Of a DNA stretch of 43,799 nt, positions 1 to 43,799 are shown one piece after another (position 1 is the stretch's first letter; the number at the start of each line of letters is the position of its first letter). Origin of the DNA: a virus. Under the pieces are notes generated by a model. It had not been told where the DNA came from and searched no databases. It worked only from the letters and a program-made list of their open reading frames with translations. Both the position numbers and the translations under genes were made by a program. Location: positions 1-43,799 of the IMG/VR virus record IMGVR_UViG_3300037882_002205; one strand, given 5' to 3'.

Positions 1-99
1 CCTGTGGTTGAAGAAACCCCTGTGGTTGAAGAAACCCCTGTGGTTGAAGAAACCCCTGTGGTTGAAGAAACCCCTGTGGTTGAAGAAACCCCTGTTAAA
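1..99. repeat. 99-bp terminal direct repeat, left copy
   Basis: These bases are identical to 43701-43799. The segment consists of five 18-bp units (each encoding PVVEET) followed by nine bases. A repeat of exactly this kind is what an assembler leaves at the two ends of a circular or circularly permuted molecule. A biological terminal repeat is possible but less likely, because the segment is coding and lies inside a gene. Because it is itself tandemly repetitive, the true number of 18-bp units in the genome may differ. Confidence 0.95.
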
Positions 100-114
100 A
101 AACCTAAAAAGTAA
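1..114 (+). CDS. VVEETP-repeat protein, 3' part (gene begins at 43641)
   Basis: Reading from base 1 in frame gives tandem PVVEET units, then PVKKPKK and a TAA at 112-114. On the circle the gene starts at 43641, and after removing the duplicated 99 bp the full protein is 57 aa. It has a short mixed-charge head, five acidic six-residue repeats and a lysine-rich tail. It sits directly between the DUF2815 ssDNA-binding gene and the DNA polymerase gene, so a role near the replisome is inferred from position only. No enzyme motif is visible, and I do not recognise the family. Confidence 0.75.
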   Translation, partial: PVVEETPVVEETPVVEETPVVEETPVVEETPVKKPKK

Positions 115-139
115 CCGTTGTAATATAGAGGACCTCAGT

Positions 140-2230
140 ATGCGAGTGTATGTCGACTTTGAAACCCGTAGTTTTATAGACATTACAAAACAAGGGCTAG
201 AAGTGTACGCTAAACACCCAAGTACTGAGGTCCTTTGTATTGCGTATACTGTGGGCGACACCTCTTATCTGGTGTCTAAAGACGATGACTTAGGGCTTGC
301 TCACCTATTGGTTTATGTAGCCGACCCAGAGTGTGTATTCGTAGCCCACAATGCGGGTTTTGAGCAAGCTATCTGGCGGTATGTAATGCAACCCAAATAT
401 GGTGTACCCCCTATTGCGATACATCGGTGGCGTTGTACCGCAGCCAAAGGCACAGCGTATGGCATACCCCGCAGCTTAGAGGAGATGGCAGAAGCACTTG
501 GTCTCCCCCACCAAAAAGACCTTGAGGGGGCGAAAGTCATGAAGCGGATGTGCGCCCCTAGGAAACCTACTAAAAAAGACCCCTCTATATGGCGAGAAAA
601 CCCAGAGGATTTTGAAGCGCTCCACAAATACTGCATCCAAGATACGGCGGTGTCTAAAGCCATCGACGAAACGTTGGATGACCTGTCTTTTGATGAGCAG
701 AGGTACTGGTTTATGGATCAAGAGATAAACCAAAGGGGGATTGAAGTCGATAAAGCCTTAGCGGTAAGAGTAATAGATTTGTATGAAACACGGAAAGCTC
801 AGCTACTGGGACAGTTTGTACAACTTACTAAAGGGTTAGTCCAAAGCCCTGCACAAACCGCTGCGTTCTTAACATGGTGTCGTGCTAGAGGGTATATGTT
901 TTCCGATTTACAGAAAGCTACAGTCGCTGCGTTCCTTGAGTTAAACACTGGTACGCCAGAGGTGCGAGAAGCACTTAAAATACGACAACAGGTATCCAAG
1001 ACATCGATTGGTAAGTTCACCGCCCTTATGGAGCGCACAACGGGTTCTCGTTTATTTGATGCGTTTGTATTCAATGCTGCCAGTACTCGCCGCTGGGGAG
1101 GAGAAGGTGTCCAATTACAGAACCTCCCCCGTGGAAAAGGCGACAGCTACGCCATCATAGACGATATAAAAACCCTATCTGCCGAAGCTTTTTTTACCAA
1201 GTACCCAGAGACGATGGCTACCTTTTCGTCTGCTATCCGTGGGCTGTTTATATCGGCTCCCGGTAAAGAGTTACACGTGGTGGATTACAGCTCCGTAGAA
1301 GCTGTAGTAAACGCATGGTTTTGTGGCGAAGCAGGCACATTAGCAGCGTTTCACAACAAAGATGATGTGTACTGTTTAGCTGCCCAAAAAATATATGGTA
1401 GGCCCGTAAATAAAACAGACCACCAAGAGGAACGTCAGGTAGGAAAAGTATCTACTTTATTCCTTGGCTATAACGGTGGCATAGCCGCTTTTGGTAATGC
1501 AGCCAGAGGGTACGGACTAGACATGAACAGTGTGTACCTTTTGATATGGCCAACCGCTGATGAGTATGAACAGCGCAGTGCAAAAAGTGCTTGTGCTCAA
1601 TATCTTAAATCAGCTACGGGAGACTTCGTTTTATCTGAAGAGGCGGCGCTTGCAGCCGATGTTATTAAGCAACGTTGGCGAGCAGCTAACCCAAACATTG
1701 TTGCTACATGGGCGGCATTAGAGGAAGCAGCTATCCATGCCGTCCGTTTTCCGGGGTGTAAATCAACGCCTAGTGTACCGTGGGCCATGGGGTACTACTC
1801 GTTTGATAAAGGCGTACTGTGCTTTCACCTTCCCTCTGGAGGCGTAATACGGTACTACAACCCCAGTATCCATATAGGCACCACCCCTTGGGGAACAGAC
1901 ACCGAGATACTAAACTACTGGGGGATTCGTATGCTAGAAGGCACGTCTCGCAAAATATACTGCATGGTATCTACCTATGGCGGTAAGCTGTTAGAGAACA
2001 TAATCCAAGCGCTTAGCCGAGACCTGCTCGCCCACGGTATGTTGGTGGCAACCGAACGGGGGTTCGATATCGTTATGCACGTACATGACGAAGCTATTGC
2101 TGAACAGACTATAGGGGACCCTGACAAAACCCTTGATAAGTTTAAGCAAGCGCTTACTACGCTTCCCCCGTGGGCACAAGACGTACCGTTAGGATGCGAT
2201 GGGTGGACAGCCACTCGTTATAGAAAGTAG
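140..2230 (+). CDS. Family A DNA polymerase with 3'-5' exonuclease domain
   Basis: The replicative polymerase is 696 aa. The N-terminal DEDDy proofreading domain shows ExoI D6-F-E8, ExoII around H70-N71 and ExoIII Y164-xxx-D168. The polymerase domain shows motif A D382-Y-S-S-V-E387, motif B R432...K436...Y444-N-G446 and motif C H649-D650-E651. The open frame extends upstream to base 8, but that part reads the 18-bp repeats of the preceding gene in a second frame (KKPLWL repeats). I therefore start at ATG 140, preceded by AGAGGA and opening with the ExoI strand MRVYVDFE. The gene lies 25 bp after the repeat protein and 5 bp before the RuvC-like gene, within the replication operon. Family assignment is secure from the catalytic motifs. 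Confidence 0.95.
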   Translation: MRVYVDFETRSFIDITKQGLEVYAKHPSTEVLCIAYTVGDTSYLVSKDDDLGLAHLLVYVADPECVFVAHNAGFEQAIWRYVMQPKYGVPPIAIHRWRCTAAKGTAYGIPRSLEEMAEALGLPHQKDLEGAKVMKRMCAPRKPTKKDPSIWRENPEDFEALHKYCIQDTAVSKAIDETLDDLSFDEQRYWFMDQEINQRGIEVDKALAVRVIDLYETRKAQLLGQFVQLTKGLVQSPAQTAAFLTWCRARGYMFSDLQKATVAAFLELNTGTPEVREALKIRQQVSKTSIGKFTALMERTTGSRLFDAFVFNAASTRRWGGEGVQLQNLPRGKGDSYAIIDDIKTLSAEAFFTKYPETMATFSSAIRGLFISAPGKELHVVDYSSVEAVVNAWFCGEAGTLAAFHNKDDVYCLAAQKIYGRPVNKTDHQEERQVGKVSTLFLGYNGGIAAFGNAARGYGLDMNSVYLLIWPTADEYEQRSAKSACAQYLKSATGDFVLSEEAALAADVIKQRWRAANPNIVATWAALEEAAIHAVRFPGCKSTPSVPWAMGYYSFDKGVLCFHLPSGGVIRYYNPSIHIGTTPWGTDTEILNYWGIRMLEGTSRKIYCMVSTYGGKLLENIIQALSRDLLAHGMLVATERGFDIVMHVHDEAIAEQTIGDPDKTLDKFKQALTTLPPWAQDVPLGCDGWTATRYRK

Positions 2231-2235
2231 GGTTT

Positions 2236-2691
2236 ATGTACATAATAGGGGTTGACCCCGGAGCCAACGGCGCTATAGCGGTCATGACGCTGCCTTCTCG
2301 TACGGTAGAGCTGACCTCACTATCCAAGATGACTCGGTTAGAAATTGCCTCGTATCTGAGCGACTACTGCGGCATACCTTGCCGTGCCTATATAGAGAAG
2401 GTCGGTGTAATGCATGGCCAAGGGATAGTGTCTGCGGGTACTTTTATGGAGAACTTCGGTTTTCTACAAGGGGTATTGGTTGCTCTAGGAATCCCTATGG
2501 TGCTTACCCCGCCCAAGGAATGGCAGAAAGCGGTAGGGCTACGTTACCCTACCAAGAGCCCTTACCCGGAGCGTAAACGCTTAGGCCAAAAGCTCTCTCA
2601 CCAGATATTTCCTTCACTAGCTACTACGCTGCATACTAGCGATGCCGTGCTTATAGCAGAAGCAGGCGCACGATTGTTCCTTGGGACATAA
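2236..2691 (+). CDS. RuvC-like Holliday junction resolvase
   Basis: This 151-aa protein belongs to the RNase H fold resolvases that cut four-way or branched DNA, in phages usually to debranch replicating DNA before packaging. The first beta strand carries IGVDPG with D7. E54 follows in AYIEKV, and a C-terminal HTSDAVLIAEAG supplies D136 and E142. The length matches RuvC-family proteins. It is the last gene of the rightward replication operon and meets the leftward structural operon tail to tail, with a terminator between them. RuvC superfamily membership is well supported; the exact substrate is not shown by sequence. Confidence 0.85.
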   Translation: MYIIGVDPGANGAIAVMTLPSRTVELTSLSKMTRLEIASYLSDYCGIPCRAYIEKVGVMHGQGIVSAGTFMENFGFLQGVLVALGIPMVLTPPKEWQKAVGLRYPTKSPYPERKRLGQKLSHQIFPSLATTLHTSDAVLIAEAGARLFLGT

Positions 2692-2720
2692 AAAAAAAGC
2701 CCCGCAAGGGGAGGCGGGGC
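2690..2720 (-). terminator. Rho-independent terminator of the leftward late operon
   Basis: A perfect 7-bp GC stem (2699-2705 with 2714-2720) has an 8-nt loop. A run of A at 2690-2698 becomes a U tract in the leftward transcript. It lies 22 bp past the stop of the DUF1353 gene. Rightward transcripts would form the same hairpin but have no U tract after it, so termination of the rightward operon here would be weaker. Confidence 0.85.
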
Positions 2721-2742
2721 AAGGGTGTGTCCAGTGGAGGTG

Positions 2743-3207
2743 TTATCTTAAGCGCCAAGCAAGTGGTGGCCATAGCGTTAGTGCTGTTTTCTGTATGCCA
2801 GCTTTCCACCCAGGCATACCGCCAAGGGTGCACATCCAGCGGTATAACTCATGAATCTCACCAGCATCCCACTTGGAGGTATCAACTACCCAGTCCTGTT
2901 TTAAGTCAGGGCTAAACACCCTACGCTGATAACTGCCAGTAGACTTAGGGATGTACTGCTGTCTACATAGGACATCATGGATGAGAGCAGCGGCTTCACA
3001 CTCGCCATCACGGGTAAAGCCTAGCCCCCAAAACGGTTTAGGGACACTTGCCTTGTCGTACTCCATGCCTGCAAGGATTGTAATCCTGCGACAGATAGGA
3101 CCTTTAACCCACTCAAACACATAGTCTTCTTGCAGGAAGAATTGCCCATCTCCAATGTATCTTAGTAGTGGCTGCTGGAACTTATCAGGGGTTGAGTAGG
3201 TTGTCAT
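2743..3207 (-). CDS. DUF1353 family phage protein
   Basis: The 154-aa protein resembles DUF1353, a small phage family often encoded near lysis or tail genes. Visible hallmarks are the hydrophobic-acidic strand around GMEYDKASVPKPFW, an AALIHDVLCR helix and ELYRWMC towards the C-terminus. The IHD and related polar residues are the usual conserved ones in that family. Its biochemical function is unknown. It is the last gene of the leftward operon, 2 bp from the endolysin, which suggests a lysis or late virion role. Family assignment is from pattern recognition and moderately sure. Confidence 0.7.
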   Translation of the reverse strand: MTTYSTPDKFQQPLLRYIGDGQFFLQEDYVFEWVKGPICRRITILAGMEYDKASVPKPFWGLGFTRDGECEAAALIHDVLCRQQYIPKSTGSYQRRVFSPDLKQDWVVDTSKWDAGEIHELYRWMCTLGGMPGWKAGIQKTALTLWPPLAWRLR

Positions 3208-3209
3208 GC

Positions 3210-3671
3210 TTAGCCCTTCTCTACTTTAACGTACCTCGTCCCTTGACCTTCGTTGCGTGCTTTTAGAGCGGTGTTTCTATTGCCAGTGGTTTTCTTGGAT
3301 AGATGAACCCAAACCCCAAACTCATCGATCACTTGGTCAAACTCAATAGGTATTAAACCGTTACGGATATCATCAAAAACCTTCTTTACAGAGACCCCTT
3401 TAACAGTAAAGTCTATTGCCTCACCTTTAACATGTTGGCTATTGATAGCGCCACCTGCCAAGCGATTAACAGTATCAGAACGAAAGCCTGACGTAACAAA
3501 GACAGGCGCTTTGTAAAAGTTTCTAATAACATCAATAGCCGTTGTACAAAGGTGTTTAGCATTAAGCAATTGCGCTTCGTTCATTTTATTAATTAATCCA
3601 TTGCGCACAGCGATACTGGAGCGCTCAAACTCTTCTTGGGTAATGTACTTAGATAACCACCGCTTAGTCAT
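3210..3671 (-). CDS. M15-family peptidase endolysin
   Basis: This 153-aa protein is a probable D-Ala-D-Ala-type or endopeptidase endolysin that cuts peptidoglycan cross-links at lysis. SGFRS, VNRLAGG and SQHxxGEAIDF are the M15A signature. H80, D87 and H123 (WVH) are the expected zinc ligands. It has no signal peptide, so it should need a holin to reach the periplasm. A TM protein encoded immediately upstream (3668-3892) overlaps it by 4 bp and is the obvious partner. The length is that of a single catalytic domain without a cell-wall binding domain, as usual for Gram-negative hosts. Confidence 0.88.
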   Translation of the reverse strand: MTKRWLSKYITQEEFERSSIAVRNGLINKMNEAQLLNAKHLCTTAIDVIRNFYKAPVFVTSGFRSDTVNRLAGGAINSQHVKGEAIDFTVKGVSVKKVFDDIRNGLIPIEFDQVIDEFGVWVHLSKKTTGNRNTALKARNEGQGTRYVKVEKG

Positions 3672-3892
3672 ATAGCGGCTTTCTCTAAAACGTTTATACG
3701 TTCTCTAAGAATGGCGTTTTCTCTGGTCAGCTCTAGTACCAGTTGCCCGTAGCGGTCTAGTTCTTTTTCAAGCCTTGCGATCCGAGCATCAATCATACTC
3801 TTAACCCATGGCGCACCAGCGGCTACTATCCCTAACAAAATAGCAACAGCGCCGAAGTAGTCATGCGTAGGGTTTACGGCTGGTAAAGGCAT
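3668..3892 (-). CDS. Small membrane protein, putative holin or lysis accessory
   Basis: This 74-aa protein has one hydrophobic segment at about residues 12-28, followed by a charged helix (about 33-72) with heptad-like leucine and isoleucine spacing that suggests a coiled coil. It lies directly upstream of the endolysin with a 4-bp ATGA-type overlap, and its ATG shares one base with the end of the SGNH tail gene. Position and size fit a class III-like holin or a membrane-anchored lysis helper. A spanin subunit is an alternative, because the coiled coil after a single TM resembles an i-spanin. Function is inferred from context. Confidence 0.65.
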   Translation of the reverse strand: MPLPAVNPTHDYFGAVAILLGIVAAGAPWVKSMIDARIARLEKELDRYGQLVLELTRENAILRERINVLEKAAI

Positions 3893-5301
3893 TAGATAAT
3901 ACCTTTTGTATGAATAGCATTATAACTGGCCAAGCCCATTAAACTTGAACCAGCATTAACAAGGTGTAGCTTATCGCCGTTATAATAAGCCGTATCATTA
4001 TAATCACCGTCGGCTGATAAGTGAGCTGTTTCACCTGCAGGTACAATAAAGTCGGCGTTTGAAAGGTCTGTAATTAAGGCGTTAGCGGCTAACAGTTTGG
4101 TCGTAACTACAGTAGATTGAGCAACAGGTATTGTGGCATGGCCTACATAAGTATACTTACCCGTAGCTTTTCTGTTAGCAACAATAGTATAAGCGCCGTC
4201 TCTTATCTGAGAAGCAGTACCGCTATCATTAACGCCGCCATAACCAATGAAGTGGGCTTGCGTAACCAGATTACCAAAGGACGTGGCATCAAGCGTAGTG
4301 GTTAGGTAAGAATCAATGGTGGTGTTGTTTTTCCCAAAGAATGGATACCACATAACCATAACATTGGTGCTTGGAGCGTTTTGGTAGCAGTAGTTGCCAA
4401 GCCTAAATGCAGGGTTTTGCCAAGAAGTGTTATAATTCCCAGCACCTAAATACCAGTCTGTCCCACCGCTAATATCAGAGTACCCGCCTTGACCGCCTAA
4501 TCGAGAATCCCCGCCAAGGGCTAATAGGATCGGGTATATGTTATAGCGAGCCGCAAGGTAGCCTTCTACGTCCTCTAAATCAGCATCACTTAATGACGAG
4601 CTACAGAAACCGAAAGCACTAATTTTACCGTTAAAGATATCATTGCCCCAAGCCCCTACTCTTAAGTCAGTCCCTGTAAAAGCAGATCCTACATAAGGGT
4701 TGTATCCTGTGACAACCCCATTAAGCCTGAACTCTAAGCGTTGCGTGCTGACCTTATGGCGCACCGATACGATCATAGGGTAGCGAGTCATCACCATTTT
4801 GTTGACGTAGGGCTGACTGGTATAGTCGCCGTCGCCATTAACGCCCCCTATATTTGAGCCGACACCAAAGGTAGGGTTATAGTTTAAGCCTACATCACGC
4901 CCCGCAGCACCATTGTGCATAATGTTACCAGCAGACCATTCGGACATCTGGATAACAGCAAAGTAAGTATAATCCCCGCCGGAAGGCACACCGTCAGCTC
5001 CGCTTACATAAGGGCCGCCGCCAATATTAGCAGGGGTAAATAACAGAGAGTTTAGGCCGTTAATACCTGTACCAACAGCAATATTGCTGGTCTGGTTAGC
5101 TACAAGATTACGCCCGTTACCCGTCATATCATTAACGGTAATAATCCCGCCACCAGAAGTCGAGTACCCGCTAGTCATGGCTACATCATAGTAACTATAC
5201 AAGTCTGGAATATCTGTAAGTGGGTTGAAGGAGGGTGTTGATGTGCTGCCTCTGCGCAGCGCTGCCAGAAGAGCACGGCTTGGAATCTGTACAGGAGACA
5301 T
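3892..5301 (-). CDS. LamG-like / SGNH hydrolase tail protein
   Basis: The 469-aa protein has two recognisable parts. Residues about 30-255 look like a concanavalin A/LamG jelly-roll, ending in the EGYLAARYNIYP motif that typically closes such domains in phage proteins. Residues about 258-469 have the SGNH hydrolase blocks: GDS with S266, GVND with N358-D359, and D443-xx-H446 near the end. SGNH domains on phage tails remove acyl groups from capsule or O-antigen sugars, so this is a probable receptor-modifying tail spike or esterase. It is encoded just after the tail fibre and two small tail genes and just before lysis, where receptor-binding genes usually lie. Substrate is not predictable. Confidence 0.75.
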   Translation of the reverse strand: MSPVQIPSRALLAALRRGSTSTPSFNPLTDIPDLYSYYDVAMTSGYSTSGGGIITVNDMTGNGRNLVANQTSNIAVGTGINGLNSLLFTPANIGGGPYVSGADGVPSGGDYTYFAVIQMSEWSAGNIMHNGAAGRDVGLNYNPTFGVGSNIGGVNGDGDYTSQPYVNKMVMTRYPMIVSVRHKVSTQRLEFRLNGVVTGYNPYVGSAFTGTDLRVGAWGNDIFNGKISAFGFCSSSLSDADLEDVEGYLAARYNIYPILLALGGDSRLGGQGGYSDISGGTDWYLGAGNYNTSWQNPAFRLGNYCYQNAPSTNVMVMWYPFFGKNNTTIDSYLTTTLDATSFGNLVTQAHFIGYGGVNDSGTASQIRDGAYTIVANRKATGKYTYVGHATIPVAQSTVVTTKLLAANALITDLSNADFIVPAGETAHLSADGDYNDTAYYNGDKLHLVNAGSSLMGLASYNAIHTKGII

Positions 5302-5768
5302 TAGGCGTAGTCCGCAAAATGAGTAACCAAAATAAGCTGTGTAGTACTGCCATAGGTAGGTGTAGCGTTGGCTTGTAGTTGGCCGTAGATTTTTCCATTA
5401 GTAACAGGCAATAGTCTATCGACGGTATTGTAGGTACAAGCTTTAGCACCGGAAGTAGCCATCTCTACCAACGCATAGTCGGCAGCAACGAAGTTTATTT
5501 TACCCAAATATTTACCAGCAGCCACGTTAGCCGTACTGAATGTCAGGGGTGCGTTATCCGCTACCGCCATGGTCGAGTCTGTAAACAAGTGCAGGTCTAC
5601 GTCTGCGCTAACAGGAGATGCAGCATTATCTACCAAGGTCAGGTATTTTAACAGGGCTGTTTTGATACTGGATCCATCCCCGATATCAAAGGTTAATAAT
5701 CCGCCGATAGCATCTCCAGCAGCGTAGGCTCCTGCGGTAATGGTTGGGGTTTGAGCAATTACTTTCAT
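5301..5768 (-). CDS. Hypothetical tail-associated protein
   Basis: This 155-aa protein is not recognised by name. It is rich in Ala, Thr, Gly and Val with predicted beta strands, lacks TM segments, and opens with TPTITAGAYAAGDAIGG, a pattern I associate with phage structural proteins of unknown role. In composition and length it is like the capsid-associated protein at 18655-19113, though I cannot show homology. Between the fibre and SGNH genes, it is probably a virion component or fibre adaptor. The start has AGAAGGGA upstream. Confidence 0.6.
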   Translation of the reverse strand: MKVIAQTPTITAGAYAAGDAIGGLLTFDIGDGSSIKTALLKYLTLVDNAASPVSADVDLHLFTDSTMAVADNAPLTFSTANVAAGKYLGKINFVAADYALVEMATSGAKACTYNTVDRLLPVTNGKIYGQLQANATPTYGSTTQLILVTHFADYA

Positions 5769-5782
5769 GACGAATCCCTTCT

Positions 5783-6088
5783 CTATGCGATACCTAAAAT
5801 AGTTTTTACGGTATTTATAAACGTTGTTTCAGCAGCGTTGACGGGTGTGAAGCCAACAACCAAGGCTGTGGTTATTTCGTAGTCGCCTTGCTGTAACGAC
5901 ACAAGACCCTGCGTAATTAAATCATAGCGAGCCAAGCGCCGATCTAAAGGAAGTAGCAGGAAAGCTTCTCGTATCTTTTCAACTGTAGTACGACTGTCTT
6001 TAGCCGCCTCAGTAGCACGGTCCGCTGCTAAAGCAGTTACCTCCGCATCGGTCATTGTAACCTCAACGCCATTAACAACTCTAATCAT
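5783..6088 (-). CDS. Hypothetical small tail-region protein
   Basis: The 101-aa protein is predicted mostly alpha-helical with an acidic N-terminal half (AEVTALAADRATEAAKDSRT) and no TM segment. Its ATG overlaps the TAA of the tail fibre gene by one base, so it is translationally coupled to the fibre. Chaperones for fibre trimerisation are often encoded just downstream of fibre genes, and that is a reasonable guess here, but no motif proves it. Confidence 0.6.
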   Translation of the reverse strand: MIRVVNGVEVTMTDAEVTALAADRATEAAKDSRTTVEKIREAFLLLPLDRRLARYDLITQGLVSLQQGDYEITTALVVGFTPVNAAETTFINTVKTILGIA

Positions 6089-7959
6089 TAGATAAGCTTC
6101 CTTCCATACAGGGCATAAGTCATGGATATGTTACCTGACGAGGCCAAGATACGAATGCCGTTTACAGCAGAGGTAGCGCCGACGTATTGTCCTGACCCTT
6201 GGAAGGTCTCAGGTACGCCGTCAAAATCTCTACAGTAGTGACCTGTAGCGCTTATCATTTTTGGGGTCGACGCTTGGTTAGGGTTGTAAAGCCGCAGGAT
6301 TATGTGACCGCCATTTTCATTGGTGCTGTTACCGACCTTGGCGTTAGTGATACCGCCAGCAATAATTATCTTTGAATCCCCTGTTGAGCCGCCATAGTTA
6401 TCCGTATAGCCTGCACGTACCGAATACCGGTAGTCGGACGCACCCGACTTCCATGTACTACCGTTATCCAACGATACACGAGCCCAAATATCGACACTGT
6501 CTGTAGCGACAGCTATGTTATATAAATGCAGTTCTAGTACGTCGTAGCTACTATTAAAATAGGTGGCACCAGCGATATCCACGGTTGCTGCACCAGAAGG
6601 GGCACCGTACAGAAGAGGTAACCCGGTAAGCGGTCTGCGGCCTACAGTTCTGAAAATACCGGCAGCAGTAGCGGCTACCATAAATGACTCATCAGGATAA
6701 ACAGTTATGGTGGTTGAGCCATCGATGGTCTCAGAACCGTTTGGGTCCAACGTAATTACGCCGGTGCCTTTGTTTACAACCCAACAATAAAAACCAATGG
6801 CAAGCGTAGCTACTGCACTAAACGACAAGGTAAACGTACCAGTACAGTCGATAATGACGGCTCTGTCAGTGTCTAAAACGGTATAGTTGGCGCTCTTTGA
6901 AGTAAAGCCTGTAGCACCAATTAATTGGCCAGAACCTGTAATCGCTGAACCAGATAAAGTACCTACACCATTAGAAGCAGATACTGAAGTAACCGTACCC
7001 GCCCCAGCGCCATAGCCTCGTGATTGGGTTACTTTCCAGTTTGAGCCGTCACATACCAATACAATCGCTTGGTTAGCAGACAGCGCAATACTAGCGGATC
7101 CGTCTATTGTTTCAGAAGCATTAGGGTCAAGGGTTACACTGCCGGAACCGCTATTACGAACGTGGAACTCAAAACCAGTTCCTAGTGTAGCTGCTGCTGT
7201 TAAGCTGAATGTGTGGCCGCCAGAGCCGGTGTAGTCTACTAATTTGTTTCTGTCGGTAGCCAGTACTGTATAGTTGCCCGATTGCGCATTAATAGTCCGT
7301 AGGTTTACAGCAGCAGCAGATGCAGCCGCAGCAGTTGCAGATGCGCTAGCATTAGTAGCTTGGGTAGTTGCAGTAGAGGCAGACGTAGCTGCGCTTGTTG
7401 CTGAACTACTAGCGCTAGTGGCACTGGTAGCCGCTGCTGTAGCGGAAGCAGCCGCAGCAGTAACTGCTGTAGTGAAAGACGACGTAGATAAAGTAAACCC
7501 ATCCGCAGTATTATTAACTACTAAGGCATACCCTGCCACAGGAGTTATGCTGCCTATAGTTGTACTCAAAGTGGTGCTTTGGCTTACACCCACTTTAAGA
7601 CAGCGGTCTACCTCCCCTTTGAGTTGCTGCACCAATATGACAGTACGATCTAAAGCGTTTTCAATAATTTTTGCCGGTAGTTTGCCTTCAATACTGACCG
7701 ATTCCCCTTGGGTAAGGGCTAAACTGCCTTGTATGATTAATGCTTGACCATTTGTAGGCGTAGTAACAAACGTTACTCGACCCCCGGTCAGTCCGCCTTC
7801 AGTGAGAGTAACTGAATAATCTGTACTGATAGTCTTCAATACCCCATCGACGTACACCTGAATATCGGTAGTAGCATACACTCGGAATGTAAAGTCCAAG
7901 TAATTGGTCGACCCGTTACCCGTGGCTCGTACGACTCTAGCAGTATCTTGAAGTGTCAT
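6088..7959 (-). CDS. Tail fibre with T7 gp17-like N-terminal domain
   Basis: This 623-aa fibre binds the host surface. Residues 1-125 match the T7 fibre attachment domain, with FTFRVYATTDIQVYVDG and the following strands. Residues about 161-217 are almost only Ala, Ser and Thr, a low-complexity shaft often seen in phage fibres. Two homologous modules follow at about 229-310 and 358-439. Each begins NYTVLxTDR and contains TLDPNxSETIDGS, separated by a Gly/Ser-rich linker. Residues 445-623 form a unique C-terminal domain that should be the receptor-binding tip. It lies directly after the large internal virion protein, with the small gene 5783-6088 coupled downstream. Confidence 0.9.
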   Translation of the reverse strand: MTLQDTARVVRATGNGSTNYLDFTFRVYATTDIQVYVDGVLKTISTDYSVTLTEGGLTGGRVTFVTTPTNGQALIIQGSLALTQGESVSIEGKLPAKIIENALDRTVILVQQLKGEVDRCLKVGVSQSTTLSTTIGSITPVAGYALVVNNTADGFTLSTSSFTTAVTAAAASATAAATSATSASSSATSAATSASTATTQATNASASATAAAASAAAVNLRTINAQSGNYTVLATDRNKLVDYTGSGGHTFSLTAAATLGTGFEFHVRNSGSGSVTLDPNASETIDGSASIALSANQAIVLVCDGSNWKVTQSRGYGAGAGTVTSVSASNGVGTLSGSAITGSGQLIGATGFTSKSANYTVLDTDRAVIIDCTGTFTLSFSAVATLAIGFYCWVVNKGTGVITLDPNGSETIDGSTTITVYPDESFMVAATAAGIFRTVGRRPLTGLPLLYGAPSGAATVDIAGATYFNSSYDVLELHLYNIAVATDSVDIWARVSLDNGSTWKSGASDYRYSVRAGYTDNYGGSTGDSKIIIAGGITNAKVGNSTNENGGHIILRLYNPNQASTPKMISATGHYCRDFDGVPETFQGSGQYVGATSAVNGIRILASSGNISMTYALYGRKLI

Positions 7960-7961
7960 AT

Positions 7962-10900
7962 CTATTGGCCTTTAACTGGTAAGCTTGTAGCGTCAAACTG
8001 GGGCATGTTATCAAGCGAGTCTACAGGCACTGAATCCGCCGCTGCGTTTTGTAAATCGGCGTTTTCCTGTTTTAACGCATCGTTCTCTGATTCTACAACG
8101 TCTACTTGGTCCTGTAAATCACTGATAACATTGGTGCTATCTTCTTGCTGCTGCATGGGCATCTTGCCTTGCTCTATACGCTTAATCTCTTTCTCTGGGG
8201 TGTGCGCATTAGCGTACTCCCAACGGGCTTTAACAACGCTTCGTGGGTACCCACCAATAGGCGAAGCCAACAGCGCTCCATATGGGTCTTTCTGTTCTAG
8301 GGCTTCTGGTATTAACGTACTGTTCGATAGCGCATCAGGCAGACCAAAGATGTCTGCTGCTTGCAACGTTTTCAGTATTAGTTTATTACGGGCTTTATCC
8401 GTACGGTCTTGCGCTGCCGTAAAGTTGCCTGCTTCAATATCTTTTATAAGCTGCTCTCTATCGACTTCCATGTTTTGTAGATACTCATTAAACGCTATAG
8501 GGACATCCCATAGGTCGGTACCAAACTCTTTTGTAAGCAAAGACAGCCCTCTGGAAGACTGTCTCCAAGAATCCGTGCTGATACCAATCTTATCTTTAGT
8601 ACTGTCGTACTCTATTGCCATAGCCGCAGTGTTTAGTGCTTCACCAAGAATGAACCCGCCATTGAGCGCTCCTAAAACACCTGCTCGTACTAACTTCCAT
8701 GCCTCGTCTTTTATCCGGTTAGGGTCATCTTCATCTGGTGGGAATAACAACGTCACGCCACTAGCAGCCATCTGGTACAGCACTGCGGGCAGTATGTGGT
8801 ACACGAGCACCGCTTTTGCAAACTCGCCAGCCGCTTTCTTTTTGTCTTTCGATTTAAAAAACTTCACCATAGCGGCATCCGTATGAGATTTTAATTGGCG
8901 TTGCTGCCCCATGAACATACTGGCCAACTTATGCATTGCTGATCGACCTTCGTTCTGGCCTTGTTCAGAAGCATAGTTTGAGGACTGTGTAGCGATAGTT
9001 ATTGATTCTATTGCAAGCAGTCGCTGGTTTTCCGTCAGCTCTGGTTGCGTCTCTTTCAGATACTCATTAAGGGCACCGCCACCAACCAAGACGTTAAAAT
9101 TATCCTGCATAGTGTACGCACCCATCAGGAAGTTTGATACTGAGGCGCTTCGCTTAAACAGGTTTAAATCTCGTGTAGATACAGCAGCCGCTAGTTCAGC
9201 AGATTGTTTGGTTACACGAGCTTTTTGAATAGGGGAGTTAGCCAGTAGTTCTGTGCTGTTTTGTTTCAAGTTACCTAGTGCTTTTAAAGTGTACAGCGGC
9301 CATTTATGTAACGGGATGTTTACCCCATAAGTAACAATAGACCCAAAGTTCTTTGCCAACGTAGAGAAAAACTTGCCTCCCAGTTTAGCCACAACAATAC
9401 GGCCCCGCATGTGGGTGATGAGTTTGTCTGTAGGGTTGGTTTCAGTAGCTTGGTGAGTGACGGTATTAGCGGCAGCGTAGTCTAGCAACCCAAGGACTTG
9501 TGGACCGTACCGACGCTCCATAGTCAAGCGGAACTTGCCATCCCCAATAACATCGGTAACGTCTTCTCGTAAGTCCCATTTGGCCTTTTTGCTTTCCCAT
9601 TCGTCAATGTGGGCCATTTGAGTTGTATAGAAGTTAGATACCCGTAACCCTTGCTCTGAATCCGCCGTACGAGATAAGGAAGATTTAGGCAGGGCAGAAT
9701 CCATACGAATACGTTTTATCTGGCTGACGTGTGTGTCTCGGCCTTCACGCTGCTGCGGTACATACCGCTGCTCGTACACCATAGGTACGCCAGTCTTTTC
9801 TTTGTGCCAATCGTTGTTATCTTCAAAATACGCATCGTTAAACTCAAAGGTGGCATCAACGAGGGCTTTATCTGCGGGGGTTAGCTTGCCTTCTAGTTGC
9901 TCTTTTAAATCGTTGGTCCACCCAGAGGCTGCTACTGCATTAGCCGCCTTGGTGTTCATCTCAGCCGCTTTTAAATGGGCATACACCGTAAGCCACTCCG
10001 GTTTACTGTACGTCCGCTTAGTTGGCTGCCCGTTGGTATCTGTGTAGGTTAGTGTAATACGTACACCACTATCCTCTAACCCTTTGGTTACTACGTCTCT
10101 GGTATCGCCAGCGGAAGCAAGCGCCTCGTTCCAGTGGTCCACCATATCTGCGGTAGTGGCCTGCATGTTGGCTTCATAGGTGTGGATAGATTCAATCCTG
10201 TCGAGGAAGCCGTCTGGCATACCCAGCATTTCAAGAAAGTTCATCCATTGCTGGTCGCTATAAAACACCGCTTCCAACAACTGTTTTAGTTGGCCTAGTT
10301 TGCTAGGGGATCCGGTATAGGTCCAGTCTTTATTAACTGCATCTCGTGCTATAGCTCGGTTACTATCTTGGCGTGCTTTGCGCTCTAAGGCCATGGCCTC
10401 CATACGTTGCTGACCATCAATTACCAAGTTCTCTAAATCGGTTACAATACCTTCCAACTGGGGGAGGCTTGCCGTTTCTGCATTGCGAGCAAGGACCGCC
10501 ATAGCGTACTTAACAGCTTGTGCGGACGTAGGCTCTGTTTCCGTAGTCCCGTCTTGGTACGCCTGTTCTGCTTTTTCGTACTCGTTGATAGCATCATCAC
10601 GAGCTAACTCGTTTTTGTTATACAACTTAAACAGCATAAGCTTCTCTTGCACATCAGCAGGCAAAGTACCTACAGAGAACTTACCAGCACGTCGTGTCTT
10701 AGCCGCAGACAGGGCGTTGTCGATTCGCTCTTCTAGTGCTTTTTTATTATTCTTAGCTACCTTATCGGCTACCCGCTCATTTATTTTTAAGAAGGTAGAA
10801 TCCAATGTCTTAGTGCTTGTGACGTTAGTGACTTGCGCCAACAAGGCGTTTCGATCTTGCTTGGATATCGGTGCTGCGTTTATGATTTGTTTCAATAACT

Positions 10901-12821
10901 GCTGAGCAGCTTTTATTTCTGCACGAGTATCCGTACTCCCTTGGCGCACGCCTTTAGCTTCTGCCTTAGCCGCAGCAACTTCGCCTTTAACAACCGTACT
11001 ATCTAGTTTTTTCTGGAAGGCAACTTCTGCTTTAGCCAATGCTGCTTCACCTTTAGCCATAGCTTTTCGAGCCATGTCCACTACCTTAGCCAGCTTCTTC
11101 ATAGGTATCTTACCGCTCTCACCCTCGACTTGATTTCGAGTAAGCGTGCCTTGTTTAACAATCTCTAAATCGGCTTCTGCGGCCATTCGAGCTTCGGTTA
11201 TAGCCGCCAGTTTTTCATAGCCTTTAGTACTTCTACTACCTGCATTGGCTTCTTTCTCTACTTGGCGCTGTATTAAACGCTCTTCACGTTTGAGCGCACG
11301 CACATCCGCATCTAGTTGGTTCACTAAAGCAGTTTGCTCTACGGGGCTTAGTGCTTGCGCCTCTTCTAAATTAGTTCTACCAACTACTCGTCCTTCGACA
11401 ACCGCAGGAGCTGCCGTCATAGCAGTACCTGTAGTCGGCACCAACGAGGTGCCAGCGGCGGGCAATATTTCTTGACCAGTCGTAGGCACCGTCCCTTGGG
11501 CAGGCTGCATAAGTGAGTCAAGTACTTGCCCTATTGTCAAATCTCCCAAAGTAGTTTGCTCTATGGGAGTAGCGGAAGGCTGGTTTACATTGGCAGACTC
11601 GCCTTGCGCCAAGGCTGCCTGTTCTGCTGGGCTGGTCGATAGGGTAACTTCAAACACCCCAGTAGTTGGGTTTTGTGTCGCTTTTACTGTAGGCAGATTC
11701 TGGTCCGTTAAATCCGCCAAGTTCTGGCGTATGGTTTGCAGCAGCTCTACGGGATTCTTCCCATCTATGTTGAGTGCCTTGGCCGTTTGTTTACCCGCAG
11801 CACCTACCGCAACACCAGTGCCCTTAAAGCCGCCAGTGAGGAGTAGTGTGGGGAGGATACTGTCTATCATAGTAGCCGTCATACGGTCCTGTGACGTTTC
11901 TTTGGTACCATCACCCCGTACTTCCGTGGTGTACTTCTCTACCATACCAGACTCCATAAGTCCGGGGATGGCCATACCCATCTCTTCAACAAGCTGCTGC
12001 ACTACCTCTTCGCCATACTCTGGCAAGGCATCCATGAGGAACCCTTTAAGTACTGGTTTTATAGCTTCTTGAAAGGTTCTTGATTTCAATACGTCAACAG
12101 CCGCTTGTTTAGTCATGTTTTCAAACATGCCAAGCTGGATTGTTTCTACTGCCGCCTGTATTCCGCCAACAAGCGCACCCGTTACCCGTGCTGTGTTTTT
12201 AGACATGCCACGAGAGATGCCTGTTTTATACGCTGCGGCAGCATACTGCTCAGTAAAAAACTTATAGGTACCTACCGTTGTACCCAGTTTAAAACCCCCT
12301 ACAAAAAGAGGTACCCCAGCTACCAGCCCTACACCAGCGGATTCAGCCCCTAAAGCCATAGCGGGTGACTGAGCAACGGCCCCGTAAAATATCCCTGTCT
12401 TTGCGGCCTCTCCTTGCGCTGCACCAAACATCGCCAATGACGATACCGCAGAGCTAAGCCCTTTAGTAAAAAAATTAGTGGTGTACGCACTAACTGTATC
12501 TCTGTCTTTAGAAGCCATTATGTCTATGGGGTTATTTAAAAAATGCGCTTTATCCTGCTCAGCGGTAGTGTTGCTAAGCATAGCGTTCAAAGCGTCCGTA
12601 TTACTAACAACATCATTTTGCCCGACACGCCACGATGCACCAATAGCGCCAAGCGTTCCATTCATAGCCTCTGTGGCTACCTTAAACGGGTCGTTCTGGA
12701 TATTGGAAGTATCCACATACCCTGTCTCTGGGTTCGTTGCAGGAGGTGGAGTAGGCGCAGCACCTTGTCCTTCCTCGTCATCAAAAGTAGGTATGACTAA
12801 TCCTGAAGTATCGATCTCCAT
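7962..12821 (-). CDS. Large internal virion / DNA ejection protein (gp16 position)
   Basis: At 1619 aa this is the largest gene. Its place between the 516-aa internal protein and the tail fibre matches T7 gp16, which forms the ejection channel through the cell envelope. It has a disordered acidic, Pro-rich N-terminus. Ala/Gly-rich hydrophobic segments follow at roughly 140-260, with long charged helical and coiled-coil stretches in the middle. Another hydrophobic segment precedes LLFPPDEDD in the C-terminal third. Unlike T7 gp16 I see no lytic transglycosylase motif (no ESxxNP/GxxGLxQ) at either end. Its ATG overlaps the stop of the upstream gene. Assignment rests on size, order and composition. 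Confidence 0.75.
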   Translation of the reverse strand: MEIDTSGLVIPTFDDEEGQGAAPTPPPATNPETGYVDTSNIQNDPFKVATEAMNGTLGAIGASWRVGQNDVVSNTDALNAMLSNTTAEQDKAHFLNNPIDIMASKDRDTVSAYTTNFFTKGLSSAVSSLAMFGAAQGEAAKTGIFYGAVAQSPAMALGAESAGVGLVAGVPLFVGGFKLGTTVGTYKFFTEQYAAAAYKTGISRGMSKNTARVTGALVGGIQAAVETIQLGMFENMTKQAAVDVLKSRTFQEAIKPVLKGFLMDALPEYGEEVVQQLVEEMGMAIPGLMESGMVEKYTTEVRGDGTKETSQDRMTATMIDSILPTLLLTGGFKGTGVAVGAAGKQTAKALNIDGKNPVELLQTIRQNLADLTDQNLPTVKATQNPTTGVFEVTLSTSPAEQAALAQGESANVNQPSATPIEQTTLGDLTIGQVLDSLMQPAQGTVPTTGQEILPAAGTSLVPTTGTAMTAAPAVVEGRVVGRTNLEEAQALSPVEQTALVNQLDADVRALKREERLIQRQVEKEANAGSRSTKGYEKLAAITEARMAAEADLEIVKQGTLTRNQVEGESGKIPMKKLAKVVDMARKAMAKGEAALAKAEVAFQKKLDSTVVKGEVAAAKAEAKGVRQGSTDTRAEIKAAQQLLKQIINAAPISKQDRNALLAQVTNVTSTKTLDSTFLKINERVADKVAKNNKKALEERIDNALSAAKTRRAGKFSVGTLPADVQEKLMLFKLYNKNELARDDAINEYEKAEQAYQDGTTETEPTSAQAVKYAMAVLARNAETASLPQLEGIVTDLENLVIDGQQRMEAMALERKARQDSNRAIARDAVNKDWTYTGSPSKLGQLKQLLEAVFYSDQQWMNFLEMLGMPDGFLDRIESIHTYEANMQATTADMVDHWNEALASAGDTRDVVTKGLEDSGVRITLTYTDTNGQPTKRTYSKPEWLTVYAHLKAAEMNTKAANAVAASGWTNDLKEQLEGKLTPADKALVDATFEFNDAYFEDNNDWHKEKTGVPMVYEQRYVPQQREGRDTHVSQIKRIRMDSALPKSSLSRTADSEQGLRVSNFYTTQMAHIDEWESKKAKWDLREDVTDVIGDGKFRLTMERRYGPQVLGLLDYAAANTVTHQATETNPTDKLITHMRGRIVVAKLGGKFFSTLAKNFGSIVTYGVNIPLHKWPLYTLKALGNLKQNSTELLANSPIQKARVTKQSAELAAAVSTRDLNLFKRSASVSNFLMGAYTMQDNFNVLVGGGALNEYLKETQPELTENQRLLAIESITIATQSSNYASEQGQNEGRSAMHKLASMFMGQQRQLKSHTDAAMVKFFKSKDKKKAAGEFAKAVLVYHILPAVLYQMAASGVTLLFPPDEDDPNRIKDEAWKLVRAGVLGALNGGFILGEALNTAAMAIEYDSTKDKIGISTDSWRQSSRGLSLLTKEFGTDLWDVPIAFNEYLQNMEVDREQLIKDIEAGNFTAAQDRTDKARNKLILKTLQAADIFGLPDALSNSTLIPEALEQKDPYGALLASPIGGYPRSVVKARWEYANAHTPEKEIKRIEQGKMPMQQQEDSTNVISDLQDQVDVVESENDALKQENADLQNAAADSVPVDSLDNMPQFDATSLPVKGQ

Positions 12822-14371
12822 TACTTACCCTTTTTCGTAGGTGGCTGTGCTGAAGGAGCGCCGTTTATCATGTTAGTCAGACTAGCACGGTACACCTCCA
12901 CCTTGTGGTTATCCAAGGTACGGTTTTTCTTGTTGGAGTAGTCTACCCACAGCTTTGATACCCCTTCGTTCCACTGAACTCGTTGGTACCCCGTAAGGTT
13001 TTTGTCTGGGGATAAACGTTTATAAAACTGGTCTTGCTCTTTAAACACGTTAAATACTTGCTCAGGATTTTTGCCTTCGGTTAGTTTGTACATCGCTGAT
13101 AGTACAGTTAATTTTGTTTTATACCCCGGCATATCCGTCCCGTGCAAAGCAAAGTGGGAGGCGTTGGCTAGGTATACGTCTTCATAAGTATCTATGATTT
13201 TAGCTGAAGCACCCGGCTTTTTATCAATAGCCAGTGTTTTAGCATCCTCATACGAACGGGTAGCTAACGTTACCCGCTCTTGTACTTGTAGTTTAATCTG
13301 GCTATTCGTCTCTCTTTGCGCTTTTCTAGTTAGTATTTCTTGTTTACTAGCTTGCGCTTTCTGTGCCGCCTCTGGTTTTTCTGCGTATGCTTTAGCCATG
13401 GAGGGAGACCCGCCCAAGGATACAATCTTTTTACCGAGGTCTCTTTTATCTGACGGGGATAACGGCTGGCTAGGGTCTAATGAAATAAGTAAATCCGTCA
13501 ACGCATTTCGATTATCTACTTTAACAATCCTCTCTTGCTCTGCTTGTTGGCGGCTGTAGAAGGACTGCCATGTACGGTGCATCTGTGCTGCGTCGGTTGC
13601 ATTTAGATGCTTGAAAATAGACGGGTCTTTTAATTCCGCCTTCATCTGTACCAAGCCTTCGGGAGTAAGCGCCAGCGCATTGAGGTAATCCTCGATAGCA
13701 TGAGTTTTACCTGTACGAATCATGTCGTTGTATTTTTCTAGGCCAACAGCAGCTACTATCGACTCTTGGTTGGCTCTAAAAGGGTTAGAAGGCGCATCGA
13801 ACAAATCCACAACACCTTGCACTGACCCAACAGTAGCGGCCTGTTTACGTGCGCTGTCCACCATAGAATCTAGCGAAGCTTTTACGTTATCCGTATTACG
13901 CTGCGCTGCCCATGAGGAGCCTTTGTTTATACGCTCGTTTTGTGTGTTGTATATGCTTTTTGTAACGCCAGCAGCTACTTCTGGGTTAAGCCCGTTTTCC
14001 TCAGTGTACCTAGCAAGTATCTCTGCTTCCTGTACGGGGATGGCTTTCGCTATGTCATTAGGGTTACTAGCATATGCGATCTGTAATTCTTTATTCGCTT
14101 CAGCCATAGCCGCTTGCACGGCTGCGGAGTGTTGGGCAATGCTTACGCCATCTGCCATTTTCTTCTGCGCAGCCTGTACCGCTAGCACCTGTTGCTGCTG
14201 CCGATATTCTTCCTGCTTAAGTTGCCCGCCCAAATACAGTAGTTGATTGCTAGCATTACCGGCAGCAGAAGCAACCGTATTGGCTAGCTGTGCGCCAGAA
14301 TTATCCACCCCCGCAGTACCTACGGCGGAAGAGGCTAGTTTATCTTGTTGGTATTGTGGGATGCGAGGCAT
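12821..14371 (-). CDS. Internal virion protein (gp15 position)
   Basis: This 516-aa protein is largely helical. Its N-terminus is rich in Gln, Ala and Ser, with a long EEYRQQQQVLAVQAAQKK helix. No catalytic motif or TM segment is evident. In the T7 order gp14, gp15, gp16 it occupies the gp15 slot, so it is probably a component of the internal core that is ejected to build the trans-periplasmic tube. The C-terminus ends in a short basic tail (TKKGK). The call is from gene order, size and composition, not a diagnostic motif. Confidence 0.72.
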   Translation of the reverse strand: MPRIPQYQQDKLASSAVGTAGVDNSGAQLANTVASAAGNASNQLLYLGGQLKQEEYRQQQQVLAVQAAQKKMADGVSIAQHSAAVQAAMAEANKELQIAYASNPNDIAKAIPVQEAEILARYTEENGLNPEVAAGVTKSIYNTQNERINKGSSWAAQRNTDNVKASLDSMVDSARKQAATVGSVQGVVDLFDAPSNPFRANQESIVAAVGLEKYNDMIRTGKTHAIEDYLNALALTPEGLVQMKAELKDPSIFKHLNATDAAQMHRTWQSFYSRQQAEQERIVKVDNRNALTDLLISLDPSQPLSPSDKRDLGKKIVSLGGSPSMAKAYAEKPEAAQKAQASKQEILTRKAQRETNSQIKLQVQERVTLATRSYEDAKTLAIDKKPGASAKIIDTYEDVYLANASHFALHGTDMPGYKTKLTVLSAMYKLTEGKNPEQVFNVFKEQDQFYKRLSPDKNLTGYQRVQWNEGVSKLWVDYSNKKNRTLDNHKVEVYRASLTNMINGAPSAQPPTKKGK

Positions 14372-14379
14372 AGCTTACC

Positions 14380-14922
14380 TTACGGAGTAGGTGCAATGGG
14401 TAACGTGGGGGCTTTTACTTTAGACCCGTATAGACCCATACGGAGACCGGTTGCATAGGTAGACACGCCGCCTAATGCGCCACCTAAAAAAGACCCGAAC
14501 AACGCATTGCGCCCTGAAGACTTATACTGCTTGCTTTTAGCAGTATACAGATTCTGATATGCTTTGCTCTGGCTGGCCATCATGTTCAATTCTTGTTGGC
14601 CCAAGTTTTGGGTTTCCTCAAGAAGCACCATAGGGGTGCCTTCCATAGTAACCCCGCTAGAACCGTACAGCGAAGCTTGTGTCGCTTGGGCACGCAATAT
14701 CTCCCGTCGTTTTTGGAAAGAGGCTAAAGCTGCTTCGTGCTGTTGGATAATGGACTGTTGTTGAATTGCTTGTGCTTCTGCATTACTGGCACGCATAGAC
14801 GATATGCCGGATACAACAGAGGCAATAGACTCTACCCCTTGCGCAATACCTGCCCACTTACCAGCGGTACCTGCGTTACTGGCCAGTCCACCAAAGAGGT
14901 TTTGCAAGAAGTTCGATATCAT
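14380..14922 (-). CDS. Internal virion protein (gp14 position)
   Basis: I take ATG 14922, which forms an ATGA overlap with the upstream gp13-like gene and gives 180 aa. The frame is open further upstream, but that part overlaps the neighbour. The protein has a Gly/Ala-rich N-terminal segment, then a long Gln-rich helix (QAIQQQSIIQQHEAAL) and a Gly-rich hydrophobic segment (FGSFLGGALGGVSTYATGL) near the C-terminus. This layout is typical of T7 gp14-like proteins, the first to leave the capsid and lodge in the outer membrane. Order and features agree. Confidence 0.78.
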   Translation of the reverse strand: MISNFLQNLFGGLASNAGTAGKWAGIAQGVESIASVVSGISSMRASNAEAQAIQQQSIIQQHEAALASFQKRREILRAQATQASLYGSSGVTMEGTPMVLLEETQNLGQQELNMMASQSKAYQNLYTAKSKQYKSSGRNALFGSFLGGALGGVSTYATGLRMGLYGSKVKAPTLPIAPTP

Positions 14923-15353
14923 AGTTTGTACGCCCACATGTGGTAGTTGTGACCGAATCCGCCATAGTTTACCATTGGGACAGCGGTTTCCTGTGTAAAA
15001 CCAAGCGTGGTAATCCACTTACTTTCATAAACGTCGGGTAACACAGCTGTTTGTATTCTAGCAGGTTTGTAAGTATCTACAATCCATCGTAACCACGAGC
15101 GCATCTGCTTCACATATGCTATCGGTTTAGTAGGTGGGTTTTTTGTGGGTATGACAAAGACTTCGTACACATCAGGCCGTATCATAGCTAGCCCGACTAC
15201 CGTTACAGGCAATCCACCACACATAACTGTTGCCAAAGCTATATTCGCTTCGTCAGTCAGTTTTGCTACCTCAATATACTCTGCTTCCGGGTGTCGGATT
15301 TCTATCCCGTACAGGTGCCATTGCTCAAACTTGACGAACTGCATATCAGTCAT
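14919..15353 (-). CDS. gp13-like GNAT-fold protein
   Basis: The 144-aa protein resembles the T7 gp13 family (DUF2833, GNAT-like fold). It has IALATVMCGGLPVTVVGLAMI strands, a helix RSWLRWIVDTYKP and the terminal WITTLGFTQET turn typical of acetyltransferase-like proteins. In T7, gp13 is needed for virion morphogenesis. It overlaps tail tubular protein B at its start and the gp14-position gene at its end, preserving the T7 order. The classical acetyl-CoA loop (RxxGxG/A) is not obvious, so enzymatic activity is doubtful. Confidence 0.75.
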   Translation of the reverse strand: MTDMQFVKFEQWHLYGIEIRHPEAEYIEVAKLTDEANIALATVMCGGLPVTVVGLAMIRPDVYEVFVIPTKNPPTKPIAYVKQMRSWLRWIVDTYKPARIQTAVLPDVYESKWITTLGFTQETAVPMVNYGGFGHNYHMWAYKL

Positions 15354-17937
15354 CCGATGTCTCCGAGTAAGTATCTACGCCAATTACTTGGCACGGTAAA
15401 GGCAACTCTTGCACAATATAAAAATGCTTATCTTGATCCCAGCTATCTGGGTAATGTTGCTCCACAAGACCCGTCAGTAAGGGCGCTGGCCTATCAATAA
15501 CCGAGTCCCCTTCTCTAAAGCGAAAGGTCTCTAATTCATAAGGGGTCATCCCATACTTCGTACCGCCAGAGGCAACAAAGCGCATAGCGATAGACCGGAT
15601 GTTTTTCTGTTTGTTTACTGCAGGACCCGTTGCTCCGCCTTGGTCTAAGGGTAAGCTTGCAATAATGCCTCTTTGAAAGATACCAATGTGGATAACGCTG
15701 GCTTGTGAATCCAACACTACAGCCCCACCAGAGACTGTCTTAGGGGTTATCGTTGTGTCTACTACAGCGCCATCGGTTTGTATTTGTACTGACATACCTT
15801 CTAAATGGTGCAGCCCAGTGATAGTATTTGTGGTCAGCCTCCACCCAGACGCAGCCATAGCGGTTGCTGAATTAAACGCCTTCAGTATAGTGCATTGTAC
15901 TACCGTACTAGAAGTGTACCCAGTTATTAATGCTCGTCCACCGCCCCCACCTGCGATATCGTAGTTCTTCCATAGTTCTCGACCAACCATAGTCGCATCG
16001 AAAGTAGCGGCTCCTGCCGTAAAAGTTACATTGGTAGTGCCTACAGTAGTGCAGCCCGCTGCGGGGGTAAGAGTTGTAACATATGTTCCATCATACGACA
16101 GGCTAGCGTCTACATACACCTCCTGCTTTTTCGACTCGTACAGGTCGTTATTGAACAGGTCAATATCTGCCGTCTCTGTAGCGGCTTCTCGGTAATATTC
16201 TAGTGGATCGTTATCAATAACATAGTCTGTAAAATACTCCACATAACGGGCAGTGACCCCGTTAATAACCCGCTCTACCACAACCCATAGCTGGTCGTAG
16301 TTATCTTCTCGTGGCATAACACCTACAGTGAGTACTTTACCGTCAGTAAATACCTGCCTGTGCCATCCCGCCTTTTGTTCCTTAGCGTTGTAGCTCATAC
16401 CTACCAGTACGCCATCGGTACGCACCGCCCAAATGATATCGGGGTCGCCCTGCTGGATAACAATCTGAGCCAGCCCCCGGTTAGTAATATGCTTACTGAT
16501 GATGTTTCTGTCTTCGCTAACATACCCATCCACCGTGTAGTCGTACTCAAATGAACGAAGCACTTTACCGCCACGCTGTATGTAGAAAATACTGTTCCCA
16601 GCGGTGACAGGGCGGGTTAGTTTTGCGCCGTAGGTGTTTACTGCCTTAGCATTTATGGAGGTAGGGGTTATTGGTTCTTCTTGTGACGACCCGTAGATGC
16701 GTCGAACTGTCCCAAAAGTCCCTGCCAAGATAAACTTATCCGAGTTGGTAAGCCACTGGATCGCATCCACCTTGCCTCGTACAGGGGCAAGGGTGAATTG
16801 CATACCATCTGTATCAGCAGTACCTGTGGTGAAATCATCGTAGTTGGTGGTGGTGCTTGTTGGGGCTTTAGAAACAAAAAACGTTTCGGGTTTTGCTTTT
16901 GTACCTGCGAATATAAGGCGTGCATTATCCGTAAACGTAACGGCCCGTGGGTAGTTCGTAGCGCCGTACTTTTCAGCTTTACCACCTGATGTGTACGCCC
17001 CATAAGATGTACTATCTACAGCGGCTCCTGCTAGGGTCTGAAGGCTAAACGTATTAGCTCCTATAACTACAATCTTGTAATGCTCCAAATTAACTTGGGT
17101 CATCCCAACAACATCTCGGATACACACTTGGTCCCCAGTAGTAAATCCATGGCCTGCTGCGGTTACTACTGCTGGATTGGCTTGAGTGATGCCTGTTATG
17201 GTTTTAGTAGACACGTCCCCAAAAGGGTCGGTGGTTGTAAAGGTACGGGTATACGTCGCTAAAGACCAATTACTGTGTCCTGAACGGGTGAGTTTACGAG
17301 GTTCATAATTCTGATGCGCTATGTACATCGTATCAGCGTTCTGCGTAAATTGAAGTTCCGCTAAGTCCGTCTCTAAATACGGCGTTTTTAATTCGTAAAC
17401 TTTGGCAAGCGTCCCGCCAGAAGCGTATGCTGAGAAGCCTGTACTGTTTAAGTTTGTGCCTGACTGGTCCGTCACTGTAAACGTGTTGGTCGTAACTGAG
17501 CCTACCAATAGGGAACGGTTGTTAATCTGTACCATCCCAACAACACCCGTTATAATGACCTCATCGCCTACAGATAGACCATGAGACGCTGACGTTATTA
17601 CTGCTGGATTGGCTTGTGTAATACCTGTAATAGCAGCAGGGGTAAGGGTTATTAACCCCCCATCTTTATAAAACCGGAAGTATTGGTCAGTTGCTTCGAT
17701 GAGGTACGACTGGCTGTCGTTAAATTGAAAAGGGATAAACCACGCTTTTTTATTCCGGCGGGTGTTATTCACATACCGGGTTCCTGTACGGAAACGTGCT
17801 GACCCATACGGGTAGGCGATGAAGTTCTGCATCCACCCAACGCTGCTTTTATAATAGCTCAGGTCATAGCGACCATGGGCTGCTGGTGCAATTTCGCCGT
17901 TGGAAAAATCTACTTTTAAAGCGTTACTAAGAGGCAT
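15346..17937 (-). CDS. Tail tubular protein B (T7 gp12-like nozzle)
   Basis: This 863-aa protein is the tail nozzle that extends the short tail and carries fibres. The opening residues contain DFSNGEIAPAAHGRYD and QNFIAYPYGSARFRTGTRYV, which are typical of T7 gp12-like proteins. Two inserted homologous modules, about residues 103-176 and 247-319, both begin ITGITQANPAV and contain HGxxxGDxVxIxxVVGMxQVN. They resemble the FCCH-type beta modules seen in many phage tail proteins. The gene overlaps the gp13-like gene by 8 bp and follows tail tubular A by 1 bp. Confidence 0.9.
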   Translation of the reverse strand: MPLSNALKVDFSNGEIAPAAHGRYDLSYYKSSVGWMQNFIAYPYGSARFRTGTRYVNNTRRNKKAWFIPFQFNDSQSYLIEATDQYFRFYKDGGLITLTPAAITGITQANPAVITSASHGLSVGDEVIITGVVGMVQINNRSLLVGSVTTNTFTVTDQSGTNLNSTGFSAYASGGTLAKVYELKTPYLETDLAELQFTQNADTMYIAHQNYEPRKLTRSGHSNWSLATYTRTFTTTDPFGDVSTKTITGITQANPAVVTAAGHGFTTGDQVCIRDVVGMTQVNLEHYKIVVIGANTFSLQTLAGAAVDSTSYGAYTSGGKAEKYGATNYPRAVTFTDNARLIFAGTKAKPETFFVSKAPTSTTTNYDDFTTGTADTDGMQFTLAPVRGKVDAIQWLTNSDKFILAGTFGTVRRIYGSSQEEPITPTSINAKAVNTYGAKLTRPVTAGNSIFYIQRGGKVLRSFEYDYTVDGYVSEDRNIISKHITNRGLAQIVIQQGDPDIIWAVRTDGVLVGMSYNAKEQKAGWHRQVFTDGKVLTVGVMPREDNYDQLWVVVERVINGVTARYVEYFTDYVIDNDPLEYYREAATETADIDLFNNDLYESKKQEVYVDASLSYDGTYVTTLTPAAGCTTVGTTNVTFTAGAATFDATMVGRELWKNYDIAGGGGGRALITGYTSSTVVQCTILKAFNSATAMAASGWRLTTNTITGLHHLEGMSVQIQTDGAVVDTTITPKTVSGGAVVLDSQASVIHIGIFQRGIIASLPLDQGGATGPAVNKQKNIRSIAMRFVASGGTKYGMTPYELETFRFREGDSVIDRPAPLLTGLVEQHYPDSWDQDKHFYIVQELPLPCQVIGVDTYSETSDD

Positions 17938-17938
17938 C

Positions 17939-18568
17939 TTAGTCTCCGTGAATCAGCGGGTTATAAGAGTACCCTCGTCTACGGGCACGAAGCACCTTAC
18001 TGACATTCCTAAACTGGGTAGGTCGTTCTTGGTTATCTACTTGGGCAGCCGACTGAACCATGTTGATAAGCCGTATGTTCATGGCCTCTACAATAGATTT
18101 TTTCTGCGTGTATTTATACGTCATGTTCAACGCTAATTTTAATCCAAGCGCTTCAATAAACAACGGGTCAAACTGACTTACATCAATCACGTTACGGATA
18201 TAGCGCAGATTCAACGCATTACTTCCGCTGTTATTTATGACGATGGTCCGCCCTTCGATATCAAAATCACTTTCAAAATCTAGTGGTGAGGTTCCCCCAA
18301 TAGAGTACACTTTCAAACAATCCGCTGGCAATGTGTACGAATCAGTGTAGTCGAACAGGGGCGTTCCTGTCCGCATCAAAACAGCACGGGTTTTTGCAAA
18401 GTTCCAATTATACTCTCGCAGCAACGACTCTCGTGATACATCATACCACCGAGCGCACGTCTTCTCTTCGTCCGTAGTAGGAGCTACTATAGACCCCACC
18501 TTGGCTTTAGAAGTAAGGTGGTCCATCGCTAGGTTACATATATCTACTTCAGAAGTTACTGATGACAT
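17939..18568 (-). CDS. Tail tubular protein A (T7 gp11-like adaptor)
   Basis: This 209-aa protein is the gatekeeper ring between portal and nozzle. ICNLAMDHLTSKAKVGSI near the start and ARWYDVSRESLLREYNWNFAK are strongly characteristic of the T7 gp11 family. The frame is also open from a GTG at 18577. I choose ATG 18568 because AGGTG lies at proper distance and the alignment with the family starts there. It follows a hairpin terminator-like structure at 18588-18612 and couples directly to tail tubular B. Confidence 0.9.
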   Translation of the reverse strand: MSSVTSEVDICNLAMDHLTSKAKVGSIVAPTTDEEKTCARWYDVSRESLLREYNWNFAKTRAVLMRTGTPLFDYTDSYTLPADCLKVYSIGGTSPLDFESDFDIEGRTIVINNSGSNALNLRYIRNVIDVSQFDPLFIEALGLKLALNMTYKYTQKKSIVEAMNIRLINMVQSAAQVDNQERPTQFRNVSKVLRARRRGYSYNPLIHGD

Positions 18569-18580
18569 AGAAAGCACCTA

Positions 18581-18612
18581 TAAAAAACCCTGCCCAAGGG
18601 GGTTGGACAGGG
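18581..18612 (-). terminator. Putative leftward terminator or attenuator after head genes
   Basis: The arms 18588-18595 and 18605-18612 pair over 8 positions with one C/A mismatch and a 9-nt loop. The A run at 18582-18587 gives a U tract in the leftward transcript. It sits between the capsid-associated gene (18655) and tail tubular A (18568). Partial termination here would raise capsid mRNA relative to tail mRNA, as T7 does with its terminator after the capsid gene. Confidence 0.65.
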
Positions 18613-18654
18613 CAGAAGGTTAGAAAGAAGAACACGGACAAGACAAACTTTGTA

Positions 18655-19113
18655 TTAGAACCCGCCTTTACGCATAATGCCAGTGATGGTTCCGTCAGCA
18701 GTGCCGACAGTTGAGCCGTACAGACAAATATCATACGCAGGAGGGGCAGCACCAAGAGTAGCCACACCAGCTAGTTGCCAGAGGGCTTTACCAAGGTTCT
18801 CAATAGCCACAGCACCTAGACCATTCTTTGGAGCAGTAAGCACTGATGCAGAAGAAAAGTCGATAGATGCAGCTAGAATATCGTTATCAACAACAGCCCC
18901 GCCATTTACACTGTACAAGCCTACGTGGTATACGGTTCCGGCGGTGATAGCGTCGGAAACAAAAACCAAGGAGGTAAGACGTGCAGACGACGAAACGTTT
19001 TTAAACATGCGGTATACAGAAGTATCACTATCCGCAGCGGCAACTTCCACCGTGGAGATGAATACTTCAGGTTCTTGCAACCGGACGGTTGCGGAGGTAT
19101 TTACTACAGCCAT
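18655..19113 (-). CDS. Putative capsid-associated (decoration or head fibre) protein
   Basis: This 152-aa protein directly follows the major capsid gene (14 bp) and precedes the hairpin at 18588-18612, so it shares the capsid's expression level. It is Ala/Val/Ser-rich and predicted to be all-beta, with no TM or catalytic motif. The ATG has AGGAG 8 bases upstream. A decoration or head-fibre role is inferred from this position and the composition; I do not recognise the family. Confidence 0.65.
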   Translation of the reverse strand: MAVVNTSATVRLQEPEVFISTVEVAAADSDTSVYRMFKNVSSSARLTSLVFVSDAITAGTVYHVGLYSVNGGAVVDNDILAASIDFSSASVLTAPKNGLGAVAIENLGKALWQLAGVATLGAAPPAYDICLYGSTVGTADGTITGIMRKGGF

Positions 19114-19127
19114 GATGTACTCCTATT

Positions 19128-20021
19128 CTATGCGGTTAAGGTAACTTTTTGGATGAGCTTTTCTTCAACACGAATAGCATCCATCCAAAGTTCGGCAACA
19201 ATTTGGCGTACGTTATGAAGTTCGTTACGCTCTTGGATTTTCACATCGATATTTTTCCAAATACCTACGTGAACTGCTCCGGGAGCCATACAGAACGAAG
19301 TACGAACACCAGAGACTTCAGGAAGAACAGGGTAAGTTACCCCGCCAGCAAACTTGATTAGCTGGATACCTGCGGCCTCTTGGATTTTACCTTTATCAAC
19401 CACATAGTTGCGGGAGTAGTCACCGGAGGTTAGCTCCAGTTCGGACATCAGCGAAGTATGCTCATCACCAGTGATGCCCATTGCAAACGACATATCACTT
19501 TCGTTGCCGACTTCACTGTCGATGAAGTTTTTGTGCATCTCAAGCAGTTTTTCGTAGGTGAGTCCGCCAGTGGCATCTACTGTTAAACCGCCGCCGGTAG
19601 CGAAGGATAAAGCAGTAGTACCGGTTTTACCAGTGTAGACATCAGCAAACATGGCTTGTTGGATGATGTAGTCTTTTTGGCGGGTAAGGGCGTTTACGAT
19701 TACATCACCGTATTTGCCATTGCGGCTAGGATCTTGTAATGCGTCGATAGTGTTCTCGTCGTCAACACCAAGTACTACAACGAACTTGCGTTTGGTTAAG
19801 CGACGGCGGGTGTTTTCCACGTCATCGAACTGAACAGGAACGAAAGTACCGGTGATTTCACGAGCACGAGCAGTACCTAAGTAGTCGTAGTACACTTGCT
19901 CGGTTTCGACAGGCTCCATGGTTACATAAGGGCTTAGGCGAGACGTTTTTTGTTGCGCCTTGATATGTACCATGTCGTTAAATTGTACACGTTTGGCGTC
20001 ATCCCATGTTAATTGTGGCAT
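19128..20021 (-). CDS. Major capsid protein
   Basis: This 297-aa protein forms the icosahedral shell. It lies between scaffold and tail adaptor, has a strong AGGAG site and is preceded by a 149-bp gap with a promoter candidate. The sequence has features of an HK97-fold capsid protein: an N-terminal arm (TWDDAKRVQFNDMVHIKAQQ), a DDENTIDALQDPSRNGKYGDV helix and a P-domain-like C-terminal strand (ELWMDAIRVEEKLIQKV). It resembles the roughly 300-aa phage capsid family of BPP-1-like podoviruses rather than T7 gp10. The call is firm by context and moderately firm by family. Confidence 0.88.
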   Translation of the reverse strand: MPQLTWDDAKRVQFNDMVHIKAQQKTSRLSPYVTMEPVETEQVYYDYLGTARAREITGTFVPVQFDDVENTRRRLTKRKFVVVLGVDDENTIDALQDPSRNGKYGDVIVNALTRQKDYIIQQAMFADVYTGKTGTTALSFATGGGLTVDATGGLTYEKLLEMHKNFIDSEVGNESDMSFAMGITGDEHTSLMSELELTSGDYSRNYVVDKGKIQEAAGIQLIKFAGGVTYPVLPEVSGVRTSFCMAPGAVHVGIWKNIDVKIQERNELHNVRQIVAELWMDAIRVEEKLIQKVTLTA

Positions 20022-20138
20022 CGTATGCTCCTAAATAATGAATAGTAAAAGACATTATCTTCGGGGCGCTACCCACGATGGACGCTCCTAGTATATCGTT
20101 TCGCAAAGACCTTTCGGCTACCTATGCGTTATACCACA

Positions 20139-20167
20139 AGAATACATGGCGGTAGTATTTTCGTCAA
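20139..20167 (-). promoter_or_regulatory. Candidate sigma70 promoter for the capsid gene
   Basis: On the minus strand, TTGACG (20162-20167) is followed by a 17-nt spacer and TATTCT (20139-20144). It lies in the only sizeable gap inside the head operon (20022-20170), about 120 bp before the capsid ATG at 20021. The remaining leader has no gene and no strong hairpin that I can see. Confidence 0.5.
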
Positions 20168-20170
20168 TAC

Positions 20171-21100
20171 CTAGCCATATAACGCACCTATCTCATCTGC
20201 AACCTGTTTATGTTTCGGGTGCATACGGTCGGCATACGCTGGGTTAGCCATGAGTTCTTTTACTTTTTCTCGGCGCTCTTCCACTGTCATGACAGCGTTG
20301 GTATTACCTACCGTACTACGAGCATCTTCCTGCCCCAGTGCTTTTTGTTGTGCTTTCAACGTCACTGCCAAGGTGATAGCCGCTTCAGCACTTAGTGACG
20401 GTAAGTACTTTTTAACCGACTCAGGTGCCAGCTGAGTTATGAGCAGCTGCGCTTCCGACAAACTGTCTTTTGTCGTCTTACCAAAATGCTCTGTAGCTAA
20501 TTTATCGAAGGTAGTATCCATCTCTTTGTTGGTTTGTATGATGGCTTTTATCTCATCTTTCTTAGCTTCAGCACTCACCTTTTCATACTCATGCACAATC
20601 GCTTCGGCCCGTCGTTTATCCACACCGTACTTGTGGAAGATAGACCCTACCAATTTTCCAAACTCAGTATCCCGGCTTTCGTTGATAGCTGCCGCTACCT
20701 CTTCATAGCCTTCCCCGAGTTCAAGCGCTTTAAATTCATAAGCGTCAACAGACTCAGGGCGTGTCTGTGAGTAGAACGCTTCCCATTCTGCTTCGTCTGC
20801 GTCGCTACTAGGTACGCCTAGTGTCTTCTTACCAATCAGTTTTTGAGCACCGTCGAGTTGCTTCAGTGCTTCTGCTACAGGATCTTCTGCTTTCGTTACG
20901 TTAGCAAACCACGGGCGATCTTTGTAGCTATCAAATGGGCTTGGTGGCGTTTCTGTTGGGGCGGTGGTCTCTACAGGCACGGTCTCTGTGGGAGGTGTGA
21001 GGGGTGTTTCTGTAGGGACTGCCTCGGTAGTGGTAGTAGGTTCTCCACCTGTTGGTTCACCGTCTATGTACGCATAGAATTGCCGTTTGTTGTACTTCAT
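20171..21100 (-). CDS. Scaffolding protein
   Basis: I use ATG 21100 (309 aa), which has AAAGGG upstream. The frame also opens at a TTG at 21115, inside the neighbour. The N-terminal about 55 residues are an acidic, disordered Thr/Pro/Glu-rich segment (repeated PTETP-like motifs). The middle is helical and charged. The C-terminal part is basic, as usual for capsid-binding ends of scaffolds. It lies immediately upstream of the major capsid gene, the standard place. No catalytic motif is seen. The call is from order, charge pattern and length. Confidence 0.82.
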   Translation of the reverse strand: MKYNKRQFYAYIDGEPTGGEPTTTTEAVPTETPLTPPTETVPVETTAPTETPPSPFDSYKDRPWFANVTKAEDPVAEALKQLDGAQKLIGKKTLGVPSSDADEAEWEAFYSQTRPESVDAYEFKALELGEGYEEVAAAINESRDTEFGKLVGSIFHKYGVDKRRAEAIVHEYEKVSAEAKKDEIKAIIQTNKEMDTTFDKLATEHFGKTTKDSLSEAQLLITQLAPESVKKYLPSLSAEAAITLAVTLKAQQKALGQEDARSTVGNTNAVMTVEERREKVKELMANPAYADRMHPKHKQVADEIGALYG

Positions 21101-21101
21101 A

Positions 21102-21365
21102 CTAGTCCCTTTCAATAGTGGCTACTGCCTCTGCGGATAGCAAAGGCCGTATTTTAGAAAAATAAAAATCTCGCACAGCAACGTTATGTAGCGTCGCTTG
21201 CATATTAACGTCACCAGTGGTTGCGTCTACTTCAAGCAAAGGGCTTTTCCAACAACTTATTTTAACCAGATGCTTAAACCAGAACTCCCCTTCTGGTGTG
21301 TTTACTATTTTGTTGGCTGCCTCTTTGAGTTGTTTTGCGTAGTCTTCCTTCTTCGTCTCTACCAT
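21102..21365 (-). CDS. Small Bbp19-like protein between portal and scaffold
   Basis: The 87-aa protein contains NTPEGEFWFKHLVKISCW and a later VAVRDFYFSKIRPLL. The pattern resembles the Bbp19-type domain found in the same position in BPP-1-like podoviruses, but no molecular role is established for it. The leader has the recurring TAGAAAGG element (21371-21379). It abuts the scaffold gene, separated by only one base. The domain name is a pattern-based guess; the gene itself is well supported by spacing and RBS. Confidence 0.65.
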   Translation of the reverse strand: MVETKKEDYAKQLKEAANKIVNTPEGEFWFKHLVKISCWKSPLLEVDATTGDVNMQATLHNVAVRDFYFSKIRPLLSAEAVATIERD

Positions 21366-21376
21366 GGGTTCCCTTT

Positions 21377-23125
21377 CTATGGTCCCGTCATTGTAGACGC
21401 TGCATTGGCGTAGTTCTTCGTAGCCTCAGCGTCTTGTTTACTAGCTTCTAACTTCATCATCTCTTCTTGTCGCTTCTGCGCCGCTGTACGTAACTTTTTA
21501 ACTTCGGATTTAGGCCGAATTATACTGTCGTTTGTACCTGCTAAAAACGCATACCGCTCGATAAGATAATCCGTATCGATAGTATCTAAGACAGCAGGAG
21601 CAGCTTGCGCCAACCCCAGTGTGAACTGTACTAAAGATTCGATACCCATCAACTCTTGCGCCTGCTTCATGCGAATGGCAGGGGAGATGAACTCAATACG
21701 ATACGCTTCTTTATTACTACCAATACGCTGTGCAATTACATCCGGTATGTACAGAGGTTTTATACCTTCTGCCAATAACAAGTTTTCTTCGTCAGACCCT
21801 TTAATAACGCCAAGGTACCCACGGCGAAACAAGATGTTAAACGTACGCTCAATCAGAGGCACAAACAACTCTGTTATTTGTCGGCTGTTTACGGTGGATA
21901 GGGACTGGCCCCGCAAGTCGTTACGAATATTGGCTTCGCCCAAGGTCATACGGGTTTCGTTGTTTAAATCCATCAGTCGGTCTAGGAAGAAGTGGTTTTT
22001 AACCGCCTCGGTCAATTCTTGTACACGAACAGCAGAACTCTGCATGTCGTAGGGGATATCAATAATCTCGATAGGACGAGTGTTAGCACCACCAATACGC
22101 CCCGAACGTGATATGGAGTTGTTTGCACCGGGGGATATGTCAGCCATACCACCCACAATAGCATCGTCCTCAGTCATTGTGGCAGGGTCATACCCTCGCT
22201 CTACGTGGCGTACTTCGGCTTCTCGTACTTGCTCTAACTCTATGATGGTAGGAATAGCGTCCATGGCGGGGGAACGTGCGTACACTTCGCCCTCACGCTT
22301 GTAGAACCGGCACATAATAGCAGGCATCTCGTTATACCCTGACTCTCGTAATATTTTCTTAGACTCCATACAGATGTGTACAGAAGCTACAGGCATATGT
22401 TTTGCTGCTTTAGATTCTACTATCGACACCTTACGAGGCTCAATAACGTGCAGTACGGTGATAGCCGTATCCCAATCTTTCTTAGCTAACTTCTCTCTGT
22501 GTTTCTTACAGAGATTCTCTTCGCCGTACTCTAGGGCGGCTTGGTGCAATGTCATACGCTTCTCTGTATACAGAGAATCCACCATGCCATGTTTACCTTC
22601 ACCAATGTAGGAATTACGAATACCAATAGAAGTGTAGCGAATAGGGACATCCCAGTCATCACTGCTGGGTACTTCTTCGGGGAAAATACCGCTTGTACCG
22701 TACGAGCCTTGGTCGTGCATGTACTCTTCTAGCGCCGTGGCCAGCCCTGCTTTAGGGTTGTCCATAATATCTACCATGATTTCGTTGATGCTTTTAAAAT
22801 ACTCTTTAAGTTCAGACGTTTCATCGTTCTCGTTACGCAGCTCCATAGGGGGAGTCAGCTTAACTGACTGTGCTCCGTTAGGCCACATGGTACCGATTAA
22901 GGCAGAGGCCAGTATGCTGTTGGCTTTCGCTGCCGTACTATCAAAAATCTCTGCGGTAATAAACGCACCGTTGGCACTGGTAGAATTAGTCTTCTCTGTA
23001 GTGAAGTCCATTTGTCGGTAGTTTACAAACTTACTGACGCTTTTATACTCAGGAAGGATGTACTGCTTCTCTGTTTTTAATGTTTCAAAACGCTTGAGCA
23101 TTTGTGAAACGTTACTAGTGGCCAT
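21377..23125 (-). CDS. Portal (head-tail connector) protein, T7 gp8-like
   Basis: The 582-aa portal forms the dodecameric ring for packaging and tail attachment. FETLKTEKQYILPEYKSVSKFV and the following IFDSTAAKANSILASALIGTMWP are hallmarks of the podoviral head-tail connector family (T7 gp8-like). The C-terminal part ends in a charged Gln/Lys/Glu-rich helix (AAQKRQEEMMKLEASKQ), expected for the barrel. It is followed by the Bbp19-like and scaffold genes and preceded by TerL with one small gene between. Confidence 0.93.
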   Translation of the reverse strand: MATSNVSQMLKRFETLKTEKQYILPEYKSVSKFVNYRQMDFTTEKTNSTSANGAFITAEIFDSTAAKANSILASALIGTMWPNGAQSVKLTPPMELRNENDETSELKEYFKSINEIMVDIMDNPKAGLATALEEYMHDQGSYGTSGIFPEEVPSSDDWDVPIRYTSIGIRNSYIGEGKHGMVDSLYTEKRMTLHQAALEYGEENLCKKHREKLAKKDWDTAITVLHVIEPRKVSIVESKAAKHMPVASVHICMESKKILRESGYNEMPAIMCRFYKREGEVYARSPAMDAIPTIIELEQVREAEVRHVERGYDPATMTEDDAIVGGMADISPGANNSISRSGRIGGANTRPIEIIDIPYDMQSSAVRVQELTEAVKNHFFLDRLMDLNNETRMTLGEANIRNDLRGQSLSTVNSRQITELFVPLIERTFNILFRRGYLGVIKGSDEENLLLAEGIKPLYIPDVIAQRIGSNKEAYRIEFISPAIRMKQAQELMGIESLVQFTLGLAQAAPAVLDTIDTDYLIERYAFLAGTNDSIIRPKSEVKKLRTAAQKRQEEMMKLEASKQDAEATKNYANAASTMTGP

Positions 23126-23129
23126 GTCA

Positions 23130-23414
23130 CTACCCTCCCAATAATGTACGTCGTGCGGACGTAGCGGTACCTAATAGTCCTTGGGGGGATGTATTTATCA
23201 AAGAGGCGGTTACAGCGTTCTTGTTGGTCGCTGTAGGGGTTGCTGAACCATTCAGTAGGGTGTCTTTCTGAGACGGCGGTGCCTTTGGCCCTTTTCTTAA
23301 CGAACCGGCTACTGCTGCCCCTGCACCTGCAACGGCTGAAGCGGCACCCACGGCGGCAGCGTTTGCACCTAACCAAGTACCTGCGCCAGCTAAAATTCCT
23401 AATAAAGGTCCCAT
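23130..23414 (-). CDS. Small Gly/Ala-rich hydrophobic protein between TerL and portal
   Basis: I choose ATG 23414, just after the TerL stop, giving 94 aa. The open frame runs further upstream into terL. Residues 1-35 are hydrophobic and rich in Gly and Ala (LLGILAGAGTWLGANAAAVG), then a polar Thr/Asn/Ser-rich tail. The segment could insert in a membrane, or it could be packed in a virion assembly. No family is recognised. The next gene starts 5 bp later, so it belongs to the packaging-head operon. Confidence 0.55.
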   Translation of the reverse strand: MGPLLGILAGAGTWLGANAAAVGAASAVAGAGAAVAGSLRKGPKAPPSQKDTLLNGSATPTATNKNAVTASLINTSPQGLLGTATSARRTLLGG

Positions 23415-23415
23415 A

Positions 23416-25005
23416 CTACTTGTTCGTCCTATTGCGAGTGTGTACGCTTGGTTTACGTTTTCTTTGAATCGCTGTTGCTGTACCGTCTGCCAGATAACGT
23501 ACATTGTTAGCACGGACAGGTTGTGCAAACGTCAGCATCATCGCATCAAAGATATCAGGCGACCGCCCGTAGGTTTTTTTAATAATATCCTTTGATTCCA
23601 ATTTAATCAAGCTATTACTTGTCTCTTTATAGTCTGGTACGGATAGTAAATCTACGGTTATGTCTGGAGAACTAGGCATACTCACGTTATCTTCAAACCA
23701 ATCTCTGAAGGTCAGCGCCATCTCTGCACGCTTATTCATGAACCGCTCATTGTCCATCGCTCGTTGTGAGAAGTGTACAGGCACTACCACTTGTCCAAAA
23801 CCTAACTCTTTTAGTCTGTCTGCGACACCTTGTCCATTAGTGGAGTCTATGAAACACTTCGATATACTGTGTTCTTCAATAGTTCTGGCCAGAATACCCG
23901 CTAGCGTCATGTCATCCATTGTAGTGTAGATAGTGGGGTCGTACATTTTAGGCCCTTGGCGCATGGCAATGACTGTGCGGTCGCCTTTTCTGGCAGGGTC
24001 AACCCCCAGAATCTTAGGGTAGGTGGTTGTTGTTTGGTTTATGGTCATAGGGTTATTTTGTGCGGCGGCCAATCTTTCAGGACTGATAAGAGGCGAACCA
24101 GAGGATTGGAACGCTTCTTCCACGTTCATGGGGTACTCTTGTTTAAACTTCCACTCCGACTCCCCAGCGCTACGGAGGTCTTGTATCTTCAGTCTTCGCC
24201 AGTAGAGTTGGGCGTTGGTTAGTTGGTAGGTCGCCTGTAGTTGTTGTTCTTCTGCGGATAATTCGAATATAGAAGGCGGTGTTTCTTGGTATTCATCTTG
24301 CCAATACCATGGAATAAAAATTAGGATATATCTGCCTTTCCCCTCTAATGCGTCTAGGCATTTTTGGTGAAAGAAATTACCAATACCGTTGGCCGTACTT
24401 TCGAGAATGATTTCAGTACCGGGTAAATCTGCCACTGACTGTAATACCCCGGTTTGGATATCGCCGGTGTTTTCGTAAAACGCAACTTCTGAACCGTGGA
24501 AGCATTGGTTGGTAGACCCTCGCCCAATGGAGGCTGAACCGGCTGTTCCGACCGTATACTGGCTCATGTTATCAAACTCTAAGCGCTTGTTGTTGTTTGT
24601 CTTCAAGGCTGGTTTTATAGGGTCAGGGCACAATTCGTGGTACCTATCCACCATTTTGAATAGTGACGAGGTAGTATCAGCCATGTGGGACAGGATGAAT
24701 ATAGACTGAGATAGGAACCGTGTGGCACGGTGATAGTATCGTGCGGCTACGTAGGTGGATAATCCTTGTTGCCGCCCTTTTAGAATCAAGGCACGCACCA
24801 TACCGGTTCTTTCTTTTTGTTCTTCTATCTTTTCATGGCAATAGGCTTGCGCTTTATTCCAAATAAACGGGGATAACTGCCCCTGTTTTGTTTTTATTTG
24901 CAGCGCCTTTTGGCAGAAGAACCGCAGGTCTGTTTGCAACAGGTTGTGATACTTCAACAACTCTGGTGGTAAGGGGTTTGGGGTCTGTTGATTGTAGGTT
25001 GTCAT
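23416..25005 (-). CDS. Terminase large subunit
   Basis: This 529-aa packaging motor has an N-terminal ATPase and a C-terminal nuclease. Walker A-like LKGRQQGLST spans residues 75-84. A Walker B-like GSE with E173 is followed by the coupling motif ESTANG (202-207). The RNase H-like nuclease shows D336 in ILGVDPARKGD, D387 in FIDSTNG and D484/D487 in RSPDIFDA. The ATG overlaps the last base of the upstream gene. From the sequence alone I cannot tell whether packaging is headful, cos or terminal-repeat type. Confidence 0.95.
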   Translation of the reverse strand: MTTYNQQTPNPLPPELLKYHNLLQTDLRFFCQKALQIKTKQGQLSPFIWNKAQAYCHEKIEEQKERTGMVRALILKGRQQGLSTYVAARYYHRATRFLSQSIFILSHMADTTSSLFKMVDRYHELCPDPIKPALKTNNNKRLEFDNMSQYTVGTAGSASIGRGSTNQCFHGSEVAFYENTGDIQTGVLQSVADLPGTEIILESTANGIGNFFHQKCLDALEGKGRYILIFIPWYWQDEYQETPPSIFELSAEEQQLQATYQLTNAQLYWRRLKIQDLRSAGESEWKFKQEYPMNVEEAFQSSGSPLISPERLAAAQNNPMTINQTTTTYPKILGVDPARKGDRTVIAMRQGPKMYDPTIYTTMDDMTLAGILARTIEEHSISKCFIDSTNGQGVADRLKELGFGQVVVPVHFSQRAMDNERFMNKRAEMALTFRDWFEDNVSMPSSPDITVDLLSVPDYKETSNSLIKLESKDIIKKTYGRSPDIFDAMMLTFAQPVRANNVRYLADGTATAIQRKRKPSVHTRNRTNK

Positions 25006-25532
25006 TACAGGTCGCTAACATCGATGTCGGGTACGGTAGGGACATATTCTGCTGCTTTGTATTGGGACGGTGTGATGTCTATTGGTGGTGTAGTTTGTTG
25101 TTCTTGGTCTTGCAGCATTTTTAGATGGTCTGTGTAGCTCATTGACACACTGACAGATTCCACCGACTGCTTTGGTTTGCCTTCGATACGGTCCATTACC
25201 TCTTGTATCGCACTCTTGTCCCCAGATAGGCCCATCCGTGTAAGCAACACAAACATGGCCTCCATGACTGTCAGTCCTGCCAAGGTGGGGTCGAAGGTAT
25301 CTACCTTGGTTATAGGGCAGGTGTAGGGGGCATACATCTGCCCAGCAACACGGTTTTTAATCTCGGAGAAAAGTTCCTTGGTCATGGAGGGGTTGGGTGT
25401 AGGGATAGGGTACCCAGAGGACCAATCGAGCAGCATATCGTTACGGTCTACTTTGGTTTCGGTTTCCAAGGTCTTAATTTGTTCCGCAACAATTTTGGCT
25501 GGTTTTTTATTAGAGGCTGCTGTGGGGTCCAT
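25005..25532 (-). CDS. Putative terminase small subunit or packaging accessory
   Basis: The 175-aa protein lies directly upstream of TerL, overlapping by one base, where TerS is normally encoded. The segment SAIQEVMDRIEGKPKQSVE matches the C-terminal signature of small phage proteins annotated as DUF5681-like or TerS-like. No clear N-terminal HTH is visible to me. The gene upstream (25541-26128) is the alternative candidate for TerS. The call is mainly positional. Confidence 0.6.
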   Translation of the reverse strand: MDPTAASNKKPAKIVAEQIKTLETETKVDRNDMLLDWSSGYPIPTPNPSMTKELFSEIKNRVAGQMYAPYTCPITKVDTFDPTLAGLTVMEAMFVLLTRMGLSGDKSAIQEVMDRIEGKPKQSVESVSVSMSYTDHLKMLQDQEQQTTPPIDITPSQYKAAEYVPTVPDIDVSDL

Positions 25533-25540
25533 GAAGGTGC

Positions 25541-26128
25541 CTATAAATCTTGAGCGGTATGTTTTGTACTGGAATCGATTTCTGCGTCTTGTGGTGTCGC
25601 TGGCGGTGCTGTATTTAACCCAAATAGTACTTTTTTAGTACGAGCTAACTTTAAACGCTCTGCTCGGATTTTATCTTGCCATTTTTTGAATGCTTCTGCA
25701 TCCTTTACGCAATCGGTTACAGCTTGGCGCAGTTCGTTAATGTTGTCGTACAGGGGACGCTCTACCGCCAGTTTGTGCATGCGGATGTACTGTGTAAGCT
25801 GCTCTTCGCTCATCAGTTCGGGCTCGTGTTCGGGACTCCATACATCGTCTTTTAACGGCGTAATAGAGGCTAAATAGTGGGTGTGGTACCGTTTATACCC
25901 ATCATCATTAGCGGCTAAGCGGTCAGCCAAGAGATACTTACGGATTACAGACAATGCGCCATCGGATAGCAGTTCTTCTGTCAGATAGAAGCATTCACGG
26001 TAGGGTTTCCGTGAAGAAATGCCTGTATCGGGGTTCTTACTGAAATAATCCCCAAATACTTCGGCTATGTAGTCGGCTTCTGGTGGGTGCTCTGTGTGTT
26101 TTTGGGCGGGTTTCTTAGGGTTAGCCAT
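25541..26128 (-). CDS. First gene of the leftward operon, unknown (possible TerS)
   Basis: This 195-aa protein is acidic in its first half and has a basic helix (KWQDKIRAERLKLARTKK) near the end, suitable for nucleic-acid contact. It has no TM segment and no recognised family. It opens the packaging-structural operon, 8 bp before the next gene, with a promoter candidate about 40 bp upstream of the ATG and AAAGGATG as RBS. A DNA-recognition role in packaging or a late-gene regulator would both fit; neither is shown. Confidence 0.6.
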   Translation of the reverse strand: MANPKKPAQKHTEHPPEADYIAEVFGDYFSKNPDTGISSRKPYRECFYLTEELLSDGALSVIRKYLLADRLAANDDGYKRYHTHYLASITPLKDDVWSPEHEPELMSEEQLTQYIRMHKLAVERPLYDNINELRQAVTDCVKDAEAFKKWQDKIRAERLKLARTKKVLFGLNTAPPATPQDAEIDSSTKHTAQDL

Positions 26129-26164
26129 GTTAAATCATCCTTTCATGCAAATAAACGCTCCCCT

Positions 26165-26193
26165 ACTCTACCGCCGCAGTGGTTTTTAGTCAA
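26165..26193 (-). promoter_or_regulatory. Candidate sigma70 promoter of the leftward operon
   Basis: On the minus strand TTGACT (26188-26193) is separated by 17 nt from TAGAGT (26165-26170). The -10 box ends about 37 bp before the ATG at 26128, and the -35 box is close to consensus. The -10 is imperfect (two mismatches), which would fit a promoter that needs an activator. Confidence 0.55.
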
Positions 26194-26205
26194 TATAGGA
26201 CATTG

Positions 26206-26262
26206 TAACCGTCTAAACCGTGCTGCTATATGAAGTTACTGGGATTTTTAACCGTCTAAACC
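26206..26262. repeat. Pair of 14-nt direct repeats upstream of the leftward promoter
   Basis: TAACCGTCTAAACC occurs exactly at 26206-26219 and 26249-26262, 43 bp apart, which is about four helical turns. The nearer copy starts 13 bp beyond the -35 box of the leftward promoter candidate. Spacing and placement fit a binding site for a dimeric regulator on one face of the DNA. Confidence 0.7.
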
Positions 26263-26759
26263 ATGTGGGGTTGGAAATTTTTTTATGACGTGTGTGGGTC
26301 CTTTCCGCACGCACAGGCACACGGGCGGTCCGGGACGCATAGGGGGGTCGAGGTCAAAAAGGAGCGGCACAGAGACAAAAAAAGTTTAAGGCATAAGCGA
26401 AGGTATCACCGCAAACATAGGTTGATGCCTTGAGCGGCCACACACAATCACCGTTAAGGCGGTTCAAATAGAGTCTAGGTTATGTAGTGAGGGGGCAAAA
26501 CAACACACGGTTTAAAGCGTTTACGCTGTTGAGGTATAGCATATGTATTGCGTATATAGTATAGTCCTATCGACCTACTACACGTGTAATTCGTGGTTTT
26601 CACGGTTCATATACCCAATATGTACTGACTATAGCATTACGTCATATAGCATCTGTTTTAGCGGCGTTGTTTATCTATAAAAAAATACGTATGATGTTTG
26701 TTGGGTAAAAAGATAAACCTTGAATTAGCGCCAATTTCGAGGTTTTCGACACGTTTTTT

Positions 26760-26789
26760 TTTTTTCAATCCCTATACGCGTTGAAAAAA
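26760..26789. repeat. 9-bp inverted repeat inside the origin-like region
   Basis: TTTTTTCAA (26760-26768) and TTGAAAAAA (26781-26789) are perfect complements around a 12-nt loop. A rightward promoter-like pair, TTGAAA (26781-26786), 16 nt, TACAAT (26803-26808), starts in the right arm and ends in the central palindrome. The hairpin could also act as a terminator for either direction because of its A/T arms, though it lacks a GC stem. Confidence 0.55.
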
Positions 26790-26796
26790 TATAATA

Positions 26797-26815
26797 TACT
26801 ACTACAATAGTAGTA
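26797..26815. repeat. Central palindrome TACTACTA-CAA-TAGTAGTA
   Basis: These are perfect 8-bp arms with a 3-nt centre, lying 6 bp from the geometric midpoint of the 36-bp inverted repeat. Such a symmetric AT-rich site fits a dimeric initiator or repressor operator. Confidence 0.75.
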
Positions 26816-26986
26816 GATAGAAAGAGGTTACTATATAGAATAAAATAATACTAAAACCCCTCATAACCGCTCCAATTCAATGTTTATCTTTTTACACAAC
26901 AAACGTCATGACTAGATAATCACGGTTAGCATCAACTAACATCTACACTAAACAACGTATATTTTAATCGTTTACCTAGATAACTA

Positions 26987-27015
26987 TTGACAAACACGGT
27001 AAACACTGCTATAAT
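26987..27015 (+). promoter_or_regulatory. Perfect-consensus sigma70 early promoter
   Basis: TTGACA (26987-26992), 17 nt, TATAAT (27010-27015): both hexamers and the spacer length are consensus. It lies 90 bp before the first rightward gene (27106). A strong host-type promoter here fits immediate-early transcription by host RNA polymerase, and no phage RNA polymerase gene was found. Its spacer contains one copy of a 16-nt repeat that recurs downstream. Confidence 0.85.
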
Positions 27016-27084
27016 AATTACAAGAAGAACAAAACAAATCGCTTCTCCTCTTTTTTCTCTCTACAAATACAAACACGGTAAACA
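26990..27084. repeat. Two 16-nt repeats, one inside the early promoter: candidate operator
   Basis: ACAAACACGGTAAACA occurs exactly at 26990-27005, from the end of the -35 box through the spacer, and again at 27069-27084 in the leader of the first early gene. The starts are 79 bp apart. A protein bound at both could block or loop the promoter. Small RHH and XRE proteins encoded downstream are candidate ligands. Confidence 0.7.
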
Positions 27085-27105
27085 ACTGAAAAGGATATAG
27101 TCACC

Positions 27106-27375
27106 ATGACAACATACTCCCTACCCCTATACCCTATAGTAGTACGCAAAGACAAGATAACAGGGCGAGCCTTACTATTTATGCGTGATGGATACCAGCT
27201 ATCTTGTTATGACGATTTAGAGGGTCACGGCCAAGCCTGCGAGGCATATTATAGAAAGGGCACAGTACCACACCCTTGCGAAAAAGAAGCGCTACAAGCC
27301 TTTAACAATTATATTGCTGATTGGGAAGGTGACAGCGTCCCTGTGTTACGTAAAAAGCTAAAATGGAAAGTTTAA
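27106..27375 (+). CDS. Early protein of unknown function
   Basis: This 89-aa protein is the first gene behind the strong early promoter, with AAGGA upstream of the ATG. It is a compact, soluble protein with a basic C-terminus (RKKLKWKV) and no TM segment or known motif. First-expressed phage proteins often act on the host, but nothing in this sequence says how. Confidence 0.7.
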   Translation: MTTYSLPLYPIVVRKDKITGRALLFMRDGYQLSCYDDLEGHGQACEAYYRKGTVPHPCEKEALQAFNNYIADWEGDSVPVLRKKLKWKV

Positions 27376-27414
27376 AGTTTATTAACAATTAGCATTAGAA
27401 AGTGAGTAACCTCC

Positions 27415-27843
27415 ATGTTTTTAAAACTAAAACGCTCCACATCAAAAGGCCGTGACACCTACGGTTATAACATCGTATCTCTGGTAAACGCCTACCCTAA
27501 AAAGCGCTTCTCCACTTGTGGTGGAGGCTATGACATGGTAGGCACCGTCCTAGCCGATGCACTGTCCTACTATTACCAATACGAATTAAAAACCCTTTTA
27601 GAAAAGCAAGGCTTTGACATAGGCGAGTATATGGGTAGCGGTGACGAGGCGCAGCGTATAGGGAGGGCCTATGGCGCTGGTATTAGTAAGAAAGGCTATG
27701 CCTATGTTGATGGAGGTACTGGCGTTAATAACGTTATCGCTATCTTTGCAGATGCTGGCGTGACTGCTCGCCAAGTATACGTAAAAGGAAACATAGACGG
27801 CTTTCACGTTGACCTCTCAAAGTATGATGAGGAGGTGATCTAA
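27415..27843 (+). CDS. Early protein of unknown function
   Basis: This 142-aa protein is Gly- and Tyr-rich, with a segment STCGGGYDMVGTVLADAL and a second GGTGVNNVIAIFADAG. The pattern recalls phage proteins in which a GGGYDMxGTV core is followed by a helix, but I cannot name the family. The leader has TAGAAAG 12 bp before the ATG. It overlaps the next gene in a TAATG junction. Confidence 0.7.
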   Translation: MFLKLKRSTSKGRDTYGYNIVSLVNAYPKKRFSTCGGGYDMVGTVLADALSYYYQYELKTLLEKQGFDIGEYMGSGDEAQRIGRAYGAGISKKGYAYVDGGTGVNNVIAIFADAGVTARQVYVKGNIDGFHVDLSKYDEEVI

Positions 27844-28139
27844 TGGCCTTAACACCGCAAGATGAAGCCCGCTTCGCAGCAACTGCTAAATTTCAAGAAA
27901 AGTTAGAGGGCTTAGGCATTCCGTTTCATAATATCCATTGTTTCGGCTCAACTATCCATATAACAACAGTGGGCTATGAGACCGCCTTACAATGGGTTGA
28001 CGTACTAGGCAAGCTTAAGCCTTCAAAGCTATCACCTCCGCGTGAAACACGCCTTCCTACCAAAGCTCGCTACCATATGGTCAATTCACCAACACGAGTA
28101 CGCACCCATAAAGGGTATTTTGTTTACTGTTCCCTATAA
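27843..28139 (+). CDS. Early protein of unknown function
   Basis: The 98-aa protein starts with the last base of the upstream stop codon, so translation is coupled. The N-terminal half is helical (TPQDEARFAATAKFQEKL), followed by a beta segment with HNIHCFGSTIHIT. The C-terminal third is basic (KARYHMVNSPTRVRTHKGYF), which hints at nucleic-acid contact. No family is recognised. Confidence 0.65.
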   Translation: MALTPQDEARFAATAKFQEKLEGLGIPFHNIHCFGSTIHITTVGYETALQWVDVLGKLKPSKLSPPRETRLPTKARYHMVNSPTRVRTHKGYFVYCSL

Positions 28140-28159
28140 GTTTAGAAAGTTAGTAACAC

Positions 28160-28492
28160 ATGAAAAATAAACACACAAAAGGGCCATGGAAATATGAAAA
28201 GGCGACACCGTCACCTAACAACCACCCTAAAGATCGATTTGAAATATTAACCTACACCCCTGATTGCTATGATAATAATTATGGTGTTAATACTGGAGGT
28301 CGCTACAGGTCAATAGGTAGCGTTAGGGTATGGGCAAACATAGCGCAAGCGGAAGCCAACGCTCGCTTAATAGCTGCTGCTCCTGACTTAGTAGAAGCGA
28401 TACAATACGCTTTAGATTGGTATGAACTCCCTGCAGGTGCGCAAGATCTTCTCCAAATGGCCGTCACTAAAGCAACAGGAGGTAATGAGTGA
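28160..28492 (+). CDS. Phage protein with HTKGPW / ANARLIAAAPDLVEA signature
   Basis: This 110-aa protein belongs to a widespread but functionally unknown group of phage early proteins. The opening HTKGPWKYE and the later AEANARLIAAAPDLVEAIQYAL are its recognisable signature. TAGAAAG lies 10 bp before the ATG. It overlaps the next ATG by one base (TGATG). Confidence 0.78.
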   Translation: MKNKHTKGPWKYEKATPSPNNHPKDRFEILTYTPDCYDNNYGVNTGGRYRSIGSVRVWANIAQAEANARLIAAAPDLVEAIQYALDWYELPAGAQDLLQMAVTKATGGNE

Positions 28493-28677
28493 TGAAACAA
28501 ATTAAAGCAGTGTTTGAAGTAGATGGCAGCGATGTTTCAACGCTAGTCTATCCAGCAAGAACAGAGGCCAACGACTACCTAGCTAGAACCTATTTAGTAG
28601 ATAAAGCAAAGGCGCTAGCTGATAAATACGAGGTAGAGCTACCGTTTGTTACTGTACGTTTTTTAGAGGAGGTTTAA
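28492..28677 (+). CDS. Small early protein of unknown function
   Basis: I start at ATG 28492 (61 aa), which shares a base with the upstream TGA and has AGGAGGT at good distance; the frame also opens at GTG 28489. The protein is a small alpha/beta chain with strands at both ends (KQIKAVFEVDG and PFVTVRFLEEV). No motif is recognised. Confidence 0.65.
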   Translation: MKQIKAVFEVDGSDVSTLVYPARTEANDYLARTYLVDKAKALADKYEVELPFVTVRFLEEV

Positions 28678-28680
28678 ACC

Positions 28681-29040
28681 ATGAGTAAAATCGTACAAGG
28701 CCTAATAGGCGTATCCGTTCTATTAAACATTGGGGCCTTTGCCCTATATGGCAATACCATAATCGGTAAAGCTATTGAGTTTCTAGCGTCTAAGGCGTGC
28801 GACTCACGCTATATAACAAAAGAGGACTATGAGACCAGCAAGGTAAGCCACATCATTTGTGATCAGTACCATATATGTAGCCTTGATGCACTGGTGAAGC
28901 TCAATAAGTCTATGGCCCGTAGCTATGAGCATTTACAGAACAAGTCTCAACTAGATGAGATCGATCGCTTTGAAGCTAACGAAGCAGCTTCACCGCAAAA
29001 GCCGGCCCCGATTATTATCAGAGGTGAAGGGGGAAAGTAG
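28681..29040 (+). CDS. Membrane-anchored early protein
   Basis: The 119-aa protein has one N-terminal hydrophobic segment (about residues 5-25, IVQGLIGVSVLLNIGAFALY) acting as signal anchor. The soluble part has three cysteines (ACD, IICD, ICS), and the C-terminus is Pro- and Glu-rich. It is coupled to the lytic transglycosylase gene, whose GTG uses the last base of this stop codon. A shared envelope role is therefore likely. It may hold or regulate the transglycosylase at the inner membrane; that is inference. Confidence 0.68.
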   Translation: MSKIVQGLIGVSVLLNIGAFALYGNTIIGKAIEFLASKACDSRYITKEDYETSKVSHIICDQYHICSLDALVKLNKSMARSYEHLQNKSQLDEIDRFEANEAASPQKPAPIIIRGEGGK

Positions 29041-29513
29041 TGCGCCTTGTTAAAACTAAACCTAAGGCGGTTGTCCGCCTCGCTAAGCCGTGCAAAGTAA
29101 CAAGGCTGGTAAAACATACGGCTAACACTAATAAGGCGCATTACGTAGCACGGGTGAAGCACTACGCTAAGAAATATTTTATCCGTCAAGACGTAGCCCT
29201 TGCCTTAGTAACACGTGAGTCGGGCTGGAACCCTAACGCCGTCTCTCATTGTGGCGCTAAGGGCTTAACTCAACTCATGCCAGCCACTGCCAAGGAATTA
29301 GGTGTAGATCCTTTAGACCCCGAGCAATCGATAGAAGGAGGGATGCGTTACTTTAGGAAGCAGCTAGACGCAGCGCATAACAACTACCGTGTTGCCCTGA
29401 TTACCTACAACTTTGGGCGGGGTGCTTATTTAAACCATAAAAAGTACGGATACCCCTTACCAGAGGAGACCCGTAACTATGTCGCTGTTATCTTGGAAGG
29501 AAAAAAGGTATGA
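29040..29513 (+). CDS. Stand-alone soluble lytic transglycosylase (SLT/GH23)
   Basis: The 157-aa enzyme cleaves the glycan strand of peptidoglycan. The SLT signature is clear: VTRESGWNPNAVS with catalytic E60, CGAKGLTQLMPATAKELGV, then GGMRYFRKQL and TYNFGRG. The first 45 residues are strongly basic (many K and R) with no signal peptide. The start is GTG, sharing a base with the upstream TAG. In T7 this activity sits in the internal protein gp16; here the gp16-position protein lacks it and the enzyme is in the early operon. It may be packaged, or it may act in lysis. Confidence 0.85.
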   Translation: MRLVKTKPKAVVRLAKPCKVTRLVKHTANTNKAHYVARVKHYAKKYFIRQDVALALVTRESGWNPNAVSHCGAKGLTQLMPATAKELGVDPLDPEQSIEGGMRYFRKQLDAAHNNYRVALITYNFGRGAYLNHKKYGYPLPEETRNYVAVILEGKKV

Positions 29514-29968
29514 CACATTACGCTGATATATGGTGTTGTGAATGCAAAGGCACCGTAAAAGCACGCCTGACAACAGGCAAAGAAGTGTACGCCCATAGGC
29601 CGGATTTACACACAAATGCCTTCTGGATTTGCGATACCTGCCATAATTACTGTGGCGTGCATAAAGTCAATAAGAACCCTTTGGGGAATATCGCTACGCC
29701 TGAACTAAGACGGGCAAGGCAAAATATACACACTATTTTAGACCCGTTATGGAAAGAGCTAGACTACAATAGACAAGCGCTGTATGAGTACATCAGCGAA
29801 AAAGTAGGCTGGGACTATCACACTGCTAAACTAAAAACAGTAGAGGAAGCCATGGCAGTGTATTGGATAGTGCATGACATAGCCCATAGTGATAGCTTAG
29901 ACCACTTGAAAGACAACGGCTTTGCTTATGATATGGACATGGAGTTTTACTCCGGTTTAAACGAATAA
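29510..29968 (+). CDS. DUF3268-like zinc-finger protein
   Basis: This 152-aa protein starts in a 4-bp overlap with the transglycosylase gene. The N-terminal zinc ribbon has the pairs CCEC (C9-C12) and a second CDTC, followed by HKVNKNPLGNIATPELRRAR. FWICDTC, PLG and ELRRAR are hallmarks of DUF3268. The C-terminal half is helical. Function is unknown in the family; phage zinc ribbons often bind nucleic acid or host proteins. Confidence 0.78.
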   Translation: MTHYADIWCCECKGTVKARLTTGKEVYAHRPDLHTNAFWICDTCHNYCGVHKVNKNPLGNIATPELRRARQNIHTILDPLWKELDYNRQALYEYISEKVGWDYHTAKLKTVEEAMAVYWIVHDIAHSDSLDHLKDNGFAYDMDMEFYSGLNE

Positions 29969-29981
29969 GAAAGGACAACAG

Positions 29982-30392
29982 ATGATATACGACGACATAG
30001 AAATTATGGTCGCTAACGACATAGAGGGGTTTGTCAAGTCTCTCAATACGCTTATACCAACGGATTCAGGCTTTACCCTGTCGCTACAACACACATACGA
30101 TTACGACCGACCTACATTTTTTGAAGTAGTACTGCATACAGTGGTTATTAACATACGATTCGAGGAGGAAACGCTTATGTTTACTCCTATGCCTATTCGT
30201 GAATTTGAGCGCCGGATAGGGGATATTGTTATAGCCAAAGGCGTACATCAACCTTTCTCTTTAAAGGATCTACAACATTTTAAAGGTATGGATGCAGCAT
30301 ACCGCTATCTAGTATTCTTTTTTAGAACTCTCCCTGAATGGGCACCAGAGGTACATGATAAGTACTTAGAAAAGAAAAAGGAGAACGTATGA
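29982..30392 (+). CDS. Early protein of unknown function
   Basis: The 136-aa protein has alternating strands and helices and ends in a lysine-rich helix (YLEKKKENV). AAGGACA precedes the ATG. No family is recognised. It overlaps the following 46-aa membrane protein by four bases (ATGA), so the two are co-translated. Confidence 0.65.
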   Translation: MIYDDIEIMVANDIEGFVKSLNTLIPTDSGFTLSLQHTYDYDRPTFFEVVLHTVVINIRFEEETLMFTPMPIREFERRIGDIVIAKGVHQPFSLKDLQHFKGMDAAYRYLVFFFRTLPEWAPEVHDKYLEKKKENV

Positions 30393-30529
30393 ACAACGAC
30401 TTAATTTTTGCTAAGACCTTTATGGTGACGTTTATTGTAGCGATTATCTTTTGGGTATCGCTGTACTTTGTTATCCAATGCACCGACGAAATAATGATAA
30501 AGTTTAACCAACAACTATATACAAAGTAG
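30389..30529 (+). CDS. 46-aa single-span membrane protein
   Basis: This short gene begins in the ATGA overlap of 29982-30392, with AAGGAGAAC upstream. The protein has one hydrophobic segment of about 20 residues (FMVTFIVAIIFWVSLYFVIQ, residues 11-30) with short polar ends. Its size and topology fit a small inner-membrane effector such as a superinfection-exclusion or holin-like peptide; nothing more specific can be said. Confidence 0.65.
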   Translation: MNNDLIFAKTFMVTFIVAIIFWVSLYFVIQCTDEIMIKFNQQLYTK

Positions 30530-30532
30530 GTA

Positions 30533-30561
30533 TTTACAAATAAAACTGCCTAACATAAGAT
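30533..30561 (+). promoter_or_regulatory. Weak sigma70 promoter candidate
   Basis: TTTACA (30533-30538), 17 nt, TAAGAT (30556-30561), in the 58-bp gap before the gene at 30588. The -10 has two mismatches. It could give an internal early transcript. Confidence 0.35.
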
Positions 30562-30587
30562 ATATGTATTGAAAGGAGCTACATCTC

Positions 30588-31019
30588 ATGGCCATTTATT
30601 TAATCGACGAGTACATTATGGATGAGCTAACCGCAGGCAACTACTTGTTAGAGGTAGTGGTATCTGATGGCGGTGATTACTATGCTAACCTAATCCATTC
30701 CTGCCCCTCTGATAACGATGCGGTGGGCTTACTAAACGGCGCAATTACTAAACTTAAACAACAATGCGACACCATAGAGGACAACCAACCACAAACACAC
30801 GAAAATACCCAAAAGGATAGTTTTGTAGAGATCCTAAGCCAGCTCTTTGGTCAATCAAGAGGGGTTGCACCTTCAGGGCTGGTATCTTTTTCCGATGGGG
30901 AAGCGATTGTTGGTAAGAACCTATTAGACATTGCCCGTCAAAAGGCACAGCGCATCTTTGATAAGCCCGATGCTATCAAGTTCACCCCTATACCCCCGAA
31001 TCGTCATGGGGTGTATTAA
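30588..31019 (+). CDS. Early protein of unknown function
   Basis: The 143-aa protein has an acidic N-terminal half (MAIYLIDEYIMDELTAG) and a Gln/Asn-rich linker around 60-78. A C-terminal domain with DIARQKAQRIFDKP follows. GAAAGGAG is a strong RBS. No TM or recognised motif is present. It is the first gene after the weak promoter candidate at 30533-30561. Confidence 0.65.
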   Translation: MAIYLIDEYIMDELTAGNYLLEVVVSDGGDYYANLIHSCPSDNDAVGLLNGAITKLKQQCDTIEDNQPQTHENTQKDSFVEILSQLFGQSRGVAPSGLVSFSDGEAIVGKNLLDIARQKAQRIFDKPDAIKFTPIPPNRHGVY

Positions 31020-31041
31020 ACGACACGAGAAAGGTCTTAGA

Positions 31042-31239
31042 ATGGCAACTAAAAAAGTACTGGTATCAATACACCCTAATTTATGCGACCAACTGGACAC
31101 CTTTGCAGAGGCAAACAGTATGACTCGCAGTGAAGCGGTGCGTAATGCACTACGCTGTTATTTGATGGATAACCGATACAGGGAGGTAGCATGGAAAAAC
31201 TGGACAACAATATTACCCCCTACGGAGACTGTAAGTTAG
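31042..31239 (+). CDS. Ribbon-helix-helix (CopG/Arc-like) regulator
   Basis: I start at ATG 31042 (65 aa), with GAAAGG upstream; the frame is open from 30931 but overlaps the neighbour. The first 45 residues show the RHH pattern: a basic strand KKVLVSIHPN, helix CDQLDTFAEANSM and helix TRSEAVRNALRCYL. Such proteins dimerise and bind repeated operators. The 16-nt and 14-nt repeats in the intergenic region are possible targets. The tail overlaps the next gene by 49 bp. Confidence 0.75.
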   Translation: MATKKVLVSIHPNLCDQLDTFAEANSMTRSEAVRNALRCYLMDNRYREVAWKNWTTILPPTETVS

Positions 31240-31412
31240 GCATATATGTAACCCCTGATGGTACTGTCATTGTCAACGTTATTGGTAACGGCTTCTTGGC
31301 CAGCTTACTACAGCAACGCCTTAGCTTTATCGATGAAATGACCGTGATTGATGTGACTACCATACGAACCGTACGCACAGACGAGGACGCACAGCGTGAA
31401 GATACGTATTAA
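31191..31412 (+). CDS. Small protein overlapping the RHH gene
   Basis: This 73-aa protein starts inside the end of the RHH gene but has a strong GGGAGG site at good spacing, so it is probably real. It contains a beta-rich core (GIYVTPDGTVIVNVIGNGF) and an acidic C-terminus. The 17-bp overlap with the next gene continues the packed arrangement. Function is unknown. Co-expression with two DNA-binding proteins suggests a regulatory set. Confidence 0.6.
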   Translation: MEKLDNNITPYGDCKLGIYVTPDGTVIVNVIGNGFLASLLQQRLSFIDEMTVIDVTTIRTVRTDEDAQREDTY

Positions 31413-31620
31413 AGAAGTAGCTAAAGAATATAAAGGGTGGTCCCTGTATGGGCTGGCCAAAGAGATGTCTCTACCACAACAGACAGTCTACTCATGGGCA
31501 AGCGGTCGAACACAGCCCAACTACGATAATATGGAGGCGCTCTGTCTGGTCCTTGGGTGTGGTTTAGACGACCTGTTTATTATTGAAGGCGAGTACCAAC
31601 ACAAACTGTTCAAATTATAG
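31396..31620 (+). CDS. XRE/Cro-type HTH regulator
   Basis: The 74-aa protein starts at GTG 31396. It is a single HTH domain: IRIKEVAKEYKGWSLYGLAKEMSLPQQTVYSWASGRTQPNYDNMEALCLVLGCGLDDLF follows the XRE pattern, with the recognition helix around QQTVYSWASG. It has no peptidase or dimerisation tail, so it is Cro-like rather than CI-like. It is encoded two genes after the RHH protein. Confidence 0.82.
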   Translation: MKIRIKEVAKEYKGWSLYGLAKEMSLPQQTVYSWASGRTQPNYDNMEALCLVLGCGLDDLFIIEGEYQHKLFKL

Positions 31621-31630
31621 AAAGAATGTT

Positions 31631-31858
31631 ATGACAAACATTTTATCCTACATAGGCGACCCTTTGGAAGAACACTTAAAAAGGTTACGCTGCGCTGTAA
31701 ACATTGCTATAGCGTACATAGCCAATGACCCAAACTTTAACCCCCTCACTACAGAGATAACGTTTAGGTTTGAGCCCGACAGGTCCAAACATCGAGTGTA
31801 TGTAGTAACCTTAAAAAGCGAGGGAAAAACTTACTTAACCTACCATACGTACCCATAA
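31631..31858 (+). CDS. Small early protein of unknown function
   Basis: I use ATG 31631 (75 aa), 10 bp after the previous stop with TAGAAAG in front; an upstream in-frame start lies inside the XRE gene. The protein has a helix (EEHLKRLRCAVNIAIAYIA) then beta strands (EITFRFEPD, HRVYVVTLKS). No family is recognised. Confidence 0.6.
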   Translation: MTNILSYIGDPLEEHLKRLRCAVNIAIAYIANDPNFNPLTTEITFRFEPDRSKHRVYVVTLKSEGKTYLTYHTYP

Positions 31859-31868
31859 GGAACCCCTC

Positions 31869-32039
31869 ATGAGAGTAAACCTCCTAGCCCCTGTTACTAT
31901 TGTTTATCCACCTTTGAATTACTACACAGTAATTTATAAATGTCAGGATCACATTGAACAAAAAACGTTTGAAACGATAGAAGCGCTTCTTGAGTACGAG
32001 AGCAGCTTAGACAAAGTTACTATTGGAATTGAGGATTAG
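31869..32039 (+). CDS. 56-aa protein of unknown function
   Basis: This short open frame has an AAGGA site 7 bp upstream and fills the gap between two genes (3 bp from the next ATG). It begins MRVNLLAPVTIVYPPL and ends with an acidic helix (FETIEALLEYESSLD). No motif is recognised; the supporting evidence is RBS and spacing. Confidence 0.55.
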   Translation: MRVNLLAPVTIVYPPLNYYTVIYKCQDHIEQKTFETIEALLEYESSLDKVTIGIED

Positions 32040-32042
32040 ATT

Positions 32043-32276
32043 ATGACAGCTTCTCAGCATTTGCTTATGTTTATTAGCCTCTCCTTAAACGTGTTAACCT
32101 TTATCGTTGTCATTGCAGCGCTATATTTTAAAGGCGTACACGACGGGCAAAGGTCAGTGGGGTATATCGCTAATGGTAGGTGTCTGCAAAAAATAGATTA
32201 CGATGCCGCCACCAACATACGCCATGATGATAGTCGCGGTTACTTTGGCGCATCAATTATTGCTAAACATATGTAG
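32043..32276 (+). CDS. Small single-span membrane protein
   Basis: The 77-aa protein has a hydrophobic segment at about residues 7-30 (LLMFISLSLNVLTFIVVIAA), followed by a polar tail. Function is unknown. It is one of four or five short membrane proteins in the early region and is followed directly by another, suggesting an envelope-directed subset. Confidence 0.6.
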   Translation: MTASQHLLMFISLSLNVLTFIVVIAALYFKGVHDGQRSVGYIANGRCLQKIDYDAATNIRHDDSRGYFGASIIAKHM

Positions 32277-32290
32277 ATTTGAGGATTAAC

Positions 32291-32608
32291 GTGGATACTG
32301 GAACTGCAATTTATAAAAGTGTCATAGTGATATGCGCAACCCCGCTGTTGATAGGGTGCTTATACGTCCTTGGTAAAGTAGCAGAAGGCATAGCCGAAGT
32401 ATCATGTAACTACCTTGACCAGACACGAATCCCTAAAGACAAGGCTAGGCAGTTAATACTTATGGCTGAGATGATGCAGTCACTTTCGTTAAGTGTAATT
32501 AAAGATCACAACGGGTCAGGTTGGGTGCATCAACTGGTCCATAATCCGGACGGTTTTGGCCCTATTGTTCTAGCAGAAAAGTCCGTTAAAGACTCGATGT
32601 TTAAGTAA
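32291..32608 (+). CDS. Small membrane protein
   Basis: I choose GTG 32291 (105 aa), with GAGG 7 bases upstream; a TTG at 32279 is the longest in-frame start. The N-terminal segment (KSVIVICATPLLIGCLYVLG) is a likely TM helix, and the rest is amphipathic and polar. No family is recognised. Confidence 0.55.
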   Translation: MDTGTAIYKSVIVICATPLLIGCLYVLGKVAEGIAEVSCNYLDQTRIPKDKARQLILMAEMMQSLSLSVIKDHNGSGWVHQLVHNPDGFGPIVLAEKSVKDSMFK

Positions 32609-32618
32609 GGAATAAGCG

Positions 32619-33059
32619 ATGAGCCTTATGAAAGTAGTTATTAATAGCAATTACGGTGGCTTTGGTCTGTCTAAAGAAGGCTGCCAAAGATATTGGGATA
32701 TAAAAGGCCAACAAGTTTGGATTGAAGACCATGAAAAGTACGCCGCCGTAGGATTGTTTACTGTGTGGTTATTACCGCCAGAGGAACGTATGGACACTAG
32801 CGGTGGAGATTTATTCTACACCCTAAGCAAGGAAGAACGTGCCGCATACAATAAAAAATATGACGAGCAGACTTGGTACGAGCGAAACGTTGACCGTAAG
32901 GACCCTATTCTTGTGCAAGTTGTTGAAGAACTTGGGCAAGCTGCTGCTGGACAACACGCCACACTAAAGGTTGTTGAGATTCCCGATGATATCAAATGGA
33001 TTATTGACGAGTACGACGGTCGGGAAACGATAGAAGAAGTGCATAGAACATGGTCTTAG
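32619..33059 (+). CDS. Conserved phage protein, NYGGFGLS family, unknown function
   Basis: The 146-aa protein matches a conserved group of phage early proteins by its start (KVVINSNYGGFGLS) and end (KWIIDEYDGRETIEEVHRTW), with DPILVQVVEELGQAAAG between. Function is not known. AAGGAATAAG gives the RBS. Downstream lies the 154-bp gap with the structured RNA. Confidence 0.75.
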   Translation: MSLMKVVINSNYGGFGLSKEGCQRYWDIKGQQVWIEDHEKYAAVGLFTVWLLPPEERMDTSGGDLFYTLSKEERAAYNKKYDEQTWYERNVDRKDPILVQVVEELGQAAAGQHATLKVVEIPDDIKWIIDEYDGRETIEEVHRTWS

Positions 33060-33064
33060 AACTC

Positions 33065-33192
33065 CCCAGTAGCGGCGTGGACAGTGACACGCCACATGAC
33101 GATTCCTCCGTGTAGTGTTTGTGGAGTTCTCGGCTGAGGAAGTGCGAGAAGTGCTCTGTGAAGTTTAGCCGGTGCAATTCCGGCCTACTGGG
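33065..33192 (+). ncRNA. Candidate structured RNA with tRNA T-arm-like 3' end
   Basis: The 154-bp gap 33060-33213 has no gene. An 8-bp stem (33065-33072 with 33185-33192) encloses:
- a 6-bp hairpin (33074-33079/33088-33093, 8-nt loop);
- a 4-bp hairpin (33106-33109/33123-33126);
- a 6-bp hairpin (33127-33132/33145-33150);
- a 5-bp stem with 7-nt loop TGCAATT (33168-33184) that directly abuts the closing stem.
The last feature copies the T-arm/acceptor join of tRNA, but the 128-nt length and the missing D and anticodon arms exclude a normal tRNA. TTCCTC (33103) and GAGGAA (33136) could pair as a pseudoknot. It ends 6 nt before the leader element of the next gene, so it may instead be a cis-acting leader. 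Confidence 0.55.
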
Positions 33193-33213
33193 TTTATTTA
33201 GAAAGAGATACTG

Positions 33214-34011
33214 ATGAGTAATTTAGATAATGACTTTGTACAAAGGATAGAAGTTAGTTTTAACGGCGGCGGGTTTGACATCTTTTATGCTAGGAGTGAT
33301 ATGTCAAACCCTTCAGCAACGCAAAAATGGCTAGGGCCCGTTTATCGTGAAGGTGAGACGGTGGCATCTAACATAGTTCTGTCAAACGTTACAGTCATAT
33401 CATTTCAAGACATAAAGAAAGAGATACCAATGACCAATAATAAATACCCACTAACCGTACAGGAAGCCCGTGCAGCGCTGGTTAATGAGCCCGTAGGGAC
33501 GATCGTTGAAAGCGAAGACTATAAAGACGGAGGTAACTTTTTTGCAGGACAATGGCGATTCTGTAACTTAAACCTACTACTGCTTGAGCAAAGGCGCTGG
33601 AGCAGACAACAGGATAAGTTTCATGACTGGTTTCCAACCAGCACATACAACAACAGGTACCTTCCGGTAGAACCTAAAGGGTATCGCATCATCGCCTTAG
33701 ACTCACCAGCTCACCCCGACTACGTGTCACCACAGCCAACGGTTAAGATGTTGACTGCGGATGAGGCGCTGGCGTTGGAGGAGTTTTGCGTCGTCGCTAA
33801 AATCTTTTCGCACCCTGAGATTACAATGGCGAATAATTTATCTGTAATGAACGAGGGATATACACTACGCCGTAAATATTGCCAATTAAACCACCTACCC
33901 CCTAGTTTTAATGTAGTGGATAGCATTGTTGCTCACTTGGCTATGGTTAATAAGTGGCCTATTGTGGCTACTGAAGCCGAGGCGTTGCAGTTGATTAAGG
34001 AGGGTAAGTAG
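33214..34011 (+). CDS. Early protein of unknown function downstream of the structured RNA
   Basis: The 265-aa protein is preceded by TAGAAAG (33199-33205). An in-frame ATG inside the reading frame (33430, MTNNKYPLTVQEARAAL) has a good AAAGAGA site and could be the start of a shorter product of 193 aa. The middle contains many aromatic residues (FFAGQWRFCNLNL). No family is recognised. The last codons double as the RBS of the next gene. Confidence 0.65.
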   Translation: MSNLDNDFVQRIEVSFNGGGFDIFYARSDMSNPSATQKWLGPVYREGETVASNIVLSNVTVISFQDIKKEIPMTNNKYPLTVQEARAALVNEPVGTIVESEDYKDGGNFFAGQWRFCNLNLLLLEQRRWSRQQDKFHDWFPTSTYNNRYLPVEPKGYRIIALDSPAHPDYVSPQPTVKMLTADEALALEEFCVVAKIFSHPEITMANNLSVMNEGYTLRRKYCQLNHLPPSFNVVDSIVAHLAMVNKWPIVATEAEALQLIKEGK

Positions 34012-34206
34012 ATGCATAGAACTTTAACTGTAAGAATTTCGGAAAGCTTGCATCGAAAGCTTAAAGCAGTAGCTGGCATAAAAGGGCAAGGCATGGGTGA
34101 TACATACGAAGAAGCCTTTGAACAGTACGTTAAACGGTTCGATGCAGGTGATGCCCGGACTTTATTTGATGCAAATGTTAAGAGCAAAAAGGAGGGTAAG
34201 TAGATG
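33997..34206. repeat. 18-nt identical gene junction, two copies
   Basis: AAGGAGGGTAAGTAGATG occurs at 33997-34014 and 34189-34206. Each copy encodes the C-terminal EGK of one gene, its stop codon and the ATG of the next, and includes the ribosome binding site. It frames the 34012-34203 gene exactly, so that gene is a cassette bounded by short homology. Confidence 0.85.
34012..34203 (+). CDS. Small RHH-type DNA-binding protein
   Basis: This 63-aa protein has the strand-helix-helix form: RTLTVRISESLHRKLKAVAGIKGQGMGDTYEEAFEQYVKRF. That agrees with Arc/CopG-like regulators, although the second helix is less typical. It is exactly flanked by the 18-nt repeated junctions, and is coupled to its neighbours by them. 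Confidence 0.6.
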   Translation: MHRTLTVRISESLHRKLKAVAGIKGQGMGDTYEEAFEQYVKRFDAGDARTLFDANVKSKKEGK

Positions 34207-34575
34207 AACACCTACACACTAAAATCTGGCAAGGTCATCAGTGAAGGCCAGACCCTTACGGCTGATGATCTGACTGTATCGGAGTTGAAAGAGTTATACA
34301 GCATTCACTCATGCTATAGAGCTAGAACTGGTCACGGCGTATTAAACCCCACAATTTTTGATTTTCCTATAATAGTCGTAACCCTCCCCGCCCCTGAACC
34401 CAAAACCCCGCTGACCGTTGATGCGATCATGGAAGGGTTAGAGCGTGGAATGCGTTATAAGCTTAGTAAAGAAGGCTGTATTGACAAAATGTTACAAGGG
34501 CGGCCCTGCCTTAATAATGAGATGAAAGCTGCCCACTGCCTAGCCAACGGCTGGACCGTTACGGAGGTGTCGTGA
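34204..34575 (+). CDS. Early protein of unknown function
   Basis: The 123-aa protein starts at the second 18-nt junction. A Pro-rich linker (LPAPEPKTPLT) separates an N-terminal half from a C-terminal helical part with three cysteines. No motif is recognised. It overlaps the next gene by one base (TGATG). Confidence 0.6.
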   Translation: MNTYTLKSGKVISEGQTLTADDLTVSELKELYSIHSCYRARTGHGVLNPTIFDFPIIVVTLPAPEPKTPLTVDAIMEGLERGMRYKLSKEGCIDKMLQGRPCLNNEMKAAHCLANGWTVTEVS

Positions 34576-34805
34576 TGACTATTACCTTAGAACCATGTCC
34601 GTTTTGTGGCAAAGAGATGGGCATTGTTAAAAATAAGTTTGCGACTTATGCGGTACACCCTAGGAATAAGTTTTTTACTGGCGGGGTAGATGGCACCTAT
34701 AAGTGCATCATTGAAACTGAAAAGTTTCAACTCATTCAGCCGTGGATTGATTTATGGAATAGCAGAACTGCTGATAAACAACAGAAGGAAATCCCTAATG
34801 ACTGA
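34575..34805 (+). CDS. Lar-like small zinc ribbon protein
   Basis: I use ATG 34575 (76 aa), one base into the upstream TGA, with GGAGGTG upstream. EPCPFCGKEMG at the start and IDLWNSRT near the end form the pattern of Lar-type restriction-alleviation-like phage proteins (CPFCG, then WNxR). Only one CxxC is obvious, so the zinc site may be partial. In Lar the role is modulating host type I restriction; here it is a family-level hint. Confidence 0.65.
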   Translation: MTITLEPCPFCGKEMGIVKNKFATYAVHPRNKFFTGGVDGTYKCIIETEKFQLIQPWIDLWNSRTADKQQKEIPND

Positions 34806-35046
34806 TTTTATTGACGATATTAAAGAAATGGCTATGGAGTTATGGACCAACACTCATACTTTTTACCGTGTTGATTTACGCCGTCTCTCTCCAGATGGAA
34901 AACATAGTAAATGGTCTAGAGTAACCATTTTCCCACATTTGACAGATGCCCTTGATTATAAAACAAGGGTTGAGACACACAACGCCGCTGCTGATGGGCA
35001 TTTTGAATATAGAGTCGTTCACGAAGCTAAAGGATTTTATAGATGA
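34798..35046 (+). CDS. Small early protein of unknown function
   Basis: I use ATG 34798 (82 aa), with AAGGA upstream, overlapping the previous gene by 8 bp. The frame is open from 34690 but inside the neighbour. The protein is alpha/beta with many charged residues and no recognised motif. It overlaps the next gene by ATGA. Confidence 0.6.
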   Translation: MTDFIDDIKEMAMELWTNTHTFYRVDLRRLSPDGKHSKWSRVTIFPHLTDALDYKTRVETHNAAADGHFEYRVVHEAKGFYR

Positions 35047-35471
35047 CTGATTTTGCATACCCACAACCCTATCAGGGGCTTGGGATTGAACCTATCGAAA
35101 ATCCTGAAGGGTTGAAGACGCTTTCAGAATGGTATAGCGGTGCCACTTGTCGACATGGGAAGTCTAGTTTTGACAGCTCACACACTTGTGATGACGTTAT
35201 CACAGGCACTAAGACCATTCACAGACCTATCACAGTGCCATGGCTACCGATAGAGCAGATTGGCGAGGTGTTTCCAGATTGGGAGACAGACGGCAAACAA
35301 TATCTCTTGAAAAATAGTGAAAAAATAAAACGTGTTTGTACTTATTGGCATCCCTATAAAACAAAAAAAGAGGCTTGGTATTTTGGCAATGCAGTTGATG
35401 ATTACGGTTACGAGTGGGAGGCTGTGAAGTTCTTCCCCACCCACTTTAGCCCTGTTGTTTTGGAAGGATAG
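35043..35471 (+). CDS. Early protein of unknown function (Trp-rich)
   Basis: The 142-aa protein is rich in Trp and Tyr (WYSGATCRHG, VPWLPIEQIGEVFPDWE, EAWYFGNAVDDYGYEWEAVKFFPTHF). WLPIEQ and FFPTHFSP recall DUF551, a common small phage domain (WxPIxxxP ... PTHWxP). The match is partial, because the first part carries extra cysteine and histidine. It is coupled to both neighbours. Confidence 0.6.
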   Translation: MTDFAYPQPYQGLGIEPIENPEGLKTLSEWYSGATCRHGKSSFDSSHTCDDVITGTKTIHRPITVPWLPIEQIGEVFPDWETDGKQYLLKNSEKIKRVCTYWHPYKTKKEAWYFGNAVDDYGYEWEAVKFFPTHFSPVVLEG

Positions 35472-35474
35472 ACG

Positions 35475-35648
35475 ATGAATAAACCTAAGTGGCGAATTGT
35501 TCCTTGTTATTCTGGTTGGTTCAAGGTGCAAAAACGGCTCCGTCCATGGTGGTGGCTATTTTATATATTTTGGGTGACAGAAGGTGATTGTTTTAACTCT
35601 GAGGCAGATGCGGAAGCGTGGATCGAAAAATATGGAGACCTTGGTTAA
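35475..35648 (+). CDS. 57-aa Trp-rich protein
   Basis: This short frame has GAAGGA upstream, starts 3 bp after the previous stop and ends in a TAATG junction with the next gene. The sequence has a WWWLFYIFWV cluster in the middle, possibly membrane-associated, and an acidic end (SEADAEAWIEKYGDLG). I do not recognise it; the gene itself is well supported by spacing. Confidence 0.6.
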   Translation: MNKPKWRIVPCYSGWFKVQKRLRPWWWLFYIFWVTEGDCFNSEADAEAWIEKYGDLG

Positions 35649-35881
35649 TGCCTGATATTTCAATGTGCCTAGGCGATGGTTGCCCACTAAAAGACGGCTG
35701 CTACCGCTTTACAGCCGTACCTGATATGTGGCAAAGCTATTTTACTATACCGCCCCATAAAGACGGCCAGTGCGCTGACTTTGTACCGCCGCCGAAGCGA
35801 ATCACACGGCGTGAATACATCGATAACCTAGTTGAGCTGTTTAACGTATGCGCTACAGTAAAGGATCCAGATGATGAGTAA
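35648..35881 (+). CDS. Small Cys-rich phage protein (PDISMC family)
   Basis: I use ATG 35648 (77 aa), sharing a base with the upstream TAA. The start MPDISMCLGDGCPLKDGCYRF, with three cysteines spaced by five residues, and PDMWQSYF then QCADF, form a recognisable small phage protein with a probable metal site. It has no known role. The end overlaps the XRE gene. Confidence 0.7.
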   Translation: MPDISMCLGDGCPLKDGCYRFTAVPDMWQSYFTIPPHKDGQCADFVPPPKRITRREYIDNLVELFNVCATVKDPDDE

Positions 35882-36254
35882 GAAAGCAGTACATTTTCTT
35901 GATGGCGTGTTTCCAGATGCACCAAACGAACTTGCCAGAAAATTAATACTGGCTCGACGAGATAAAAACCTATCACAATGTAAGACAGCCAAGCTCGCCG
36001 GTATTAGTAAATCATCCCTCTGGTCACTGGAAAACGAGGACAGAAACAAGGTGTTAGCTATGACAATCTTTAAATTAGCAAGAGTTTTAGGTGTCACAGT
36101 GGATTACCTGCTTGACGACTCGATCCCCTCATTTGGTCTTGACGGGGAAACAACTGCGGCCATGACTAATTGTAGAGCCTTGTCTATAGATAGCCGTAGG
36201 CTTGTCCACGATTTTATAAAATTGTTAGAAGAAAAAGATTTTTGGAGGAGATAA
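35871..36254 (+). CDS. XRE-type repressor-like protein
   Basis: This 127-aa protein has an HTH at about residues 20-80. LARKLILARRDKNLSQCKTAKLAGISKSSLWSLENEDRNKVLAMTIFKLARVLGVTVDYLLDD is a full XRE pattern with recognition helix KSSLWSLENE. A C-terminal helical segment (SIDSRRLVHDFIKLLEEKDFW) may mediate oligomerisation. It has no LexA-like peptidase. ATG codons at 35871 and 35874 are both possible behind AAGGA. It could be the repressor of the early promoter repeats, or a host-gene regulator. Confidence 0.82.
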   Translation: MMSKKAVHFLDGVFPDAPNELARKLILARRDKNLSQCKTAKLAGISKSSLWSLENEDRNKVLAMTIFKLARVLGVTVDYLLDDSIPSFGLDGETTAAMTNCRALSIDSRRLVHDFIKLLEEKDFWRR

Positions 36255-36258
36255 ACCA

Positions 36259-36570
36259 ATGACACCCCCTAAACCGATAAAGTATTTTACAAGTCATTTA
36301 AGTCTTGATGAATTTTTAAAACCTGACATCGATTTTGATATTGAACAAATAACCATAATAATTGCCTGCACTGACAACTCTGGTGAGTGGTGGGATGAGG
36401 AATGTTGTGGCCTATATGATGTTTTAGAAAAAGCGGTGGAACGTGGACAATCAAATTACAACGTCTTTAAGATCGACGGCGATACCATTACCCAGATTGG
36501 CAAGATTTCCACTATTTTTGTTGCAACCGAATTAAAAACGAAGGAGTTTCCCGATGTTGACATACCCTAA
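36259..36570 (+). CDS. Early protein of unknown function
   Basis: The 103-aa acidic protein has GGAGGAGAT upstream of its ATG and is tightly linked to the XRE gene (4 bp). It contains WWDEECCGLYDVL and no known domain. The last 17 bp overlap the following mini-gene. Confidence 0.6.
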   Translation: MTPPKPIKYFTSHLSLDEFLKPDIDFDIEQITIIIACTDNSGEWWDEECCGLYDVLEKAVERGQSNYNVFKIDGDTITQIGKISTIFVATELKTKEFPDVDIP

Positions 36571-36655
36571 GCCGATAAAGTTCGTCCGAAAATTATCACT
36601 ACTTGGTATTTGTTTTGGTTGTGGCGAGCTGTGGTGGAACTGTGTTTGCCCGTAA
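36554..36655 (+). CDS. 33-aa mini-protein with a possible zinc knuckle
   Basis: This short frame starts with a perfect AAGGAG eight bases upstream. It opens MLTYPKPIKFVRK, much like the start of the preceding protein (PPKPIKYFTSH). It ends GICFGCGELWWNCVCP, with four cysteines in two pairs. The resemblance and strong RBS argue for a real gene, but size keeps confidence low. Confidence 0.45.
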   Translation: MLTYPKPIKFVRKLSLLGICFGCGELWWNCVCP

Positions 36656-36680
36656 GACTGTTTATTTGAGAGGACTACCA

Positions 36681-37184
36681 ATGCCTAACGAAACCCTAAA
36701 GCCGTGCCCGTGGTGTAATCAGACCCCGTGGTTACAATTAACCGATGCTGAAGGAAATTTCAGAACTTTAGAGTATTTGGAAGACCCTTATAGCGGTTTT
36801 AGTTTTGCTTTAAGACACGAGGTATCTGATGATATAAAATGCCCTATCGCAACAGGTGAAGATGAAATCTTAGGAGCTATTTTATACGACACCGAAGCCG
36901 AAGCCATTGCCGCATGGAATAAACGGGCCGATGACTGGCAGCCAATCGCTACAGCGCCGAAGGATGCTAATTTTTTAGCGTACGATCCTAATTGGCATGA
37001 TGAGAGTTTTGGGGAGGAAGGCATCATGGCGCTACAGATGAGTAGAGACGGCTCTTTAATAACGGCTATTAACCGTAAGTTTATAGATGATGAAGACTAT
37101 TTCCCAGATGGTCCTTTTGAACCCACTCACTGGAAACCGTTACCAACACCACCAGGAGGCGAGGCTATAAATGAGCATCCCTAA
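36681..37184 (+). CDS. Lar-like zinc ribbon fused to DUF551
   Basis: I start at ATG 36681 (167 aa), with GAGAGGA upstream; the frame is open from 36603. The N-terminal part reads LKPCPWCNQTPW ... AIAAWNKRA, the Lar-type pattern (CPxC ... WNxR) with one more cysteine in between. The C-terminal part reads WQPIATAPKD ... FEPTHWKPLP, the DUF551 signature. Both domains occur in phage early proteins, but I would expect them separately. It overlaps the next gene by 14 bp. Confidence 0.75.
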   Translation: MPNETLKPCPWCNQTPWLQLTDAEGNFRTLEYLEDPYSGFSFALRHEVSDDIKCPIATGEDEILGAILYDTEAEAIAAWNKRADDWQPIATAPKDANFLAYDPNWHDESFGEEGIMALQMSRDGSLITAINRKFIDDEDYFPDGPFEPTHWKPLPTPPGGEAINEHP

Positions 37185-37650
37185 ATGCCCAGTTTGTATG
37201 GGAAATAGTAAGATGAAACACCGAGACTTTGATGATGCGTTATGTATGCAGATGGCGATATGTATAGCTTGTGGTCGTCTATATACGTTCCTTGTTGCCC
37301 TTGGAAACACTGCCGCAGAGATATCTCTGGCACCTGTTAAGAGCACTAGAGAAACTATTCTTGATGAAGCTAAGCGGCTCACAACAGGTGATCGTAACAA
37401 AACATACGGCGACCCGTATGACAATATGAAAACATTTGCTACACTAATCGACACCTACCTACGAGCCTTGGGATGGACAGGCCCCCCACTAGATAGTGTG
37501 GATGGATCAATGGTAATGTCTTTTAGTAAATCAGCTCGAATAGCAGTAAACAAAGGACACCAAGATAATTACGTAGATGGGACCGCCTACGTAGCAATAG
37601 CAGGTGAATGTGCGGTTCGTGAATTAGAGAAGGACAACGACAATGGATGA
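37171..37650 (+). CDS. Zinc ribbon plus DUF6378-like protein
   Basis: The 159-aa protein starts with a zinc ribbon (CPVCMGNSK ... CIACGR), followed by a helical domain. ILDEAKRLTTGDRNKTYGDPYDNM ... MVMSFSKSARIAVNKGHQDNYVDGTAYVAI resembles DUF6378, an all-helical phage domain. That pattern of E, D and N residues recalls MazG-like or related nucleotide-binding helical folds, so nucleotide metabolism is a possibility only. It is encoded next to the replication module. Confidence 0.72.
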   Translation: MSIPKCPVCMGNSKMKHRDFDDALCMQMAICIACGRLYTFLVALGNTAAEISLAPVKSTRETILDEAKRLTTGDRNKTYGDPYDNMKTFATLIDTYLRALGWTGPPLDSVDGSMVMSFSKSARIAVNKGHQDNYVDGTAYVAIAGECAVRELEKDNDNG

Positions 37651-37864
37651 CAAACGGCTATTAATTGGGGGTGCTGAGTTCATCACCCCAAAGGGGGCAG
37701 CAGCACTACTGGGATTAACAGTAGGTTGGTGCCAAGAGTTAGCCCGTACAAAGCAGCTACCCTCTAAAAAAGTTTTTGGTAGGTGGTACATCCGCTTAGA
37801 TGCGTTACAGGCCATGTTAAACGAAGACAGTGCAGCTGAGGATGATTTAAGTGCAGACTTGTAG
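37643..37864 (+). CDS. Excisionase/MerR-like HTH protein
   Basis: The 73-aa protein has the winged HTH pattern FITPKGAAALLGLTVGWCQELARTKQLPSKKVFGRWYIRLDALQAML, like HTH_17/excisionase proteins. No integrase is present, so it is probably a DNA-bending or replication-linked protein. It overlaps the primase-helicase start by 14 bp and thus belongs to the replication unit. Confidence 0.75.
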   Translation: MDDKRLLIGGAEFITPKGAAALLGLTVGWCQELARTKQLPSKKVFGRWYIRLDALQAMLNEDSAAEDDLSADL

Positions 37865-40010
37865 CCTATCTAAGGGGCAATACCTAGCCTCTTTCTCAAA
37901 TGCAAAACTGGTAACTTTCCCATTAGAAGGTACCTCTAAGATTCCTCGGTCATACTGTACTGGGTGGCAGAATCTTTTGGTCCCTATCGAAGTGGGGGAG
38001 GCCGATAACTATGCTGTGCAATTGCCACCTACGATAATGGTTATCGACTATGACCCACGCAAAGACGTCGTATCTGGACAGGGGTTGGCACGATTGACCA
38101 CCCAGTACGGTATCGATATTACCCAGACATTCGTAGTACAGTCAGGGTCATCCGTGGATTCTCTGCACATATACCTGCGTAAACCTGATACCGCCCACAT
38201 ATGTAAGCGTCATGAAGACCATGTAGCCATCGATTTTCTATCCAAAGGGGCGTACGTAGTAGGTCCGGGCTCAATACATGCAAAGACAGGACTGCCCTAT
38301 AGTGTGCGCTATGGGTCATTAGATAACTTATTGGATGCTCCTGAAGCCCTGTTAGATGCACTGGCTAAACAAACAGACATAAATGAAGTCTTTGGTGTAG
38401 ACCATTGGTCTGACGATACCCAGTCCATAGAGCGTTTTAAAGTAGCGTTGACCACTCATGGTCCCGCCTTACAAGGTGGAGGAGGTGACGCCCATACCGT
38501 TATGGCCGCTCTATTTGGGCGAGATATTGGCCTGCACCCCAAGACCACGCTACAAGTAATGCTGAATGAATGGAACCCTTTATGTGAGCCACCATGGACT
38601 CCCCACGATTTAAAAGTTAAAGTTGCCAACGCCTATAAATATGCTAAGCGACCCGCAGGAACAGCGAGTCCTCGTGCTGCTTTTCAAGATACATGGTCTA
38701 CTGAAGAGATACGAGAGCACCGTATAGAAGCGGAGAGGGCAGCAAAACAGATACGCCTTACAACGAGTAACGGTAAACTAAAAGACCACCCTGTAAACGT
38801 CGTGGCGTGTTTCAGAATCCCTCCGTTCAGGTCTTTTAAAAACCCTTTGTACAAACTGCTGAAATACAACATGTTCAGCGGCCATATCGAATTTACCCGT
38901 CCTGCCCCATGGCATAACCGATTAGATAGGCGAGTAACATGGTCTAAAGCTGTTGATGCTGTCATATGCCGTCAGTACCTGTACGAAGAATGGGGTATGG
39001 AGGTAGGTCTATCCAGTACCCAGGAAGGTATCGTACGCATTGCTGTGGAGAATCAGTACCACCCTGTATGGAACTACTTTGAAAGCGTACAGTGGGACGG
39101 TATAAATCGAATAGAGCATCTGTTTTCCCGCTACGCTGGGGCAGAAGACAGTGCTTACTCCAGAGAGGTGTCTCGGTCTTTGATGCTTAGTGTAGTTGCA
39201 CGGGTGTTTAAGCCCGGCAGTAAAGTAGACACTATGGTTGTAATGGAAGGTAAACAAGGCACAGGTAAATCTACATTCTGTCGTACCTTAGCGGTTCAGT
39301 CTGAATGGTTTATGGAAGGCAACCTTGACCCGCAGGATAAAAATACCACGGGGTCTATGCAGGGCAAGATACTTATCGAGTTCCCCGAGATGGAGTTCAT
39401 GTCTAAGCGTGATGCAGCATCTATTAAAGCGTTCCTGTCTAAACAGGTGGATAACGCACGCTTGCCCTATGGTTCTGAGTGGCAGGATTTCCCCCGCCAA
39501 TGTGTGTTTATAAGCACCACCAACCCAGATGCAACCAACACGTACCTGAACGACCCGACAGGCAACCGTCGGTTCCTGCCTATAGAAACTACCGCTATCG
39601 ACGTACCGCAACTACGGAAAGACCTCGATTTACTATGGGCTGAAGCCGTGCATCGGTACCGCCAAGGTGAACCCCACCACTTCTATGGTTACGAGGCAGA
39701 ACGCACCGCTATGCAGATGCAGACGGACCGCCAGATTGTGGACGAGTGGGACGGTATTATCTCTGAATGGATCCATGGGTTACGTAAGTCAGGGCTGGCT
39801 GTTAATGAACTCACCCTTGGGTACGTCTCTGAGAACGCTTTAGGGATAAGCGCTGCCCGTCTAAAACGCCTCGAAACCGTACGTCTTGTCGCTACCATGG
39901 CTCGCTTAGGTTACGCTAAGGTACAGAACCGAGGACTATCTGGTCGAGGACACGCCTTTATACGGGATATCGTAGAAGTCGATATCGAAGCCTTGACACA
40001 AGATTTATAA
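37851..40010 (+). CDS. PrimPol-VirE-type primase-helicase
   Basis: This 719-aa bifunctional replication protein starts at GTG 37851. The N-terminal PrimPol-like domain shows D66-Y-D68 (motif I), a conserved H106 in SLHIYLR (motif II) and IDFLSKGAYVVGPGSIH with D128 (motif III). The C-terminal virulence-associated-E-type ATPase has Walker A G467-K-Q-G-T-G-K473-S, Walker B-like LIEFPEME (508-515), a sensor N558 and R573/R574 in GNRRF. It should prime and unwind the template for the family A polymerase encoded further on. It lies immediately after the HTH gene, with about 100 bp to the SNF2 helicase. Confidence 0.9.
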   Translation: MQTCSLSKGQYLASFSNAKLVTFPLEGTSKIPRSYCTGWQNLLVPIEVGEADNYAVQLPPTIMVIDYDPRKDVVSGQGLARLTTQYGIDITQTFVVQSGSSVDSLHIYLRKPDTAHICKRHEDHVAIDFLSKGAYVVGPGSIHAKTGLPYSVRYGSLDNLLDAPEALLDALAKQTDINEVFGVDHWSDDTQSIERFKVALTTHGPALQGGGGDAHTVMAALFGRDIGLHPKTTLQVMLNEWNPLCEPPWTPHDLKVKVANAYKYAKRPAGTASPRAAFQDTWSTEEIREHRIEAERAAKQIRLTTSNGKLKDHPVNVVACFRIPPFRSFKNPLYKLLKYNMFSGHIEFTRPAPWHNRLDRRVTWSKAVDAVICRQYLYEEWGMEVGLSSTQEGIVRIAVENQYHPVWNYFESVQWDGINRIEHLFSRYAGAEDSAYSREVSRSLMLSVVARVFKPGSKVDTMVVMEGKQGTGKSTFCRTLAVQSEWFMEGNLDPQDKNTTGSMQGKILIEFPEMEFMSKRDAASIKAFLSKQVDNARLPYGSEWQDFPRQCVFISTTNPDATNTYLNDPTGNRRFLPIETTAIDVPQLRKDLDLLWAEAVHRYRQGEPHHFYGYEAERTAMQMQTDRQIVDEWDGIISEWIHGLRKSGLAVNELTLGYVSENALGISAARLKRLETVRLVATMARLGYAKVQNRGLSGRGHAFIRDIVEVDIEALTQDL

Positions 40011-40021
40011 TCGGGTACAGT
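39993..40021 (+). promoter_or_regulatory. Candidate promoter for the helicase-polymerase genes
   Basis: TTGACA (39993-39998), 17 nt, TACAGT (40016-40021), straddling the primase-helicase stop and 86 bp before the SNF2 ATG. The -35 is consensus, the -10 has two mismatches. It is followed by repeats in the leader. Confidence 0.5.
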
Positions 40022-40055
40022 TAAAACAAGCTAAACCACTTAAACAGTTAAAACA
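40017..40055. repeat. Two 12-nt repeats in the SNF2 leader
   Basis: ACAGTTAAAACA occurs at 40017-40028 and 40044-40055, overlapping the -10 box of the candidate promoter with its first copy. The whole 97-bp gap 40011-40107 is A- and C-rich and holds no gene. An operator is possible. Confidence 0.6.
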
Positions 40056-40107
40056 CATCATAACTAAGCAGACCAATAAACCATAACTTAACAAGGTTAG
40101 AAGACAC

Positions 40108-41817
40108 ATGCAGCTAAAACCCTTTCAAGAAATAGGCAAAGCCTTTATCACCTCTCGTAAGGTATCGTACATTGCGGACGATATGGGCCTAGGTAAATCG
40201 GCTCAAGCCATCGCTGCTATGAAAGAGATAAAGGCAGACAAGACTATAATCATGTGCCCAGCGAACGTGAAGTACAACTGGGTTAAAGAATTACGACAAT
40301 GGTCATTCAATAAAAGCGTATTCGTAGTTCGTAGCAAGAAAGACAAGATACCTGCGAGTGCGTCTGTGCTGATAATTAGCTACTCCATGTTGCCCAACGC
40401 TACACAAACGCTTCTAAAACAAGTAGCGCTTTGGTCAGGTAACAGCATCGATATGGTGGTGTTCGATGAGGCGCACAATTTAAAAGAACCTACCACCAAG
40501 AAGACAAAATTGTGTTTGAACAAAGACTCGTTTATCCACAAGGCTAGATACATTACCTGCCTGTCAGGCACCCCAGTGTTGAACCGACCCATTGAATTGT
40601 ACCCTGTTATCCGTGCGCTATGCCCTGATATCCTTGGCAAACACCAGACATGGGAAGCCTTTGGTAAGTATTACTGTGCAGGCTACCGAGATGGTTTTGG
40701 CTGGGTGTTCACTGGTGCCAGTAACCTGCCCGAACTGAGCAGTAAACTTAGTGGGTTTATGCTGCGCAGAATGAAATCAGAAGTCGCTCATGAATTGCCA
40801 GCAGTCACCCCTATTGAGCACATCGTAGACGTAGACATACGGTTCCCAGATGACACGCCGTTAGCAACCGAACGACGTTTGACTGGTATACAGAAGCTGG
40901 ATGCTTCCTTAGAAATCATAGAAGACACTATTGAACAGACAGGTAAGGTAGTGTTGTTTGCCTATCACCGAGAGGTACTGGACACACTGGCAGAGCGATT
41001 AGCCAAATACAACCCAGTGTCTGTTGTTGGGGGGCTTACTCCTGAAGTAAAAAACGCTGCCGTAAACCGCTTTATGGTGGACGATACGTGCAAAGTATTT
41101 ATAGGCCAATTGACGGCTGCTGGTCAAGGTATCGATGGCCTACAAAGAGTGTGTAGCCACATCATGTTTGTAGAGTTCGACTGGTCCCCCGGAATAATGG
41201 ACCAAGCTCGTGACCGACTTAACCGTATGGGTCAGGAAGACCCTGTTTTTGTTCACTACATCATCGTGCGAAATAGCTTGGAGGAAGCTATCTTAAAACA
41301 ACTGAAAATAAAACAAGCCAATATTGATACGATTTTATTTGGAAAGGACACTCCCCCAATGGACCCCAAAGTACTAGAAACGACGCTGCTACTTATTCAA
41401 GCGTCTAAGAGCGCATTAGAAGCTGCTGAGCAAGCCCTTGGTTCGCTTAGTGTTACTACACAAACTACACAAGAAGAGGAAGTAAAAGCACCTAAGAAAA
41501 AAGCAGCGAAAGCACCTGCACCATCACCTGTTGTTGATGCTGAACCAACGCCTCCGCCTGTAGCACCAACGCCACCTACCCCCGACATTGAAGAGGAAGA
41601 TATTACTGATGCTTATCTCCAACAATATGTGGGTAAGCTGCTGCACCAAGCTACTAAGGACGCCGTTGGTGAAGCCAAAGCCGCTAAAGCAGAGTCGTAC
41701 AAGGTATGGATTCGTGGTCTGTTAAAAGACATCTTCTTTGTTGAAAAATTAGCGGAAGTACCACAAAACCTACGCAAAGAGTTATTGGCTCGTCTTACAA
41801 AAGGAATCACGGAATGA
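40108..41817 (+). CDS. SNF2/DEAH-type helicase
   Basis: This 569-aa superfamily 2 ATPase has Walker A DDMGLGKS (24-31), DEAH at 120-123, SGTP at 153-156 and a C-terminal helicase lobe with TAAGQGIDGLQ and QARDRLNRMGQ (about 366-377). The order of motifs is that of SNF2-like translocases. Residues about 445-500 are a low-complexity Ala/Pro/Lys linker (KKKAAKAPAPSP), then a charged C-terminal domain not present in most relatives. It probably remodels or unwinds DNA in replication or recombination. The stop overlaps the DUF2800 ATG. Confidence 0.92.
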   Translation: MQLKPFQEIGKAFITSRKVSYIADDMGLGKSAQAIAAMKEIKADKTIIMCPANVKYNWVKELRQWSFNKSVFVVRSKKDKIPASASVLIISYSMLPNATQTLLKQVALWSGNSIDMVVFDEAHNLKEPTTKKTKLCLNKDSFIHKARYITCLSGTPVLNRPIELYPVIRALCPDILGKHQTWEAFGKYYCAGYRDGFGWVFTGASNLPELSSKLSGFMLRRMKSEVAHELPAVTPIEHIVDVDIRFPDDTPLATERRLTGIQKLDASLEIIEDTIEQTGKVVLFAYHREVLDTLAERLAKYNPVSVVGGLTPEVKNAAVNRFMVDDTCKVFIGQLTAAGQGIDGLQRVCSHIMFVEFDWSPGIMDQARDRLNRMGQEDPVFVHYIIVRNSLEEAILKQLKIKQANIDTILFGKDTPPMDPKVLETTLLLIQASKSALEAAEQALGSLSVTTQTTQEEEVKAPKKKAAKAPAPSPVVDAEPTPPPVAPTPPTPDIEEEDITDAYLQQYVGKLLHQATKDAVGEAKAAKAESYKVWIRGLLKDIFFVEKLAEVPQNLRKELLARLTKGITE

Positions 41818-42989
41818 CCTTACAGAAAGCACACAGCCCCATAGGAGCCTCTTCTGCGGAGCGTTGGTTTAACTGTCCGGGGTCGGTTCCTTTAATCGCT
41901 CAGATGCCTGCTCGTAGCAGTAGCGTCTATGCTGACGAAGGTAACGTAGCTCACGGGTTAGCCGAGACGTTTTTACGGAACGGAACGCCTGTAGATTACC
42001 GTATGGTGGATGAGATTATCGAGTATGGCGACAGCGAAATCAAAGTAACTGAAGAGATGCTGGATGCGATACAGATTTATCTGGATACCATTCGCAACGA
42101 CGTTGAGGAGCTGTATGGTGAACTATCCATAGAATGTAAGTTCCAATTGTCGGTGGACCCTGAAGCGTTTGGGACGGCTGATGCGGTTATGTTTATGCCT
42201 TACAACAAGTTAGTAGTTTATGACTACAAACATGGTAAAGGTAAAGCGGTAGCCGTAGAGAAAAACCCCCAACTACTGTATTACGCACTGGGGGCATACG
42301 AAGCGCTAAGCGATGATGATAAGAACACTATTGATAGTGTTGAAGCCGTTATTGTTCAGCCTCGTTGTCCAGAGAATGCTCCGGTACAGCGTACTACGTA
42401 TTCAGTAAACGCATTGATGGCTTTCAAAGAGACCCTTAAAGAAGCTATTGGTAGAGTGCGTAGCAATGACCCGACAGTACAGTCAGGCTCGTGGTGTCAG
42501 TTCTGTTCTGCTAAACCTATCTGCCCAGCCATTCGTACCATCGTGAACGAAAATGCCAAGGTAGCGTTTGCAGAAGAGCCTGATTTAGCACGACTTCAGA
42601 AACCCGAAGTACTTAGTCCAGAGGAACTGGGGCAGCTCCTTACCCATATCCCAACGATTGAAGCATGGTGTGCAGCAGTAGTTGGGTATGCTCAAGGAAA
42701 ACTCTCTGCTGGTGAATCTGTTCCGGGGTACAAGCTGGTCCGTAAGAAGTCGAACCGTAAATGGGTAGATGAAGAAGCAGCTCGCAGTGTATTTGTTAGT
42801 TACCTAGGTGACGAAGCACTTACACCGCAGAAGCTACGCAGTCCTGCCCAGATAGAAAAGATAAAAACAATGAAAGATTTGGTCTCCGAGCACTCGGTAA
42901 AACCAGACGGTGGGCTTACTCTCGCCCCCGAAGCAGACAAAAGAGAGGCCGTTACTGTTGATATTTTAGCCCTTTACAGCCACATTTAG
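41814..42989 (+). CDS. DUF2800 PD-(D/E)xK nuclease with Fe-S cluster residues
   Basis: The 391-aa protein matches DUF2800, a phage family related to RecB-type nucleases. The core has GTAD123 ... VVYDYK (D137, K139), then QLLYYALGAY (Q153). Four cysteines, C21 and C228/C231/C237, are positioned as in AddB/Cas4-like 4Fe-4S nucleases. It probably trims or resects DNA ends together with the SNF2 ATPase and ssDNA-binding protein. It overlaps the SNF2 gene by ATGA. Confidence 0.9.
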   Translation: MTLQKAHSPIGASSAERWFNCPGSVPLIAQMPARSSSVYADEGNVAHGLAETFLRNGTPVDYRMVDEIIEYGDSEIKVTEEMLDAIQIYLDTIRNDVEELYGELSIECKFQLSVDPEAFGTADAVMFMPYNKLVVYDYKHGKGKAVAVEKNPQLLYYALGAYEALSDDDKNTIDSVEAVIVQPRCPENAPVQRTTYSVNALMAFKETLKEAIGRVRSNDPTVQSGSWCQFCSAKPICPAIRTIVNENAKVAFAEEPDLARLQKPEVLSPEELGQLLTHIPTIEAWCAAVVGYAQGKLSAGESVPGYKLVRKKSNRKWVDEEAARSVFVSYLGDEALTPQKLRSPAQIEKIKTMKDLVSEHSVKPDGGLTLAPEADKREAVTVDILALYSHI

Positions 42990-43001
42990 ATCGGAAAACT
43001 C

Positions 43002-43628
43002 ATGAACAAACACTTCACAACTCCCGTATTCGTAGCCAACTTCCCTAGTATTTTTGAAATGTCGTCTTCCAAGGGGGAGGACGGTTCCGAAGGCGCACTT
43101 CGATACTCTATCCAGATGATTTTCACACCAAAGGACTTCACCGAAAGAGAGAAGGCTGTGTGGGCCGCCATGGAAGTAGAGAGCGAGCGTATTATGCGTG
43201 AAGTACTTAAACCTGTAAACCCTCAGCCATACTACCGTGATCCTTTCCGCAAAGGCAGCAAGTCTAAACAAAACCAGTCGGGTTTAGATTATGAAAAATA
43301 CCCCTACTTAAGTGATGATAATGTGGTCGCTAACGCCAGCAACTACTCCAATAAACCCGGTGTAGTAGACATTGACCGCAACCCTATCTTAGACAAATCA
43401 CAAATCTATTCCGGGTGCTATTGCGTAGCGGTAATTGAGTTGTACGCCAGCGGGGCTAAAGCTACTTCTAAAGCTTATAAAAACCCCGGCGTTAGTGCAT
43501 CCATAATCCACGTTATGAAGATTGCTGATGGTAAGCCATTAACAGCACCATCTGTTACAGTAGATGATGCGTTTGCTGATTTCACTCCTGTGGTTCCGCA
43601 GTACGCCATTACTTCCAATGACCTATAG
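43002..43628 (+). CDS. DUF2815 single-stranded DNA-binding protein
   Basis: This 208-aa protein matches DUF2815, a phage ssDNA-binding family thought to be related to T7 gp2.5. Typical segments are FTTPVFVANFPSIFE, RYSIQMIFTPKDFTE, NPQPYYRDPFRKGSK and the SGCYCVAVIELYAS strand with KAYKNPGVSASI. The C-terminal part ends with an acidic stretch (VDDAFADF), as expected of SSBs. It follows the nuclease gene by 12 bp and precedes the repeat protein by 12 bp. Confidence 0.88.
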   Translation: MNKHFTTPVFVANFPSIFEMSSSKGEDGSEGALRYSIQMIFTPKDFTEREKAVWAAMEVESERIMREVLKPVNPQPYYRDPFRKGSKSKQNQSGLDYEKYPYLSDDNVVANASNYSNKPGVVDIDRNPILDKSQIYSGCYCVAVIELYASGAKATSKAYKNPGVSASIIHVMKIADGKPLTAPSVTVDDAFADFTPVVPQYAITSNDL

Positions 43629-43640
43629 AAAGGAAACCCC

Positions 43641-43799
43641 ATGACCAAAATCCGAGCTGCTTATCTGAAATCCCAGAAGGAGGTCGAATTACCGACCCCT
43701 CCTGTGGTTGAAGAAACCCCTGTGGTTGAAGAAACCCCTGTGGTTGAAGAAACCCCTGTGGTTGAAGAAACCCCTGTGGTTGAAGAAACCCCTGTTAAA
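43641..43799 (+). CDS. VVEETP-repeat protein, 5' part (continues at 1-114)
   Basis: ATG 43641 is preceded by TAGAAAGGAAA, the recurring leader element of this genome. It encodes MTKIRAAYLKSQKEVELPTP, followed by PVVEET repeats that run off the window. Joined through the 99-bp overlap it ends at base 114, giving 57 aa. The repeats are acidic and the tail is basic. The gene is placed between ssDNA-binding protein and polymerase; its role is unknown. Confidence 0.75.
   Translation, partial: MTKIRAAYLKSQKEVELPTPPVVEETPVVEETPVVEETPVVEETPVVEETPVK
43701..43799. repeat. 99-bp terminal direct repeat, right copy
   Basis: Identical to bases 1-99, and made of five 18-bp coding units plus nine bases. 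Joining the two copies restores one open gene, so the molecule is circular or circularly permuted. Confidence 0.95.

What the first reader, a model, noticed from the sequence alone, without database searches (positions are those of the whole stretch)
33065..33192. Structured RNA whose 3' end copies the tRNA T-arm/acceptor join
A 128-nt gene-free stretch is closed by a perfect 8-bp stem and contains four further hairpins. The last one, GCCGG-TGCAATT-CCGGC, has exactly 5 bp and 7 nt and touches the closing stem without any linker, as in tRNA. D and anticodon arms are absent and the length is wrong for a tRNA. The loop keeps T54, C56 and A58 of the T-loop but has G at position 55. It sits right before the leader of an unknown 265-aa gene. 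It may be a tRNA mimic binding host translation or processing factors, or a new cis-regulatory RNA.
Basis: partly seen in the sequence, partly recalled or inferred. Interest (0 to 1): 0.8.

Follow-up and report, generated by a model that had tools for sequence, protein, structure and literature searches.

The report
Phage tRNA-like RNA lacking an anticodon
This 128-base stretch is one member of a large, previously uncatalogued family of phage RNAs that copy the outer frame of a transfer RNA (acceptor stem, a D-arm-like hairpin and a T-arm) but carry a different folded insert in place of the anticodon arm; they are often encoded in series with real tRNA genes, which suggests that phages use the tRNA shape to make or deliver small RNAs of still unknown function.

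Summary
The 128-nt stretch (33065-33192, + strand) matches no Rfam or tRNA model and has no blastn relative in the phage or plasmid collections. Pattern and covariance-model searches of IMG/VR brought out a family: 123 distinct members in 116 phage contigs. Shared anatomy: a 7-8 bp closing stem, a C-G linker, a 5-bp hairpin with loop GACAGYGA, a hypervariable folded insert (29-207 nt), an almost invariant A, then a 5-bp/7-nt T-arm abutting the closing stem. All 16 pairs that vary show double-sided changes; 98% of cells pair, against 34-42% when slid. Insert types recurring in several phages covary internally.

The tRNA link is supported by more than shape. Eight members lie within 12 nt of a true tRNA gene (0.13 expected), and all 22 tRNA neighbours within 500 nt are on the same strand. 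An encoded CCA follows the acceptor stem in 20 of 123. The T-loop follows tRNA rules except G55. There is no anticodon arm.

Best reading: a tRNA-framed small RNA, probably matured by tRNA enzymes, comparable in kind to T4 RNAC/RNAD (unknown function), not a leader of the 265-aa gene. Processing and function are inferred, not shown.

The parts
33065..33072 (+). 5' strand of the closing (acceptor-like) stem, CCCAGTAG; conserved core is the inner 7 bp
   Evidence: pairs with 33185-33192 with probability 0.81-1.0; 8/8 pairs show double-sided changes in relatives
33073..33074 (+). two-nucleotide linker C-G, the place of tRNA positions 8-9
   Evidence: first base C in 122/123 members, second G in 110/123
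33075..33092 (+). D-arm-like hairpin GCGTG-GACAGTGA-CACGC
   Evidence: 5/5 pairs covary; loop GACAGYGA in 116/123 (partly fixed by the search patterns)
33093..33167 (+). hypervariable insert in place of the anticodon arm, ending in a near-invariant A just before the T-arm
   Evidence: 74 of 90 inserts unlike any other; inserts fold better than shuffled, mean z -0.69 +/- 0.12; final A 121/123. The fold of this window's own insert is not settled
33168..33184 (+). T-arm-like hairpin GCCGG-TGCAATT-CCGGC, abutting the closing stem
   Evidence: 3/3 variable pairs covary; recovered by a search that did not use it in 83 of 97 cases
33185..33192 (+). 3' strand of the closing stem, CTACTGGG
33193..33199 (+). 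TTTATTT after the stem (GTTTATTT with the last stem base); relatives often carry TTTA[TC] spacers next to the unit; no encoded CCA here
   Evidence: spacer counts
32619..33059 (+). upstream gene, 146 aa, phrog_16527, unknown function (context only)
   Evidence: relatives of this gene in IMG/VR do not carry the RNA beside it
33214..34011 (+). downstream orphan gene, 265 aa (context only, not thought to be the target)
   Evidence: no relative found

Best explanation
The element encodes a discrete phage non-coding RNA built on a tRNA frame: acceptor stem, 2-nt linker, D-arm-like hairpin and T-arm stacked on the acceptor, with the anticodon arm replaced by a variable, independently folded insert. 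Shown: a covarying RNA family with this anatomy, encoded on the same strand as, and in a subset a few nucleotides from, tRNA genes. Inferred: it is transcribed within an early operon or tRNA array, cut out by host tRNA maturation enzymes (RNase P at the 5' end; RNase E/Z-type trimming and CCA handling at the 3' end), and acts in trans. Most likely role: the conserved frame is recognised as tRNA (processing, protection, or binding by a tRNA-binding factor), while the fast-evolving insert is the working part, for example a decoy or inhibitor of a host translation, RNA-processing or defence factor. The decoy step is a guess (about 0.3 on its own).
For: Covariation on 54 diverse members: 98.0% of cells paired against 34-42% when slid, covariation score 0.842 against 0.06-0.12, 16 of 18 pairs with double-sided changes and the other two (the G-C pairs next to the T-loop, fixed by the search pattern) invariant. 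Without any structural filter, P1 pairs 85% against 50% shuffled. The RNA strand is this one: 55 GU cells against 11 AC cells. tRNA linkage: 8 members within 12 nt of an ARAGORN tRNA (0.13 expected), 22 within 500 nt (5.0 expected), 22/22 same strand; arrays such as L188 (RNA-RNA-tRNA-Asn) and L159 (RNA-tRNA-Gln-RNA) with TTTAT spacers. CCA directly after the stem or after one more base in 8 and 12 of 123, against 0-3 at each of the next six offsets. An H1-only search, free of T-arm bias, recovers T-arms with U54, A58 and purine 57, including canonical TTCGACT and TTCAATT. Inserts fold and some types recur with compensatory changes.
Against: In this window there is no tRNA gene and no encoded CCA, and the element fits a 154-nt gap inside an operon, so for this copy the array logic is borrowed from relatives. 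Only about 18% of members have a recognisable tRNA within 500 nt, and many carriers show none in the fetched stretch. No RNA-seq, processing or binding data exist here. Position 55 is G rather than U in 120/123, and the D-loop-like sequence is not a D-loop, so a true elbow is not proven. Most loci were retrieved with patterns that fix both loops, so loop conservation is partly by construction.
Confidence: 0.72

Rival explanations
1. A cis-acting leader of the downstream gene (riboswitch, thermosensor or translation control), here for the 265-aa gene.
For: In the window the stem ends 21 nt before the start codon; several relatives lie 10-35 nt before a start codon.
Against: Downstream genes are unrelated (terminase, lipoprotein, ssDNA-binding protein); several copies are followed by tRNAs or by another copy; a hypervariable insert with a constant frame is the reverse of a riboswitch, whose ligand core is the constant part; the 265-aa gene has no relatives.
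Confidence: 0.12
2. A processing or stability module only: the tRNA frame is a cut site that frees the neighbouring mRNA or tRNA ends, and the insert is free-drifting filler.
For: Close spacing to tRNAs and TTTAT spacers resemble tRNA operon processing; inserts are hypervariable.
Against: Inserts fold better than shuffled, are enriched in CGAAAG and in a helix ending at the T-arm, and recurrent insert types keep compensatory changes and near-invariant single strands, so they are under selection.
Confidence: 0.1
3. Decayed or intron-bearing tRNA genes.
For: Acceptor and T-arm order, CCA in a subset, tRNA arrays.
Against: D-arm-like loop GACAGYGA and G55 are shared by members with unrelated inserts and stems, and pairing is near perfect (98%); decay would not preserve this. 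ARAGORN and the Rfam tRNA model do not recognise them.
Confidence: 0.03
4. A cobalamin-riboswitch fragment, whose L5-type hairpin carries a similar loop (resemblance noted from memory).
For: Similar hairpin CCGGUGnAAUUCCGG (from memory).
Against: RF00174 gives no match at E<=10; no Rfam family at gathering threshold.
Confidence: 0.01

Closest known systems
T4 species 1 and species 2 RNAs (RNAC, RNAD; rnaC/rnaD in AF158101)
   Same: Small stable phage RNAs of 119-139 nt lying directly beside tRNA genes; rnaC ends with a T-arm-like CCGGG-TTCGAAT-CCCGG running straight into the next strand, rnaD ends in CCA. Function still unknown (PMC9697503).
   Different: No match to model R1 or R2; no GACAGYGA hairpin; canonical TTC T-loop; found in T4-type phages, whereas this family was not found in INPHARED.
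tRNA (RF00005)
   Same: Acceptor stem of 7-8 bp, 2-nt linker, hairpin in the D-arm place, 5-bp/7-nt T-arm abutting the acceptor, CCA in a subset, co-located with tRNA genes.
   Different: No anticodon arm; 29-207 nt variable insert instead; G55; D-loop-like GACAGYGA; not recognised by ARAGORN or the Rfam model.
tmRNA
   Same: tRNA-like ends with a large insert instead of an anticodon arm (general knowledge).
   Different: Far shorter; no tag ORF; ARAGORN reports none in the window.
GOLLD and ROOL RNAs
   Same: Phage or prophage non-coding RNAs often near tRNA islands, function unknown (PMC12286853).
   Different: Several hundred nt, different structure; their Rfam models do not match.
Cobalamin riboswitch L5-type hairpin
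   Same: Similar hairpin loop (from memory).
   Different: Rest of the riboswitch absent.

Membership tests
tRNA | acceptor stem with T-arm abutting it | tested here: met
   7-8 bp stem, 5-bp/7-nt hairpin without linker
tRNA | T-loop U54, U55, C56, R57, A58, with G53-C61 | tested here: inconclusive
   U54, R57, A58 in 123/123, C56 in 119, but G55 in 120; one search shows the same trend without T-arm bias in the search, plus a few canonical TTC loops
tRNA | anticodon arm with anticodon | tested here: not met
   variable insert of 29-207 nt instead; ARAGORN none
tRNA | CCA 3' end or room for it | tested here: inconclusive
   absent in the window; encoded in 20/123 relatives
tRNA | score against RF00005 | tested here: not met
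   no match at the element; tRNAs beside relatives are found
T4 species 1/2 RNAs | sequence or structure homology | tested here: not met
   R1 and R2 find nothing in the T4 tRNA region
T4 species 1/2 RNAs | small non-tRNA RNA unit in a phage tRNA cluster | tested here: inconclusive
   met for a subset of relatives, not for the window copy, which has no tRNA gene
tmRNA | tag reading frame and tRNA-Ala-like ends | tested here: not met
   no tmRNA; the gap is non-coding as a whole
cobalamin riboswitch | match to RF00174 | tested here: not met
GOLLD / ROOL | match to their Rfam models | tested here: not met
the new family described here | P1, C-G linker, GCGTG-GACAGYGA-CACGC, insert ending in A, T-arm, P1' | tested here: met
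   window scores 67 bits, E 5.7e-18 with R2, but the window is one of the 54 rows of that model; independent evidence is that model R1, built from the window alone, finds the relatives at E down to 8.6e-11
the new family described here | released as a discrete, processed RNA | not testable with these tools
   needs RNA from infected cells

The most novel reading that the evidence does not exclude
A new class of phage regulatory RNA: an anticodon-less tRNA scaffold with interchangeable folded inserts, produced by the host's own tRNA maturation machinery and used to present different RNA effectors (decoys or inhibitors of host factors), with several sister families in the same arrays and T4 RNAC/RNAD as an old, unexplained instance of the same strategy.
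Probability: 0.4. Interest if true: 0.93.

Novelty: new variant of a known kind. Interest (0 to 1): 0.85.

Why it matters
Stable non-tRNA RNAs beside phage tRNA genes have long been known in T4, and their function is still reported as unknown. A covarying family of at least 123 members with a constant tRNA-like frame and exchangeable inserts turns that curiosity into something that can be aligned, modelled and tested. It also suggests that some gaps in phage tRNA arrays hold tRNA-shaped RNAs that current annotation misses: Rfam and ARAGORN miss this one.

Tried and rejected
Short ORFs in the gap (ATG 33050, GTG 33112) and a zinc-finger-like reading with a frameshift: rejected, no homologue, no clear Shine-Dalgarno site, whole-gap coding score negative. 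Cobalamin and folP riboswitches: no support. Relatives through the neighbouring proteins: the 146-aa gene has relatives but no RNA beside it; portal, DUF2800 and 265-aa queries led nowhere. R1 hit in L013: inside a coding gene. Pattern TTTAGNNGGTGCAATTCCNNC in bacterial genomes: the stem-forming hits come mainly from two coding families (recognised from the reading frames). In viruses it gave L027, a relative; L021, L022, L028 and L031 show stem plus T-arm without the D-arm-like hairpin and are left open. Y.G55 and G-C56 'elbow' pairing between the two loops: not supported, since loops with U55 keep the same partner loop. Host search in 795 sampled Pseudomonadota and Bacteroidota genomes: one hit, in coding DNA.

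Full report
Observation. The window is a 43.8-kb virus record, searched whole. The minimum-energy fold shows the 8-bp closing stem, the GGCGTG hairpin and the GCCGG-TGCAATT-CCGGC hairpin abutting the stem (pair probabilities). Folding energy alone is unremarkable (z -2.1; -1.4 for the whole gap). The geometry is rarer: stem plus abutting 5-bp/7-nt hairpin 0.14 times per strand in shuffled windows, and with the second hairpin 0.01 times. The 154-nt gap is not coding as a whole in any frame. ARAGORN finds nothing, and Rfam nothing beyond a chance-level folP match on the other strand.

Finding relatives. BLAST against phages and plasmids, CM searches of loci found through neighbouring proteins, and an exact pattern with the window's own closing stem found nothing. 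A pattern that kept the T-loop and its closing pairs but freed the rest returned L027, where the D-arm-like hairpin reappears with a compensatory change (G-C to U-A) and the closing stem with changed, mostly still pairing bases. Joining the two loops GACAGYGA and GGTGCAATTCC with a free middle returned 117 stretches, most with the full anatomy; the single-sequence model R1 gave 70 matches at E<=1 over the first 80 loci, nearly all at these places. A third scan that used only the D-arm-like hairpin recovered closing stem plus T-arm in 83 of 97 cases (a few of these are loose fits), an independent check that T-arm and acceptor come with the hairpin. In all, 123 distinct members in 116 contigs, in carriers of 29-64% GC and contigs up to 225 kb.

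Structure. On 54 diverse members all 8 closing-stem pairs, all 5 hairpin pairs and the 3 variable T-arm pairs show double-sided changes; 98.0% of cells pair against 34-42% when slid by 1-3 columns. These members had been chosen for closing-stem pairing; with no structural filter the stem still pairs 85% against 50% shuffled. Swapping 3' strands between members drops the fraction with at least 7/8 pairs from 0.98 to 0.16. GU cells outnumber AC cells 55 to 11, so the RNA is read from this strand. Fixed points are the linker C (122/123), the A before the T-arm (121/123), U54, R57, A58 and U60 (123/123) and C56 (119/123). The loops were partly fixed by the searches and by the member finder, but the H1-only scan shows the same trend and includes canonical TTCGACT and TTCAATT loops.

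Insert. 74 of 90 inserts resemble no other, yet they are folded: mean z -0.69 +/- 0.12, CGAAAG in 11 inserts against 2.2 expected, and more often a helix ending at the T-arm. Two recurrent types occur in several contigs with different closing stems and keep compensatory changes. This argues for a constant frame carrying exchangeable domains rather than one ligand-binding core.

tRNA link. Eight members lie within 12 nt of an ARAGORN tRNA (0.13 expected) and 22 within 500 nt (5.0 expected), all on the same strand. L188 reads RNA, RNA, tRNA-Asn with 9-11 nt spacers; L159 reads RNA, tRNA-Gln, RNA. TTTA[TC] stands immediately upstream of 29 of 122 members, and CCA just before such a spacer in 11. 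Encoded CCA follows the stem at +1 in 8 and at +2 in 12 of 123, against 0-3 at each of the next six offsets. These are the marks of a tRNA-type 3' end and of tRNA-operon spacing. In the window itself there is no tRNA and no CCA; the copy fits a gap in a run of same-strand small genes.

Mechanism. Shown: a covarying RNA with tRNA frame and variable insert, linked to tRNA genes. Inferred from tRNA biology: transcription in operons, maturation by host tRNA enzymes, action in trans. Guess: decoy or inhibitor of a host factor. Cis-regulation of the 265-aa gene is unlikely because the downstream genes of relatives are unrelated.

Comparison. T4 RNAC and RNAD sit beside tRNA-Arg in the T4 cluster; rnaC ends in a T-arm-like hairpin and rnaD in CCA; their function is still given as unknown (PMC9697503). 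They may work like this family, but are not members: neither model matches them. GOLLD and ROOL share only the phage and tRNA-island setting (PMC12286853). The family was not found among 50,697 deposited phages or in PLSDB with a consensus query, nor in 795 sampled Pseudomonadota and Bacteroidota genomes apart from one hit in coding DNA. Literature searches for a description of such a family found none in the papers held, which is not proof that none exists.

Noticed in passing
L261 7475-7598 (+), L193 6465-6582 (-), L175 2648-2765 (+), L237 between its copies, L223 upstream of its copy: Other tRNA-like units of different sequence in the same arrays: 7-bp closing stems followed by N-CCA. L261's carries a T-arm-like GCGGG-TGAAATT-CCCGT and lies 6 nt from a member. 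They look like sister families.
   Followed up: partly
L157, L172, L193, L250, L272 inserts: One insert type has near-invariant stretches (GGAAGCAAC.TAGCTGAGCCTTCTCCCCAGTGGAT.CC ... GTTCAGCAAAACTGGA) and could form a pseudoknot; it recurs with different closing stems.
   Followed up: partly
L150 about 5331-11713 (-): A contig with several divergent, shorter matches to the family, two of them adjacent (9634-9706, 9556-9625).
   Followed up: no
L153, L148, L154, L158 inserts: Inserts that themselves contain a tRNA-like T-arm (GGTTCRANTCC or close to it); in L153 it is enclosed by a 7-bp stem, a tRNA-like unit nested in another.
   Followed up: no
33200-33222 and 33416-33438: A 23-nt near-duplicate of ribosome-binding site plus start (AGAAAGAGATACYRATG); the second lies in frame inside the 265-aa ORF, which may therefore be two fused genes or have two starts.
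   Followed up: no
26434-27105: A 672-nt AT-rich gap between the two gene arms with a 41-nt, 88% inverted repeat (26691-26731 / 26869-26909); MFE z -3.4; a possible origin or divergent control region.
   Followed up: no
43683-43795: 18-nt tandem repeat (CCTGTGGTTGAAGAAACC) running to the end of the record.
   Followed up: no
36603-37184: Protein with a match to Lar-like restriction alleviation proteins (phrog_599, E 6e-7).
   Followed up: no
30411-30434 and 31017-31040: 24-nt inverted repeats (88%) either side of the ORF 30588-31019, as of a mobile cassette.
   Followed up: no
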